A stretch of 64,000 bases of DNA from Bolinopsis microptera (lineage: Eukaryota > Ctenophora > Tentaculata > Lobata > Bolinopsidae). Location of the stretch: positions 3,389,096 to 3,453,095 of the forward strand of contig NC_087080.1 in the NCBI RefSeq assembly GCF_026151205.1, read 5' to 3'. The translations under genes and the position numbers were made by a program. Shown piece by piece: positions 1 through 64,000 of this stretch (its first letter is position 1; each line of letters begins with the position of its first letter). Below the pieces are notes generated by a model. The model worked only from the letters and a program-made list of their open reading frames with translations, did no database searches and was not told where the DNA came from.

Positions 1-2196
1 TAATTTTGCATATAATAGAAACTTGAAATATTATTATATACTGCATTGGTTAGTTGATAAATATAAAGTTAAACAGGGTTTCTACTTGTGACAATGTAAA
101 TATAATATTTAAAATATCCCTTGGCAATTAGTAACTATAACAATGTTGAAGTTAAACAAAGTTTAGGGTTTCAGTGCAGTGGTTGATATGATTAAACTGA
201 GGAGCTTAATACCAACTTGGTTTCTTAGTGACAAATGAGAAAACCTTTATAATGACGTCGGGCCTCTTAGTGGCTTAATTATTAATGGAAAATTCATGGT
301 TTTGGTACCTTGCACGATCTTCAGTTCTGAGGTGTATGTTTAATGTTAACTAACATTTATCAGATCATCTGTCATGTTTAAATCATTTTAAAAGGTTTTG
401 GCACATTTAACTCGATACGCAAGTGATCTGTCAAGATTCAAGAAAGCAGTACATTTTGTCGTGTTTCTTGAAGCCGTGACGTGCAGTGCCATCATGTAAC
501 ACTAAAGGGAACTTTTCTCTGATCCGTACGTCGTGTCAACCTTCAACACGTTTCTCGGGATGATGATAAAAGGAAACGATTAAATTGTGGGTGTAAGAAT
601 AATGTGATCCAACAATTTGCCTACTCTTAAGACAGAGTGGAATTTACACTACCCTGCTAATAAGGTTATTATCAAATAAGGTATAAGTCATGTGCCGGAA
701 CTTGATGAGACGATTTACACCCGGTCTTATCATCAACTGTATGGAAATTGGAGTTTAAAATGTATCAGAATTTGAAGAATTTGAAAAATGTCAAGAATTT
801 GAAACACTTAGATTGCTGAAAGTTGTGTTTACTTGTTTTGCTTATTAGAGCTGTTTGCGTGGGTAATTTAGAAACACTAAACAGAAAAATGTTATGCAGT
901 GATCCTATCTTGTTGACAGTACTATTAAAATTGTTTACTTATTTGTTTTTATCCTATGTTTTATTTGCGTTTTACTCTGACCATTATTCAAGCTATGGAT
1001 ACCAGCGTAAAATTAATAAAATACTGATATACGTAGTTGAAACTCGAAAATGCATTAAATTATACCAAAAACTAAAACATATAGTGTACACTTCATAAAG
1101 TTACATTAGCAGTAATAATACAACAAATGTATAACTATATGTGTATCGTATTACATTATTAGTAGACAGTTGTAAAGTACATTATCACATAATCTGCACG
1201 TGTGGGCATTACCCGCCATGAATATCTGCATAGTTCCCTAATCCTTACTTTAATAATGTTAGGTTTCCATATTATTCTGCTACAGATAACACCACTGTTA
1301 CACCACATTTAAAATTAGTAGTACAGATCCTAGTGTTAAATGATATATAATGTGTTATTATATAATAGATAATATCTTGCTGAGGTCCACTATTATATAT
1401 CTGATATTATAGAAAGTATATGATATGGGTAAACGACCTGCATAAGCCAGGGAACGGCCCATAGCAGGGTAACCAGGATGGCCCGGTACCCAAAAACCTG
1501 ATTAATTATAGAAAGTGTTATGATGTTTAATTAAATGATGTTAATCGGGCAAATCAAAATCCTCTCCCACTAATCAAATCTCGTATAAATAGCACCAGAT
1601 AGCACTTCACCACGGATGTATAGTATCGATCTCAAATACTATTTTGAGTAATTTGTTGAATTGAGTCAGCCCTATCGGCTATTGCGCACTAAAACACACC
1701 TACTCACTGTTAATGTATATTGTATATTGTATACTGTATGATGTATGAGGAAGGCACTAGGCAGCTAAGTGCTATAAAGAACACTCTATATCCCACTCTG
1801 TTGCAGTAACATTACGTTAATTACCACACGTACAGGATACAACACACATACTGCATACTATTTCAGATATTCACACACCACTACTGCACATTCTATAGTT
1901 GCAATTTCAGATATTCACCATTCCAACCACACACACATCTCAAATCTACACGTGGATGCTTCAGAAACACTCATGATACCCATTATTAATCACAATGTAC
2001 TACATAGCTAGAACGTTTAGTGTGTAATGTGAATATAACCGATTAAAATTGATGGAAGAACAATAACCGGACACATAACACAATTATTGATACAATGATG
2101 ATGATAGATGGCTAATTTAGTCGACACTGTGTTGTATTGTGTTTATTGCAGTCAATGTGGCAGAATGTGGATACCATTCAGCTCTAGTATGATGCA
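1..2196. other. AT-rich non-coding stretch
   Basis: No convincing coding region is visible. A 91-codon open frame at 823-1098 (plus) has no recognisable motif and a composition like its surroundings. Only low-complexity TATA/TGTA-rich tracts were seen, for example around 1300-1400 and 1710-1750. Confidence 0.6.
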
Positions 2197-2343
2197 ATGT
2201 GGTAAATGTGGTAAATGTGGTAAATGTGGTAAATAATGAGGTCTGATCATCATCTTCTTACAGCGTTCGATGTCTGTGTGAAGGTAAAATGGTGATATCC
2301 TCTGGATTAATGTGGTAAATGTGGTAAATGTGGTAAATGTGGT
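2197..2343 (+). repeat. two short 9-bp tandem arrays (TGTGGTAAA)
   Basis: About four copies of the 9-bp unit TGTGGTAAA lie at 2197-2235 and about four more at 2310-2343, separated by about 75 bp of unique DNA. The split array looks like one microsatellite interrupted by an insertion, or two independent expansions. Confidence 0.85.
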
Positions 2344-3085
2344 TACGTTTTTCTGTCCACTACTTAGTTACCCACCTTAACACTGTCCCGCTCCAAATCT
2401 TTAACAGTATCCCATCAAGTAACGGTGATACAAGACCACGGTCACCGTGTGTACAAGGTTAAATTGTTAAAATTCCTTAATATGGTGGGAGGCATCAAGC
2501 CGCATCATTGACACCCTCAACACGTGATGCCCATATAAAGAGTGCACTCAAAACATTCCAATGACCTCCCGCTCCTGGCCTTTAACCTTCCGGAATGATC
2601 TGTGACGTGTCAGCTTGTGTTAGCCGTTAAGGAGGCCTGGTTGTTCTCCCATTTGCTGTATATAAAACTATTAACATGTATTCTGGGCTAGCAAACGATT
2701 GACTGAGTACTGGTTTACTTGCTGTAATACATTATATAATATGATCGATAGCCTAATATTACTCGATATCTTATATTCTTCATCAAATTAAAAAAACCGC
2801 ACTATGTAATGAAACAACACATTCGCGTATGTAAGCTGTACTGTACATAAGCTCAACACTTGTTTCCCAAGCGTCACGTGGTACCCACGCTTCTTAAGAG
2901 TTGTTTTTAAAACAATAAGTACAACAGTTTGTCTGCTACTATGTGACACAGTCTCCATCCTGATGGTGTGATCTCATCGCCAACAATCCGAGGTCATGAT
3001 TAACGATCATACACTGGATGTTACCCAAATTTTAAATTGAGTGAGTCTTGATTCTTGTCACTATTTAAGAATGTTAGAATTCGCC
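2344..3085. other. non-coding stretch
   Basis: No open frame with recognisable content and no repeat longer than a few bases was noticed. Confidence 0.5.
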
Positions 3086-3223
3086 GGTTACCGGACAACT
3101 GAACCCAATTTAGATAATTTACACTAACCCTAACTCTAACCCTAACTCTAACCCTAACCCTAACCAACTAAGCTGATTGGTTAGTGGAAACTAGGTTCAA
3201 TCGGGTTCAGTTGTCGGTCACCC
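3086..3223. mobile_element. small inverted-repeat element with a telomere-like core
   Basis: A left arm at 3086-3110, with GACAACTGAACCC as its conserved core, is matched in inverse orientation by GGGTTCAGTTGTC in the right arm at 3197-3223. The arms enclose about 85 bp, half of it a CCCTAA-type repeat. A second inner palindrome, CTAACCA to TGGTTAG, lies just after the array. No target duplication was identified. The layout is that of a non-autonomous foldback or MITE; the family is unknown. Confidence 0.55.
3124..3165 (+). repeat. interstitial telomere-like repeat, CCCTAA with CTCTAA variants
   Basis: About seven tandem hexamers read CCCTAA or CTCTAA on the plus strand, that is TTAGGG/TTAGAG on the minus strand. 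The alternating variants and the inverted-repeat arms around it argue against a true chromosome end. Confidence 0.85.
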
Positions 3224-4040
3224 ACACCACCTTATATAACTAAATATTTGCCTACAAATTATGCATTGTCTTAAAACACATTACACAGTGTAATACACCC
3301 TGTAAAACCACACCCTTCCCAGTTGGAGACTCTTACTTACTTTGCTTATATTATCCTTTGTAAATACAACTCGTCTGTTCGCTCTCAAATTACACCGTTA
3401 TTTCATAGGAGCTTACATTGAACACAGGAACACACAGCCAATTAATGCGTATTTCACAAAATTACGCGACATTTATGCGGGAAGAATGCAACTGAGGATC
3501 CTGGTTTAGACCGGAACTGTGTGAAACATTTAGGGTATTTATATACTTTTGAATAAAATTAAATCCTGGTATGTATCCTCGTAGTGAGTCCTTACTCCTA
3601 GTGTTCCTAAAGGAAGACTCTCCGGATCTCAGCTTACATATTATGGAGCGTCACAGTGTTGACTTGTTGAGTGATCTTAACTAATAGTTAAGATTTAGTG
3701 TGTTAATTTAGTGTTATTTAGTGTTAATTTAGTGTTAATTTGGTGTTAATGTAGAGAGTATAAATTGCACCCGTACAAATGAGTTACTACCGATATGTAA
3801 ATATATTGAGGACTACAAACCGAGGGGACTTGAACTCGTTAGTAGACTGATGTTCTGTGTATTATACACAAAGTGTTTCTAATGTTCACCAGCGCAGGCT
3901 AGCGTGACACTTTCTCAGCTGAGAGTGTGTATTTAGTTGATACTTTCAGCAAAATAACTGTATATATATATGTAATACTAGAAGTACTAACCTGTAATGT
4001 GCACACAGTGTACGCCCTGTATAATATGGTATCATGATTT

Positions 4041-4150
4041 CCTGATGAAGTAGCAAGCTAATGTATAGTACGGAATATGTATCTCTATAATTGTACCTGA
4101 TGAAGTAGCAAGCTAATGTATAGTACGGAATATGTATCTCTATAATTGTA
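4041..4150 (+). repeat. 55-bp perfect tandem duplication
   Basis: The 55-bp segment beginning CCTGATGAAG at 4041 is repeated without visible change from 4096. It lies in non-coding DNA; the overlapping minus-strand open frame (3946-4287) has no family signature. Confidence 0.9.
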
Positions 4151-7100
4151 CCACAAACCGCGCCTGCACCACCAATTAAAACCAAGTCAGTGTCAGCTAC
4201 TTTTTCACAGAGTCTCTTGCGGTTTTTACTTGCTGTATTAAAGACTGGCGTGTAATATCTGTTGGATAATATCTCATGAAACGTCATACTGCGGTGTGAT
4301 GAGTATAGTAGATACTGCTTTACTATCTATCGTATTATATAATATACTTAAATGTGTATTTTATGGTATTACTATTAATCAATCTAACGAAACAAACGTG
4401 TTACTATTTAAAGCTCTAGTGTCACACGAGGGTGTGCACAGTTAAAGTGTCAAACTTAGCAACGAGGAGGTTACACATAAGCTCTACAAGTATCCTATTT
4501 TTAGCGCAATTAGTGTTAAACTCGAAGTTTTGTGTGTAGAATTTTAAAGAATCGACATCATATGTATCTGGTAATGCGTTATGTTTGTCAGCTAACTTTC
4601 CAGATGTTTAAAAATTATAAACTGTAATATGAAACGTATTCCTATACTTCCTAACAAACATGAAATAACCATTGAATCCGAAAAATACATAGTTTAAGTT
4701 TATGCTTTAATCACAATAACGAACACGGCCGCGAAAAGACGGCTACTGAAATCTCAAAATTTTTATTACACTATTTTTAGTAAGTGATTCACAAAATTAA
4801 CCGAATTTTCATATCTGAACAAATCACTCTGGACAATTAAAATGTTCGTTAATACGACAATAGTAAGTACAAACCTGCGTAATCTATCTCCAGGTGCACA
4901 CATCCTCATTACTCTCTACGTCAAATGGGCGTGGTTGTGGATATTTGTTAGGGCTGCGCTCACTGTACAATAAGTGCACTATTTAAAGTGTACTATCTAA
5001 ATTAATTAAGGTTTTACCACGTGAGTTTAATTAAGATGTACTTCTCAAGTCTCAAGTCAGTAAAAAGAGCTGAACAACATATTTGTGGTTGCTGTAAAAT
5101 GTTTGATCAGCAAAATCTCAACAAACTGCCATAAACTACAGCCAGATTGAAACCAGATTAGTGAATGTGTAGTATTAGGCAGTGCACCAGTAATAAGTTC
5201 TTAATAACCAGAATTAAATGAAGTAACTTTTTACTTTTACACTATTTTGCATTCGAACTTATAGGGTGATATTACCTTACTATCGCCTTCAGGAACACCT
5301 ACTTTTTACAACATAACAGTAAGGCGCTTATTCTTGGCTATGTTAAAAGAGCGATTTTCCAGAATTGCACACGCACGTACGTTCGCACTAGCTAGCTCTA
5401 GCTTAGCTCTAGCTTAGCTTGCGTCGCGCGCGTACTTTAATCGAAGCGCATGCGCGCATTAGGCATAAAGCATTTTAATGGCAGGAAGGCATTATTATAT
5501 CTCGATATCATCTGCTACAATACAGTATACACTGTCATCTACTTCCAGATTGTTTTGAACAAAGAACAATTAAGGTAGTCGGTCCTATGTTTAGCTTCTT
5601 GAATAACTGTGTTCCTAGCAACAATTGAGACGATCAACTTCTGCTGACTTTGGCTACACGTTGTATTGGTGACAGCCCTACTTGCTAATAAGAAATTAGA
5701 GACAGTTAAACTGAAAGTGAGCACCACGACCCTTTTTCTGATTATCGCTTGATATACCGATCCTGCAAGAGTTACAGTTTGTGAAACGAACAAAGATTTT
5801 GTATTATCATCTTTACCATTCCCTGGCCCTGTGGCTACTGAAATTCCACTAAGTCTAAAGATCCGTGCCTCTGCTAATAATATTACATATATTCACAACC
5901 TTTGCCTTAAATTAAGGGTAGAAAAAACCTGATATGAATCCTATCTACACTAGACTGTATGTTGTCTGTACACATTCTTAAGGCATGCCTAAAGCGACCA
6001 AAACCTGTCTTACGTATTTTTGGAACAATCCCCTGGGTAATATTACTATTAGTCGTTTAAGTCAAATAATTCGGGTATTTACTAGACTAATTGAAGGTAC
6101 TAGATATGTAAGTTAGCTGTATGTACAGGTCAATTATCTATAGCTTATTATAACGGCACGGCCGCTATACAACAGCTTAAGTGGCTTGCACAAAAGCTTA
6201 AATTGATGTAATGGCACATGTCATTGTATCGCATTTCTAATAGCAATGAACAATTCTCAAACTGAGCTTGACTGACCGCAGTTCCTATGACAATGTAATA
6301 TTATGATGCATTGTTGTCGACAATTATAACTTGCATTGTACAATTTAAACTTTTATATCAAATAGTTGGAGAAATGTTTCCAAACACGTCTCAAATTTTT
6401 CAACCTTGGACTATAGAAGCGCCGTACATTTTAAGAAAATTAGGTAACAACAGCTATTCGCATGGTCGGTTGATGTTGCTACCTTAACTTCTATTATTGC
6501 AACAATATGCCGACTCCACCATAATACTGAGATGTATTTAATACTGTATTACATAAAACAAATGCACAAAAATGTAATATCCTCATTCCTATTATAAGGA
6601 CAAATTAAATGGGACATTAGCATTAAATACTGACGACTTGATGGCATGCCTAATGCCGCATGAAGCCTGCCGTGCCAAGCTTAAGCAGTACAGTTTAAAA
6701 CCGTGTAAGATACAATTGGCGATAAAACCTGTTATAACTGTCCTTTGTCAGTTTAATTCGATGATAAACATTATCCCTATTCCCTAGAAGTAGAAGTAGG
6801 ATGATGTTAGTGGAGATTGGAGATGAGGACAATAAGAAAAATTTCAAATTGTGCAGTCAGATGTACATGTGGTTACGCCTGTTCGGCGGATAGTCAAATG
6901 GGTGAGTTCATTGTTACAACAATTCGCAATTACCGTTTCATTATTATTTAACAAAAGTCTTTAGTTTAACTCTGATGGTTGCTCATTTGTCATGTCATGC
7001 CGAACTACTCTTCGAATAATTGGCCGAATAATTGGTCGAATAACTTGTTTAAACCTGAGATTGTTAAATTTCAAAATGAACTACACCTAAAAGTAATAAA

Positions 7101-7273
7101 CGACATGATCTTTGGAAACCTTAACCTCTTGTTAAACTAATCCAGTTTACAAAATTCAACCAGTTATTCAACTAGTCGGGCGGCATTAGCCATTGTGCAT
7201 TGTGATCGTGATATGATAAGATATTTTACATTGTCTAGTCCATAGTTCCTCCTTGTGCAGCGCATGCGTGAAT
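4151..7273. other. non-coding stretch of about 3.1 kb
   Basis: No recognisable gene. A short CTAGCTTAGCT-type repeat sits at about 5390-5425. The minus-strand open frame at 5539-5793 shows no motif. Confidence 0.5.
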
Positions 7274-7397
7274 GCGTGATGCCTGCACAAGGCACAGGAG
7301 GGCCAAAGTGCAAAGAAACTGCTGCTTACTGCTGCTCTCTGCTGCTAACTTCTTTGCACTTTGGCCCTCCTGTGCCTTGTGCTGCAGGCGTGATGCC
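7274..7397. mobile_element. foldback element 1 with CTG-rich loop
   Basis: Perfect 33-bp arms at 7285-7317 and 7350-7382 flank a 32-bp loop made of three 10-bp repeats (CTGCTGCTTA, CTGCTGCTCT, CTGCTGCTAA). The palindrome is bracketed by a 10-bp direct repeat, GCGTGATGCC, at 7274-7283 and 7388-7397, which looks like a target-site duplication. It shares the inner-arm motif AGTGCAAAGAAACTG with the element at 19.6 kb, and with one change the element at 37.9 kb. Confidence 0.75.
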
Positions 7398-7744
7398 GTG
7401 ATAAGCCCGGCTCTTGAATGAGACAAATTTTTGCTCCGTTTTCTCAAAATGTTCATTTGCTCCAGTGCTCAAAGTTAACTATTCTATCCTAGCAATCTGA
7501 ATTTATCTGCAACCTTTGTTTAATAATGCTGCATAAAATTCTATAATAATCATTATTAATATGTCCAAGTGTCGACTGCTCGCTGCTTCTTATTGAATGT
7601 CAATTATGTCTAACAGTAAATACGAAGTCAATTCTAGACGGCATACGACACGTACGAATGAATTAATCCAAGAATTTGCGCATTGTTTGATCAATTTGTG
7701 GCCTGGGATAAAATTATTTCCACCGGAATCTGGTAGAACACTGT

Positions 7745-7922
7745 TTTACAATGTTTTACACTACACTTTTGCCTTTTTTTATGTATGGTGTAGTAAATAG
7801 CCTTTTACACTTTTTAACGCCTTTTAGGCTATTTTAGGCTACTTTACACTACACTTTTTTACACTTTTTTACACTACACACTTCCCTTTTCTCATGTATG
7901 GTGTAAAAAAAGTGTAGTGTAC
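7745..7922. repeat. direct and inverted TTTTACACTACAC repeats
   Basis: The motif TTTTACACTACAC occurs several times, twice followed by a T-rich tract and ATGTATGGTGTA. An inverted copy, AAGTGTAGTGTA, closes the block at about 7909-7921. It resembles a partly duplicated MITE but no clean boundary can be set. Confidence 0.5.
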
Positions 7923-8706
7923 CACCCCCGGCCCCCCATCGTGATTTCGCTCAACTCTCAATTTGAAATCGAAACGGAAATCGAAATGAAAAACTTGACT
8001 TTCTCCCCAAATTGGGGCAGCTATTAACTAGGTTATTGTAATCTGGTGGATTCGTGTAGTGTTATAGAGTCTCATGATTTGATAGTTCAGAATTAATTTC
8101 AGAATATGAGTATGACGTAGAAATGTCGATACGTTATTCAGCTATTTATTTCCATTACAATCTGTCTTCACTGAGTATATTCAGAAACAATCAGAAATTT
8201 GAATGAAAGAACTAGGTTATTGTAATTGATGCAGGGCTCTGACATTTTTGACTAGGCATTTTAAAGTGATGAAGATGAGTTACACTTGGTATTACAATGT
8301 TACAGTATTACAATGAGAGGTATGATCTGTCATTATTTGAATCAATAGGTCATGGCATTTTGATGTCATGCTAAATGTTTCAATTTAATTGACGCTTTGA
8401 TGTTAATTTAATTTCTGAATTGATAGCTTGATTCGAGATTGATTGCTAAATATGCAATGTCTTTGCACGTGATACTGATGGTCAAATATCCAGGTCGAGT
8501 GTTAGAGTATACTTATTATCATTGGTCATTGGTCACATTTTATTATGTCGGTAATTACATTGTACGAGAAATAGAATTCTTGTTTTGTCGAAGCTGGTTT
8601 TTTTTGCTGATTAACGTACAGACCGTAGTTTCTATAGTGTCACATATTGGGAGTTGTGGCATGATGTTATAAATATTTTGATTTCGCGTTATTTAATTGT
8701 TATTTT
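7923..8706. other. upstream region of the TRPC-like gene
   Basis: No coding signature. The open frame at 8439-8672 has no recognisable motif. Any 5' UTR exon or promoter of the downstream gene could lie here, but none can be pinned down. Confidence 0.4.
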
Positions 8707-8727
8707 CACTAACCAAATTATTTCTAG
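8707..8727 (+). other. predicted 3' splice (or trans-splice) acceptor before the TRPC-like ORF
   Basis: A branch-point-like CACTAAC at 8707-8713 is followed by TTATTTCTAG ending at 8727, 18 nt before the start codon at 8746. This suggests a 5' UTR intron or a spliced-leader acceptor in front of an otherwise uninterrupted coding exon. Confidence 0.5.
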
Positions 8728-8745
8728 CTTTATTTTAAGGTTGAA

Positions 8746-10914
8746 ATGAATTTTGTTGCGGTTCACTCTGCACACAAGAAAGTATCGACGAACGGGGGTC
8801 CGAAACGCAATTTAGAGTTGGTGAGTGCCACTCCCCAGTTTAACTCAAAAGTGCGACTTAGATATCCATCTGACGAAAATGATGAAAACGATGATCATTT
8901 TACCAAGCATATGATAAGTTTTGCTAAAAAAGCTGAACATGATCATGAAGTTTTGAATAAACTTCTAGGTTCTAAGCCTAATTTGCAGCTTTTGATCGAG
9001 GGGAAGGGAGTTAGATTGGATTTTTTAAAGGACCCAATAGGATGGATAAACAATTACAATGCTCACACGAAAAGGTTCTCTGAGGATTCCCACTATCTAG
9101 GATATGTGGTGGGCTTGCTGGAGATAATCGTCAATAGTTCTCCATACGGAGAAGACAGAAATAACATCTACTCCCCCATACTCCTGCTCCAGAAGATGGT
9201 CTCAGTGAAGGCCCTGAAAGCGCGTAGAGATCCCATGAGGACTGCACTGAAACTGCAATATCACCTTCTAGAATACGCTCAGATGGAGAACGATAAAAAC
9301 TGTCTTTACGACAGGAAAATGGAAATGCTGGAGCAAATACCCAGGGACTTTGCTATAAAGCTCATCGAAGTCTGTGTAACACCCCTAGAGGTTTCCAAAC
9401 TGATGAGCTTAAACGACGAAACCATGTTCATTGATGTGTTGAAATCAAAGAACAAGGGACTCGTTGCTTCTAAAATGTACCAGAAAGTTGTCTGGCAAAG
9501 ATTCTGGAGGTCAGAAGTTTGGTCAGAAAAAACAGGAGGAAAATTCACCAAGACATTTAACGGCTTAGGAAGAGCGATGGAGTTTTTCTTTTGGAACATT
9601 TTTTATCTGCCACTAGTTCTCTTCTCAAAATTCTCCAGCTGGGCAGAAAAAAGAATAAAAACAGTGGAAATTGTTTTCTTTTCTCCCTTCAGTTCCTACC
9701 TAGCAGATATACTCAACTACACGATCCTCTTCGGTCTGTTGCTAACCGTTATCGTTACCACAATCCCTGACCCTAAACCAGTGCACCTTCTTATCTTCCA
9801 GCTGCAATCAGGAAACATTACAGCTTCTAACAGCTCCCATTTCAAAGTGGAAGATGATGGAAGTATCCTGGTGAAACTGCCGTCCCCATCCACACCCGGG
9901 TCCGAGTGGTGCTTGTGGGTATGCATTGTTGCCAGGATCCTCACAGAGTGGTACCAAGCATATCATAAAAAGGGTACCATGGCTAAATCCAAGCTGAAAC
10001 AATACTTTAACAGTTTCTCAAACCTGAACGATATAGTTTTGACATTACTGCTCCTAACGGGGATGATCTGCAAGCTTCAAGCATCCATCTCTTCTAAAGT
10101 ATCTGGTCTTTATCATCGTATTGACCACGACCGGATGGTTGCACGAGGGTTGATGCTTACGATTTACTTCTACTGCACTGCAGCTGTGGTTTCCTTGGTT
10201 CACCTCCTGCAGTTCTCCACAATCCATGTTCCTGGTCTTGGGCCCTTGCTTCGAGCCATAAGGGAAATGTTTGCGGAAATCTCACGAGTCATGTTCCTAT
10301 TTGGGTTCTTTTTGATCGGATTCACAGTTCCGATGCTAAGCATCTCGTCTTGTTACCGGATAGTTAATGAGATTGACGGAAGTGATGATAAAGATGGTTT
10401 CTTCTCTTTTCAATCTTTCAGCAGCACAGTAATCTCCCTTGTATGGAACTTGTTTGGAGGCTTATACAATATCCGGAAAGAGAACCTCTACAACTCTCTA
10501 GATAGCGCCATGTCCGTATGTGTGGGCTTTCTCCTCGTTATTTACGAGGTTCTGCTGGGGATAATGTGCATGAACCTGCTCATTGCTATCATGTGTGGTG
10601 CTTACTCCAGAGTAAACGAGGGCAAGTTCGCAAGCTGGAGGTACTCTCAGTTTGAGTCCATCATGGAGTATAATTCCGTCACCAACGTGGAGGGGCACGG
10701 CATGCCCTTCCTGTTTCCATTCAACATTCCGTATATTGTTTTCAATCTTATCACTAAACCCTGCAAGAATCCATTGCTGCTTAGGAACAAAACCCTGAAG
10801 AAGGGAAAGGATAACCTGTTCGCGAGATATCTCTGTCAAACCAGACACATAGACTTTGATGACGAGAAAAGTATGGGAACGGATGATCTTATGACACATA
10901 TGGCGGGCCATTAA
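8746..10914 (+). CDS. TRPC-like cation channel, single coding exon, 722 aa
   Basis: Six-transmembrane channel subunit expected in the plasma membrane and passing cations, as TRPC channels do. Residues 193-260 resemble the TRPC linker (DFAIKLIEVC, then LEVSKLM). SPFSSYL at 313-319 leads into S1 (about 320-340). S2 is about 388-402, S3 428-446, S4 468-490. The S4-S5 linker contains LGPLLRAIREMF (498-509), very like the conserved TRPC LGP segment. S5 is about 510-533, the pore helix 553-568, a selectivity-like WNLFGG at 567-572, and S6 588-617 ending NLLIAIMCGAY. A TRP-helix-like SWRYSQF follows (630-636). At 722 residues it is shorter than most TRPCs. The N-terminal 190 residues show no clear ankyrin repeats, which TRPCs normally carry, so the N terminus is divergent or lost. 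The first ATG follows a splice acceptor. No stop or frameshift interrupts it. Subfamily is less certain than superfamily. Confidence 0.88.
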   Translation: MNFVAVHSAHKKVSTNGGPKRNLELVSATPQFNSKVRLRYPSDENDENDDHFTKHMISFAKKAEHDHEVLNKLLGSKPNLQLLIEGKGVRLDFLKDPIGWINNYNAHTKRFSEDSHYLGYVVGLLEIIVNSSPYGEDRNNIYSPILLLQKMVSVKALKARRDPMRTALKLQYHLLEYAQMENDKNCLYDRKMEMLEQIPRDFAIKLIEVCVTPLEVSKLMSLNDETMFIDVLKSKNKGLVASKMYQKVVWQRFWRSEVWSEKTGGKFTKTFNGLGRAMEFFFWNIFYLPLVLFSKFSSWAEKRIKTVEIVFFSPFSSYLADILNYTILFGLLLTVIVTTIPDPKPVHLLIFQLQSGNITASNSSHFKVEDDGSILVKLPSPSTPGSEWCLWVCIVARILTEWYQAYHKKGTMAKSKLKQYFNSFSNLNDIVLTLLLLTGMICKLQASISSKVSGLYHRIDHDRMVARGLMLTIYFYCTAAVVSLVHLLQFSTIHVPGLGPLLRAIREMFAEISRVMFLFGFFLIGFTVPMLSISSCYRIVNEIDGSDDKDGFFSFQSFSSTVISLVWNLFGGLYNIRKENLYNSLDSAMSVCVGFLLVIYEVLLGIMCMNLLIAIMCGAYSRVNEGKFASWRYSQFESIMEYNSVTNVEGHGMPFLFPFNIPYIVFNLITKPCKNPLLLRNKTLKKGKDNLFARYLCQTRHIDFDDEKSMGTDDLMTHMAGH

Positions 10915-10991
10915 CGATCCCGTGGACCTACCGTGATCCAATATATATGACAGATAAGCGTTTGTGGTGAAATTAAATTTTTAGAATGATT

Positions 10992-11001
10992 AATAAATAA
11001 A
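10992..11001 (+). promoter_or_regulatory. tandem AATAAA polyadenylation signals
   Basis: Two overlapping AATAAA hexamers (10992-10997 and 10996-11001) lie about 80 nt after the TRPC-like stop codon, giving a short 3' UTR. Confidence 0.6.
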
Positions 11002-12588
11002 TGATTTACTTTCCTGTTAATTTACGTTACTTGTGTCAACTTCTCTTGGAAACCCTTTTCCTATTTTATATAATTTTATTGATCTTCATGCTGTACACCG
11101 CGCATTTTACACCGTGTCACTTTTGCTCCGGGTGTATGTTATTGTTAGTGTTAAAAACTATACATTTTGTCAGTATCTCATTTATGTTCATTCATAAAGT
11201 TTGCTTCTGCTGCCACTATGCTTGTTTTTATTTAAAGATGTAATTTTGTTTACTAAAAATGTATGTCAATAATATCATTTTCGAGAAGCACGATGAATTC
11301 TTTTTCTATAGTATCAGTTATGACAGGATTTATTGGTTTACCTTTTAAGTTTCCCCTCAAATAATGATCTCTATTTTTTTGGTCAATCAATATTCAATTC
11401 CTATCTTAAAATTAAGATTGAAAAAGATTTTATACTGAACCCCCACCAGAATTATCCAAAATTGTGGGTTAAATCAAACAAAATCTTTAAGTGAAAATAA
11501 TAAGTTTAGAAGTTTTAAATAGAATCAACAATAACCAGTCGATTTAACGCCTAGAAGCATTAGAATTTGATCCTCAATCCACTATCCACTATCCAGCACT
11601 CTAACATACGTATCCGTATCCGACCCAGCTGAGTTTCCAAAATCCCTCGTTCGCTTCCTTGGCTTCAACCCCCTCGTCAGTATACACTGTAAACTGAACG
11701 TGTTAATGATTTAATTGATTTAATACTATAATAGCAGGCGACAAGTCTGACTGCACTGAGAATTATGCCGTCCTGAGAACAAAAGTTTTCAAGAAATTGT
11801 AATTATCTGGCGTGGATCACGAGAGAGTTAAGATTATTCTAGTCGGCCGGGGAGGGATTCTAAATTACAATAGTGATTTAAAGTGAGTTTGGAGTAGACG
11901 GAACGAATATTCAATCGTGCAGTTGCCCTAAATTAATATCATAATATGTGCCTGGCACATGCCATCGTCAGTAGGGTGTCTTCAAACAAATTTAACTCGA
12001 ATAATTAAATTCTTAGTTGAGCGAGACTCGCATTTGTACCCTGATTAATCGCAATTCAAATATTTTAAAGGTGGTGAAATTAATTCGTTTCAACCAAGTA
12101 CCTATGTCAATTATTGCCATTGTATAAAATTTGTTGTTTTGTTTTAAAAACACAATTGAATTTGATGGGCTTATCAGTTTGAATGACCAAAAATTTTAAA
12201 ATATTTGATCATGTCACCGTTGTCACGGAAGCCGACAAGATCTTTTGCCAGGTATTGTTTTTAAAAGTATTAAACGGTTCAAAAGTCAAATTACAATGGT
12301 TATGTCCGACCTAATTTAAAAAGTATTTCTACTCAAAGTCAAAAAGGATTTTTACAAGAAAATTATAATAAAATTAAAAACACCATACGTAATGAACAAA
12401 GAAATATCTACAAAAAACCGTTTGATTGAGATGTAAAATACATTAAACAACTAAATTCCTCTAAAAGTGTAGCGAGTGCTTATAGTTATGCTATGCAACA
12501 CTGACATTCATAGGAGTTCGTTTAGAGGATGCTTCATGGAAAATTTGGATTTTTATGGGCTTTAAATTCTGATAAATTTAGGTGCATT
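11002..12588. other. non-coding stretch
   Basis: No recognisable coding region. The open frame at 11001-11243 is hydrophobic, AT-driven and lies in the probable 3' flank. Confidence 0.5.
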
Positions 12589-12725
12589 GGGGGGTACCAA
12601 TGGCATAAATGGCATAATGGAGAATTGGCCAATAAAAATTTCCATTTATGCCATAAAACGTATACCATTTATGCCATTTTATGACATTCTATGCCATTGG
12701 TAACCCCCCCCCCCCCCCCCCCCCC
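12589..12725. mobile_element. G/C-run palindromic element, copy A
   Basis: It begins with six G followed by GTACCAATGGCATAA and ends TTCTATGCCATTGGTAA plus 22 C, so the two ends are inverted copies. The centre carries ATGGAGAATTGGCC and further GGCATAA or TTATGCC motifs that pair with each other. Related copies are at 12884, 15307 and 18104. It looks like a non-autonomous MITE, with no coding capacity. Confidence 0.7.
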
Positions 12726-12989
12726 GTTTGATATAATACATTTCTATTTTCTTTATTTGTCATATGAATCTTTAACGATCATTCCAAGCGTTATAAAGCA
12801 TGAAAAATGTCTCTTATTCAAGTACTAATAATAATTTGCGAATTTAAAGTCATCCTAAAGGTCAAATATGAAGACCTAAATTCATGGCATAAATGGAGAA
12901 TTGGCCAATAAAAATGTCCATTTATGCCATAAAACGTATGCCATTTATGCTATTTTATGCCATTGGTACCCCCCCCCCCCCCCCCCCCC
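12726..12989. mobile_element. G/C-run palindromic element, copy B, with 155-bp leader
   Basis: A leader starting about 12726 (ATAATACATTTCTATTTTC) is nearly identical to the DNA at 17948-18103 and leads into the palindrome (12884-12968), which ends in 21 C at 12969-12989. This copy lacks the left G run; the leader-plus-palindrome unit occurs twice in the window, so the mobile unit may be larger than the palindrome. Confidence 0.65.
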
Positions 12990-13354
12990 GTTAGGGGCCA
13001 TCTACTTATCCACATAAAATGGCAACGTAATATTATTACGTTAGCCATTTTATACTCCCTCCGTTACCCACTCTTCACAAAGCTGTTCTGTAGAAATAAC
13101 AAACCACCTCCCGCTAGGCGCCAGTTCTATTTTTCTTGTATTGTACTGAATAATGTGTATGTTATGAGTATTGAGTATCCTCTAAGTATGTAATGAGTAT
13201 TAAATACCTTTAAAATATGTACCTTGGTCTCCGGATTTCTGATCAATCCTAGATGGATGTGATTGCAAAGGAACTACTTTTGTAATGTCTCTTCCTTATC
13301 ATTTGTGCTACGAGTTTCGAGGGGTCCATTGCACGGGATGTAATACTGATAACA

Positions 13355-14077
13355 TAATTCCACTTTGAAGTGTCCAATTCCACAATCCTACATCAAGCGT
13401 CAAATCGACAACAAAGTCAACAGACTGAATCAGGAAACTTGGTTAACTGACGGTCCCAGACACACCAAACTGACACTCGGCCACAAGCATGCCAAAATCA
13501 TCAAAAACCTCAACACTACACTCAGCAACAACAAACAAGATTACAGAACTACAGTTCACCTCATCACGGGTCACTGCGGCTTAAACAAACACCTTCAAAC
13601 CATTTGCAAATCAAACACCAGTGCTTGTCCTATGTGCGGCGACGGAGAGGAAACTGTCTCACACTTCCTTGGACAGTGTCCAGCTATTGCCCAAATTAGA
13701 GGTCAATATTTCCAGGACTACTACCTCTCTGTCAATGACATATTCGACAACCAACACATCACAACAATTGTCAATTTCGCAAACCGCACCAAACGCTTAA
13801 TTGTGCCGGAAGAGCTGGATCAGACCGGGGTGACTTAAAGTATTATCTCATATGCTGTCTCGTCTCGTTTTACTTTTCCAAACCCAGCTGGCATTTAAGC
13901 GTATCATTTTGACTCATATATCATCTTACACCATCCTCCACCAATCACTCTGATTTCACCGGCAACCTTCCCCAAGGTTGCCACACCCCAGAGGTAGGCA
14001 GAGCATCTCAATGCTATCCTCTCGTGGGCTATCTTGGCCCAGCCTCTCTTAAAAAAATAAAAATAATAATTCAACTT
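13355..14077 (+). mobile_element. 5'-truncated LINE insertion with target duplication
   Basis: The insertion runs from about 13366 to an A-rich tail, AAAAAAATAAAAATAATAAT, ending near 14070. It is bracketed by near-identical 11-mers, TAATTCCACTT (13355-13365) and TAATTCAACTT (14067-14077), as expected for target-primed reverse transcription. It carries only the C-terminal coding end plus about 230 bp of 3' UTR. Confidence 0.8.
13365..13838 (+). pseudogene. C-terminal end of a non-LTR retrotransposon ORF2
   Basis: The frame has no ATG at the break; homology-like sequence starts directly at the insertion junction. Features are HLITGHCGLNKHL (about residues 65-77) and a zinc-knuckle-like CPMCGDGEETVSHFLGQC (88-105), the Cys2-His-Cys tail found after the RNase H region in Jockey/I-type LINE polymerases. 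Reverse transcriptase and RNase H domains are absent, so it cannot act alone. The stop at 13836-13838 is probably the natural ORF2 end. Confidence 0.8.
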
Positions 14078-14263
14078 CTTGTAGGAATAACACTAGCGTA
14101 ATATTTTCCAAACCACCTTTGTATTCTCTATCATAAGATCTTCTCCTAAAATCTTGTGATTGAGAACAGCAGTTTAAGTTTTTTTAAACGTAAAATCTTA
14201 TCATTATGATAAAGTAAAGTATTTTTTGTACGAATATGATAACGATCGTCACTATCACAGATT
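14078..14263. other. 5' flank of the PLAC8 gene with acceptor CACTATCACAG
   Basis: A splice-acceptor-like CACTATCACAG ends at 14260, three nucleotides before the PLAC8 start codon, so an intron or spliced-leader junction may lie immediately upstream. A short AT-rich stretch precedes it. Confidence 0.4.
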
Positions 14264-14656
14264 ATGAGTCAGCAAGTAATACTTGTTACTTCCGAGGGTG
14301 GAAATCAATGGAACAACGAATGGAGTCACGGCCTATTTGGATGTTTTGACGACTGTGGAGAGTGTCTGCTCGCTTGGTGTTGTCCGTGTATCACCTTCGG
14401 TTTGAATGCCCGAGATTCTGGGTGCTGCTGTGATGGTTGTTGTGGAGCGTTCTGTGGCTGCCTATTCTTCTTCTGTCCATTTTCGCTGTGTGCCTGGTGT
14501 TGTTGTATTAGACCGAATATTCGGAGGAACCACAAGATCCCAACTAATTGCTGTGCAGATTGGCTGGCGATAATGTGTTGTCCGTGTTGTGCTCTCATCC
14601 AAGAACGACAACAGTGCAAGACATCTACAACTCAAGTTGTAGAAGTAGTGGTGTAA
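14264..14656 (+). CDS. PLAC8 (cornifelin-like) cysteine-rich protein, 130 aa, possibly truncated
   Basis: Matches the PLAC8 pattern: NEWSHGLFGCFDDCGECLLA (residues 18-37), CCPCITFGLNAR (39-50), a Cys-dense hydrophobic core (54-82), then NCCADWLAIMCCPCCALIQE (95-114). PLAC8 proteins are small membrane- or cytoplasm-associated proteins whose members include plant and animal growth or metal-handling factors; the role here is not known. The reading frame closes at TAA 14654-14656, but the sequence after the stop continues in the same frame as a Gln/Tyr/Pro-rich tail (see next entry). The domain itself is complete, so a short functional protein remains possible. Confidence 0.8.
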   Translation: MSQQVILVTSEGGNQWNNEWSHGLFGCFDDCGECLLAWCCPCITFGLNARDSGCCCDGCCGAFCGCLFFFCPFSLCAWCCCIRPNIRRNHKIPTNCCADWLAIMCCPCCALIQERQQCKTSTTQVVEVVV

Positions 14657-14972
14657 AACCCAGTCACTCAAGCTCCTTCATCCTACATTCCTCCACAACA
14701 GTACGACACAGGACCCCCTCAACAGTACTCCGCTGACCTCCCTCAACTGTACCCGCCTGGACCCCCATCAACAATACGTTGCTGACCTCCCTCAACAGTA
14801 CGCCCCTCAACCCCTTCAACTGTACCCGCCTGGACCCCCTCAAATGTACGTCAGTGATAGTGAACAGTTTGCCCCTGACGCCGCTGGGCCCCCTCAACAG
14901 TACGCCCCTAACGCTCAACAGTACGCACCTGAAGCACCCCCGCCGTACGCTTCAAGTGCTCCTGCTGTGTAA
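14657..14972 (+). pseudogene. stranded Gln-Tyr-Pro-rich C-terminal tail of the PLAC8 protein
   Basis: After the TAA at 14654 the same frame reads on as repeated PPQQY-type motifs for about 40 codons. At a run of five C (14762-14766) the repetitive reading moves by one base and continues as QQYAP, PPGPPQMY and PPQQYAP motifs until TAA at 14970-14972. A single nonsense change plus a one-base insertion therefore explain the tail. It is either a decayed extension or an assembly error at two sites. Such aromatic/proline-rich repeats are known next to Cys-rich membrane domains in other proteins; that parallel is inference. Confidence 0.7.
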
Positions 14973-15306
14973 CCTGATAATCTATGCTACTAACTATCAT
15001 ATTAATCTCTGTTTTGATATGCTACGTCTGGATAGAGAAGCGCTCCTCTATACAAGAACTTCTTGTTAAGAAGTGTCGAGTGTATCTGTTATATTTTTAT
15101 AGTTTAGCTGTCAAATCAAGAAGTCCCTTCACGAACCGCTTTGATTTATTAATAACGTTTTGAAAAATAATCAGACAGAATGTTGTATCAAACAATTCAT
15201 TATCTTTAGCTGTTTAATTACTATTTTAATGGATTAATTATTTGATTTTTTTTGCCATATTGTGCATTTTAAAAATGTAAACACACTGTTATTTGGATAC
15301 TATACA
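14973..15306. other. 3' flank of the PLAC8 gene
   Basis: AT-rich non-coding DNA with no clear polyadenylation hexamer. Nothing else is seen before the G run at 15307. Confidence 0.4.
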
Positions 15307-15438
15307 GGGGGGGGGGGGGGGTGCCAATGGCATAAATGGCATAATGGAGAATTGGCCAAACAAAATTTCCATTTATGCCATGAAATTTCTATGCCATTTG
15401 ATGAATTTTATGCCATTTTTCTCCATTCTATGCCATTC
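15307..15438. mobile_element. G/C-run palindromic element, copy C
   Basis: Fifteen G followed by GTGCCAATGGCATAA open the element; it ends near TTCTATGCCATTCG without a C run. The interior from GGCCAAACAAAATTTCC onward is nearly identical to copy D at 18.1 kb, so C and D form one subfamily, and A and B the other. Confidence 0.7.
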
Positions 15439-16179
15439 GAAATATGAAATTTTAAAACTTTGAACTGAGAATTTAATTTAACGAATTTTCTGCACCCCAC
15501 TAGTACTGTCCACCTTTATCTCTATTTATTGTACTACAACATCTATTTTCACCCATTAAATTCCTCAAAATATCCCTAGCAATGGGCATTATTGATTATA
15601 ATTACGTTCAATGTATATCAATATGATATGATGATTTGGTTGATTGTGGACAAGTGACCGGGCAGTATGGCATAGTACACGCTACACACCGTATAACAGA
15701 GAGGACAGTCGACTGAATGCTCCCAGTCAATCGGATATCCAAATTAACAGTGGAAAACTGTAACATTACCAACTCGATTAAAATATTATTTGTTAATGAT
15801 GTGTACAGATGTATCGTGTCGGGACCGTGTTCATGTAGAATGTTTTGAAATTTAAACATTTTCACAAGATTGATAATGATCTGTGTTTCGAATGGGTAGC
15901 CTCTTAAAAATAATATTCATTGATATCTCGATGAACCTGTATATTAGTATTACATAACAGTTCACCAAATGACCTGAAATACTTGCTTCCTATTATACAA
16001 AATTATGATGACATAATATATTGCTTAAATTTCTTCATATTCACTGCTGCATGGCAACATAGCACTCCTTAATTAGTTTTCTATAATAACGTTAATCTAG
16101 TATAATCATTGTAGGATTTTGAACATCTCACAATTTGGGCTGTAGGACTGTAGAGCGGGGGACTGTATGGCGTACTTGG
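15439..16179. other. non-coding stretch
   Basis: No recognisable feature. The minus-strand open frame at 15608-15865 has no motif. Confidence 0.45.
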
Positions 16180-17914
16180 TCAAAAGTAGGACCCTAGAGC
16201 GGAGTCAAATCGCCAGGGTAGGAATCTAGAGCGGAACCCCCTCACCGGAACCATACTATAAGGACCCTAGAGTGGAGTCAAATCGCCAGGATAGGACTCT
16301 AGAGCGGAACTCCCTTACCGAAACCATACTATGAGGACTCTAGAGCGGTACCCACATGTAAATTTTGGAGCGATTAGAAATTTGAGATCAGACTGTAGAG
16401 TGGACTTGGTCGGAAGATTGAAATCAGATTAGATACAACTCGTGATTGATTATTATAATAGTGAGATTAGAATAATTCATGGAGTTGTTGAAGCAGAAAA
16501 TTGTCCTAGATTATTTATATTATACATCATATCATATTGTAATTTTTAGATACGTTAGACAATTGTTCGGTATAAACTTCTTCCATTTGACTGAAATATC
16601 CTGATGCTACTCTAAAATGCAAAAAGATTCTTTGATAAAGAGGTATAATTATGAACTGGTCGATGTGATTTCGCTAAGCGAAATACCGACCAAGTACGTG
16701 CACTCAAGCAGATCATTTAGTGTGACACTTTAGCACCTACTAAGGGTATCTCATGTTCAGTCTAGTGACAGGGTATGTTCCAGATCAGATCCCATCGCAT
16801 AGCGGTTCTTGTTAGTGATTTCGATAGTGCAGTATAAATGTCACAGAGAATTTAGTTTAGTATATCACATTCGATTCCTACTCCTCTTTACAACTATCTA
16901 CAATATGCTGAGTAACAGTTATTACTTAACTCTTCCTGAGAAGGCCGTTTTCAGACTTCATCCGGGGACGAACAGCTGAGATGGGTACGGGAGAACGGAC
17001 TGAAGAAGGACTACAACGAAGGAATTAACGACCCCCTTACTAATTCCTGGACTTCAGGTCCTGTTCAAGTGTGGATACGTAGACTTATGCACTATGCAGC
17101 TTGCCTTTCTCCCAGTGGACGATGTTCTCCCTTCTTTCATGGAGCTCCTAGATCTTATACCCTCCCACCTTGGCCTCGACGACTTCCTTAACTACTTCAT
17201 GACGAATTGGGTACAGGGAGTTTCCACCGCTCGTAGCACCAAACCTGCCCGCTTTCCTCCGCAATCCTGGAACCTCGTCGACCGGACTACCTGCAACTTC
17301 AACTACGCAGAGGCCTTTAACAGAAAGTTTGCAGCAATGTTGGGACACTCTTACCCAACTATCTGGACCTTTCTTCAAGCTGTCTATATAGAACAGTCCA
17401 CTACAGATGAGATGATGCTCAAGGAGAGTTACGGGGATGCTCCTCCTGCAAAACGAGCCCGTCAGCGTACCAAGGACAGCCGACTGGCACATTTAGTAAA
17501 AGTCTACTACGATCATGACATTGTCTCACTCTCCCACCTTGACATGTTGAGGAACGTGATGGTCGAGGAACTGAGTGAACTATTTCAAGATATTTGATTC
17601 GCAGTATTAATGTATAATAAGTTGTATCAATTCTATCATCATTATGTGACGACTATTATTAATCATTGATTAAAAAACATAGCTCAATCTTCAAAACTAA
17701 CTTTACTCTCAAATTTCTAACCGCTCTAAAATTTGCATGTGGGTACCGCTCTAGAGTCTTCATAGTATGGGTCCGGTAAGGGAGTTCCGCTCTAGAATCC
17801 TACCTTGGCGATTTGACTCCGCTCTAGGGTCCTCATAGTATGGGTCCGTTAAGGGGGTTCCGCTCTAGAGTCCTACCCTGGCGATTCGACTCCGCTCTAG
17901 GGTCCTACTTTCGA
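16180..17914. mobile_element. MULE-like DNA transposon with long inverted repeats
   Basis: The left arm (16180-16387) and right arm (17707-17914) are inverted copies about 208 bp long, ending in TC(A/G)AAAGTAGG, with an estimated 85-90% identity by eye. Each arm contains a 73-bp tandem unit, about 2.2 copies, built around CTCTAGAGCGG. Inside is a decayed transposase (16982-17597). Long TIRs with this transposase type fit the Mutator-like superfamily. A 9-bp target duplication was looked for and not found, so the true ends may be a few bases off. Length is 1.7 kb, short for an autonomous copy. Confidence 0.8.
16982..17597 (+). pseudogene. broken MULE-type transposase, C-terminal part
   Basis: The last 167 codons (from 17094) carry the end of a MULE transposase: LAFLPVDDVLPSF (residues 3-15), YFMTNWVQG (34-42), the substrate-like RFPPQSWNLVD (53-63), NYAEAFNRKF (70-79), HSYPTIWTFLQAVYIEQ (85-101). 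Upstream, in a frame shifted by one, 16982-17100 reads WVRENGLKKDYNEGINDP and VWIRRLMHYAA, matching the segment expected just before. The two frames meet near 17090-17100, so a frameshift separates them. The catalytic DDE region is not seen. Non-functional. Confidence 0.75.
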
Positions 17915-17947
17915 ATTTGCTTTTCTTGAATAGTCAAATGTTTGAAT

Positions 17948-18227
17948 GTTTGGTATAATACATTTCTATTTTCTTTATTTGTCATATGAATCTTTAAAGA
18001 TCATTTCAAGCGTTATAAAGCATGAAACATGTCTCTTATTCAAGTACTAATAATATTTGCGAATTTAAAGTCATCCTAAAGGTCAAATATGAAGACCTAA
18101 ATTCATGGCATAAATTGGCATGAATGGAGAATTGGCCAAACAAAATTTCCATTTATGCCATGAAATTTCTATGCCATTTGATGAATTTTATGCCATTTTT
18201 CTCCATTCTATGCCATTGGTACCCCCC
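17948..18227. mobile_element. G/C-run palindromic element, copy D, with leader
   Basis: The leader 17948-18103 matches 12726-12883 closely; the palindrome 18104-18227 ends GCCATTGGTACCCCCC with only six C. It starts only about 35 bp after the MULE right arm. Same family as copies A-C. Confidence 0.65.
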
Positions 18228-19572
18228 GGTGCATTTTAAAGAATTGTTTTTGGAAAGCCTCAATCTCCCCCTTCATGGCGCCTGTCTCTTTTTTCCTTTA
18301 GATAAACAGTTACACCCCTTACTATCCCACTTTGTCCTCATTTATTCACAGCAATGATCTTATCCCACAGATCTGACAAAAGAACACTGGTGAAAATGAA
18401 TACCCCACCTCTCGAAGGGCGACAGCAGCCGCACATTTCTATATCAGTGTTTCTCTCGAACAATTGACAGAACGACTGACTAAAGGCTCCTGACGACGTG
18501 GATACTATCGAGTATTGAGTATAGGGTACGTGCTTAGTTTATTATAATACTACAATTGGGGTTGTTATGGATACTTGTTAAGTTCTTTTGTTTGAGGACA
18601 ATGGAATGACTTGATCACGTGTTCATAGTTAACCATGACTGTTTTCCCCATTTTGAGGTCTGTTATTTTGCGTAAGTTTGCTGTTTTTTGTTCTGTGACT
18701 GTAAAGTGTAAAGTACTCAACGCTTATGAGACATGTCTTTGGTGATTGCAAATAGCAATGCAGAGAATTTTCAGGATGAATTTGAGGTGAGTTTACTTTA
18801 TTCCTTGTTAAGTAAAATTTATACTGATATCTGATATTTATACTTAAATGACTTATTAAGTATATTAAAAGGTTGATGGTTTTTCGCTGTACAAAATCGG
18901 GCAAAAAAGCCACCTTTCCCTATGTGCGGCACTCTTTTCGAGCTTCTTGCACAGTAAAGGGAACTGAGCGAAAGACTAACAAGTTAGGTAACGTCATATT
19001 CCGAAATAACAATATAAATTAGCTTGATTTGCAGAAGTTAAAATAGTGTTTGGCCAAATACTCAGAAAAGTATCAGTACAGGGAGCTTCATATAATTAAT
19101 TATAATTATATCATATGTAAATGTGCCTGTTGCGATCATTGTGTATCTATCTGGAAGACTTTATAGATGTGTTCAAAGGTTAGCAAAATTTAGCTTCGGA
19201 GACTGGTGTTTAGTGATGATGTTAAAAACCTTAATATCTCGTTGTTATCAGTAGTCAAAGACTAGACAGGGTTATTGAAAATTACAAAGAATAAAATGGC
19301 GTCTGGACTTGGGACCAGCTCATAGTACATTTCATTAATGCCCTCTGAAAACCATTCTGCTAGCTAAAAAAATGATAATGTTAGGTAAAAAGTACTGAAA
19401 ATTAAAATTAAGATAAAAAATATGACAGTTGGTTAATAACCCTATCTTCTGATGGTTTTCGGTGTGATATACACTGTACAGCTAGAATCATGACAGTTGC
19501 AGTCGAACTATACTTATTTTAACAGTAAGCATGAAAAGTAAGTTAAGTGCGATTTAAATGATTATATATCTG
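18228..19572. other. non-coding stretch
   Basis: No gene recognised. The minus-strand open frame at 18629-18913 lacks any motif. Confidence 0.45.
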
Positions 19573-19728
19573 CTACCAATATACAGCTGCCCCATGCTGC
19601 GGGCCACAGGAGCAGCAAAGTGCAAAGAAACTGTCACTAACTGCCACTAGCAGTTAGTGACAGTTAGTGACATTGTCTTTGCACTTTGCTCCTCCTACAT
19701 CACAAGTAGCTACTACCAATATACAGCT
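19573..19728. mobile_element. foldback element 2 flanked by 16-bp direct repeats
   Basis: CTACCAATATACAGCT occurs at 19573-19588 and again at 19713-19728, exactly bracketing a palindromic insertion. The arms (AGCAAAGTGCAAAGA on the left, inverse near 19674-19690) enclose 10-bp units based on CTGTCACTAA that are themselves palindromic with TTAGTGACAG. The shared AGTGCAAAGAAACTG motif places it with the elements at 7.3 and 37.9 kb. The flanking repeat is long for a DNA transposon duplication. Confidence 0.7.
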
Positions 19729-20027
19729 CGGTGGCTGAGTGGCGACGTAATACGGAAACAACGCGAACGTGGTCACAATCTAGAACACCAAGTTTATTGA
19801 AATACATATTACAGTTTACCAAAACATTTAGCATTTATATTATTGCGCGATCACGCATAAAGTTTATTAGAACATTATGTTAGTAACGTATGGGACCCAG
19901 GCCCCAGCTTGTTTTTCTTGATTAATATCGGATGCGTTCATGCAGTCGGTCCTTCTTCAATTGTATTACACAAATCTTGTATGAACTGGAGTACTTGTTC
20001 GCTGGAGATCTTCTTCATTTAAATCTT

Positions 20028-20090
20028 TCATTTAATTCGTTCATTTAATTCGTTCATTTAATTCGTTCATTTAATTCGTTCATTTAATTT
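20028..20090 (+). repeat. 13-bp tandem array (TCATTTAATTCGT), about 5 copies
   Basis: Five near-perfect copies of a 13-bp unit lie in non-coding DNA; the first and last copies are degenerate. Confidence 0.85.
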
Positions 20091-20815
20091 GTGTGTTTTG
20101 AGTTCCTGGTAAGCGGTTACAGAAGATCCTCGCTGTTATGGTAAGTAAACCGTTATTAGAGTATCTAAGTTACAGTACTTAGTATTAATTAAGTAATTAG
20201 GATTAATTAATCAGTAATTGTGATAATATTAAAACTTTAGCGAAGTTAGGGACCCTTCACATACTACGTAATCAATTTTTGGACAATTTTTAACCCCCAC
20301 TCCATAATCAGTTTTACACACAGCTATTGTGTCGAAATTACACTAGCGTAATCATTTAGAAACCCCCTTCCCCCCTCAGTCAGTACGTAATATGTGAATG
20401 TCAACTTTTTATCTAATGTGATCTCAGCTCAGAAAATTCATCCAACAAGTCAGAAACCTGGAAACAAACCTGGAAATTTATAATCGTACCACCTCTTCAA
20501 AAATATAAGAAAGTGCTTGTTAATTTAAATCTTTGTATTATGATTTTATATAATACATATTATAATTTAATAAACTAAGGTGTGATTAAACATTAAAAAT
20601 CGTGCGTGCTTGCCAGTCCAGTGATCTATGTACATGAACATAATTTTGACTGATTAAAGCGTTTAATTTCACCGTGTTTTCTGCCGTTTGATAGCCGTCA
20701 GCCGGTGGGTTTGTCGTATTTAATGATTAACCGATTCACTGCCTTACCATGAATTGGGATTATCTCAGCTCATTTTCGTAAGTGTTCGTATAAAGTGGAA
20801 TATTCTTATCATTGG

Positions 20816-20970
20816 CAGCCGTACCCGTAGGGGTTAAGTTTAACCCTTCCAGATCGTTTCTCTGCGAATTAACAGAGCAACGATCTCGATCAAGAATGAT
20901 AGTTTGTGCGGCGCTTTGAAGCGGCGAAGTCCTCCAATGGCCGTATCCGTAGGGGTTAAGTTTAACGCTT
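20816..20970 (+). repeat. direct repeat pair around CCGTAGGGGTTAAGTTTAAC
   Basis: A segment of about 28 bp containing CCGTAGGGGTTAAGTTTAAC occurs at about 20822 and again at about 20947, about 125 bp apart, each followed by a C/T-rich stretch. Just downstream (about 20995-21032) a 19- to 20-bp unit, GGAGTACTGGGCGTTGC, is duplicated. Origin unknown. Confidence 0.6.
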
Positions 20971-21791
20971 TCATAAAGTTTGAACCATCATGAAGGAGTA
21001 CTGGGCGTTGCTAAGGAGTACTGGGCGTTGCAGTTAATCCATCTGTTACTCTCCTCTGTTATATTTATGCGTGGAGTTTCACGAGTAAGAAGATGCAGTT
21101 GAACTTGAAGGTATGCTTTGTGCGTGTGGCGTGGTCAGTTTTTTGTTTTTATATTAAGGCTAGGCATGGAGTTGAACGCTGATACTGCATTATCTACCCA
21201 AATAGTCTGTAGAATCCGTAAAACGTCATCCAAAGTTTAAACATTATAACTCTAAATGGAAAGATGGACGTTTAGAACTGAATATTTTTGAGATTTGGTT
21301 TTGTGGGTGAGATCTTTTCTTATCATTTATTCAGAAAGGGCAGACCCAGATTTGAGTGTACATTTTATGTTTAATGTTTCATGGAACACTTTCGTTGTTA
21401 AAGGGGGTGCGAACTTCACAGTAACCACCTTTGAAACTTCATACATATCCAATATCCATCCCTCCCTCCATTTATGGAGCACTTTCGTTATTAAGATAAA
21501 CAACAACATTGCAACAATTCGTGTGATCCGTTCGTTTCGAACGAACAACAGATCAAAGTAAACCCTGACATTAAAAAACAACCAGTCACCTACATATAGA
21601 TCGAACACATTTAATTTTGAGATGCAATATACAATGAAATTGTCTGCAACATATAACTCATGTTCTTGTATTGATTCGCATCGCGCCAATCAAATCATGA
21701 TATGGAGTGGTGTAGCACCGACTGTTATTAAACGTTTATGTGTTTGTCAGCTCTGCAGTTGGGTAGGTGTAACGTAAAACTGAGTGTGTTG

Positions 21792-22004
21792 GTGATCATG
21801 GGTCGTGCCAGCTTCAAGCAGGTGAGAAAATAAATGTTCTGATTTCAAGAAACAGAATGTTTTCTTCCTGAAAATCCACTCAATTACTGTCACAGTGTGA
21901 TCATGGGTCGTGCCAGCTTCAAGCAGGTGAGAAAATAATTGTTCTGATTTCAAGAAACAAAATTTTTTCTTCCTGAAAATCCACTCAATTACTGTCACAG
22001 TGTG
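21792..22004 (+). repeat. 105-bp tandem duplication
   Basis: The segment starting GTGATCATGGGTCGTGCC at 21792 repeats from 21897 with few differences. The minus-strand open frame across it (21747-22046) repeats the same peptide and is probably a shadow of the duplication. Confidence 0.85.
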
Positions 22005-23178
22005 ACAGATCTTTATTGCAATATGACAAGAATTGGTCCGAGACAATACATTATAATATAATTATAGGTTTTGAAAATTTCGTCTCTCAATTTCGTCTGA
22101 CAGTACAGTGTCCGCTGCATGTTTCACTTTGTCGGCTCGTAATACAGATACGCTGGATAGCTGTTTGCTCAAACTACGGAATGTGTTTGTTGTTCCACTC
22201 CGTTGTGATCACATGTAATCAGAATGCTAGTGAGTTGTAACAGATCACTAGTATAATATGGTGAATGCAGCGAACCAGATACCATGATGCACGGGCAAAC
22301 TGCCATGTCGCTTACTACTTACTAGGGTTTATGTTGTCCTCTCAGAGTTACTATGCTACTTAATCACTTAAACTATGCGAACCAAGTTTAAAAGGTATCC
22401 CAAATTTTACCTGATTTGCAAAGTATAATTAGATTTAACCCTCAAGTTAACCCTCGAACCTATCCAGCCTGACAGCACTATAAACTCTAACTCTAAAAAT
22501 GTTGCCGAAATATCCACGTCCATAGTGAACATTGGGTAACATTAGGCAACTGTTGAAAATTCTTTGGTATATATCGAATGTCTAAATTGTATGTGATTCG
22601 AAGAAATTGAATGTGATCGGAGAAATTGTTGTATAACTTCCGCGTTCCCGCGTGCGAAAGTTTGCAGGTCTTTACGTTTTATACTGTCGTAATTTTCTAC
22701 CCATAAAACTATAAAACTCGGGCCTTTGTCCATTATAATGAACTTCTTCTGCTTCCATACATTAAAGGAATCTAGATATCACCAATTATGTACCCACTTT
22801 TAAAATCTAAAACCGTGACCTTCAAAAGAACAGGGATTGCATGGTACTGCTTACTTTCACAGACTCGTCAAACTTACCCAAATATTGAGAGGCAAGAGTA
22901 ATACACTAAACAATTTGCTCTCAGTTGAACTAAAATTTTCCGGAATTTAATTTGTTTTAACAATAAAAGCTTGACAGCTCACCCTATACTCAGCTAACAG
23001 TTGATATTCTGACAGTTACTTTCCTTGGATTGGCTCTGACAATTCTGTCTCTGTTTTCACACTGTTAGTGATTCACTGCCATAAATAATTTTCCTTGTTC
23101 ATGCTTAGGAATACCGAATAACTCGTTTCCGTTCAAAGTTTTAAGCTCTAGTTTATCTGCACATTTTTTGTAATATAA
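22005..23178. other. non-coding stretch
   Basis: No recognisable coding region or RNA gene was seen. Confidence 0.45.
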
Positions 23179-23493
23179 ATGGCGCATAGTTTGGTTACCA
23201 TGGCGCATAGTTTGGTTACCATGGCGCATAGTTTGGCTACCATGGCGCATAGTTTGGTTACCATGGCGCATAGTTTGGTTACCATGGCGCATAGTTTGGT
23301 TACCATGGCGCATAGTTTGGTTACCATGGCGCATAGTTTGGTTACCATGGCGCATAGTTTGGTTACCATGGCGCATAGTTTGGTTACCATGGCGCATAGT
23401 TTGGTTACCATGGCGCATAGTTTGGTTACCATGGCGCATAGTTTGGTTACCATGGCGCATAGTTTGGTTACCATGGCGCATAGTTTGGTTACC
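23179..23493 (+). repeat. 21-bp minisatellite, exactly 15 copies
   Basis: Fifteen head-to-tail 21-bp units (ATGGCGCATAG then TTTGGTTACC) fill 315 bp with one visible difference (copy 3, T to C). Because 21 is divisible by 3 and the unit has no stop in several frames, both strands show long open frames: MAHSLVT repeated on the plus strand, and GNQTMRH or MVTKLCA on the minus. These are best read as artefacts of the repeat. The near-perfect homogeneity implies recent expansion. Confidence 0.92.
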
Positions 23494-23851
23494 ATTTCCC
23501 TCCCCCTTCAGTTCCCGATATTTCTTTTGGACTACCAAACCCCCTCCTAGGTAAAAGACTCTTAGTTTTCAAGACTTGTGGTCTGCTATGGGGTCTGCTA
23601 TCGATTATTTTACTTCTTCAAAGTTAGTCCAATTTTCATTACCTGGACTTCAGTGGATTCTTCTTTTGGTAATGTGCCTATTTCAAAGAGTTTTTGTAAG
23701 GTATTTACCTTCAAGTGGACTCAGTTACAATCAGTTATTTTCAGTTACAATCAGTTATTCTAGCATTTGCAACAATTTTAATTGCTCTCTTATCAGTTGT
23801 TTTATCTTTACATCGACACGCCAGCTACTCAGCTTGCCTTTGCTTTGTACA

Positions 23852-24693
23852 ATGGAATTCACTGTGGAAAATTTGAACAGACTCGAAAAAGAGTTATCAG
23901 TGGCGTTGTATGACATTTTGAAACTCTCGAAAACTCAAACCGTTACAGAGCTGAATCATTCGAGATTAATGGCCATTACAAAAGACCCCTTGGCTAATGC
24001 TGTTGAAAAACTTTCTAAATTGATGACAGGCAATATTGAACTATGTAAATCTGCGGCCAGTACGATAGACAGACTGAAATCAGAGCAGCTTAATTATCAG
24101 AAGGATCTTATCAAACAGCAACAGAAAGAGCTCGACTCTGTCCAGCAAACTGTACAAACTGAGATGAAAAAAACATGGTGCGACATCGTGAAGGAGAACT
24201 GTGAAACAACTACCAGTGCTCCGTCGATTGACAGTATAAAGACAGCTGTGAAAACTGTAGTTGAAGATGACGTCCGCAGTAAGAATTTCATTGTTTACGG
24301 TGTGCCAGAGAATTACGGCAGTGATCCACATATAGTGGCAGAAGAAGTGATTACCGAAATTTGGGAATCATCGGGGTGTGATCCTCAAGTGGTGGCAGCA
24401 AGTTTGATCGGGATTAAAAAACCTGCAGATAGTGGTAAACCAAGACCGTTAAAAGTGACATTGGCTTGCACGGAATCAGTCAAAATGGTTCTTGCTCGAG
24501 CAAGAAATCTGAAGAAATCTAATTATGTAGCGTACCACACATGTGGTACATCACACCTGACAGAAATAGGGAGGAGAAAGCAGCTCACCAGAAACTTGTT
24601 GTAAAAATGAAGGAAATGATTGCTGCTCAGCCAACAAAGTATCATTATATCAGAGACGGCAAGATTTTAAGTGTAGATAAGGTCAAGATGTAA
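23852..24693 (+). pseudogene. LINE ORF1-like protein: coiled coil plus RRM-like domain, frameshifted
   Basis: The likely start is the ATG at 23852; the open frame extends upstream to 23576 but that part is hydrophobic and unlike the family. From 23852 the first ~120 residues are helical and charged, consistent with a coiled coil (for example QQQKELDSVQQTVQTEMKK). Then comes VRSKNFIVYGVPEN, the first strand of an RRM-like domain of non-LTR ORF1 proteins, and RPLKVTL plus ARNLKKSNYV. Near 24566-24575 the frame slips by one base: the original frame stops at 24602-24604 while the alternative continues HQKLVVKMKEM and YHYIRDGKILSVDKVKM to TAA 24691-24693, the usual ORF1 ending. ORF1 proteins bind the element RNA in trimers. 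No ORF2 follows within the next 3 kb, so the copy is dead. Confidence 0.72.
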
Positions 24694-25866
24694 CATATAG
24701 TGTTTTTGATATCCATATTTCTTCGATTTAAATGTACTATAAGGCTCTTATCTATGGCTGTTGCGTGTATTTGTTGATTTCGGCGTGTATTTGTTGATTT
24801 CGGCCGATAACGAGGAACTTTTAATTGTGAGTTATAAAACTGCAACCGTGATTGTAACTCAGGTATGTGATGACTTGTAGAGCACACATCGCTGAATAGC
24901 AATCGCAATGCAGGTCTCACCCAGGCCAGGTTTATCTATAGGGCTCTTTTCTGAGGATACACTGCCAGTTGTTTATGTATTGTGTTGTGTGCTAAGGTGC
25001 ATCGTTTCATTTTTGGATATTTTGGTACGTCCTAAGCAAAGGGAATTTATATTTATCTAATTTTATGTAATTGTAATACTTTAATATTATAGTAAACATT
25101 AACCAGTGTACCAAAAGCTGGTCCCCAATCAAATCGACTCTGGGGAGTGGTGATCTCCGTCTCCTGCAATTACCTACACTTTTTTGCTTCAGCAGAATCC
25201 TGTGCTATTTTAGAATTTGAGAACAAAGACCTGCCGTGATCTTACAAAAGATCTTGAACGAAATTTCAAAGTATACCCGGGAATTATGAAACCCCTTTAA
25301 GTAACACTGTTTTGTGTTGTTTGTGATAATTTCGATGACCTATTCTGATTCACCGCCAAAAACCACCACAACCACAATAATATGTGTCTAAAAGCACTTT
25401 TTCCTGTAGAATTTGTCAGTTTAGACTTGCTTTAAAACGTATGTGACCTCACCAAACGAACCTCCGGAAGCTTACAAAAAGTTATAATGATATTAGATAC
25501 GGCATTAATAGGCCGACAGTGCCTCCAAAACAATTTCAAAATTGAAAAAAGTCGATAAAGTCCGGCCCTCTTTGTGGGAGCAGGGCAGCAACCAAACATG
25601 AATTGAAGATTCTGACCGAGTTTCTGTTTGATAATATTAAATCCGTGGTACTTGTGGTAATGCGGGAGGTTTCTTGTCAGAATCTGCATGGGTTGACGTC
25701 CAATGTTTGTGGCTTCATTTTCGCTGTAAGGTGGGTTGTACCACTTGCGACGTCATCCCCTTTATGTGCTAGCCTTGTGCCCTCTATTGTACGGCTAGAG
25801 TTGTGCTTTGTGAATTGCAAGCTGCCTATCCTTTTTAGGGCTTTTTCGTTTTCCTTTATTTGTTTG
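24694..25866. other. non-coding stretch after the orphan ORF1
   Basis: No reverse transcriptase or endonuclease motif follows the ORF1 remnant. A small duplication, CGTGTATTTGTTGATTTCGG, occurs twice at about 24764-24804. Otherwise nothing is recognised. Confidence 0.5.
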
Positions 25867-26097
25867 ATACTGTATAAACTCTAGCCTTTCTGTTTTCCCG
25901 ACTTCGCAACCGCAAAACGAAGCCTGGTCTTTTTGTGAACTGTATAATCCTGAACCAGCTGAAAATAACTGCCCAGAAATGAGCAACTATTACACTCAAC
26001 AGGCTGAAAATAACTGCCCAGAATTGAGCAACTATTTTACTCAACAGGCGGCAAAACGTCATGGCCCCAGAAAATACACAGCAGCATGAGACAAAGG
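25867..26097 (+). other. possible coding segment with a duplicated 15-residue unit
   Basis: A frame without an initiating ATG runs from about 25867 to a stop near 26085. It includes two tandem 45-bp units (25958-26002 and 26003-26047) reading AENNCPEMSNYYTQQ and AENNCPELSNYFTQQ. The differences are conservative and the unit keeps frame. In another frame, ATG at 26060 followed by MAPENTQQHETK ends exactly at a donor-like AAAG/GTGAGT at 26098. Either a decayed exon or a first coding exon is possible; no family was recognised. Confidence 0.3.
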
Positions 26098-27570
26098 TGA
26101 GTTGGAGAAAACTTGAAGGGGGAAGATTTGAAGCAGGATATAAGTTTTAAAATCATTTCCTGTTTTGCTTCTATTATTTAGCATTCGCCTTACATCAGTG
26201 ATAAGATGAATTAGGTTATAAATGTGTCCCTCTTGTTAACATGATCTTATTTCTCGCATTTAGTGTGCAAATAGCGAGAGCAAAAAAGGGTGTGGTCACA
26301 AAACAATTGCACAAAACTGCACCATAACCAACATTTCTACCCAAGCCAAATTTGTTTCTGATGGGTCCCTTGAGCTATTCCAAGTCTCAAACCCCGGGGC
26401 GGAAGTTATATAGACGGGAATGTCTTCAGATCCTTGACTATTCGCCTTACATCAGTGATCATATGAATTAGGTTATATTGTTAACAAGATCTTCTTTGTG
26501 ATTTTCCCTTATGGTTTGGCATAAGAAACATTGGCCCAGGTTTCACTATCGATCACGCCATATAATTCTATTAAAAGGATCGTTAAAAAGATCAAAAAAT
26601 CAATTATCTGCCAAATCATCCCTTTAATAGATTGTTGATAACTTATTATGGAATAACTAAGTTGGTAAACATTCATTACAGTCTATCGCATCCGATAACG
26701 TTAGTTAATCATCAAATTTGATGTCTGTCAGAATGTTCGGGTTCGATAGATAATCCCGCTTCGGTCGTTTCTTAGTTTTGATTCCGTTTGCAATTAGCAC
26801 ATTTTAGTTTGGAAATGAAGTGTACACTTAAATATGTTGCATCATTTTGCACTGACAGCTGTTTTTATAGCAGTGCGATGAATTCAACCATCACACAATA
26901 TATTTTGAGACTCTTTTGGGTAAAATATGAAGCCTTATATGGATTAAAATGGTCGATAATTTACTTATCACACTGCTGATCACCAATTACTCAGTCAAAA
27001 TTCTGTAGTTGTAAGAAAGCTTTGAAAGTCCAATAAACTGAACAACGTGTTAGAAATGAAAGCAACAGTTTTTAGAAAGGGTGGCCGTAGTAAAACTGTT
27101 ATAAAAAGGTTGGTAATAGCAATGAAATTACAAAAACACTCTTCTTTGATCTAACAATTGGAGTCAATGTTAAGGAAGCAGCTAGAGTTTATCAAAGATT
27201 TATCGAAATTTGCCCTCCTCGACACGTGCTAAAACGCTTGTTTCTGCAGTGGTCGCAGTACGGTTCCCGCACTGGCCGCCTGGCTGTTTTCAATTTATTT
27301 GCCGACTATCCCGTCTGGGAGAACCATTATATGAGGAAGCGTCGTAAATTTGTTGTGATCTGTGCCACGTCACAGCGATTAATGGATTTGTCGCTATTTC
27401 AAGCCGAATGGTTGATCGCTCTCACGTATGAAATGATATTTTCCGTGGCGGTCCTCCTTCTGAAGTTGGTACTTTGAATTTTCAAGTTCTTTATAATCTA
27501 GTCCAGTACAGTTGAGCAGAATAACTGTTTTAAAAGCAATACGCTGTAACGTGACGACTAGCTATTCAAT
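26098..27570. other. non-coding stretch
   Basis: A 30-bp segment, ATTCGCCTTACATCAGTGAT, is seen near 26182 and again near 26441, indicating a diverged dispersed repeat. The open frame at 27226-27477 has no motif. Confidence 0.45.
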
Positions 27571-28345
27571 CTACCGATTTACTGATAATGGAGGTCCCAC
27601 TTTTTGATATTCTGCAATTGTGTATAAACATATAATATAATAACATCACTTCCTTGTAGTGTGATTCGTACATACAATCAAACTCGTAAGCTCGTTAGAT
27701 TATTGCTATGGTATTAGGGCCCTCTTAGCCTCAGGATTTTCTGCAGTAATATTACCAAATGTGATTTTATTTTGAAGAATATCAGCACAACTCACAAGTC
27801 AGGTGAACTTTTGTTGATGAAGGAGTAGGAATAGGAGACTATGAATAGAGTAGATTCTGGAGTTGCTTTTTTGTTTAGTGTTAAGTGCTAAATGTGTGCT
27901 CTGCTCAGTGAACAGCGGTTTTGTGTTTTCAAGACAGTAGTTCTTGCTAGCCATATGTTCATTATAAGTTCTTGAACGTGCACAGGTTAAGTAGTATTCT
28001 TTATGATCATAATTGGGAATGTTACCAAATAGCAGTCTTATACATCGTTTTTGAATTGCAAAGATTTTATTCAGCTTATGTTTAGGGATCCCACCCCAGC
28101 AACTTATACAATAGCTAAGATGTGACATAAAAAGAGCATTGTATAGTTTCAAATATTCAGATTTGGGAATGAATTTGCAAATTCTCTTAATCGATATAAC
28201 ACTGGAGTTCAGCTTTAAAGATAAATGATTAAGATGTGGTTCCCAACTTAGCTGTTCGCCTATTATTACCCCTTTTGCTTTTTCGTTTACTGAAGTGCTA
28301 AATGTGTGGCCAGTAGTAAGAAGGGGGACTCCGATGTCAATCATT
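27570..28345 (-). mobile_element. 5'-truncated LINE fragment, minus strand
   Basis: Coding end 27799-28344 plus a probable 3' UTR down to about 27570. The 5' side stops abruptly inside the reverse transcriptase. No clear A-tail or target duplication was identified. Confidence 0.6.
27799..28344 (-). pseudogene. C-terminal thumb region of a non-LTR reverse transcriptase, 181 aa
   Basis: Reads AKGVIIGEQLSWEPHL (residues 23-38), ISIKRICKFIPKSEYLKLYN (50-69), SHLSYCISCWGG (74-85) and IFAIQKRCIRLLFG (93-106). These match the segment after the catalytic YADD box in CR1/Jockey-type LINEs: LGV-ID-LSW-H, then LY-sLi-p-l-Y-WG, then lQKR-iR. The catalytic aspartates lie upstream and are missing. It is a different element from the 13.4-kb fragment and lies on the other strand. 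Confidence 0.78.
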
Positions 28346-29313
28346 TGTCAATCGATCAACTTTTGTTAACTCACATGTTTAATATGGAAATCTGAAAATT
28401 AAGAAGAAGTTAACTCTGATTAGATAACTCAGAATGACTTTAATCACCTAAACGCAATCTGGAATGTTTCCAATCATCTTGGTTAATCATGTGCTGACTC
28501 ATGCTTCTAAAGAAACAAAACGACAGCAATTACCATATATATACACTTAGTATAGATATAGTATAGATATATAGGAGATATAACAGAATTAGATTGGATC
28601 GGAATAGAGTTTTAGCCCTTTAAAGCATTGAAGAGGTTCGTGCACTAAGCCATGACATCTGTCACTCTATATCGACCACACCAGAGTTAACACTGTAAAT
28701 CAACATGTTATTTTTACTTGAAGTGTAGACCAGGAATAGGGTTAGTTTAAAAAGTACCTGGCAGTGCGAGGAACAGCTGGAAATATGCAAGTCGTAAGTC
28801 GCAGAATTGGTAATTTCAATCAAGTCGATCATGTGTTACACTTTTGCAAGTTTGATTGTGACTTGTAAATTGGTAACTAGTACTAAACTGGATAAACTAG
28901 CGCTTCATTGCATCTAGGTGGCTCATGACCGATTTTTAAGACGCTCGTTTACTGATACTCCCATATATGGGACAAGGGAAACGCGAGGAGAACGGGACTT
29001 CTCGTGCTACATTAAATTAATTCCTTTCTTCTGTAACATCATCATAATTAAAACGAATCTTGTATGTCATGTATCCTGGGTTTGGACAGGATATGCCCGC
29101 TTAAAATACTTCTGCATCGCGTTACATTACATAATTCTCAATAAATGTACTATATTTGTAGTGTTGTTATTAGTTTTAAACTAAACCATAGTATTATCTG
29201 CTGCTTGACGACGATTTTAATGCCTATAATAGTAATTTGAAAAAGTTGTTAATTTTCTTGCATAAAACACGAATTTTGAACTAATTTGATTTACAACGAA
29301 AGAGGGGTATAGG
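28346..29313. other. non-coding stretch
   Basis: No recognised gene; the open frame at 28918-29184 has no motif. Confidence 0.45.
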
Positions 29314-29445
29314 ATGCCTCGAGGAGCATCAGGAATGCCAATTCTTGGGCGGTCATTGTCGAGTCGACAATTGATGGGAGTAATGCCAAGAGCAGTTCCT
29401 GTACTCAAGCGACAGTACAGTGTAATTGAGGAAACTCTTTGCCCG
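29314..29445 (+). CDS. putative first coding exon of an unidentified gene (44 codons)
   Basis: ATG at 29314 begins MPRGASGMPILGRSL and the frame runs to RQYSVIEETLCP at 29445, followed immediately by a consensus donor, GTAAGT. The exon ends in phase 0. Arg/Ser/Pro-rich with no recognised domain. Another putative phase-0 exon lies at 32542-32631 in the same orientation, about 3.1 kb on, so the two could be joined. Identity and function unknown. Confidence 0.35.
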
Positions 29446-30582
29446 GTAAGTAGAGTTTTTGTCCTCGCCATCGTTTTACTTTTTAGCATGACTTGTCAAA
29501 TACTGAGGATATCATAGACTATAAAAGTGATCAAAACAGCTAAAACCTTGTCAGATTTAATCGAAGCCCCAACATTATGCAAAGTGGGAATGCGAGGACC
29601 GTTGTACTTGTATAGAATTAAATTTATAAATTATAAATTTCAAACTTTTGCTTTCTATTGGATATGCAAAATTTAACTGTCATTCAAGAGAAACCAAATA
29701 TTATGGCCACATTTTGAATCTTGTCTTGAACTAAAAAGATCTGCTCATCACAGAAATGATAGTGTTTCCGTGTTATTCGTATAGCGCGGCTCCAACTAGA
29801 TTTAATAGGACATCTGAGATTACAAACTAACGTACTTTCCATATTGGATATTAGGTGTGACTTTGACTGTTCAATGTAGACTGAACAGTGGATAGTGGAT
29901 ATAAACATGATAAAGTAATTTCACCTATACCACAATTTGAAAGTATTAATAAGAATCATTCTTTATAAGCTCAATCTTCATTGCAACTGTCAGCTTAATG
30001 ATCATTCCTGGAGGGGGATTATTTAAAACATAAAAGTGATACGAAAAGTTTGTTTTTAGCAGGAGCTTTCAAAATAAATGTGTAAATCGTCTTCAGACGA
30101 TTCATTAATCGTCTTAATGATCATTGGATTCACTGGCTCACTGACTGTGACATCGACTGTTTGTTGCTAAAACCCTGAAAATATAGTGTTTGCCTGTTAA
30201 CACCAACTATCCAATAATTAGCCTTTATTCTGAGCGATCACGTGGGTTGTTGTTGGACTGTTGGGCTGGATCTAATCGGGTATTAACAAGGGGATTACAT
30301 GTAAATCTAGTGCTGGTTATCACTTTATGTGCAAGTAAATGCTGTGTATTTGCTTTACAGCTTTGACGGTAACTAGTATTTACTAGCGTTTAGAGGAACA
30401 TCCTATCGAGTTTTAACATCAGTCAATATAATACCCTGTTTTACCTGAGCTCCTTAACAAAATCAATCTAGTTTGTTTTATTTTGCTTGTTGAAATTAAT
30501 TAAAAAAAAGCAGGTTATGTATTGTTACTAATACTATCCAGTATTCACTGCACCAGAATGCAGATTGCAGTCCTTATGATTC
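29446..30582. other. putative intron or intergenic stretch with a Penelope 3'-end-like motif
   Basis: At 30059-30100 the plus strand matches 39571-39613, the 3' region of the Penelope-like element, at roughly three quarters of positions, sharing AGCTTTC and AATCGTC. It is a likely remnant of a second Penelope copy in the same (minus) orientation. No coding part is left. Confidence 0.4.
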
Positions 30583-30678
30583 GATCTTGACAGGGGCGTG
30601 CGCAGGATTAGGGCCGCCTGCATCGCCCCCCCCCCCCCCCCCCTGTGCCTGCATCGCCTCCCTCCTGCTGGATCTTGA
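30583..30678. mobile_element. minimal hAT-like remnant with 8-bp target duplication and a C run
   Basis: GATCTTGA at 30583-30590 and 30671-30678 brackets an 80-bp insertion that starts CAGGGGCGTGCGCAGGATTA and ends CCTCCTGCTG. An 8-bp duplication and CAG...CTG termini are typical of hAT elements. The interior is mostly a run of C (about 18) and GCCTGCATCGCC repeats. It is an internally deleted, non-autonomous copy. Confidence 0.65.
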
Positions 30679-31367
30679 CACACATTTTACCAAATCTGGC
30701 ATGATTAGCCTCCCGTTCGAACTCGCCTTTGTCCTTTTCAGAGCCTGCTTTTTTGTAGTCAATACGTGAGCTCGAAATGTTTGGAACAATCTGCGTTTCA
30801 ATGGGCGTCTGCGATCATGGGCACTTCTCAGTGGTGCTGTTTTTAATCTTATGTTCTATCTCAACAATACTGCTTCATTCGAAAACTTCCATCTCATAGT
30901 GGATATTTGTTACAACTGAAAAGTTTTGTTGTGGCAATTTTTATCTCCTTTATGCGTTTCCATTGTTCATGTATGGTTTCACTTGTAAACGGTGTTTCAC
31001 TTGTAAACGGCGTTTACCCTTGAGACGGTTTAGTGCGTGACAGCTGAGTTGTTGATCTGGATCATTTAGTGTTTTGACGATGCTAAAAGAGCCAAGGGGT
31101 CAGTTTCGATCGTTACTGGAATACCTCATCAAGAAATGATTGATGATTTAACTCGTCGCAGTCTTACTAAGCTTTCAGTCGCAAAAAACTGGCCAGATGT
31201 TAAATACATTAAGATTATGACGATATTGATTAAAGACCATTATGGCGCCTAAACCAACCCAAACGAGTTTAAATTGTGATTTTATTGTACAGGGAAAAGG
31301 TAGTTAGAACGCTTACCTAATTTCACGGCTCGTTTCTGAGTTCCCATTTCACATTTCACGGGAGCAG

Positions 31368-31425
31368 TTTTATGGGATAATACCCCCGGGCCTCACTTTA
31401 TGGGATAATACCCCCGGGCCTGACT
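31368..31425 (+). repeat. 29-bp tandem duplication (GATAATACCCCCGGGCCT core)
   Basis: Two copies of a 29-bp unit, differing at one position, at 31368-31396 and 31397-31425. Non-coding. Confidence 0.8.
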
Positions 31426-31593
31426 TTAGACCAATGAATCTCAGGACAGTCGGCTATTTACGTACGGTAAACTGGCCTAATACATCTGGCCTACGCTTAA
31501 CATCGTGCTATTAATCCGTACGTTATCATTTAGCAATCTTGTAATGAACCCAAACTAGTGACGGAAGACAGCACGAATATCTGGTACCTGCTT

Positions 31594-31679
31594 CACGTGC
31601 AGAGCGCGCATCACACACGTGCAGAGCGCGCATCACACACGTGCAGAGCGCGCATCACACACGTGCAGTCTACGCATCA
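31594..31679 (+). repeat. 22-bp array with a CACGTG E-box in each unit, 4 copies
   Basis: Units begin at 31594, 31616, 31638 and 31660, each starting CACGTGCAG; the first three continue AGCGCGCATCA and the fourth TCTACGCATCA. The regular E-box hexamers could bind bHLH factors, but regulatory use is inference only. Confidence 0.8.
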
Positions 31680-32541
31680 CGTACACGGCTTCAGCTCCAG
31701 CTATAGTACTACTGCAGTCAGATCTCCCTGACTTTATCGTTTATATAAGTTGCAATTTCGTTATGGTGTTGAATGTTAAATACGTAAGTATATGGTGGAG
31801 TGTTAGGCGATCTGTCCCATGCTGTTTTCTGTGAAACTGTTTTGCTAGGATGTTTTGCTAGGATATGTTTTGGCAGTCTTGTCAGATGTTTGTCTGTATG
31901 TTCAATTACTGACCATTGTGATTGATGAGTTGATATTAAATGGATGCACATGACACATCATCATTCATCATCAATAAACTGAAACACGTGTGGTTGTTAT
32001 TTTATGAATATTAGTGGCGGCGAGTGTTCGCCTAGGTAATTAATTACGTGAAATAGCCATGGCAACCAAAAATAAACACAAACATAGGTTTGTTCACATT
32101 TAAGTCATCGTTATAGTGCTGCTTTTCCAAATGCAAATTATTGTGGAATATAATGGGCCTTATATTGTGGAATATGTGGAATATGGGCCTATTATTTCAA
32201 TTCCTCTTGTTTCGTCAGCGGTAAGAGACAATGCATGATTTTTACTTTCAGTACTAGAAGAGTAGTAGATTGGAAAGTTAATCGCAGTGTGCTGTATTAA
32301 AATGGATTTGTTTTATTTTATTTTATATTTTAATGGATTTAACGTTTATTTATCTGTGATTTGTCTAATCTCAATAAGTCAATATCGTAAATACGTGTAC
32401 TCTTCTAAACTTTAAAATTCATCTTATCTCCATAACCGATTCCAGTGTCCAATAACACAGAGTAACTAGTAGTAACCCTGAATAACCCCTTGTTGTCATG
32501 GTAACACGTACGTGACCAACGTTACATTGTCATTGTTTCAG

Positions 32542-32631
32542 GCGTGGAAGAAGCTCTCCTCTTTTGGAACTATTGGCAGTCAGGACCCCTCAGGACTACT
32601 CATTGGAACCGACTGTTTCTTATTCTACAAG
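32542..32631 (+). CDS. putative internal coding exon (30 codons)
   Basis: Bounded by acceptor CATTGTTTCAG (ending 32541) and donor GTTTGT (32632). In phase 0 it reads AWKKLSSFGTIGSQDPSGLL followed by IGTDCFLFYK. Its start phase matches the end phase of the 29314-29445 exon. Aromatic and glycine-rich; no family recognised. A following exon was not found. Confidence 0.35.
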
Positions 32632-32976
32632 GTTTGTTTAGGATGTTTTTATTTTAAGTTGGCGCTATGCCGCCATAGTGTGACGACAGTGTCGCCAGAG
32701 TGCCGCCAGAGTGCCGTGAGAGTGCCGCGAGAGTGCCGTCGGGATCCGGATGTATGACCTAATAATGATATCATCATAACTTTATCGGTTTGTCACGAAT
32801 TTATCTACAATCCAGGTCATTATTTGTGATCAAGGTAATTTCTTTTATATAGATATGTCTTTGAAACTATTTTGCGTGATGTAACATTTTGGAAAATGGG
32901 GCTGTTCAGACCATCTAAATTTAAATAAATGTCACCTACTTGCCGTTGTGTATTTCAATATATTTTTATAAGAATT
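32632..32976. other. non-coding stretch
   Basis: Short GTGCCG(C/T)(C/G)AGA microrepeats at about 32690-32735; otherwise nothing recognised. Confidence 0.4.
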
Positions 32977-33290
32977 CAACCCATACTTTTATGGTATTTT
33001 ATAAAATTTTGACTATTTACTGCTAATCGATGGTGGTAAAATTTACTGCCAAAATAACTTATTCAAGCATCTAAAGTTACTATATAACGCTGTATAATAT
33101 TTGATTACACCTACGTTATACTGCGTATATAATATATATCGTAAGTCACTTTTGTTTACCCTGTAACCGTACGTTCGTGTCCAGTGCAACTAAAAGAATG
33201 TTTGTAGAAACTAATTCCATGTTTATTATCTATCATGCGCATACTCGTCATATTCTAATTGACATCTTAAGTACAGTTACAAACCATATA
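32977..33290 (+). repeat. dispersed repeat, copy 1
   Basis: Shares long stretches with 33930-34345, for example CGTTCGTGTCCAGTGCAA, AAGAATGT(T/C)TGTAGAAACT and ATCTTAAGTACAGTTA in the same order. The two copies have diverged by point changes and small indels. Nature unknown; no coding capacity. Confidence 0.7.
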
Positions 33291-33929
33291 TTGACAATCG
33301 CACCTACTCTGTACGTAGATAATATACAACTTCTGGTCTCTGGATCGCTTTGTATATAATATATCTTCTTGCACTCTACGACGTAGTACATTTGAGAACT
33401 GAAGCCAGCTATAATCACCGTCTGGATTTTCCTGCACTTGAAGGTGACGCTAGATATATCCCAGTATCAATCTTCTTGAAGGTGACACATTGAGATGGCT
33501 GGGGATGGCTTGGGGGACTACTGCATGGTAAGCATTTTAGATTTAAGTTCAGAGATTGATCGAAATTGGAATTTAAGATCTCCGCGCGATTTTAGGATGA
33601 GTAAAACAGCTAAACTTTGATCTGGAAAGTGGGGTTGTTAAAAAATAAGGAGATAATTTCCGATCAGCGAAATCATTTTAAAATATAGTTTTTTACAATC
33701 ATAATTTATAAGGTTTACATAATATTCTGCAGTTGTGTTAGCAGCAGTACCATTATTTCATTATAATTTTATTACACCCTTGGGTTTCTAGTTTAAGGTA
33801 TGATAGTACAATAATGTCACTCGCTTGTAGTACGATTATGAAAATAATCAAACCTGCTCGTTCGATTATTCTATTATTAAACAACTACTACCTTCAGTGT
33901 TATTAGTCATCGTTAGAACAGTTCTGTTC
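33291..33929. other. spacer between dispersed repeat copies
   Basis: Non-coding. A possible mini-exon, ATG at 33495 through CTGCATG followed by GTAAGC at 33528 (11 codons, phase 0), is too short to support. Confidence 0.35.
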
Positions 33930-34345
33930 AACACATACTTTTGTGCTATTTTAGAAAATTAGTTGAGGACGAAATGAGAGTACCCACTCAGTGTTTAAAA
34001 CAAATAGTTGTCAACTTCTTGGCACACGCGTTTGTCATGGACAAGACGTTACAATAACTTCTTACATAGCTGAAATTTACAATGTTAAAATAATCTGTTA
34101 TATAACTATCAATAGCGTGAAATACCTACAAAATTTAATGATACTAAAGTATTTAAAGTTACAATATAACGCTATATATTGATTAGTAACGCATACTGAG
34201 TATATATTGATCGTTAATTTTGTTTACCCTGTTACCACACGTTCGTGTCCAGTGCAAATAAAAGAATGTCTGTAGAAACTTGTTTTTTATTCAGTATTCA
34301 TTCGCATATTTGTAATATCTTAATTGAAATCTTAAGTACAGTTAG
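33930..34345 (+). repeat. dispersed repeat, copy 2
   Basis: Second copy of the 32977-33290 repeat, about 1.05 kb downstream in direct orientation. The upstream part matches at CATACTTTTGTGCTATTTTA against CATACTTTTATGGTATTTTA. Confidence 0.7.
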
Positions 34346-35040
34346 TGTTACAACCTTCGATTTTTTTTCTTAGGTTGCTCAGCTTGTAATTTTTATAATA
34401 ATTTTCAATTTTCTATCATTTGTAAGAATTACTGTTGTTTCTAACCATGTTCCTTTTTTGTAGGCTAGAGATGTAATTTTATTTACGAAGATATCACCTA
34501 CTTGATGCCGTTTCATTGCTTATTAAGCAAATTAATAAGTTAAAGTAGTGTGTTAGATTAATAGTCCCGCGAAGTTCACGATTTGATTAAAACTCTTATC
34601 TAAAATTAAACAGCAAAAAACGTCTTATTTTAGGTGCCCATATAGTACGCTAAAAATAGAGATGAAACATGCATTTCATACAAATTATGTTTTTGTTTCA
34701 TTTTCTTTAAAAAATCCCATTTGTATGGTTGTGCACGCAATCTGAGGAACACAAAGCCATCTTTTAAATGTATCACTAAATTCACCATCTTTCACCCGTT
34801 AATCAGTGGTCAACCACATACAATTTTGATACGACATTTATATACGGTATAATGATATCATGATCACAATTTAACAGTTATCGCTAATTATAATTATATA
34901 AACTTCAGCTGTTGCTCGACCAAAGTGCAACAATTTGTAGACAGTTAACAAGGTCATATTTACGCGATTTAGACACGTTCTGGACAAGTTTTACAGATAT
35001 GTTTACTAGGATCGCCAGGTTTCCCGCCATAATGGGGTGA
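34346..35040. other. non-coding stretch
   Basis: AT-rich; no feature recognised. Confidence 0.4.
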
Positions 35041-35105
35041 CCAGAGTGGCAATACCCTGGTAACCAGAGTGGCAATACCCTGGTAACCATGGCAATACCC
35101 TGGTC
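35041..35105 (+). repeat. 23-bp tandem repeat, about 3 copies
   Basis: Units start CCAGAGTGGCAATACCCTGG at 35041 and 35064; a shortened third unit follows from 35087. Confidence 0.85.
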
Positions 35106-36077
35106 ATACTCCTCCAGGAGGCAAACATCGGGCTTGTTCCTTGGTCTTACTAAGTCACACCTCCATTAGTCCTTTCGATTTCAATTAGACCAGTCTACCG
35201 AGATAGCAGGAGGATAGCTATCACAAATTTACCGTTCATATTAAGATATAGTTATACCCATTGCAACTGCTTTTGAAAATTACAGATAAATTTAGGCCGA
35301 GTTTGAGATAAACCTCTTTAATTTCTCCAGCTAGGCGCCGACCCGTGTAATATAGGAGCTGGATTTTAGCGTTTAGCAGTTTCATCGTATTTCACTAAAA
35401 TTATTTAATAATAATCGTACAATTAATGCGTCGTATTTAAGACACGGATGGATACCAGGCATATGCGACTCTGATATCCCAAGATCAAGAGGCTGTTGCA
35501 GAATGGTTGCCGTTACTTTACCAGCGGATTATACTAAAAATAAGGAAAATTGTTCTGAGTTTAAACCTGGTGAACGGCGGTATCGTCTTTTCCACTGCTG
35601 CTCCTCTTTAATGTCTGGTCTCGGCAACGTCGCTTCTGACTTCTACCATGTACCACTCCACGTACGAAATACTAAATTTTGACACATTTCTGATTTTCCC
35701 AAAACATCACAATCTGAGGGTCACCTCATAATTGGTCTTCTTGCAATCGAAAGCTTAGATCTTTAGTCCAATCAAATATTTATTGTTGACATAAAACCGA
35801 TCTTAAATGCCCGTTGGGGTAAAACAATTCGTTTTTCTGATCGTTTGACCATTATCCTCAACTCCGTCTCTACGTCTTTTATTATGATGTTTTCTGTTTA
35901 CTGAAATACTGGAAACCAGGTCTTACACAATTAATATCAAATAAAACCAGATATTCTAAAGAATCAATTATTATAGGCTTAAAACAGGTCAGGACCAATT
36001 ATCATCCGTAGTTAAGATGAGATAGTAATAAAACAAGTTGCAGTTATAGTTTCTGTATAGCTGCTTCAATGCCCCCC
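35106..36077. other. non-coding stretch
   Basis: No gene recognised. Confidence 0.4.
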
Positions 36078-36913
36078 GAGGGAGCTAGGGGTATGCGTAT
36101 CGAGGGAGCTAGGGGTATGCGTGTCGAGGGAGCTAGAGGTATGCGTGTCGAGGGAGCTAGGGGTATGCGTATCGAGGGAGCTAGGGGTATGCGTATCGAG
36201 GGAGCTAGGGGTATGCGTATCGAGGGAGCTAGGGGTATGCGTGTCGAGGGAGCTAGGGGTATGTGTGTCGAGGGAGCTAGGGGTATGCGTGTCGAGGGAC
36301 TTAGGGGTATGCGTGTCGAGGGATCTAGGGGTATGCGTGTCGAGGGAGATAGGGGTATGCGTGTCGAGGGAGCTAGGGATATGCGTGTGTAGGGAGCTAG
36401 GGGTATGCGTGTGTAGTGACTTAGTGAGCTAGGGGTATGCGTGTGTAGGGAGCTAGGGGTATGCGTGTCGAGGGAGCTAGGGGTATGCGTGTCGAGGGAG
36501 CTAGGGGTATGCGTATCGAGGGAGCTAGGGGTATACTTATCGAGGGAGCTAGGGGTATGCGTATCGAGGGAGCTAGGGGTATACGTATCGAGGGAGCTAG
36601 GGGTATGCGTGTGTAGGGAGCTAGGGGTATACGTATCGAGGGAGCTAGGGGTATGCGTGTCGAGGGAGCTAGGGGTATACGTATCGAGGGAGCTAGGGGT
36701 ATGCGTGTCGAGGGAGCTAAGGGTATGCGTGTCGAGGGAGCTAGGGGTATGCGTGTCGAGGGAGCTAGGGGTATGCGTGACGAGGGAGCTAGGATATGCG
36801 TGTCGAGGGAGCTAGAGGTATGCGTGTCGAGGGAGCTAGGGGTATGCGTGTCGCGGGAGCTAGGGGTATGCGTGTGTAGGGAGCTAGGGGTATATGCGTG
36901 TCGAGGGAGCTTT
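36078..36913 (+). repeat. 24-bp minisatellite, about 35 copies
   Basis: Unit CGAGGGAGCTAGGGG then TATGCGTGT, with common variants GTGTAG for GTGTCG and GTATCG for GTGTCG. Because the unit is 24 bp, two plus-strand frames stay open as 8-residue repeats (RGMRVEGA and GVCVSREL), interrupted where GTGTAG creates stops. No protein support; a satellite artefact is the simplest reading. Variants are mixed along the array with no clear blocks. Confidence 0.92.
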
Positions 36914-37847
36914 AATTTCTGACGTTCCCTAAGAAAGAACTCCGTAGTAGCCCAGATTAACGAACCTCAGACCTGACTACGGCTGGCCAAGGAGAGCAAC
37001 ATCCGGTCATTTTTCCGGTTGGTTTCATTCAGTTTCCTGGACAGCTGATCTATCGGATTTGCTTTTACAACAAAGGAATTTAAAGTATTCCTCGCGGGTT
37101 CTTTGATCAGTCGTTTGTATGGAAGCTTATAGTTTATGTAATCGACGTCATTTATGAAAAAATGAACATAACCCGACTATTTTTGATCACATGACCCCAT
37201 TTACTGTATTTATCGAATAAAACGGTCACATGATTTTAGAAAGTCACAAATGAAAGAGCCATGTGATACTATAACGCTCCACATCTTAAACATGTGATTG
37301 TCTGTCACAGCGAATTACTGTCTCTTTAAATTTTGTTACTTTGTCTCTATTTGTAACTTTGAAGAGATCTTCGATGGTTTGTTCATATTTAAAGAGACAA
37401 TAAGTAACAAATTAAGATGTGGTCTTTAAAACTTGTCGAGCTATTTTCCCCATGCCTCACTGCTCACGCGTGTCTCCGTTTGTCTACTTATACTTATAGT
37501 TTAGTTTGACCGTTGAAGTTTATTTCGTTATGCTGAGGATTTTTTAAATCGTACATTTTGAAGGAGCCCAAATCGTCCGAAATTTAAACAATAATTTAAT
37601 TAATAATACTTGACCACTAATTGATCCTTGATATTCTGCTGTATTTAAATATGGTGTTTGACAACGCTTATTAAGGCTTATAAAGGTACGTATGTAAACA
37701 ATCTCATAGTGGCTGTCGCACACACTCTGATACCATTCTTGTTCATTCCCAATGAAGTTTAAACATCCTAGTGGTTACGTACTCTACACACCTAGAAACC
37801 CAGACTGAAAACAAAGAGCATCTGTCGGAGAACTTCTTCTAAAGTGC
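36914..37847. other. non-coding stretch
   Basis: No gene recognised. Confidence 0.4.
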
Positions 37848-37934
37848 CCTCTGCACAGGGGGACTATAGTGCAAACAAACTGCTGCTGACTGCTGCTGAC
37901 TGCACTATAGTCCCCCTGTGTCTGCTTTGGCACT
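37848..37934. mobile_element. foldback element 3 with CTG-rich loop
   Basis: Perfect 20-bp arms, CACAGGGGGACTATAGTGCA at 37854-37873 and its inverse at 37901-37920, flank a 27-bp loop containing two 10-bp CTGCTGCTGA units. An outer, imperfect GTGCC/GGCAC pairing extends the stem. It shares AGTGCAAA(C/G)AAACTG with the other foldback elements, but its arm sequence is otherwise different. Confidence 0.7.
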
Positions 37935-39570
37935 CTGAATCAGGGCTTTTCCCTACAACATTAACTCTTCATAAATATAAGTCTACTCTTGCCTCTTGGT
38001 GAACCATACGCTTTCGTTCAGTCAGGACTGGGATAAGACGTAAAAGCTCCTGAACAGTCCCTTAACCGCACCAGGAACATTAACACAGAAGCCTTAGCTT
38101 AGACAAGTGACGCAGGCCACCTTCTCTGCGCTTGGGTTAACTTTAATGGGCTCCATGACACTGCTCATTTGGGAGTTTAGGAGGGAGTGCTGCGGCGACC
38201 CTGAGTTTGCTAAGACATCTCGGCTTAGGGTTCGTCCACCGATTGTACAAATCTACGTTTGTTATCAAGCTTTCTGTGATTACTCCTTAAGGATAGTGTT
38301 AAATTAAACTCTACCCTAATGAAATTGACGTCACCACTAAAATCTGTTAACCATGTTGTCTGCACAAGAAAGATTTTATGTGAATATTCACTTTTCAATG
38401 AGATCAGTTGCACAGCGCAATCCTTTTTTTTATAGAATCATTTGAAAACTTATAAAGATATTTCTCAGCCAACAAATCTCTTGTGCAGTGAGTCTTTTTG
38501 CAAATATGTTATCTCAATCTGCAATGTGAATGCAGTGAAAGGACATGAAGCTAAGTTATCTGCATTTATAACCGCTTTATTTAAATCGTTTAGGAAACTA
38601 GGTACAGCTGTACGTGAAACTGTTGTGGAATTTAGCTTGAGGTTGTAGGTCTTTCACGCCTACAAAATCCAGAAAAATGTTTTGTCAGGCCTCAGCTTTC
38701 CACCCCTTTCCATAAGAATACAATTTTTAACAGACATATTTTTCATGGAAATATTCCGCCGTTCCTGTCTGCACAAAATTGTATGTTGTCTGCACATTAA
38801 ACATTTCTCAAGTCATGGACGTCACTTTTATATTCGAATTTAATTGTAATTTTAATTGGAAGTTAATGAAGTGTACCTTGATAATAGCCGATAATTGTTC
38901 TGAATTTCTTGTTCGCACGTTGTTGCTACGAAGGAGAAACTGCTCTTTGTAGCAAAGATACATTTCAATCCAGTTATATACAATGAATGTGAAAATCTAA
39001 TCAGGATATTAGTAAGTTAGTAGCATCTGATTTGACACGTCGAAAAGCTCTGCAGTCTGCACTGGTCATTCTCATAAAAGTTGTGTGAGCTGTACATGAG
39101 CCTTCATCTTCATCTTCATAGTTAGGAAGATACTCGTTATTACTTTCGTCTGTTAACTGTTTGCACTGACTACTGGATTAATGATACTTACAGTAAGTAT
39201 TTAAATCAATCTTAAATTATTGTGGTAAATCGCTGACAACGAATTACCATCAACCATTAATGATAAATTATCATCGCTTGCCAAATAACATAACGTAACT
39301 TTTCCCCCACCTTTCTAATTTCCTCAACCCTGCCAACTCATATCCTACATAATGTCATTATAATGCTTGGAAGTCAACCAGCATACAATGCTCTTATGCT
39401 GATTAGTCAAGACAGGAATCCGGCTTGCAGTCAGCCATTTCCTTCTGTTGACACTTGGTGACAGTTCCCAACTGGAACACTTGCCAGGATTCACGTAACC
39501 TTCACGCATAATTAATGTTGATTCTGAGTGGAGTTGGGTTAAAAACATATAAGAGATACGATGATTTAAC
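37935..39570. other. non-coding stretch
   Basis: The open frames at 38107-38307 and 38442-38648 show no motifs or splice signals strong enough to call. Confidence 0.45.
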
Positions 39571-41202
39571 TTGTAGAAGCTTTCAATAAACATGTGTTAA
39601 TCGTCGTCAGCTGAATGTGATGTGGTGGACAATGCTTATATGTGATTGAGTGGTGTCAGGGATGGAGGGTGGGGGAGGTGTGGGTGGGAAAGTGAAAAAT
39701 TACAGTACAATGTCAATAAAAATTTAGTCTTCTGTTGAGGTTGAGAAGGAAATGCCAGATGGTCTGGACTTTAAGGATTTGGCAATTTTAGGAAGAATGG
39801 GGTCCCAGAGGGAACTACATTTGGGTGCGCGGTCTGTTCTGTTCATAGCTGGTTGTCGTATTTGTATAGCTGCGTGTTCTGTGAGGTCAAGTTGGGAGCG
39901 TGAGGTGAGGGATTTGAGGACTTCGATGTTGTTCCAGGAGATGGTGTGGCCGGTGGTCAGGGCATGATGTGCAGGAGCTGATTTGATTCTGTCTGTGGAT
40001 TCGTCGATGGCGTTGTTGAGTCTGTAACATCGTTCGTGTTCTTTCATGCGGTGGACCAAGGGTCTGTAGGTCTGTCCGGCGTATTTGGAGGGGCACTGTG
40101 AGCAGGAAATTTCGTAGATGGTGTTGGGAGTGAGGTGAGTAGGGGGTGTGGTCTTCGTTTTGGTGAGGAGGTTGCGGAGGGTGGTAGCAGAGGAGTGGGT
40201 GACTTTGATGTCGTGTTGTCCGAGTATCTTGGAGATGGGTTTGGATAGGGAGGGATGGAAAGGAAGAGAAACACTAAGGGCATGTTCACGGGTCTGTCGG
40301 TTGAATGAGGCTAGGGATTGGTGGCGAGAGGGGTTGGTGAATTTCCGTTGTACTTCGTGCATGATGGTGGTGATGCGGTGAGGAGGGAAGCCGTTCTGGA
40401 GGCAAACGTGTCGTACTGTCTGGAGTTCGTCGTCAAGGTGTTGGGGTGAGCAGATGTTGTGGGCTCTTCTGGTCAGTGATCGGATGACTGCGTTCTTAGA
40501 TGAGTTGGTGGTGCAGGAGGAGTACTTGGTGTAGAGGTTGGTGTGGGTGGGTTTTCTGTAGACTGATGTGGATTTGTCAGGGTGGATGAGAACGTCAAGG
40601 AAGGGTATAGTTCCGTCTGTAGAGGGATGTTCTTGGGTAAAGTTGAGGTCTTCAGTAAGGGAGTTAAGGAATGTAAGGAAGGATTCTGCGTGGTTTCTGT
40701 CTCTGAAAGATCCAAGGCCGTCGTCAACGAAATGGGAGTAAGTGTTCGGAGGGTCAGGACATGAGGATAAAGCTAAGGTCTCGATTTCAGCAAGGCGGAT
40801 TTCAGCTAGTTCAACAATGAGGGGGGATCCCATTGTACCACCTTCGTCTTGGGAGTAGAAGGAGCCGTTGAATTCAAGGTATGAGTTGTCAAGGCAAAAG
40901 TTGATAAGGGAGCCTATGGTGGTGGTGGTGACATTGGAGGGAAGACGAGAGGGGTTCTGTTCAAAGGAGGAGATGACAGTTTTGAGGGCTAGGCGCATGT
41001 CACAGGAGGTGTACAAGGATTGGACGTCTAAGGAGGCGTGGTAGTGGAAGGAGGGATTGAGAGAGGAGTCGAATAATGTTGATTGTTTGCAGAAGGTTAT
41101 TTGATAATGGGTGTCGCTAATGTGAATATTTGTCGAGCTTATGTGAATATTGCATTGATAATATCCGGATTTCGGACCAGCTTTGTCTTGGCTATTTAGC
41201 AT
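39571..41202 (-). mobile_element. Penelope-like retroelement, 5'-truncated
   Basis: Contains a 492-codon frame with reverse transcriptase and GIY-YIG parts plus a 3' segment ending about 39571 with the AATCGTCG/AAAGCTTC motif that recurs at 30059-30100. The unrelated-looking first ~45 codons suggest that the 5' end is truncated or rearranged near 41090. No inverted or direct long terminal repeat was seen. Confidence 0.78.
39724..41202 (-). CDS. Penelope-like reverse transcriptase with GIY-YIG endonuclease, 492 aa
   Basis: RT motifs in order: SLDVQSLYT (58-66, first catalytic Asp), GGTMGSPLIVELAEI (121-135), YSHFVDDGLGSF (155-166, the VDD catalytic pair), GTIPFLDVLI (197-206) and VYRKPTHTNLYTKYSS (214-229), the hallmark of Penelope elements. 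A linker leads to a GIY-YIG nuclease: IYEISCSQCPSKYAGQTYRP (362-381), HRMKEHERC (384-392), HALTTGH (413-419) and a likely catalytic Glu at 442 in LTEHAA. Both active sites look intact. The N-terminal part of the RT is missing, so the protein is probably not active alone. Acts by nicking target DNA and priming reverse transcription. The ATG at 41200-41202 is just the first available and may not be used. Confidence 0.85.
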   Translation of the reverse strand: MLNSQDKAGPKSGYYQCNIHISSTNIHISDTHYQITFCKQSTLFDSSLNPSFHYHASLDVQSLYTSCDMRLALKTVISSFEQNPSRLPSNVTTTTIGSLINFCLDNSYLEFNGSFYSQDEGGTMGSPLIVELAEIRLAEIETLALSSCPDPPNTYSHFVDDGLGSFRDRNHAESFLTFLNSLTEDLNFTQEHPSTDGTIPFLDVLIHPDKSTSVYRKPTHTNLYTKYSSCTTNSSKNAVIRSLTRRAHNICSPQHLDDELQTVRHVCLQNGFPPHRITTIMHEVQRKFTNPSRHQSLASFNRQTREHALSVSLPFHPSLSKPISKILGQHDIKVTHSSATTLRNLLTKTKTTPPTHLTPNTIYEISCSQCPSKYAGQTYRPLVHRMKEHERCYRLNNAIDESTDRIKSAPAHHALTTGHTISWNNIEVLKSLTSRSQLDLTEHAAIQIRQPAMNRTDRAPKCSSLWDPILPKIAKSLKSRPSGISFSTSTED

Positions 41203-42616
41203 TTGTTCTGTAAGAAAACCATTAAACCATATCTGCTCCTGTTCACGTTCATTAGTTTATTATTTTGAGACAAGTCACGTCCTATTTTTTAAACAAGCCT
41301 GTCTAATTCTCTGGTCTTATTACTGGGACTTCGTTTGCATTTCATCTGGCTGAGAGCGATCTGGCATTAAAAGAAAGTTTCAGTTTAGACTAAGAACATT
41401 TAATTTGGATTTACTCGGGAAATTTGTATTTGATTGTGATACCTTTGCGGTTAATTATCAAAGATTATTGTATAATCTGCGTGATTGGCTAATTATGTGC
41501 TAATTTCACATAGCTTTTCCAGTAATTGCCAAGGAATATTAGCGCTAGTAACTACGTTCTAACAGTCAGCGTTGTAACTATTAGTAATAGTAATTATTAT
41601 TAACTATATTAGTAACCACACCAGTACACCTATATACCATAGCAGGTATAATAAATAATAAATATAAAGGCTACATAGTAGCTTACGTTTTCAGAGAGAT
41701 GTCTTTCGACCAAGATAGCATTAGCACAGCGATGATGCTACCTTTCTTCTGGCAGTTCAAACTTATTGTGAGTATATCCTTCTATATCAAAAAAGTGTGC
41801 CATACCCAATAAATAGTTCTGTCATTATTGAATAAAAGTTCTAAACAAGGGATAGTTAAAAACAACACCCAGGTTTAATCTTTTCCTGAAACAAATAACT
41901 AGATACCAAAAACTTCATTGCAATTTCTGCCAATATCTCTTGCCATAAGCTAAATTATGGAGATAATACAGATCAAAAATAGTATTCATATAATAGTCAT
42001 AGCAACCTATAATTGTTATCACAGCTACGAAATACTTGTTTAATAGCACTCAAATTAATTATCAAAGCGACTAAATACTTGTTTGAAAAAGCGTTTAACG
42101 TTATTGCATGCAGTGGATGGTCTTTATAAAACTTCTCATGTAAATTTATGTTCATTCATTTCTTGGTTCTTATTTACCTTTGCAGTGTTCATGAGTCAGT
42201 TCAGATGGCTTGAACTTGATCTTTAGATTTTTGTTTTTTTTTTCGGTTATAAAACAACGAAATTATGCTAATTATTGTTATTATTATACTCAATACTCAA
42301 ACTTTTAATAAACATAACCCCAAAATAACGTAACCATTTATTAAACACAAATCTTACCCCCACCACTAAACCCTAAATTAACCACAGTAAGTAGTAACAG
42401 TTAACTTAATTGATTAATATAATACAGATTATTGATTCTTTAGTGTAGATTAATTTTACTTTTTTATATTTACTTAGAGTGAAGGATCAACCATAATTCA
42501 TTGATATTGTTGAATTATAATATGATTAATATAATGTTAATTGATGTATTTGTAATATGCTATTGATGCACATGCCACGGGCCACCCCATCGGGGGTTTA
42601 CTACTACCCACTCACC
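41203..42616. other. non-coding stretch
   Basis: No gene recognised; AT-rich. Confidence 0.4.
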
Positions 42617-42776
42617 AACGGTGACGTTATCTTCGCAGTAACCACAACAACGGTGACGTTATCTTCGCAGTAACCACAGCAACGGTGACGTTATCTTCGC
42701 AGTAACCACAGCAACGGTGACGTTATCTTCGCAGTAACCACAGCAACGGTGACGTTATCTTCGCAGTAACCACATC
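42617..42776 (+). repeat. 32-bp tandem repeat, 5 copies
   Basis: Unit AACGGTGACGTTATCTTCGC then AGTAACCACAGC, five nearly identical copies. TGACGTTA in each unit resembles a CRE half-site, which may be coincidence. Confidence 0.9.
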
Positions 42777-45700
42777 AACGTAATAACACATCGTGACAGC
42801 ACGTGTTACTAGGCCGTGTCCGCCGATTTATAGCATTAACGCCAGGTGGTAGGGGGTGTACTAGTAACCTTTAACATAGAGAGAGAGAGGAGCAGCTTTC
42901 AGGTGCCACAAAACGGGGTTTTGTCTCGTAATAAGGGGGACAATATCGGCTGATTATTGGGGTCTGGGAGGGTACGAGGGGGTCGTTCTGATCCAGGGTT
43001 ATCAAGCCCTCCCATACGTATTGAGAAATCTCCGTTTATTTCCCCTGCCGGGTACAGGGCCCTTCACTTAGTCCTACTAACGCTTACTACAAGGTTTAGT
43101 TATGGGGCCACAATGCACCTTGTGTCGAGTCAAGTTTCGCACTGGATTGCATGAGGAATGTAAATGTCCATGTAGTCCATGTTCTCGTATATCTTTATAT
43201 ATTTCTTAAATTTCAATCTTGCTTAGTTTCAGTTTTTACTAGTTTAACAGAGCCACCTCATCTATATTTCTATATTCTATTACTCCGCTCCACGCGGACC
43301 CTTGTCTACTAGGCTAGCACCTTACTCGTTATACGACATTAATGTGACAGATAAAAGGGAGATGGCGTATCAAATACCTAACCGGGGTCAGTAACAACTC
43401 TTACCACTTCCATCCCACTAACGACGTAACGTCTAAAAGAGTCGTAAAGTCACTTCCATTAAAAACAGTCATTAGTTCATAGGACCACTCCGACTAGGAC
43501 AGCTTTCGTTTCAAACTCCACCTCTTTTTCCTTCTCGGCATTAGTTTCTACCGGCTGGCGTGGTGGTGGTTGTGTCAATAATAAAGCTGCAACTCTCATC
43601 ATGGTGTAGGAGCACTGTCTGACAATTCAATAATTTATTGTAATTTAACAAAGTCTCGTTAGTATTTGTTGTCGGTCCCAATGAAATCGCCTTAGTGTCG
43701 TTTGACCGGGATATGAGCTAATAGACAAGAGGCTTGCATTAATTTAGACTTTTGGTCGATACTCGATATTAATTAATTAGACTCGTGCTGATTATCAATA
43801 ATTAAGTAAGATCGCAGGTCAGGCCTAGTATCAAGTATTAGTTAGGGATATTTGCGTTGCAAATTCTGTGCTACTGTAACAATCAAGACGTTTGCAGGAG
43901 CTATACGACTATCATATTTGATAATTACAAAAATATTACGAGTATATAAATATGATTAACTTTATTGTAGGTTGAAAATTTCCATAGTTCGACAAATACG
44001 ATACGGTCATTAGATTTTGTCGGTATGAAAAATTCGGTTTTTCAATTTTGTATACAATTTGGCCAATCATGAGCAATATTATAAATTGCATTAAAAATTA
44101 ATATCTGACCTTAATTCTGAATATTCAAGTTTAAGAAATTTTGAGGATCTCTTGAAACTTTAAACTTAGAGATTTAGCCATTAAAAGGAAGAAGTGGTAA
44201 GAACTTTAATTAACAGACAGGATTCGTTTTGATTTAATTGCACTTCCTAAAAGTTAGCGCAGAGCTGGCTTTTCTACGTTAGTTTTCTGTCTAATAATAA
44301 TGCATGAAATATATAGTAAGATAGTAATACATGAAATAAAATTTAAAATAGCATTTTATATCCCACTCATTATATCAACCACAAATACTAATACACAAAC
44401 AAAATCGGATTTTCTAAGAAAAATAGGCATAATTTTACAAAGGGATACCTTATATCGATCGTCTGCTGTTCACATTTTTTACATTAGTAACGTATTCATG
44501 TCTAACTTGATTAAATTTAATATGAAAAATCACAACTAGCGCTTAATGCTTATAGTCGAACTATGAAAATTCCCCTGATTTTGCACTGGGTTACTATTTT
44601 TAACCGGAAACTAGTTATCTGCACTTGTTACAAATAGCGACCGTTGCCGCTAGAAGCCGTCAGTCGTATCTATTGACAACCGTTTCCATGACTACGTCGG
44701 GTCATAATCAGTACACTTTTCCTACCGTACCTGCATGATCACTTCAAATAAGCTTCTTATTGCGCTTAATGATAATCGCGGCGATAAAGATTATTCCGTA
44801 ATTTGAAGATAACTGCTTTTAGTTTTACAAGTTTACAATCTTCTCACTCCAGCTCCTATCACAGCATTAAGCAGCTGTTATTACGATTGCTTCCAACAAG
44901 CAGTTTACATTGTTCTAAGTTAATTACGACTCAGAAGTAAAAACTATTGTCAACATTAACGATTGGCGACGGTTGACAAGTAAATAAGTACTAAAGTACT
45001 AACAGTTCGACCGGATAAAACTGAACACGATCGTTGCTGCAACCAGTTGTTGCTTAACTTGTCGAATAAAAGTTAACGATGACCTAGCACGCAGTATTTA
45101 ACGACTGACGGTTTTGCTATTTTTTGGGGTTAAATAATGATGTTCTGTACAATTGGGTTTACCGATGGATTTCGTCTGAAATGTCTTTGTAGGCAATTTA
45201 ATAGTTTTATGTAATTTCCACGACTGTTCATTACCACTGTTTATCCCGATCTGTCACTATTCCGATTCGTGCCTGTCGGCGAGTTGAGCCAATTTGCCGA
45301 GTTTCGTTGACTCCACGAACGTAACAAATAAACATTACAAAGCTTATTCTTTATGATGGCGTTTAGGAGAGGTGTGAGTTCTTCCACTCCTCGGTTGTTG
45401 TGTTCAATTAGGTTATCATTTATTATAGCATTTAACATTCTTTCCTATCATTTAATATGATCACTCAGCACTACTGAATCATACCTATACATTTTCTAAA
45501 TACATACTATCGTAACATACAATAAAAGTTTCAAGTTGCGTGCATTTAGCTATCTTGACATATTTATCAACCACCCGACAATGTATCTCTCTTGTCAGCT
45601 CATTAATTATAATGCAAATTGTTTATTTACCGTGTTGAGTATAATATATTCACCTTTATTTTACCTAGATTTGTTTTCGTTCGGGGCAAACCAATGCACC

Positions 45701-46048
45701 ATTCAGCATGCAGCCCACATGCCACTAACCTAATTCATCACTTTCACGTCATGTGGTTACGCGCGTGATGGTGCACGTGCCAATTTTGTATAAACAAACA
45801 CAGATGTCGCTAGATTAGTTCAGTAGCATTAAATAACCTTTTGTTTATACTTGTAGTTTAACGAATCATTGTGTGGACTCAGTTTTGTGAACTTTGAGAG
45901 CAACAAATTGTGTGCTTCTGAAAAGTTCAAATTGAAGGAGATACCCTTGGGGACCTCAAACTCGAAACCTGCAGCAGCAAAAAAGGACTAATTCTCTTGT
46001 GCGGTGTAGCAAAAGAACACTTCTGCCCTGATATTGAAAAGATCTTGA
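42777..46048. other. non-coding stretch of about 3.3 kb
   Basis: No recognised gene. Open frames at 42957-43154, 44300-44539, 45241-45438 and 45536-45733 show no motif. The last few hundred bases may hold the promoter and 5' UTR of the exon at 46073. Confidence 0.4.
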
Positions 46049-46072
46049 GAAAAGCAGGAGGATCTGCAAGCG

Positions 46073-46381
46073 ATGGTAAACAAGGCGGAGTACAAAGTCC
46101 TGGTATCTGAGGACGATGATTCAGCAGGGGAAGAGGAAGTGAACCCTAGATACAGCAGAGAGTTATCCCACCCATTATCCGACTGTAGCAGTGACAGTGA
46201 GCACGATCACAGTGCAGACGACAGACACACTTCTCCTGCAAACAATGGCAACAACTCCTTGAGAACTCCTGATTATAGATCTCCTGAGAGGGCTGTGAGC
46301 AGGCAGGACGCGGACATCTTAATTTGTGGGGGTAGTTTCGCGGGGAGAGAGGCTGACTTCGAGCACAACCATGTTCTAGGT
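46073..46381 (+). CDS. putative first coding exon (103 codons), acidic Ser/Asp-rich N terminus
   Basis: ATG at 46073 starts MVNKAEYKVLVSEDDD. The product is rich in Ser, Asp, Glu and His (DCSSDSEHDHSADD) and ends DFEHNHVLG at 46381, followed at once by a consensus donor, GTAAGT. The exon ends in phase 0. In-frame stops lie just upstream. Composition differs from the surrounding AT-rich DNA, which supports real coding. Such acidic, low-complexity starts are typical of cytosolic tails of transporters or regulatory proteins, but no family can be named. A compatible phase-0 acceptor exon is at 50870. Confidence 0.55.
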
Positions 46382-46856
46382 GTAAGTATTATCTTTATTC
46401 TTAGTTATTGTTGTAATAATATGAAGTTTCGTGCTTCATCACAAAATGTATGTTGACGCACATATTAGAGAATTAAAAATGGTAATTAACAGTGGATTGA
46501 TCATGTTAGTAGTGATTGAATTGCCTTGATTAACAGCTCAGGTACGGAACATGGCGTCAACATTAATCAACTCTTCAATGGTAAAATTATGGCACATAAC
46601 TCATCATAATGGCACATAACTCATCATAATGGCTTAATATAATGTTATCACAGCTTTTGTATTTATGCAGATGGTGTCGATCATATATTTCCTGAATTGA
46701 TTTGTTATAGAACATTCCTATTTTCCTCAATGCCTCACTTCTGCACTCGTTATTGATAACTTTATGTGATAGTAATTAGTATAATTAGTAATTAGTGCTT
46801 TAGTGTACATGGTTTTTCTTTATGTAGACTTACAGAACGAACCTTTACTTGTTAAA
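46382..46856. other. putative intron sequence
   Basis: Contains a 21-bp tandem duplication, TGGCACATAACTCATCATAA, at about 46589-46630. Otherwise nothing. Confidence 0.4.
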
Positions 46857-47247
46857 TACCTTACGAGACAAATTTAGAAGGTACCAAAGTCGGTGGTTTT
46901 CCGAACAAAAACACAATATTTTCGGACTACCAAAATTTAGGTCAACATCATTATTTTCCCCAAATTATTTTTCACGTATTTTCTTTAATTATTAATATAG
47001 TAAGTTATAAATATGATTCATGACGGTTGGACACGTTCCATTAGAAGTCAGCAAGCTTTATTTTATTGATTTTCTCAAATATTGGGTTTTATTTTTGTAA
47101 CATGAAGAAATGAAAAAAATCCCAAAGTACAATGATTTAATTTGGGGTACGAAATGCGGTGGTTTTCGGCAGAAAATCCCATATTTTCGTTCCCAAATCA
47201 TTTAGGTCACCGGAATTATGTCGAATATAAATATGTCTCGTAAGGTA
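46857..47247. mobile_element. inverted-repeat element, TACCTTACGAGACA family
   Basis: Arms TACCTTACGAGACAAATTTA (46857-46876) and its near-inverse TAAATATGTCTCGTAAGGTA (47228-47247) define a 391-bp element. Inside, two diverged direct copies of a 70-bp segment, marked by CGGTGGTTTTC and ATATTTTCG, lie near each end. A related but shorter element is at 61169. Short AAAT flanks on both sides may be a target duplication. No coding capacity. Confidence 0.65.
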
Positions 47248-47512
47248 AATAATAAAATGCCAGAAACTTTTTTGTCGGCTGACACAAAGGCAAATTTAGT
47301 AACTTTATACAGGGAAGAAAAGGATACCTATTGAGTATTTAAGATCATTCGCTAGGATTACAATTTACGATTACAAACTTTCAAAATTTGTCTCGACGAT
47401 CGTGCAGCAAAATTGAATCCTGATACTGATACTGATAAATGTATGCTGAATAGACACACCTGTCGCTAACAAGTAAAGCATCACTTAAAAATGCTATCAG
47501 TTATTCAGTTTG

Positions 47513-48248
47513 GGTAGTTCGAGTGGGTACCGCTGTCGGTAGGGCGCCGGGCAGCGGCATCTGGTGCCCGACCAGCACCCTACCGGCACCAGACCGGCAC
47601 CCAACCGGCACCCTACTGGCAACCTACTGGCACTCTACTGGCACCCTACCGGAACCCGACCGGCACCCGACCGGCACCCTACTGGCACCCTACCGGCACC
47701 CTACTGGCACCCTACTGGCACCCTACCGGCACTCTACCGGCACCCTACAGGCACTCTACTGGCACCCTACTGGCACCCTACTGGCACCCTACCGGCACCC
47801 TACTGGCACCCTAATGGCACCCTACCGGCACCCAACCGGCACCCTACTGGCACCCTACTGGCAACCTACTGGCACCCTACTGGCACCCGACCGGCACCCT
47901 ACTGGCACCCTACTGGCACCCTACCGGCACCCAACCGGCACCCTACTGGCAACCTACTGGCAACCTACTGGCACCCTACTGGCACCCGACCGGCACCCTA
48001 CTGGCACCCTACTGGCACCCTACCGGCACCCTACTGGCACCCTACTGGCACCCTACCGGCACCCTTCTGGCACCCTACTGGCACCCTACCGGCACCATAC
48101 TGGCACCCTACTAGCACCCTACCGGCACCCTACTGGCACCCTACCGGCACCCTAGACTGACACCCTACCGGCACCCTTCTGGCACCCTACCGGCACCCGA
48201 CCGGCGTCCGACCAGCGTCCTAACGACAGCGGTATCCGCTCGAACTAG
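47513..48248. mobile_element. inverted-repeat element with an 11-bp minisatellite core and 9-bp target duplication
   Basis: TTCAGTTTG at 47504-47512 and 48249-48257 brackets the element. The ends pair over about 29 bp: TAGTTCGAGTGGGTACCGCT from 47515 against AGCGGTATCCGCTCGAACTA ending 48247. Almost all of the interior is an 11-bp tandem array. A 9-bp duplication suits MULE-like non-autonomous elements, but no transposase is present, so the family is inferred only. Confidence 0.7.
47566..48212 (+). repeat. 11-bp minisatellite (GGCACCCTACY), about 58 copies
   Basis: Eleven-base units GGCACCCTACT or GGCACCCTACC run head to tail, with variants CAACC, CCCGAC and CCAAC for CCTAC. Since 3 x 11 = 33, open frames of 198-210 codons appear (PTGTLLAPYRH repeated), which are satellite artefacts. 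The array sits inside the inverted-repeat element 47513-48248. Confidence 0.92.
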
Positions 48249-48384
48249 TTCAGTTTGTTTTGCCTAGTAGTAGAGCCATTGTTCCTAGTTGATAGTTTCT
48301 AAGTACCACACCACATATTATTATGATAGTTCCGAAATTTCCGATTCATCACTACAAACTGTGTTAGTTATCTGACTTTCACAG

Positions 48385-48646
48385 CGTGTATCATGATGAA
48401 CCCTCAGTTAACCAGCCCTTTGTTGTGATTGTGTTTCTTGTTCACGCTGTGATGAGCTACACACGCCTTTATTCTCCTGGAGCCGTCTCCCTGCCTCAAG
48501 TGACAATTTATGACCACGAACAAGCTGCAACGGTAACAAGCTTGTTCTACGAACAAATTTTAAAAGCGGCTGAAGTGAATGTGCTTTTTAGCGGAACAAG
48601 ATTTAGAGTGCCTCAGGGTTACTCCGTGGTGGACTCCTTTTTAGGC
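48385..48646 (+). CDS. putative coding exon (87 codons) of an unidentified gene
   Basis: Bounded by acceptor CTGACTTTCACAG (ending 48384) and donor GTAAGT (48647); one frame is open throughout, reading for example SLPQVTIYDHEQAATVTSLF and VNVLFSGTRFRVPQGYSVVD, ending SFLG in phase 0. Read from the acceptor it needs a preceding phase-2 exon, so it cannot join directly to the 46073 exon (phase 0). Alternatively ATG at 48452 makes it a first exon. The balanced amino-acid composition supports real coding; the family is not recognised. Confidence 0.5.
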
Positions 48647-49556
48647 GTAAGTCTTGTGATTAAGGTCAGTTTCATGACTTGATTTAGTGGAATTTGTCTG
48701 CTATCTTTTTGCCGAAGATAAAGCGATAGAATTGCTCAACGTTTGTATTTTCCTTAGAAGGAGTAAAATGTTAATACTTCGGCCGAGGCCGCGGGTTTGC
48801 GATTTTTCTAGCAACTATTCGTGCGCATTGTTGATATAATTAATTAATAATCAATAATAATTGTTATAATTAATAATTATTAATGTCGATAGTTGCTGGT
48901 TTATCCACACACCCTATCCTGAAATGTGCCAATTCAACCAGGAAAAAGTGCATAAAATGAGCATAAAAACAATTCTAGATTAAGAAATAATTATAAATTT
49001 TTGTCTGCGTCATAATTTCAGCTCACTTCAATCATTTCTAAATCTAGGAATCAATGATAGAATTAGTTCATCCAGTTGTGTGGTCGATTTCGGTTATTTG
49101 GTAGCGTTTTGCAAATTTAGTCGGTACGCCTTGACGAATGATTTTTATTTCGAATATGAAAGCTCAATATAAAAGTTTGCATGGAAATTTGCGTTTGTAC
49201 TCCAGTAATTTCAAGTTGCTCATTGTTCAAAGTACCCTAGCGTCTGAAAATTCTATCATTCAAAGTCATAAAAACAACAGTAGGCTGATTTGTCCCTAAT
49301 TTGATATAAGTAAGGAGAAAGGAACTTTCAGTATAGCCAGCTTCAATAGTTACTTTCTGTGGAAAGTTAGATATCTAATTATCTTTACTACAGCTAAGAT
49401 CTCCGTTATATAAAACATATACCAATATAAAAAGACTAACTTTAAAGTACCAAAGCCTGTTAGTGTTATCTAAGCAAATTAAAAACCAGCTGGCAACACA
49501 ACCTTATAACGGTGAGGAGCCGGTATGGTTGTGCGTACTGCGTGGTTAGAGCAACA
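48647..49556. other. putative intron or intergenic stretch
   Basis: AT-rich, with TTAATTAATAAT-type tracts near 48835-48885; no gene recognised. Confidence 0.4.
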
Positions 49557-50076
49557 GGTTGCTAAGCGGCTAACAGGTTGCTGAGCGGCTAACAGGTTCC
49601 TAAGCGGCTAACAGGTTGCTAAGTGGCTAACAGGTTGCTAAGCGGCTAACAGGTTGCTAAGCGGCTAACAGGTTGCTAAGCGACTAATAGGTTGCTAAGC
49701 GGCTAACAGGTTGCTAAGCGGCTAACAGGTTGCTAAGTGGCTAACAGGTTGCTAAGCGGCTAACAGGTTGCTAAGCGGCTAACAGGTTGCTAAGCGGCTA
49801 ACAGGTTGCTAAGCGGCTAACAGGTTGCTAAGCGGCTAACAGGTTGCTAAGTGGCTAACAGGTTGCTAAGCGGCTAACAGGTTGCTAAGCGGCTAACAGG
49901 TTGCTAAGCGGCTAACAGGTTGCTAAGTGGCTAACAGGTTGCTAAGCGGCTAACAGGTTGCTAAGCGGCTAACAGGTTGCTAAGCGGCTAACAGGTTGCT
50001 AAGTGGCTAACAGGTTGCTAAGCGGCTAACAGGTTGCTAAGCGACTAACAGGTTGCTAAGCGGCTAACAGGTTGCT
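49557..50076 (+). repeat. 19-bp minisatellite (GGTTGCTAAGCGGCTAACA), about 27 copies
   Basis: Homogeneous array, with scattered AGTGG for AGCGG and CGACT for CGGCT changes. The AGTGG variant recurs every four units in places, suggesting a higher-order repeat of about 76 bp. Weak inverted similarity between the flanks (CCGGTATGGTTG on the left, CAACCGGA on the right) may mark an enclosing element. Confidence 0.9.
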
Positions 50077-50869
50077 ACCGGCTACCGCTACAACCGGACT
50101 GTCTGGGAATTAAGTATGAAAATGTCTAAAACTGAGGTCAAGGAGTCCGCTCTTAGCTTGTGTGCGTCGAGCTTTCACCGCATTAAACGCAAATACGGCA
50201 AAATAGGGCAAAATGGCGTGAGCGTAGTGTTAAACGGTGGCGGCTGCTTCTCAGAGACTTATTTCCAATTTCAATGTGATTTGGAGTAATTCTCGAGGAG
50301 AAGTGAGGCTACCATATCAATTATAGATATATTCTTTTATATTGGCAGACGCACATCGCAATTGCTAATGCGAGTATTTTTCTGAAGTTTTGTTCCGTTT
50401 GATTTCGTCAGGAGGCAGGGGATTCTTTGGGAGATCATGGCTTCAAAGCTGCGAATTCTTCTTTATGTTATACACATTCGAGTAAGCCGCCCAGTTTGAG
50501 AATTAGGTCGGATTTTCTAGCCATTTCTAGACTATGATATTTTGAATTACAAACAGATGATTTTTTTAAATTAATGCTTTTAATTCATGAAATTGTGTTT
50601 AGATAATCGCGACACTAACCTAATCAAAATATTTGTTCTATAATTTTCACAAATTAGTGAGATTAGCTGGTTTGTACCAATTTGTCTTGGTTTAGAAAAT
50701 ATGTATCATTTGATAATATTTTTATATCCTCGATTTACAGTAATATATCACTGTACCGAACCATATGAATATGATAAGATAATATAATAATGATGATAAA
50801 ACTGAATAAAATTAGAAAATTAGTTTCCTGCAACGTGTTTCTGATAACTGACGATGATATTTTTTTCAG
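50077..50869. other. putative intron sequence
   Basis: Non-coding; ends in a polypyrimidine tract and acceptor TTTTTTTCAG at 50869. Confidence 0.4.
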
Positions 50870-50900
50870 AAGTTGCGAGAGTTAGCGAAACAAAGTGAAC
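50870..50900 (+). CDS. putative 31-nt micro-exon
   Basis: Lies between a strong acceptor (TATTTTTTTCAG) and a consensus donor, GTAAGT. In phase 0 it reads KLRELAKQSE plus one base, ending in phase 1. The start phase is compatible with both the 46073-46381 and 48385-48646 exons, each of which ends with Leu-Gly. Strong splice sites on both sides make it more convincing than its length suggests. Confidence 0.45.
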
Positions 50901-51876
50901 GTAAGTATTCTCAGCACATTCTACTAATTAAATTATTACATTTTTTGTCATAGATATAACTTGCTAATACATTTGACTGACTGACACTAATAACAGGGCT
51001 AATCCTCTCTAAAATGACTGATCCCTGTTCACTTAATTCTGTGAATATTAAACAAAGGTTTATAATCCACTGTTCATATTATCTTATCTTAACATAATAT
51101 CATGAAGCTATAACTGAGGTTCGCCCGTTTGTCGCAATTTAATAAAGTAACTATAAAGATTAAAGTTCTATTAAGTTCCATAGAGATATTGCGTTAAAAT
51201 TGCTGGTTGTTATGATTCATAACTCTGTGGTAAGCACATTACAGATAAGACCAGCATTTACAAGGTTTTAATTTCGTGGACCAATATCAAACACGTTTTA
51301 CCTCGATATATCACCAAGCTAAAAAGCCGTTACTACGCATCTAATATCCGATTTAATCGTATATTAAACAGTAAACACGTTGACGTAACCTCTCGGGAGT
51401 TTAAGCTTGTTAAGGTTAAAAGGATCATTAATATCCAAACAAGGTGCAACTACAACAAGGTGCAGTGAGGGTGTTTCATAAAGTGCAGCCCCAAACTGTA
51501 AGGCGACTATAACTACTATAAACTTTAAAGCAGCGCAGCCGAGCTTATTAATATGAGCAGTGGCGGGGGGCTATACTAGTCAGAGTTGTCATTACAAGTA
51601 CTGCTCCCTCTCTGCTGTATTTGTATCGAGTAGTGCAGGACTAATTGCTTATCTTGCTATTATTAACAGATAACTTCCCTTATCTTGCTATTATTAACAG
51701 ATAACTTCCCAAGAACTGTGTTGTTTTGGTTAGTTTTGTATTTAAGTAGTTCCGTGGTTCACCAATCACCAGGCTTCTTCCGCGGAGAGAGAAACATTGA
51801 ACTTGTCGAGCACAAATAATCGGTTACCCCAAAACTGATTTAGCCTTTTGCTAGTTGTTGCGTTATAGGCTTATTT
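50901..51876. other. non-coding stretch
   Basis: A 31-bp duplication, CTTATCTTGCTATTATTAAC, occurs at about 51648 and 51679. Otherwise nothing recognised. Confidence 0.4.
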
Positions 51877-51979
51877 ATGTCAGAGATTTGCCCCGTTGGT
51901 CCAGTTCACCGGCTTTATAGTAGCATGAATTTGTTCCGCGGGAGGAGGGATGCCTTCTGCAAGAAAAACTATAAATACA
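51877..51979 (+). CDS. putative alternative first coding exon (34 codons)
   Basis: ATG at 51877 (MSEICPVGPVHRLYSS) or, in frame, 51925 (MNLFRGRRDAFCKKNYKY) runs to a donor-like A/GTGAGT at 51979. It ends in phase 1, the same as the 50870-50900 micro-exon, so either could feed one downstream acceptor beyond those seen here. Basic and short; no family recognised. Confidence 0.35.
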
Positions 51980-52909
51980 GTGAGTTGTATTTTATCATTT
52001 TTTTAATTTATTTTTTATTAATAAAAAAAAATTTTTATTATTATTTTATCATTTTAATACATGTTCTGATTTGTGTTTGTTAAGGTGAATTCGAACAAAT
52101 TTCGTTGTTGCGCACATAATATGATTCAGAGTTAAATAAAATATAATGTTATTTGAAAGGTAGGCAAATGGGCGTGTTGCGTTTAATTCTCTTTAAGAAC
52201 AAGCTATTTTAATACTCTAACAACAGTTATCATAGTTATGCGAATATTTAAGTAATTATGCGAATAATTATGATAAAACTGATAACTTAATTAAGCTAAT
52301 AAAACGATCGCCTTGGGAATAATTGGTAATCAGATAGATTAATTGGATCGTTTAATATATACCGTGACTCTTTATGCTGCTAAGTTGCCAATTGGTTATT
52401 TTTCGGAAAACTAATTTGCAACTTACAACGAACAATTGTTAAACTCAATTGTTTTGTCGAACTTCTTATCCTTCGATAAGCTGACAATATGTTCGACCCC
52501 TCCAGCTCCCCCTGCTCAACAAAATTTGTGTTTAAAATTTAGCTTTTAAGGTTTAGGTTTTGTGAAGGTAAGATCCTACCTCACAGACCTCACAGACCAC
52601 ACAGATAGACCTCACAGACCTCATAGAGGATCACAGTTCTGATAGAGTTAATAGTTAATTGTACTATGTTTACAGTATGCATTGAAGGGGTATCCTAGGA
52701 AGTTTCTTGAACTTTTAACAGGTACCCCTCCTCATTTAACCCTCAATTAAGTTTCTTATCATTCGGCTGAGTCACCGAGGAGATCGCATAGATCCAATGG
52801 ATCCTTAGCTACTCCCTAGACAGTAGACTATGTGACACTGGGATGATCTGAGTAGGGTCTCATTTTAAGTCGAGGTGGTAGATTACTATTCTCGCAGGTT
52901 ACTTTACTT
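51980..52909. other. non-coding stretch
   Basis: Contains AT-only tracts after 51990 and a CCTCACAGA microrepeat at about 52578-52630. Confidence 0.4.
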
Positions 52910-52976
52910 TGGTTACTTTGGTTACTTTGGTTACTTTGGTTACTTTGGTTACTTTGGTTACTTTGGTTACTTTGGT
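52910..52976 (+). repeat. 9-bp array (GGTTACTTT), about 7 copies
   Basis: Perfect 9-bp units. They create FGY and LVT tripeptide repeats in open frames that are not otherwise supported. Confidence 0.9.
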
Positions 52977-53530
52977 GTGCTTCATAGAATCCTCTATAGG
53001 GTCGTCGAAGTTGCTGACCACCCGGACAGTGAGATCGCTGCCTTTATTCCACTCCAGTCCAGTAACGAGTTTCCATTTCGACGGCTGTATCCTGCCACTA
53101 GAGGCTCATCCGGGAATGATTTCAATTTCACAAACGTTGTAAGCATTTCTTTAAAGTGCAGGGGATCTTCGATAGTATGTATGTTTGGTGGGATTAAGTT
53201 CCGCAATCGAGGTCCAATTACTGCAAACGAATTATCGTAGAGCGTTTGGTTGCGCTGACTGCTAGATTTATTCAGAGTGGGAATAACTCCCACACCAAAG
53301 TAACTTGGATACTAATGGGGAGGCCGTGAGTCACGTTTAATTGACAGACAGCCATTAACAAATTAGCTCCCAGTAAACCAAACAAATCCCCGGTTCTCTT
53401 TCCGTGTCACAATAAATATGGCTTAAAGTTATCGTCAATCTCTAGAAACAACTCAATTGCTTACTTATGCTATTCAGTTTACTAAGGTATGTATTTTGGA
53501 ACCAGTTCCCCACTACTACCAGTCCCATTA
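52977..53530. other. possible decayed retroelement tail, minus strand
   Basis: The minus-strand frame 52994-53293 reads NSFAVIGPRLRNLIPPNIHT, which resembles the short segment NSF...GP.LWN.LP..I found after the reverse transcriptase in many non-LTR elements. It is short and isolated, so this is a suggestion only. Confidence 0.45.
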
Positions 53531-54217
53531 TTATCCATCTCTATTTGCTGTTGTGATGGAGTGAATTTGTAGAGAAAACTTTGACAGAATAAAGCGCCTG
53601 AAACTGGGAACAGTAAGGAAGTAAATGGCAAAATTTGCCATTATGTTGAGCATCGGGAGATACCACGCCACTCTGTTAAAATCAGCAGATATGAGCTCGG
53701 GATGGTGTTGACTTGATTGAAACTGAATATGGTACATTAGAAAAGCAGAATACGGTTGAAGTAATGACCACTGTGGGAATACCTCGCATACGTAATTCAC
53801 CAGGTGACCGTTTGGCAGCGTTTGGTAGCGTTTCTTCCATGGTCGGGATGTTTGTTAGGATCACAATAACGCAAGGGAGTAGAGTATTCATTACAGCATG
53901 ATCAAACGAGTAAAACCAATAGCCTACTTTCTCTTTGTATGTAATCGGATTATTTTGGCAATCGTAGAAGTTCATGTCTTTGACAAGGTTCAAGTTATCA
54001 CCCTCCAACACCCAAAATGTTAACGGCACCCAGATCCACACCAGCCATAATGCTGCACAAAAGCCGTGTGCCACTTCCTTTTTTCAGTATTTAAGACTTC
54101 AGAGGAAATTGCAAGATCGTTTATAATTTAGTGGCCGACAATGCACTCACAAGATGCAAACTAACACTAAAATATAATACGTCAAATAATATCTCAGTTC
54201 AGTCGCTGTACCGGATG

Positions 54218-56872
54218 GACTGAGCACCCACTGATCCCACCCTGCTATCATATTCACACTAGTCTCCGGTAGCACCCACTGATCCCACCCTACTATCATA
54301 TTCACACTAGTCTCCGGTAGCACCCACTGATCCCACCCTGCTATCATATTCACACTAGACTCCGGTAGCACCCACTGATCCCACCCTGCTATCATATTCA
54401 CACTAGTCTCCGGTAGCACACACTGATCCCACCCTGCTATCATATTCACACTAGTCTCCGGTAGCACCCACTGATCCCACCCTGCTATCATATTCACACT
54501 AGTCTCCGGTAGCACCCACTGATCCCACCCTGCTATCATATTCAAAGTCTCCGGTAGCACCCACTGATCCCACCCTGCTATCATATTCACACTAGTCTCC
54601 GGTAGTACCCACTGATTCCACACTGCTATCATATTCACAGTCTCCGGTAGCACCCACTGATCCCACCCTGCTATCATATTCACAGTCTCCGGTAGCACCC
54701 ACTGATCCCACCCTACTATCATATTCACAGTCTCCGGTAGCACCCACTGATCCCACCCTGCTATCATATTCACAGTCTCCGGTAGCACCCACTGATCCCA
54801 CCCTGCTATCATATTCACACTAGTCTCCGGTAGCACCCACTGATCCCACCCTGCTATCATATTCACAGTCTCCGGTAGCACCCACTGATTCCACCCTGCT
54901 ATCATATTCACACTAGTCTCCGGTAGCACCCACCGATTCCACCCTGCCATTATATTCAAAGTCTCCGGTAGCACCCACTGATCCCACCCTGCTATCATAT
55001 TCACAGTCTCCGGTAGCACCCACTGATCCCACCCTGCTATCATATTCACACTAGTCTCCGGTAGCACCCACTGATCCCACCCTGCTATCATATTCACACT
55101 AGACTCCGGTAGCACCCACTGATCCCACCCTGCTATCATATTCACACTAGTCTCCGGTAGCACACACTGATCCCACCCTGCTATCATATTCACACTAGTC
55201 TCCGGTAGCACCCACTGATCCCACCCTGCTATCATATTCACAGTCTCCGGTAGCACCCACTGATCCCACCCTGCTTTCATATTCAAAGTCTCCGGTAACA
55301 CCCACTGATCCCACCCTGCTATCATATTCACACTAGTCTCCGGTAGTACCCACTGATTCCACCCTGCTATCATATTCACAGTCTCCGGTAGCACCCACTG
55401 ATCCCACCCTGCTATCATATTCACAGTCTCCGGTAGCACCCACTGATCCCACCCTGCTATCATATTCACAGTCTCCGGTAGCACCCACTGATCCCACCCT
55501 GCTATCATATTCACAGTCTCCGGTAGCACCCACTGATCCCACCCTGCTATCATATTCACAGTCTCCGGTAGCACCCACTGATCCCACCCTGCTATCATAT
55601 TCACACTAGTCTCCGGTAGCACCCACTGATCCCACCCTGCTATCATATTCACAGTCTCCGGTAGCACCCACTGATTCCACCCTGCTATCATATTCACACT
55701 AGTCTCCGGTAGCACCCACTGATCCCACCCTGCTATCATATTTACAGTCTCCGGTAGCACCCACTGATCCCACCCTGCCATCATATTCAAAGTCTTCGGT
55801 AGCACCCACTGATCCCACCCTGCTATCATATTCACACTAGTCTCCGGTAGCACCCACAAATCCCACCCTGCTATCATATTCACAGTCTCCGGTAGCACCC
55901 ACTGATCCCACCCAGCTATCATATTCACAGTCTCCGGTAGCACCCACTGATTTCACCCTGCTATCATGATCATATTCACACTAGTCTCCGGTAGCACCCT
56001 CTGATCCCACCCTGCTATCATATTCACAGTCTCCGGTAGCACCCACTGATCCCACCCTGCTATCATATTCACAGTCTCCGGTAGCACCCACTGATCCCAC
56101 CCTGCTATCATATTCACAGTAGTCTCCGGTAGCACCCACTGATTCCACCCTGCCATCATATTCAAAGTCTCCGGTAGCACCCACTGATCCCACCCTGTTA
56201 TCATATTCACACTAGTCTCCGGTAGCACCCACTGATTCCACCCTGCCATCATATTCAAAGTCTCCGGTAGCACCCACTGATCCCACCCTGCTATCATATT
56301 CACAGTCTCCGGTAGCACCCACTGATCCCACCCTGCCATCATATTCACAGTCTCCGGTAGCACCCACTGATCCCACCCTGCTATCATATTCACAGTCTCC
56401 GGTAGCACCCACTGATCCCACCCTGCTATCATATTCACAGTCTCCGGTAGCACCCACTGATTCCACCCTGCTACCATATTCACACTAGTCTCCGGTAGCA
56501 CCCACTGATCCCACCCTGCTATCATATTCACAGTCTCCGGTAGCACCCACTGATCCCACCCTGCTTTCATATTCACACTAGTCTCCGGTAGCACCCACTG
56601 ATTCCACCCTGCCATCATATTCAAAGTCTCCGGTAGCACCCACTGATCCCACCCTGCTATCATATTCACAGTCTCCGGTAGCACCCACTGATCCCACCCT
56701 GCTATCATATCCACAGTCTCCGGTAGCACCCACTGATCCCACCCTGCTATCATATTCACAGTCTCCGGTAGCACCCACTGATCCCACCCTGCTATCATAT
56801 TCACAGTCTCCAGTAGCACCCACTGATCCCAACCTGCTATCATATTCACAGTCTCCGGTAGCACCCAGGCCC
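54218..56872 (-). repeat. 45/48-bp minisatellite derived from GPCR loop-1 coding sequence, about 57 copies
   Basis: The unit reads VLPETVNMIAGWDQW (45 bp), or with an extra Ser codon VLPETSVNMIAGWDQW (48 bp); both lengths keep frame. The minus-strand frame is open for 598 codons (54147-55943) and 303 codons (55953-56864), broken once at about 55950 where a Trp codon TGG reads TGA. The GPCR has TGGGTGCT on both outer sides of the array, so a single ancestral unit would have lain between 8-bp direct repeats. Two further frames of the array are also open (GSVGATGDCEYDSRV), so openness alone proves little. Confidence 0.9.
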
Positions 56873-56990
56873 CAGCTCAAAGACAACGCCAAGTCATTGA
56901 CAGCCATGTGTTGGATAACCGCGATTATGAGCTTGTTAAGTCTGAAGGAATTGTCAGTCATGGTGGCAATCAGAATGATAGTACATATCT

Positions 56991-57155
56991 CCAAGGAGCA
57001 GGGACAAAAGGAAATCGGGGCATGTGCAGGATCGCGATTTTTCCCATTATTTGCGACAAATTTTATGTATAGTTTAATGTATAGTCTGTTAAAAATCGCG
57101 GTATCGCGAATTTTGGCCAAAATAATCGCGATCTCCTTTTGTCCCTGCCAAGGAG
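56991..57155. mobile_element. 149-bp hAT-like MITE inside GPCR TM1, with 8-bp target duplication
   Basis: CCAAGGAG at 56991-56998 and 57148-57155 brackets an element starting CAGGGACAAAAGGAAATCG (56999) and ending CGCGATCTCCTTTTGTCCCTG (57147 is the last base), which are inverted copies. The interior has further ATCGCGAT/AATCGCG palindromes. An 8-bp duplication and CAG ends indicate hAT. It splits the first transmembrane segment of the GPCR, so it is another reason the gene is dead. Confidence 0.85.
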
Positions 57156-57232
57156 AGTTGAGAGAACGACTATAACATTGTATCCGATCAGGAAAGAAGT
57201 TTCCACACCACAATTGGTCGCATGTTTGCGTT

Positions 57233-57821
57233 TGTGTCAGAAGCATTGGTAGGTTCCATGTCCCTAAAACAACGAATTGGCGAGTAAAAAAGTAAAAAAA
57301 GAAGGTTTTTCAGACGCAATATAATGTAGTTCTTTTAATAAAAGCAAACATTTTATTGGTTATATTAAAGTCAACAGCACCGAATAATGTCATGATTTCA
57401 AAGCTAAGAACTTAAATAATTAATACTTTAGTTATTTAGTCATTACGGCATCGTCTGGTTTCTCCGCTAATCTCTAGACACTCCCTAATGATTTGCGTCA
57501 GTGCGGGAAACAAATGAGCTGGGATATTTTTAATTAAATATTCAGAACTTAATTACACCAGCAGGCCCACACCCAGAAAAAAAAACCCAGAAAGACGGCA
57601 GATTGGCAGATAATCTGCGAGGATATTTGAAACTTTCTGAATGTGGGACAGCAAGGCAGTCGTAGCTGTGGTAGGTTATATATAGTGGCATTTACCTAAT
57701 ATTTTAGTGGTATTGCTACAAAATAGCAACTTGAACTACGCTTGACATCAATCTATTATTATAGAGTTATATAACAGCGTATTGTCTACTGTTCTGTGGG
57801 GCAGCTGGAACTTATAAACCA
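57233..57821. other. upstream flank of the GPCR relic
   Basis: No further receptor sequence, promoter element or exon recognised. Confidence 0.4.
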
Positions 57822-58471
57822 CATACTCCAGATGCAACACTCTTCTTTACTCATTCCCCTATCTCTCTACTCTACCGGCTGCCTCTGACATACTCCAGAT
57901 GCAACACTGTTCTTTACTTCTTCCCCTATATCTACTCTACTGGCTGCCTCTGACATACTCCAGATGCAACACTCTTCTTTACTCCTTCCCCTATCTCTAC
58001 TCTACCGGCTGCCTCTGACATACTCCAGATGCAACACTCTTCTTTACTCCTTCCCCTATCTCTACTCTACTGGCTGCCTCTGACATACTCCAGATGCAAC
58101 ACTCTTCTTTACTCCTTCCCCTATCTCTACTCTACTGGCTGCCTCTGAAATACTCCAGATGCAACACTGTTCTTTACTCCTTCCCCTACCTCTACTCTAC
58201 CAGCTGCCTCTGACATACTCCAGATGCAACACTGTTCTTTACTTCTTCTCCTATATCTACTCTACTGGCTGCCTCTGACATACTCCAGATGCAACACTGT
58301 TCTTTACTTCTTCTCCTATATCTACTCTACCGGCTGCCTCTGACATACTCCAGATGCAACACTGTTCTTTACTTCTTCTCCTATATCTACTCTACTGGCT
58401 GCCTCTGACATACTCCAGATGCAACACTGTTCTTTACTTCTTCCCCTATATCTACTCTACCGGCTGCCTCT
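57822..58471 (+). repeat. 65-bp minisatellite, 10 copies
   Basis: Units begin CATACTCCAGATGCAACACT at 57822, 57889, 57954 and so on to 58406. The first unit is 67 bp, with two extra bases. Variants CTCTTC/CTGTTC and ACCGGC/ACTGGC alternate, suggesting unit-pair duplication. Non-coding. Confidence 0.9.
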
Positions 58472-59093
58472 CACTTATGTTCTCGTCATCTCGAGAATGT
58501 TGTAATTCATGAAAACAGCTGATATTATTATGAATCCCTCGGGAAATATAATGTTGTCATGCCAACCACAAACTTCTTAGCATACTTGAAAAAAACTTGA
58601 ATCGGCAGTGCATTCTGAATCCTAACTGAATGATTCTACGGGAAGATGAAGATATGATATCACAATTCACATGTGAACTGTGAAGATTAGATCGCTCTGT
58701 TTAATATTGCCGGGCTATATCCATTCTTTTGACTGTTACTAAATGAGTGAGTGATGATCAAACTATCCCTATAATTATTAAAGACGGCCCTAATTAAAAA
58801 CAAAAAAGGGCTTATTGGATGAATTATTGGTCAGTTTTAATTTGTCAATTTGTAGAATTCGTCAAGAATTCCAAATACTCGGAAGTCGGATACAAATTGT
58901 ATGGCAATTTGCTGTAATTATAATCTTTATTGGCTGAATCAAAACTTGCCAAGCATTTCTGCCTTCAAACAACAATTTAAACTGTCAAAAAAATTCTTTA
59001 CAGATTAAACAACATAATCACCACAAGACGGTTTTACAAACCCCGTGATGGTCGTGATCACAGACTGATCGTGAGTCCACAACGAAGAACCAC
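58472..59093. other. non-coding stretch
   Basis: No gene recognised. Confidence 0.4.
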
Positions 59094-59209
59094 AACACGT
59101 GGCAATTACAGATGCGCGCAGCAACACGTGGTAATTACAGATGCGCGCAGCAACACGTGGTAATTACAGATGCGCGTAGCAACACGTGGTAATTACAGAT
59201 GCGCGCAGC
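59094..59209 (+). repeat. 29-bp tandem repeat, 4 copies
   Basis: Unit AACACGTGGTAATTACAGAT then GCGCGCAGC. Each unit has a CACGTG hexamer. The array is bracketed by GAAGAACCACAAC on both sides. Confidence 0.9.
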
Positions 59210-59503
59210 AGAAGAACCACAACGCAACACTCAGAGTATGTAACGGTCTCATTCGCTATTGGACTACACACTCGGGGACCCCTCACAATTTTTTTATTAA
59301 ATACTTTTCAAACTTAACTGAGTACAGCAATTATAACGTATAAAATAAACTCGTATAAATTATTGCCTCCGTCTGTAAAATCTGACGGGAGACCAAACAC
59401 GGTATTGCACAGTAAAATGTGCCCGCAATGACATGGCATAATTATTCATATGTTTGAATATTTATTTATTATTATCATTACAGACAGTGACACTTATCAT
59501 TAT

Positions 59504-59812
59504 GAACAGAGCAGTGGCGTAACGAAGGGCCCTGCTGACCCCGCTGTGCAGGGGGGCGCCGTCTTAGGGGGGCGCCAAATCGTCGTTTGAATGTGGGAAA
59601 ATTTCGAAAACTTAACTAAAGTACTAGCAAAACTGAGCTGCGCGTTTTGCTCTAGATACACACTTTTTTAGAGATTTTACCGGCGTATCCTCTTAAATCG
59701 CCTAATCTGTTCAATTTTAGGGAGGGGCACCAAAAGGAGAGGGGGCGCCAACAGTGGGGCGCCTTTTCGGCAGGGGGGCGCCAACAGGCAATGTTACGCC
59801 ACTGGAACAGAG
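59504..59812. mobile_element. 293-bp hAT-like MITE with 8-bp target duplication
   Basis: GAACAGAG at 59504-59511 and 59805-59812 brackets an element with inverted ends CAGTGGCGTAAC (59512) and GTTACGCCACTG (59804 is its last base), the classic hAT terminal motif. The interior is rich in GGGGGGCGCC blocks, so it is GC-rich against AT-rich surroundings. No transposase. Confidence 0.9.
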
Positions 59813-61168
59813 CCGTTTCGACAGTTATAACTTATAAGCCGCTTATAAATGTACGTGAATATCTGCCCTTAGACCTGCTATACTTGCTATAGAATAGTGA
59901 ATACTGAATATAAGCGTCCAGAGGGTGATTATAACTAAACAGGTTATTATGTTTAATGTTTATCCTCACTTTTCTATTTAGTTTTGATATATTTTCTAGT
60001 AGTTATGTTTTCAGGAGTGCCCACTGGGGTTTTTATTTTAAACTGATAATGATGTAGATAATAAATTAGTCCATTAGAGACAATCCCCTCACGAGGGGCT
60101 TTCAATCATGACACCTTGTCTAACTTGATCCATTTAATTAATTACTCAGGTCAACAATGAGCGGTATTCATTTACTTAATAGTGAAATATTAATAATAGC
60201 CCAGTTCCTGGGCACAACTGGGAATCGCAGTTAAACCAGGAAATCCTCTATTTTAACATGTTATAATACAGTCCAATAGGCAATAGCTAAACATTGTATT
60301 TGTAGCTTTAGAACTAAGTTGAGCATGGCAACTCTGTATGTCCCAACTGGTATTGGTCACATTATGATTAAACTTGGTTATACAGCAATTTACACCTACT
60401 ACGAAATACTATACAGAGTAGACAACAGCAACGCTGCAATAATTCACTACGAACCCTAAGCACACCGTGAATTAGATCATGAGTCCGCTTCCTTGAAAAT
60501 CTCAACGAATCCCTCGACAACTTTTCTGTTCGTCTTGCTAGAAAATATAGCTTATCTTATATCTAGCAACAACTTTCTGGATAGGAAAACAGAAATGGCA
60601 CTGGTTTTTTGAGATATGTTTTTATGAGATTGCCTCCATCTAACGTCGTATCTTGATGTAGCAACTTCAAACTTTGTGCACCACCTTCTAAGCGTTTTAG
60701 CGTCTTCCTAGCTCGACTTTCAAAAGAATGTTCATCTTCCCTCATTGCCGGGGAGCTGTTGATGGTGTTTTTCAGGTTTCACAGCTGTGAAAGTGGTACG
60801 ATATCAACACTTCTAAACAGTCTGCAAGGTGGACGAAGAAAATGATATTTTATCAAAAATTCGCTTCATTATCAATTGATTGCAGCTGGATCGTATAAAA
60901 AGATTACAAGATTCTTAGCTTAGATGAAGAATATTATGCGTGAATCAGATATGGTAAAACTACAGTAAAATAGTTTTTGTGGGTTCATAGACCATCTCCA
61001 ATCAACTTTCTGTTAAATTTGGAGTCTGGTAGTCCGACAAAACTGGGGAACAATTAACTTTTCCACCAGAAATTTTCATTCCAAAATATCCACCGTCGAT
61101 AACCTACAAATTTATATCAACCTTTCTTCGTCACCATACTAGATTGCGCCGTACAAATTCATCACCTA
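59813..61168. other. non-coding stretch
   Basis: The minus-strand open frame at 60563-60745 has no motif. Confidence 0.4.
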
Positions 61169-61297
61169 ACTACCTTACTCGGGAATATTATGACTGGGAT
61201 AAAGTGGTGGGTTTTGGAAAATTCCGCCATATTTTTCCCGGTCATTAATTTTCCCAGTCATAAATTAACCCGCTATAATATTCCCGAGTAAGGTAGT
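61169..61297. mobile_element. short inverted-repeat element, TACCTTACTCGGGA family
   Basis: Perfect 23-bp arms, ACTACCTTACTCGGGAATAT(TAT) and inverse, enclose about 83 bp. The interior shares GTGGTGGGTTTTGG- and CCATATTTTTCCCGG-like parts with the 46857-47247 element, pointing to one family. A CTA triplet flanks both ends, possibly a 3-bp target duplication. Confidence 0.75.
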
Positions 61298-64000
61298 CTA
61301 TCTATGGGATGTTGACAAGATAACTCCCTTACATAATCTAATGTATATTATATAACAGCATTTTATTTAACTACTGATTGCCCTTCTGACAGTTTAGAAG
61401 GATAAAGCAATAAAGAACAATAATAAGACGTACGCGTGATACTGATAAGAAATAAGATATTGACATGTTGGGTAATGTAGGATTATAATAGTACTGTTCA
61501 GTATTCCTTTAGTTTCTTCTGCAGTTTTCATCGCCCATTACGTAAAGTTTAGTGTCTGATATTTCATTATTCATTCATTATTTAGCTATGATACATGATT
61601 CTGGTAGAAAATGAGCATTTAGTTTCGAATCATCGGCCTTTATCTGGGCGGTTCTTATTCGATACTTCATGTGTGCGCGCGAATTGCATTGAAAAAAACT
61701 CTCTGCTCATAATTTGTCAATCGAAATGAGCTATATTTGAAACTCTGAATGACACGAAACGAAACCAAACACATTATTTACTACTCTGATCCTATGCGGC
61801 AAAGATATCGTATAACCAAATAATCTACACAATGATAACAGTACGGTCGGGTGCCCATTTCTGAGTTGCCCATTTCTGAGTTGCTCTCCTCAAAAGCTTT
61901 CTCTTCTCAAAAGCTTTCTCTTCTCATCAGAGCAAAAAGTTTGAAACAAACACGGGTCTCACACATTTGTGGTTTTTACGCTATGGAACTTACCTATATT
62001 TATTTAATTACGTTCGATTTTAAAAATTTGTACCTGTTGACGGTAATCGAGACGACAGGACGGTGAGTACTACAAAGTTCCCGTTAACTTATCTGACTCT
62101 GAGATATCTCATATCGCGACATATTCTACAGGCTTCAGCCCAATTAAAAATAGCATTTAAAAAAATGAATCGTGTCGTAAGGGTTTCTTGAAGGAATACA
62201 AATGGGTGTTGGCATACACCATACAGTTACACTGAATTACCGGCCACACAAGTCTTATGATTCACATTAGTTTCCGATTTGTCTTAGGTTTGCTATAATT
62301 GGCTCGTTCCGTCGAACAAATATCTCCGACATACTCACTTTAAGATAGTTGAGCAGGAATTGTGTCAGCAGTTTCTAGTACGTATCATAATCACTCCTGG
62401 TCTAAATCTTCTAGAATTTAAAAGGTCAAAAGAAGAATCTAGAACGAAAGCAGGGTTGCTTGATAGGGATTGCTTTTAGTTTCGGAATAATGTCACGTCA
62501 TAATTACCGGTGGGGATAAGAGTGAAAGTGGGTTGGACGTGGTCGATGGTACAGCTTATGTCATTTATAAGAGTTGATCTAAAATTAACTAATTCGTGAG
62601 AAATCATGCCATGTGATCCAAGTTTAAATATGTCTAAAATAAACTAGACGGTCGAAATTCAAACAGTTTTTGGCAAAAGTTTTAGAAAGTTTACGACGTT
62701 CACACCATTTGAAAAAGGCAGTGACATTATCAAGAAATGATAAACAATGTAAAGCAACAGTGAGGCTAGTGACCTTCTCGCTTCCGCCCTTCCAGTTACA
62801 ACCGATCCTTACTCAGGCACAACGAGCTGTTTTCTCTGCATATGACAACTCTTTATTCATGACATGCAGTTCCAAAACGCAGTTCCAAAACGAAATGAGC
62901 CTTGAAATGGCGCCTCGTCAGCGCTAATCTCGTAATGGCTTCTAATAGTAATTAGTTATCCCATGCTCAGGGTGAAACTTATTTATTTTCCATTGGTCAA
63001 TGCAACACTAATATCCTAATTCCTAACGAGCATTGAAATGAAATAGCAACTCATTATTAGAATACCAATGTTCGGTTAGACGGTATTTTTTGTCGGCGGA
63101 CGAGTTTTGTTATCTTGATTGGTTGGTTGACCGAACCCTTTGCAATACTGTATACACTATACAGTTGTTTTGAACTAACAAAGGAGACGAGTAGATATAT
63201 ATACTGAAGTGTGTCTGAAGAGGTAAAACTGACTGCAATGTTTTCCTTGGACGCGAATATTTCATCCCAGTGGTATCTTCTACAGTTGAAGCAATACTGC
63301 GCACTACGAGGTTGGACTATTTAATTTTCTATACCTTTAATTAATACTTGTAAATACTGGCAACACCCTCTTAATCATAACTGAATCTATGATATATTCT
63401 GCTATTCTGTAACTAAGGAATACCTGAATTGGATCACACCCCACAAACCTGATACCAAATTCTGATTCCTAAAATTTGTTCTAGAGAATTGTCCTTGCAA
63501 GTGACTAGGTGAGCGGGTGGGCCGCAGCACTCTTGTTGTCGGAACATCTACAGTAACAGCTATCTGTTTGGTCTACTGAGAAACCTTGTGGCAGATCCAT
63601 GAGCAAACAAACAACTATGATGACGAAGTATCTCGCTGTCCTGTCAGTCAAATAATTTATTGAATTGTCCTCTAGAAGATGTTTCTACCTTTTCCACTGA
63701 GACTATTAAACCGCCCCAGATAGGTCCACATGATCTCGTCCTTGATTGTCAGATTTTTAATTAACCACAATACAAGTATATTGAGGTGAGTATATACTAG
63801 CACTTAAGCCCTCGTATTGGGGTGATAAGTTTGTGAGCTAGCTATGTTTAACATTAGCTGGCACGATTGCCAGCACGTGATTATACTAACCTGACACCCT
63901 TGTAGAATAGATCTGTACCCGGACCTGGACTTGAAGTGTTGACATTCCTAACCAAATCTAGCAAATCCAGGTGTAAGGTACCATGTTAAAGATGTTTCTT
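61298..64000. other. non-coding stretch to the window end
   Basis: Short tandem duplications are seen: GCCCATTTCTGAGTT twice at about 61853-61882 and CTCAAAAGCTTTCTCTT twice at about 61889-61924. Open frames at 61851-62066 (ending near a GTGAGT donor at 62062), 62670-62927 and 63110-63304 (minus) show no recognised family. Confidence 0.4.

Follow-up and report, generated by a model that had tools for sequence, protein, structure and literature searches.

Two models of minisatellite birth bear on the locus reported here. As described in PMC3389668, the model of Haber and Louis involves duplication between direct repeats of 5–10 bp, and that of Taylor and Breden involves slipped mispairing that leaves the last unit incomplete. 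A tandem repeat within receptor coding sequence is exemplified by the exon 3 VNTR of DRD4, which, in the account of PMC3164202, has a 48-bp unit, occurs in 2 to 11 copies and lies in intracellular loop 3. A search of open-access papers found no published minisatellite in the coding sequence of a GPCR or chemoreceptor pseudogene, which is not proof that none has been published, and no relevant-looking work on ctenophore minisatellites was found in the open-access literature. DRD4 is a class A GPCR, and its 48-bp repeat is, to our knowledge, the nearest GPCR parallel. Here we describe a ctenophore array that is probably the product of an ordinary minisatellite birth, seeded by a direct repeat in a GPCR gene, with most of its visible growth taking place after the gene had died.

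The window (the whole 64,000-nucleotide stretch of DNA that was analysed) contains head-to-tail copies of one unit, and the term minisatellite is used here for a tandem array with a unit of roughly 10–100 bp. TRF called the array at 54223–56867 with a period of 45 and 57.2 copies. Cutting of the reverse strand between 54231 and 56867 yielded 57 complete units (35 of 45 bp, 21 of 48 bp and one of 54 bp) with the consensus TGGGTGCTACCGGAGACTGTGAATATGATAGCAGGGTGGGATCAG (WVLPETVNMIAGWDQ), confirming the 57-copy minisatellite of the initial annotation for the one assembly from which the copy number is known. The range of 53531–57232 assigned to it there corresponds approximately to the whole pseudogene, the array itself being confined to 54223–56867. 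Unit variants had been described as differing by 3 bp, which is correct for the 48-bp units, whose extra codon is AGT in 20 cases and ACT in one, and incorrect for one unit that is 9 bp longer.

The array amounts to 879 codons (35 × 15 + 21 × 16 + 18) placed between TM2 and TM3. With the extra codons left out, 49 substitutions relative to the consensus are found in 57 × 45 bases (1.9%), and the mean pairwise difference between units is 3.6%. Open frames of 601 and 307 residues are separated by a single nonsense change, as had been noticed: TGG to TGA in the 54-bp unit at 56000. There is just one real stop in the array because the double change of CAG in unit 55901 gives TTG, which encodes Leu, and not the stop TAG.

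A 92-residue query taken from the pseudogene downstream of the array returned, besides itself, one match in the genome (C9:5940030-5940287, 39% identical). The match lies in the open frame of a 348-aa gene, L002, which reads ...NDLAISFVWLLPVTVNMISMAGWDYWILNPSSLASVLRYG... and is located on the same contig, 2.5 Mb away. L002 is the closest intact paralogue found; outside the window, a TM2–TM3 query likewise matched it best. The segment corresponding to the repeat unit is present there in a single copy at the TM2 end and extracellular loop 1 (WLLPVTVNMISMAGWDYWIL in L002 vs. WVLPETVNMIAGWDQWVL in the array). Alignment of the unit plus WVL to L002 residues 73–92 gave a score of 77, compared with 47 for the best of 5000 shuffles of the unit, and the pseudogene with its array reduced to one unit aligned with L002 over 290 residues at 51% identity. 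In an alignment of six family members, no variation is seen at the loop-1 Trp (W90), at L92 or at the TM2 Pro (P76).

The single homologous segment and its alignment score support the proposal that the unit originated from the TM2 end and extracellular loop 1, and an intact relative, in this case a paralogue, carries one copy at the place predicted. Copies of the unit apart from GPCR sequence, which would have spoken against this origin, were sought genome-wide; all 25 matches to the unit fell inside the array and none outside it, in a search that skips very common words and is therefore not proof. Near L002, a 20-bp tandem array is found just upstream of the start codon (L002 2255–2428), and an AGG-rich array lies further upstream (L002 2574–3258).

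The genome contains a large family of rhodopsin-type receptors, with 150 scored matches among 326 candidates (the 150 include L002, and the array locus twice), many of them consisting of one open frame of 320–400 codons. We read 68 family loci, comprising L002, seven of ten excised loci (L006–L012; of the other three, L003 and L005 are the window and L004 repeats L002) and 60 from rows 11 to 74 of the matches listed, from which four rows, one with an internal stop, were left out. No tandem copy of the segment was present in any of these 68 loci, 56 of which were checked by a pattern covering the TM2 end and the loop-1 Trp and 12 by eye. The two sites that bound the segment are 13 codons apart in 55 of the 56 pattern-matched members and 17 codons apart in L002; the array unit has 15 codons.

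Four of the six family members tested exceed the cut-off of the 7tm_1 profile (Pfam PF00001), and the partial L010 has a match to Srx alone, under the cut-off. L002 matched no Pfam family and, by sequence, no PDB entry at E 1, so its class was settled via the family members and the fold; four pieces of the pseudogene likewise gave no family at E 1 in a Pfam scan. An AlphaFold model of L002, built from a six-row alignment (mean pLDDT 73.6), shows seven long helices and a helix-8-like one. Foldseek searches with this model gave a best E of 2.2e-7, with TM-scores by query of 0.56–0.68 over the 50 PDB matches listed, all of which we take, from their titles, to be class A receptors. Judged by the 7tm_1 matches of its family and the modelled seven-helix fold, the host of the array is a rhodopsin-type (class A) GPCR pseudogene.

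Alignment to L002 shows how the receptor gene is broken. The end of TM1 together with TM2 (IILIATMTDNSFRLNKLIIAVIQHMAVNDLALSLS) is found at 56875–56979, and the remainder of loop 1, followed by TM3 and the rest of the receptor to the C-terminal tail, at 53511–54222, both on the reverse strand. Frameshift steps occur near 54174, 54095, 53722 and 53550, the last within the weakly matched tail, and stops at 54121 and 54086; these positions come from one dynamic-programming run and may move by a few bases. At the TM2 edge of the array, seven bases are extra with respect to L002 (56868–56874, reverse strand, placement arbitrary within a few bases). An upstream piece with TM1-like residues (NCGVETSFLIGYNVIVVLSTLL; 57148–57215, reverse strand), recognized in a three-frame print by its resemblance to the family by eye, is cut off by a 149-bp MITE. 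Compared with an intact relative, the frameshift steps, two stops, MITE and 7-bp insertion show that the host gene is a pseudogene, in agreement with the suggestion that the GPCR is broken outside the array. The frame of the array runs on into TM3 (WVLSPSGTATELRYYLTYY), whereas TM2 (NDLALSLSW) is in another frame because of the seven extra bases; the array is thus in frame with the receptor, as the initial annotation had it, on the TM3 side and not on the TM2 side.

The MITE (56999–57147) has inverted-repeat ends CAGGGACAAAAGGA and is flanked by an 8-bp target-site duplication CCAAGGAG (56991–56998 and 57148–57155), with TM1-like residues recognizable by eye on both sides. It is probably hAT-like, a reading made because of the 8-bp target duplication only. 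A first look at the genome gave 1002 candidates for this element; those scored make up 41 listed rows, namely the window copy, 39 full-length or nearly full-length copies and one partial copy. The window copy differs at 7 of 149 sites from a consensus of 20 copies, which were among the best matches to it. Four of the seven differences are found in no other copy of the 20, two in one copy each and one in eight. This divergence is higher than the depth of the array (1.9%), with P values of 0.033 for all 7 differences, 0.08 for 6 and 0.33 for 4, the counts of 4 to 6 being those without differences shared with other copies. As an age clock for the array, the MITE is suggestive at most.

The 8-bp sequence TGGGTGCT opens the first unit (56860–56867) and is found again past the last unit as a partial copy (54223–54230, reverse strand), confirming the direct repeat reported at both outer edges. 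A short direct repeat at both edges and an incomplete last unit, as in direct-repeat birth, are therefore both present. TGGGTGCT has 52 exact matches within 54223–56867 and a single one in the rest of the window; the number expected over the full window is 1.5. The far copy is either a partial 58th copy or the native loop-1 W-V-L; it need not be a remnant of the array, because W90 and L92 are invariant and 32 of 56 family members have WVL as their loop-1 triplet. Four of the 56 begin the TM2 site with Trp. Counted in register from the first base, the two sites are identical over 8 bp at the array locus, and in the 56 family members over 6 bp in one, 5 bp in one and at most 3 bp in 54. In L002, which is a paralogue and not the ancestor, the two sites read W-L-L and W-I-L, with three identical bases from the first. 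The 8-bp repeat could be partly a product of the array itself.

We propose that 45 bp of a class A GPCR gene, present once and covering the TM2 end and extracellular loop 1, bore TGGGTGCT at both ends, one copy encoding the Trp-Val-Leu that precedes the TM2 proline and the other corresponding to Trp-x-Leu in loop 1. The first tandem duplication would have come about when these sites mispaired by strand slippage or underwent unequal exchange. Later growth and turnover would be due to more exchange, with one or more block duplications of several units among the events. Folding of one 90-base stretch of the array revealed no excess structure on either strand (z 0.49 and 1.23), and fold-back of a strand as the cause of instability was rejected on the basis of that stretch.

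The units carry 25 distinct base changes relative to their templates, comprising 5 synonymous changes, 19 amino acid changes and 1 stop; these are distinct variants and not proven independent events. At the observed transition bias, neutral expectation is 23% synonymous and 7% stop. The probability of 5 or fewer synonymous changes among 25 is 0.46 at an omega of 1, 0.19 at 0.7, 0.05 at 0.5, at most 0.015 at 0.4 or less and 0.002 at 0.3. Strong constraint on the translated unit is thus disfavoured, and the counts allow weak constraint, with an omega of about 0.7 (P 0.19). The frame had been described as held; with 5 of 25 changes synonymous against 23% under neutrality, no selection on it is visible, and the purifying selection expected of a DRD4-like coding VNTR was not found, an omega of about 0.7 being compatible with the counts. 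The repeat probably stays open because its unit is a multiple of three and because the array is young or has been kept uniform by turnover, rather than through selection for a repetitive protein.

Outside the array, about five frame-breaking changes (the four steps and the 7-base insertion, counted by hand) fall in 825 aligned bases. None is present in the 2637 bp of the array, where about 16 would be expected at the outside density (P 1e-7), and the contrast looks the same when the frameshift step in the tail is dropped. With selection disfavoured, the simplest reading of this contrast is that the units now present arose after the gene had decayed, or are uniform by turnover. From the lesion density and the neutral substitution pattern, we infer that most of the present array arose after gene decay, and on the order of the two events the evidence tends towards decay first. 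An array of greater age could, however, appear young through homogenisation.

In a different order of events, the array would have grown in frame within a working receptor as a coding-exon VNTR, giving a variable and very long loop 1, with the death of the gene coming later. In favour of this order, the unit length is divisible by three, the array shares the frame of TM3, and every length variant keeps to multiples of three, the last being weak support because there are only two length classes beyond 45 bp; the coding VNTR of DRD4 provides a precedent in a GPCR (PMC3164202). This order is nevertheless unlikely, given the 879 codons that the whole array would insert between TM2 and TM3, the substitutions without sign of purifying selection, and the lesions that are dense outside the array and nearly absent inside it, which suggest that decay came before the units now seen. 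A stage in which the array first grew from its direct-repeat seed in a still working ctenophore receptor, as a long and copy-variable extracellular loop 1, is distinctly improbable. If such a stage existed, the pairs of W-V-L in TM2 and W-x-L in loop 1 would make the TM2–loop 1 region a recurrent birthplace of coding repeats in the family.

Five variants occur in exactly two units each, and three of these rare variants appear a second time, in unchanged order, 16 units away (54327–55352, reverse strand; P 0.006 by simulation, in a lag test picked after seeing the data), which we take as a block duplication. Exact runs of sequence, 206 and 218 bases long, are also repeated, at lags of 744 and 786. 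A lag test of unit identity over the whole array was not significant (best lag 17, P 0.08). The order of the rare variants and the exact runs therefore point to growth that included multi-unit duplication or conversion, and not single-unit slippage alone. Long tandem arrays are, as a matter of general knowledge, often misassembled, and the array could be real with a copy number other than that assembled; it is very unlikely that this is so, as the rare variants are in internal order, all unit lengths are multiples of three and gross error is not indicated.

The open frames of 601 and 307 residues would also be consistent with a new repetitive protein, expressed and selected, although the neutral substitution pattern and the nonsense change make such a protein scarcely credible. 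Least credible of all is insertion into the gene of a satellite or mobile tandem repeat of unrelated origin. Tandem arrays are plentiful in the window (21 hand-picked from the TRF list, this one included, or about 11% of the window), but the unit shows homology to exactly the segment predicted for this place, and a genome search that skips very common words detected it nowhere else.

Many other minisatellites are present in the window, among them those at 36077–36911, 47575–48198, 49553–50077, 57821–58471 and 23179–23495, with units of 24, 11, 19, 65 and 21 bp, respectively. Repeats with a 73-bp unit at 16188–16348 and 17746–17906 are alike by eye and opposite in orientation, and 20-bp arrays at 15387 and 18167 have a common consensus; these 73-bp and 20-bp repeats may be parts of repeated elements. 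Elsewhere in the genome, two ionotropic glutamate receptor frames were compared with the PDB: L026 was closest, with visible differences, to ML032222a iGluR, a Mnemiopsis leidyi protein, and L025 to kainate receptors. Two of the eight open frames of the window that were scanned contain a Pfam domain, an ion transport domain (PF00520) at 8728–10911 and a PLAC8 domain (PF04749) at 14243–14653.

The array, as a probable direct-repeat-seeded minisatellite grown mostly in a dead gene, adds a case to a known process, and its traceable coding source and its copy number make it unusual. The single-copy source, the probable seed repeat and growth by blocks can each be identified, making this a traceable minisatellite birth. 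It also carries a caution that a long open repeat frame is not evidence of a protein, since the frame here is open without detectable selection. Relative to the Rhodopsin-family GPCRs (PF00001), the locus belongs with family members that exceed the profile cut-off and with a paralogue whose model matches class A structures; it differs in that the array copy is broken and L002 itself scores no Pfam family. The array resembles the births modelled by Haber and Louis and by Taylor and Breden, as described in PMC3389668, in that a short direct repeat bounds the unit, the terminal unit is incomplete, and slippage or unequal exchange would have acted. Unlike those models as described there, the source of the array is an identified coding segment, both of whose repeat sites have counterparts in the receptor family. 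With the DRD4 repeat, as described in PMC3164202, it shares an in-frame tandem repeat of similar unit length in a class A GPCR; the DRD4 repeat occupies intracellular loop 3 of a working receptor in 2 to 11 copies, whereas the array described here was built from the TM2 end and extracellular loop 1 and is present in 57 copies in a pseudogene.
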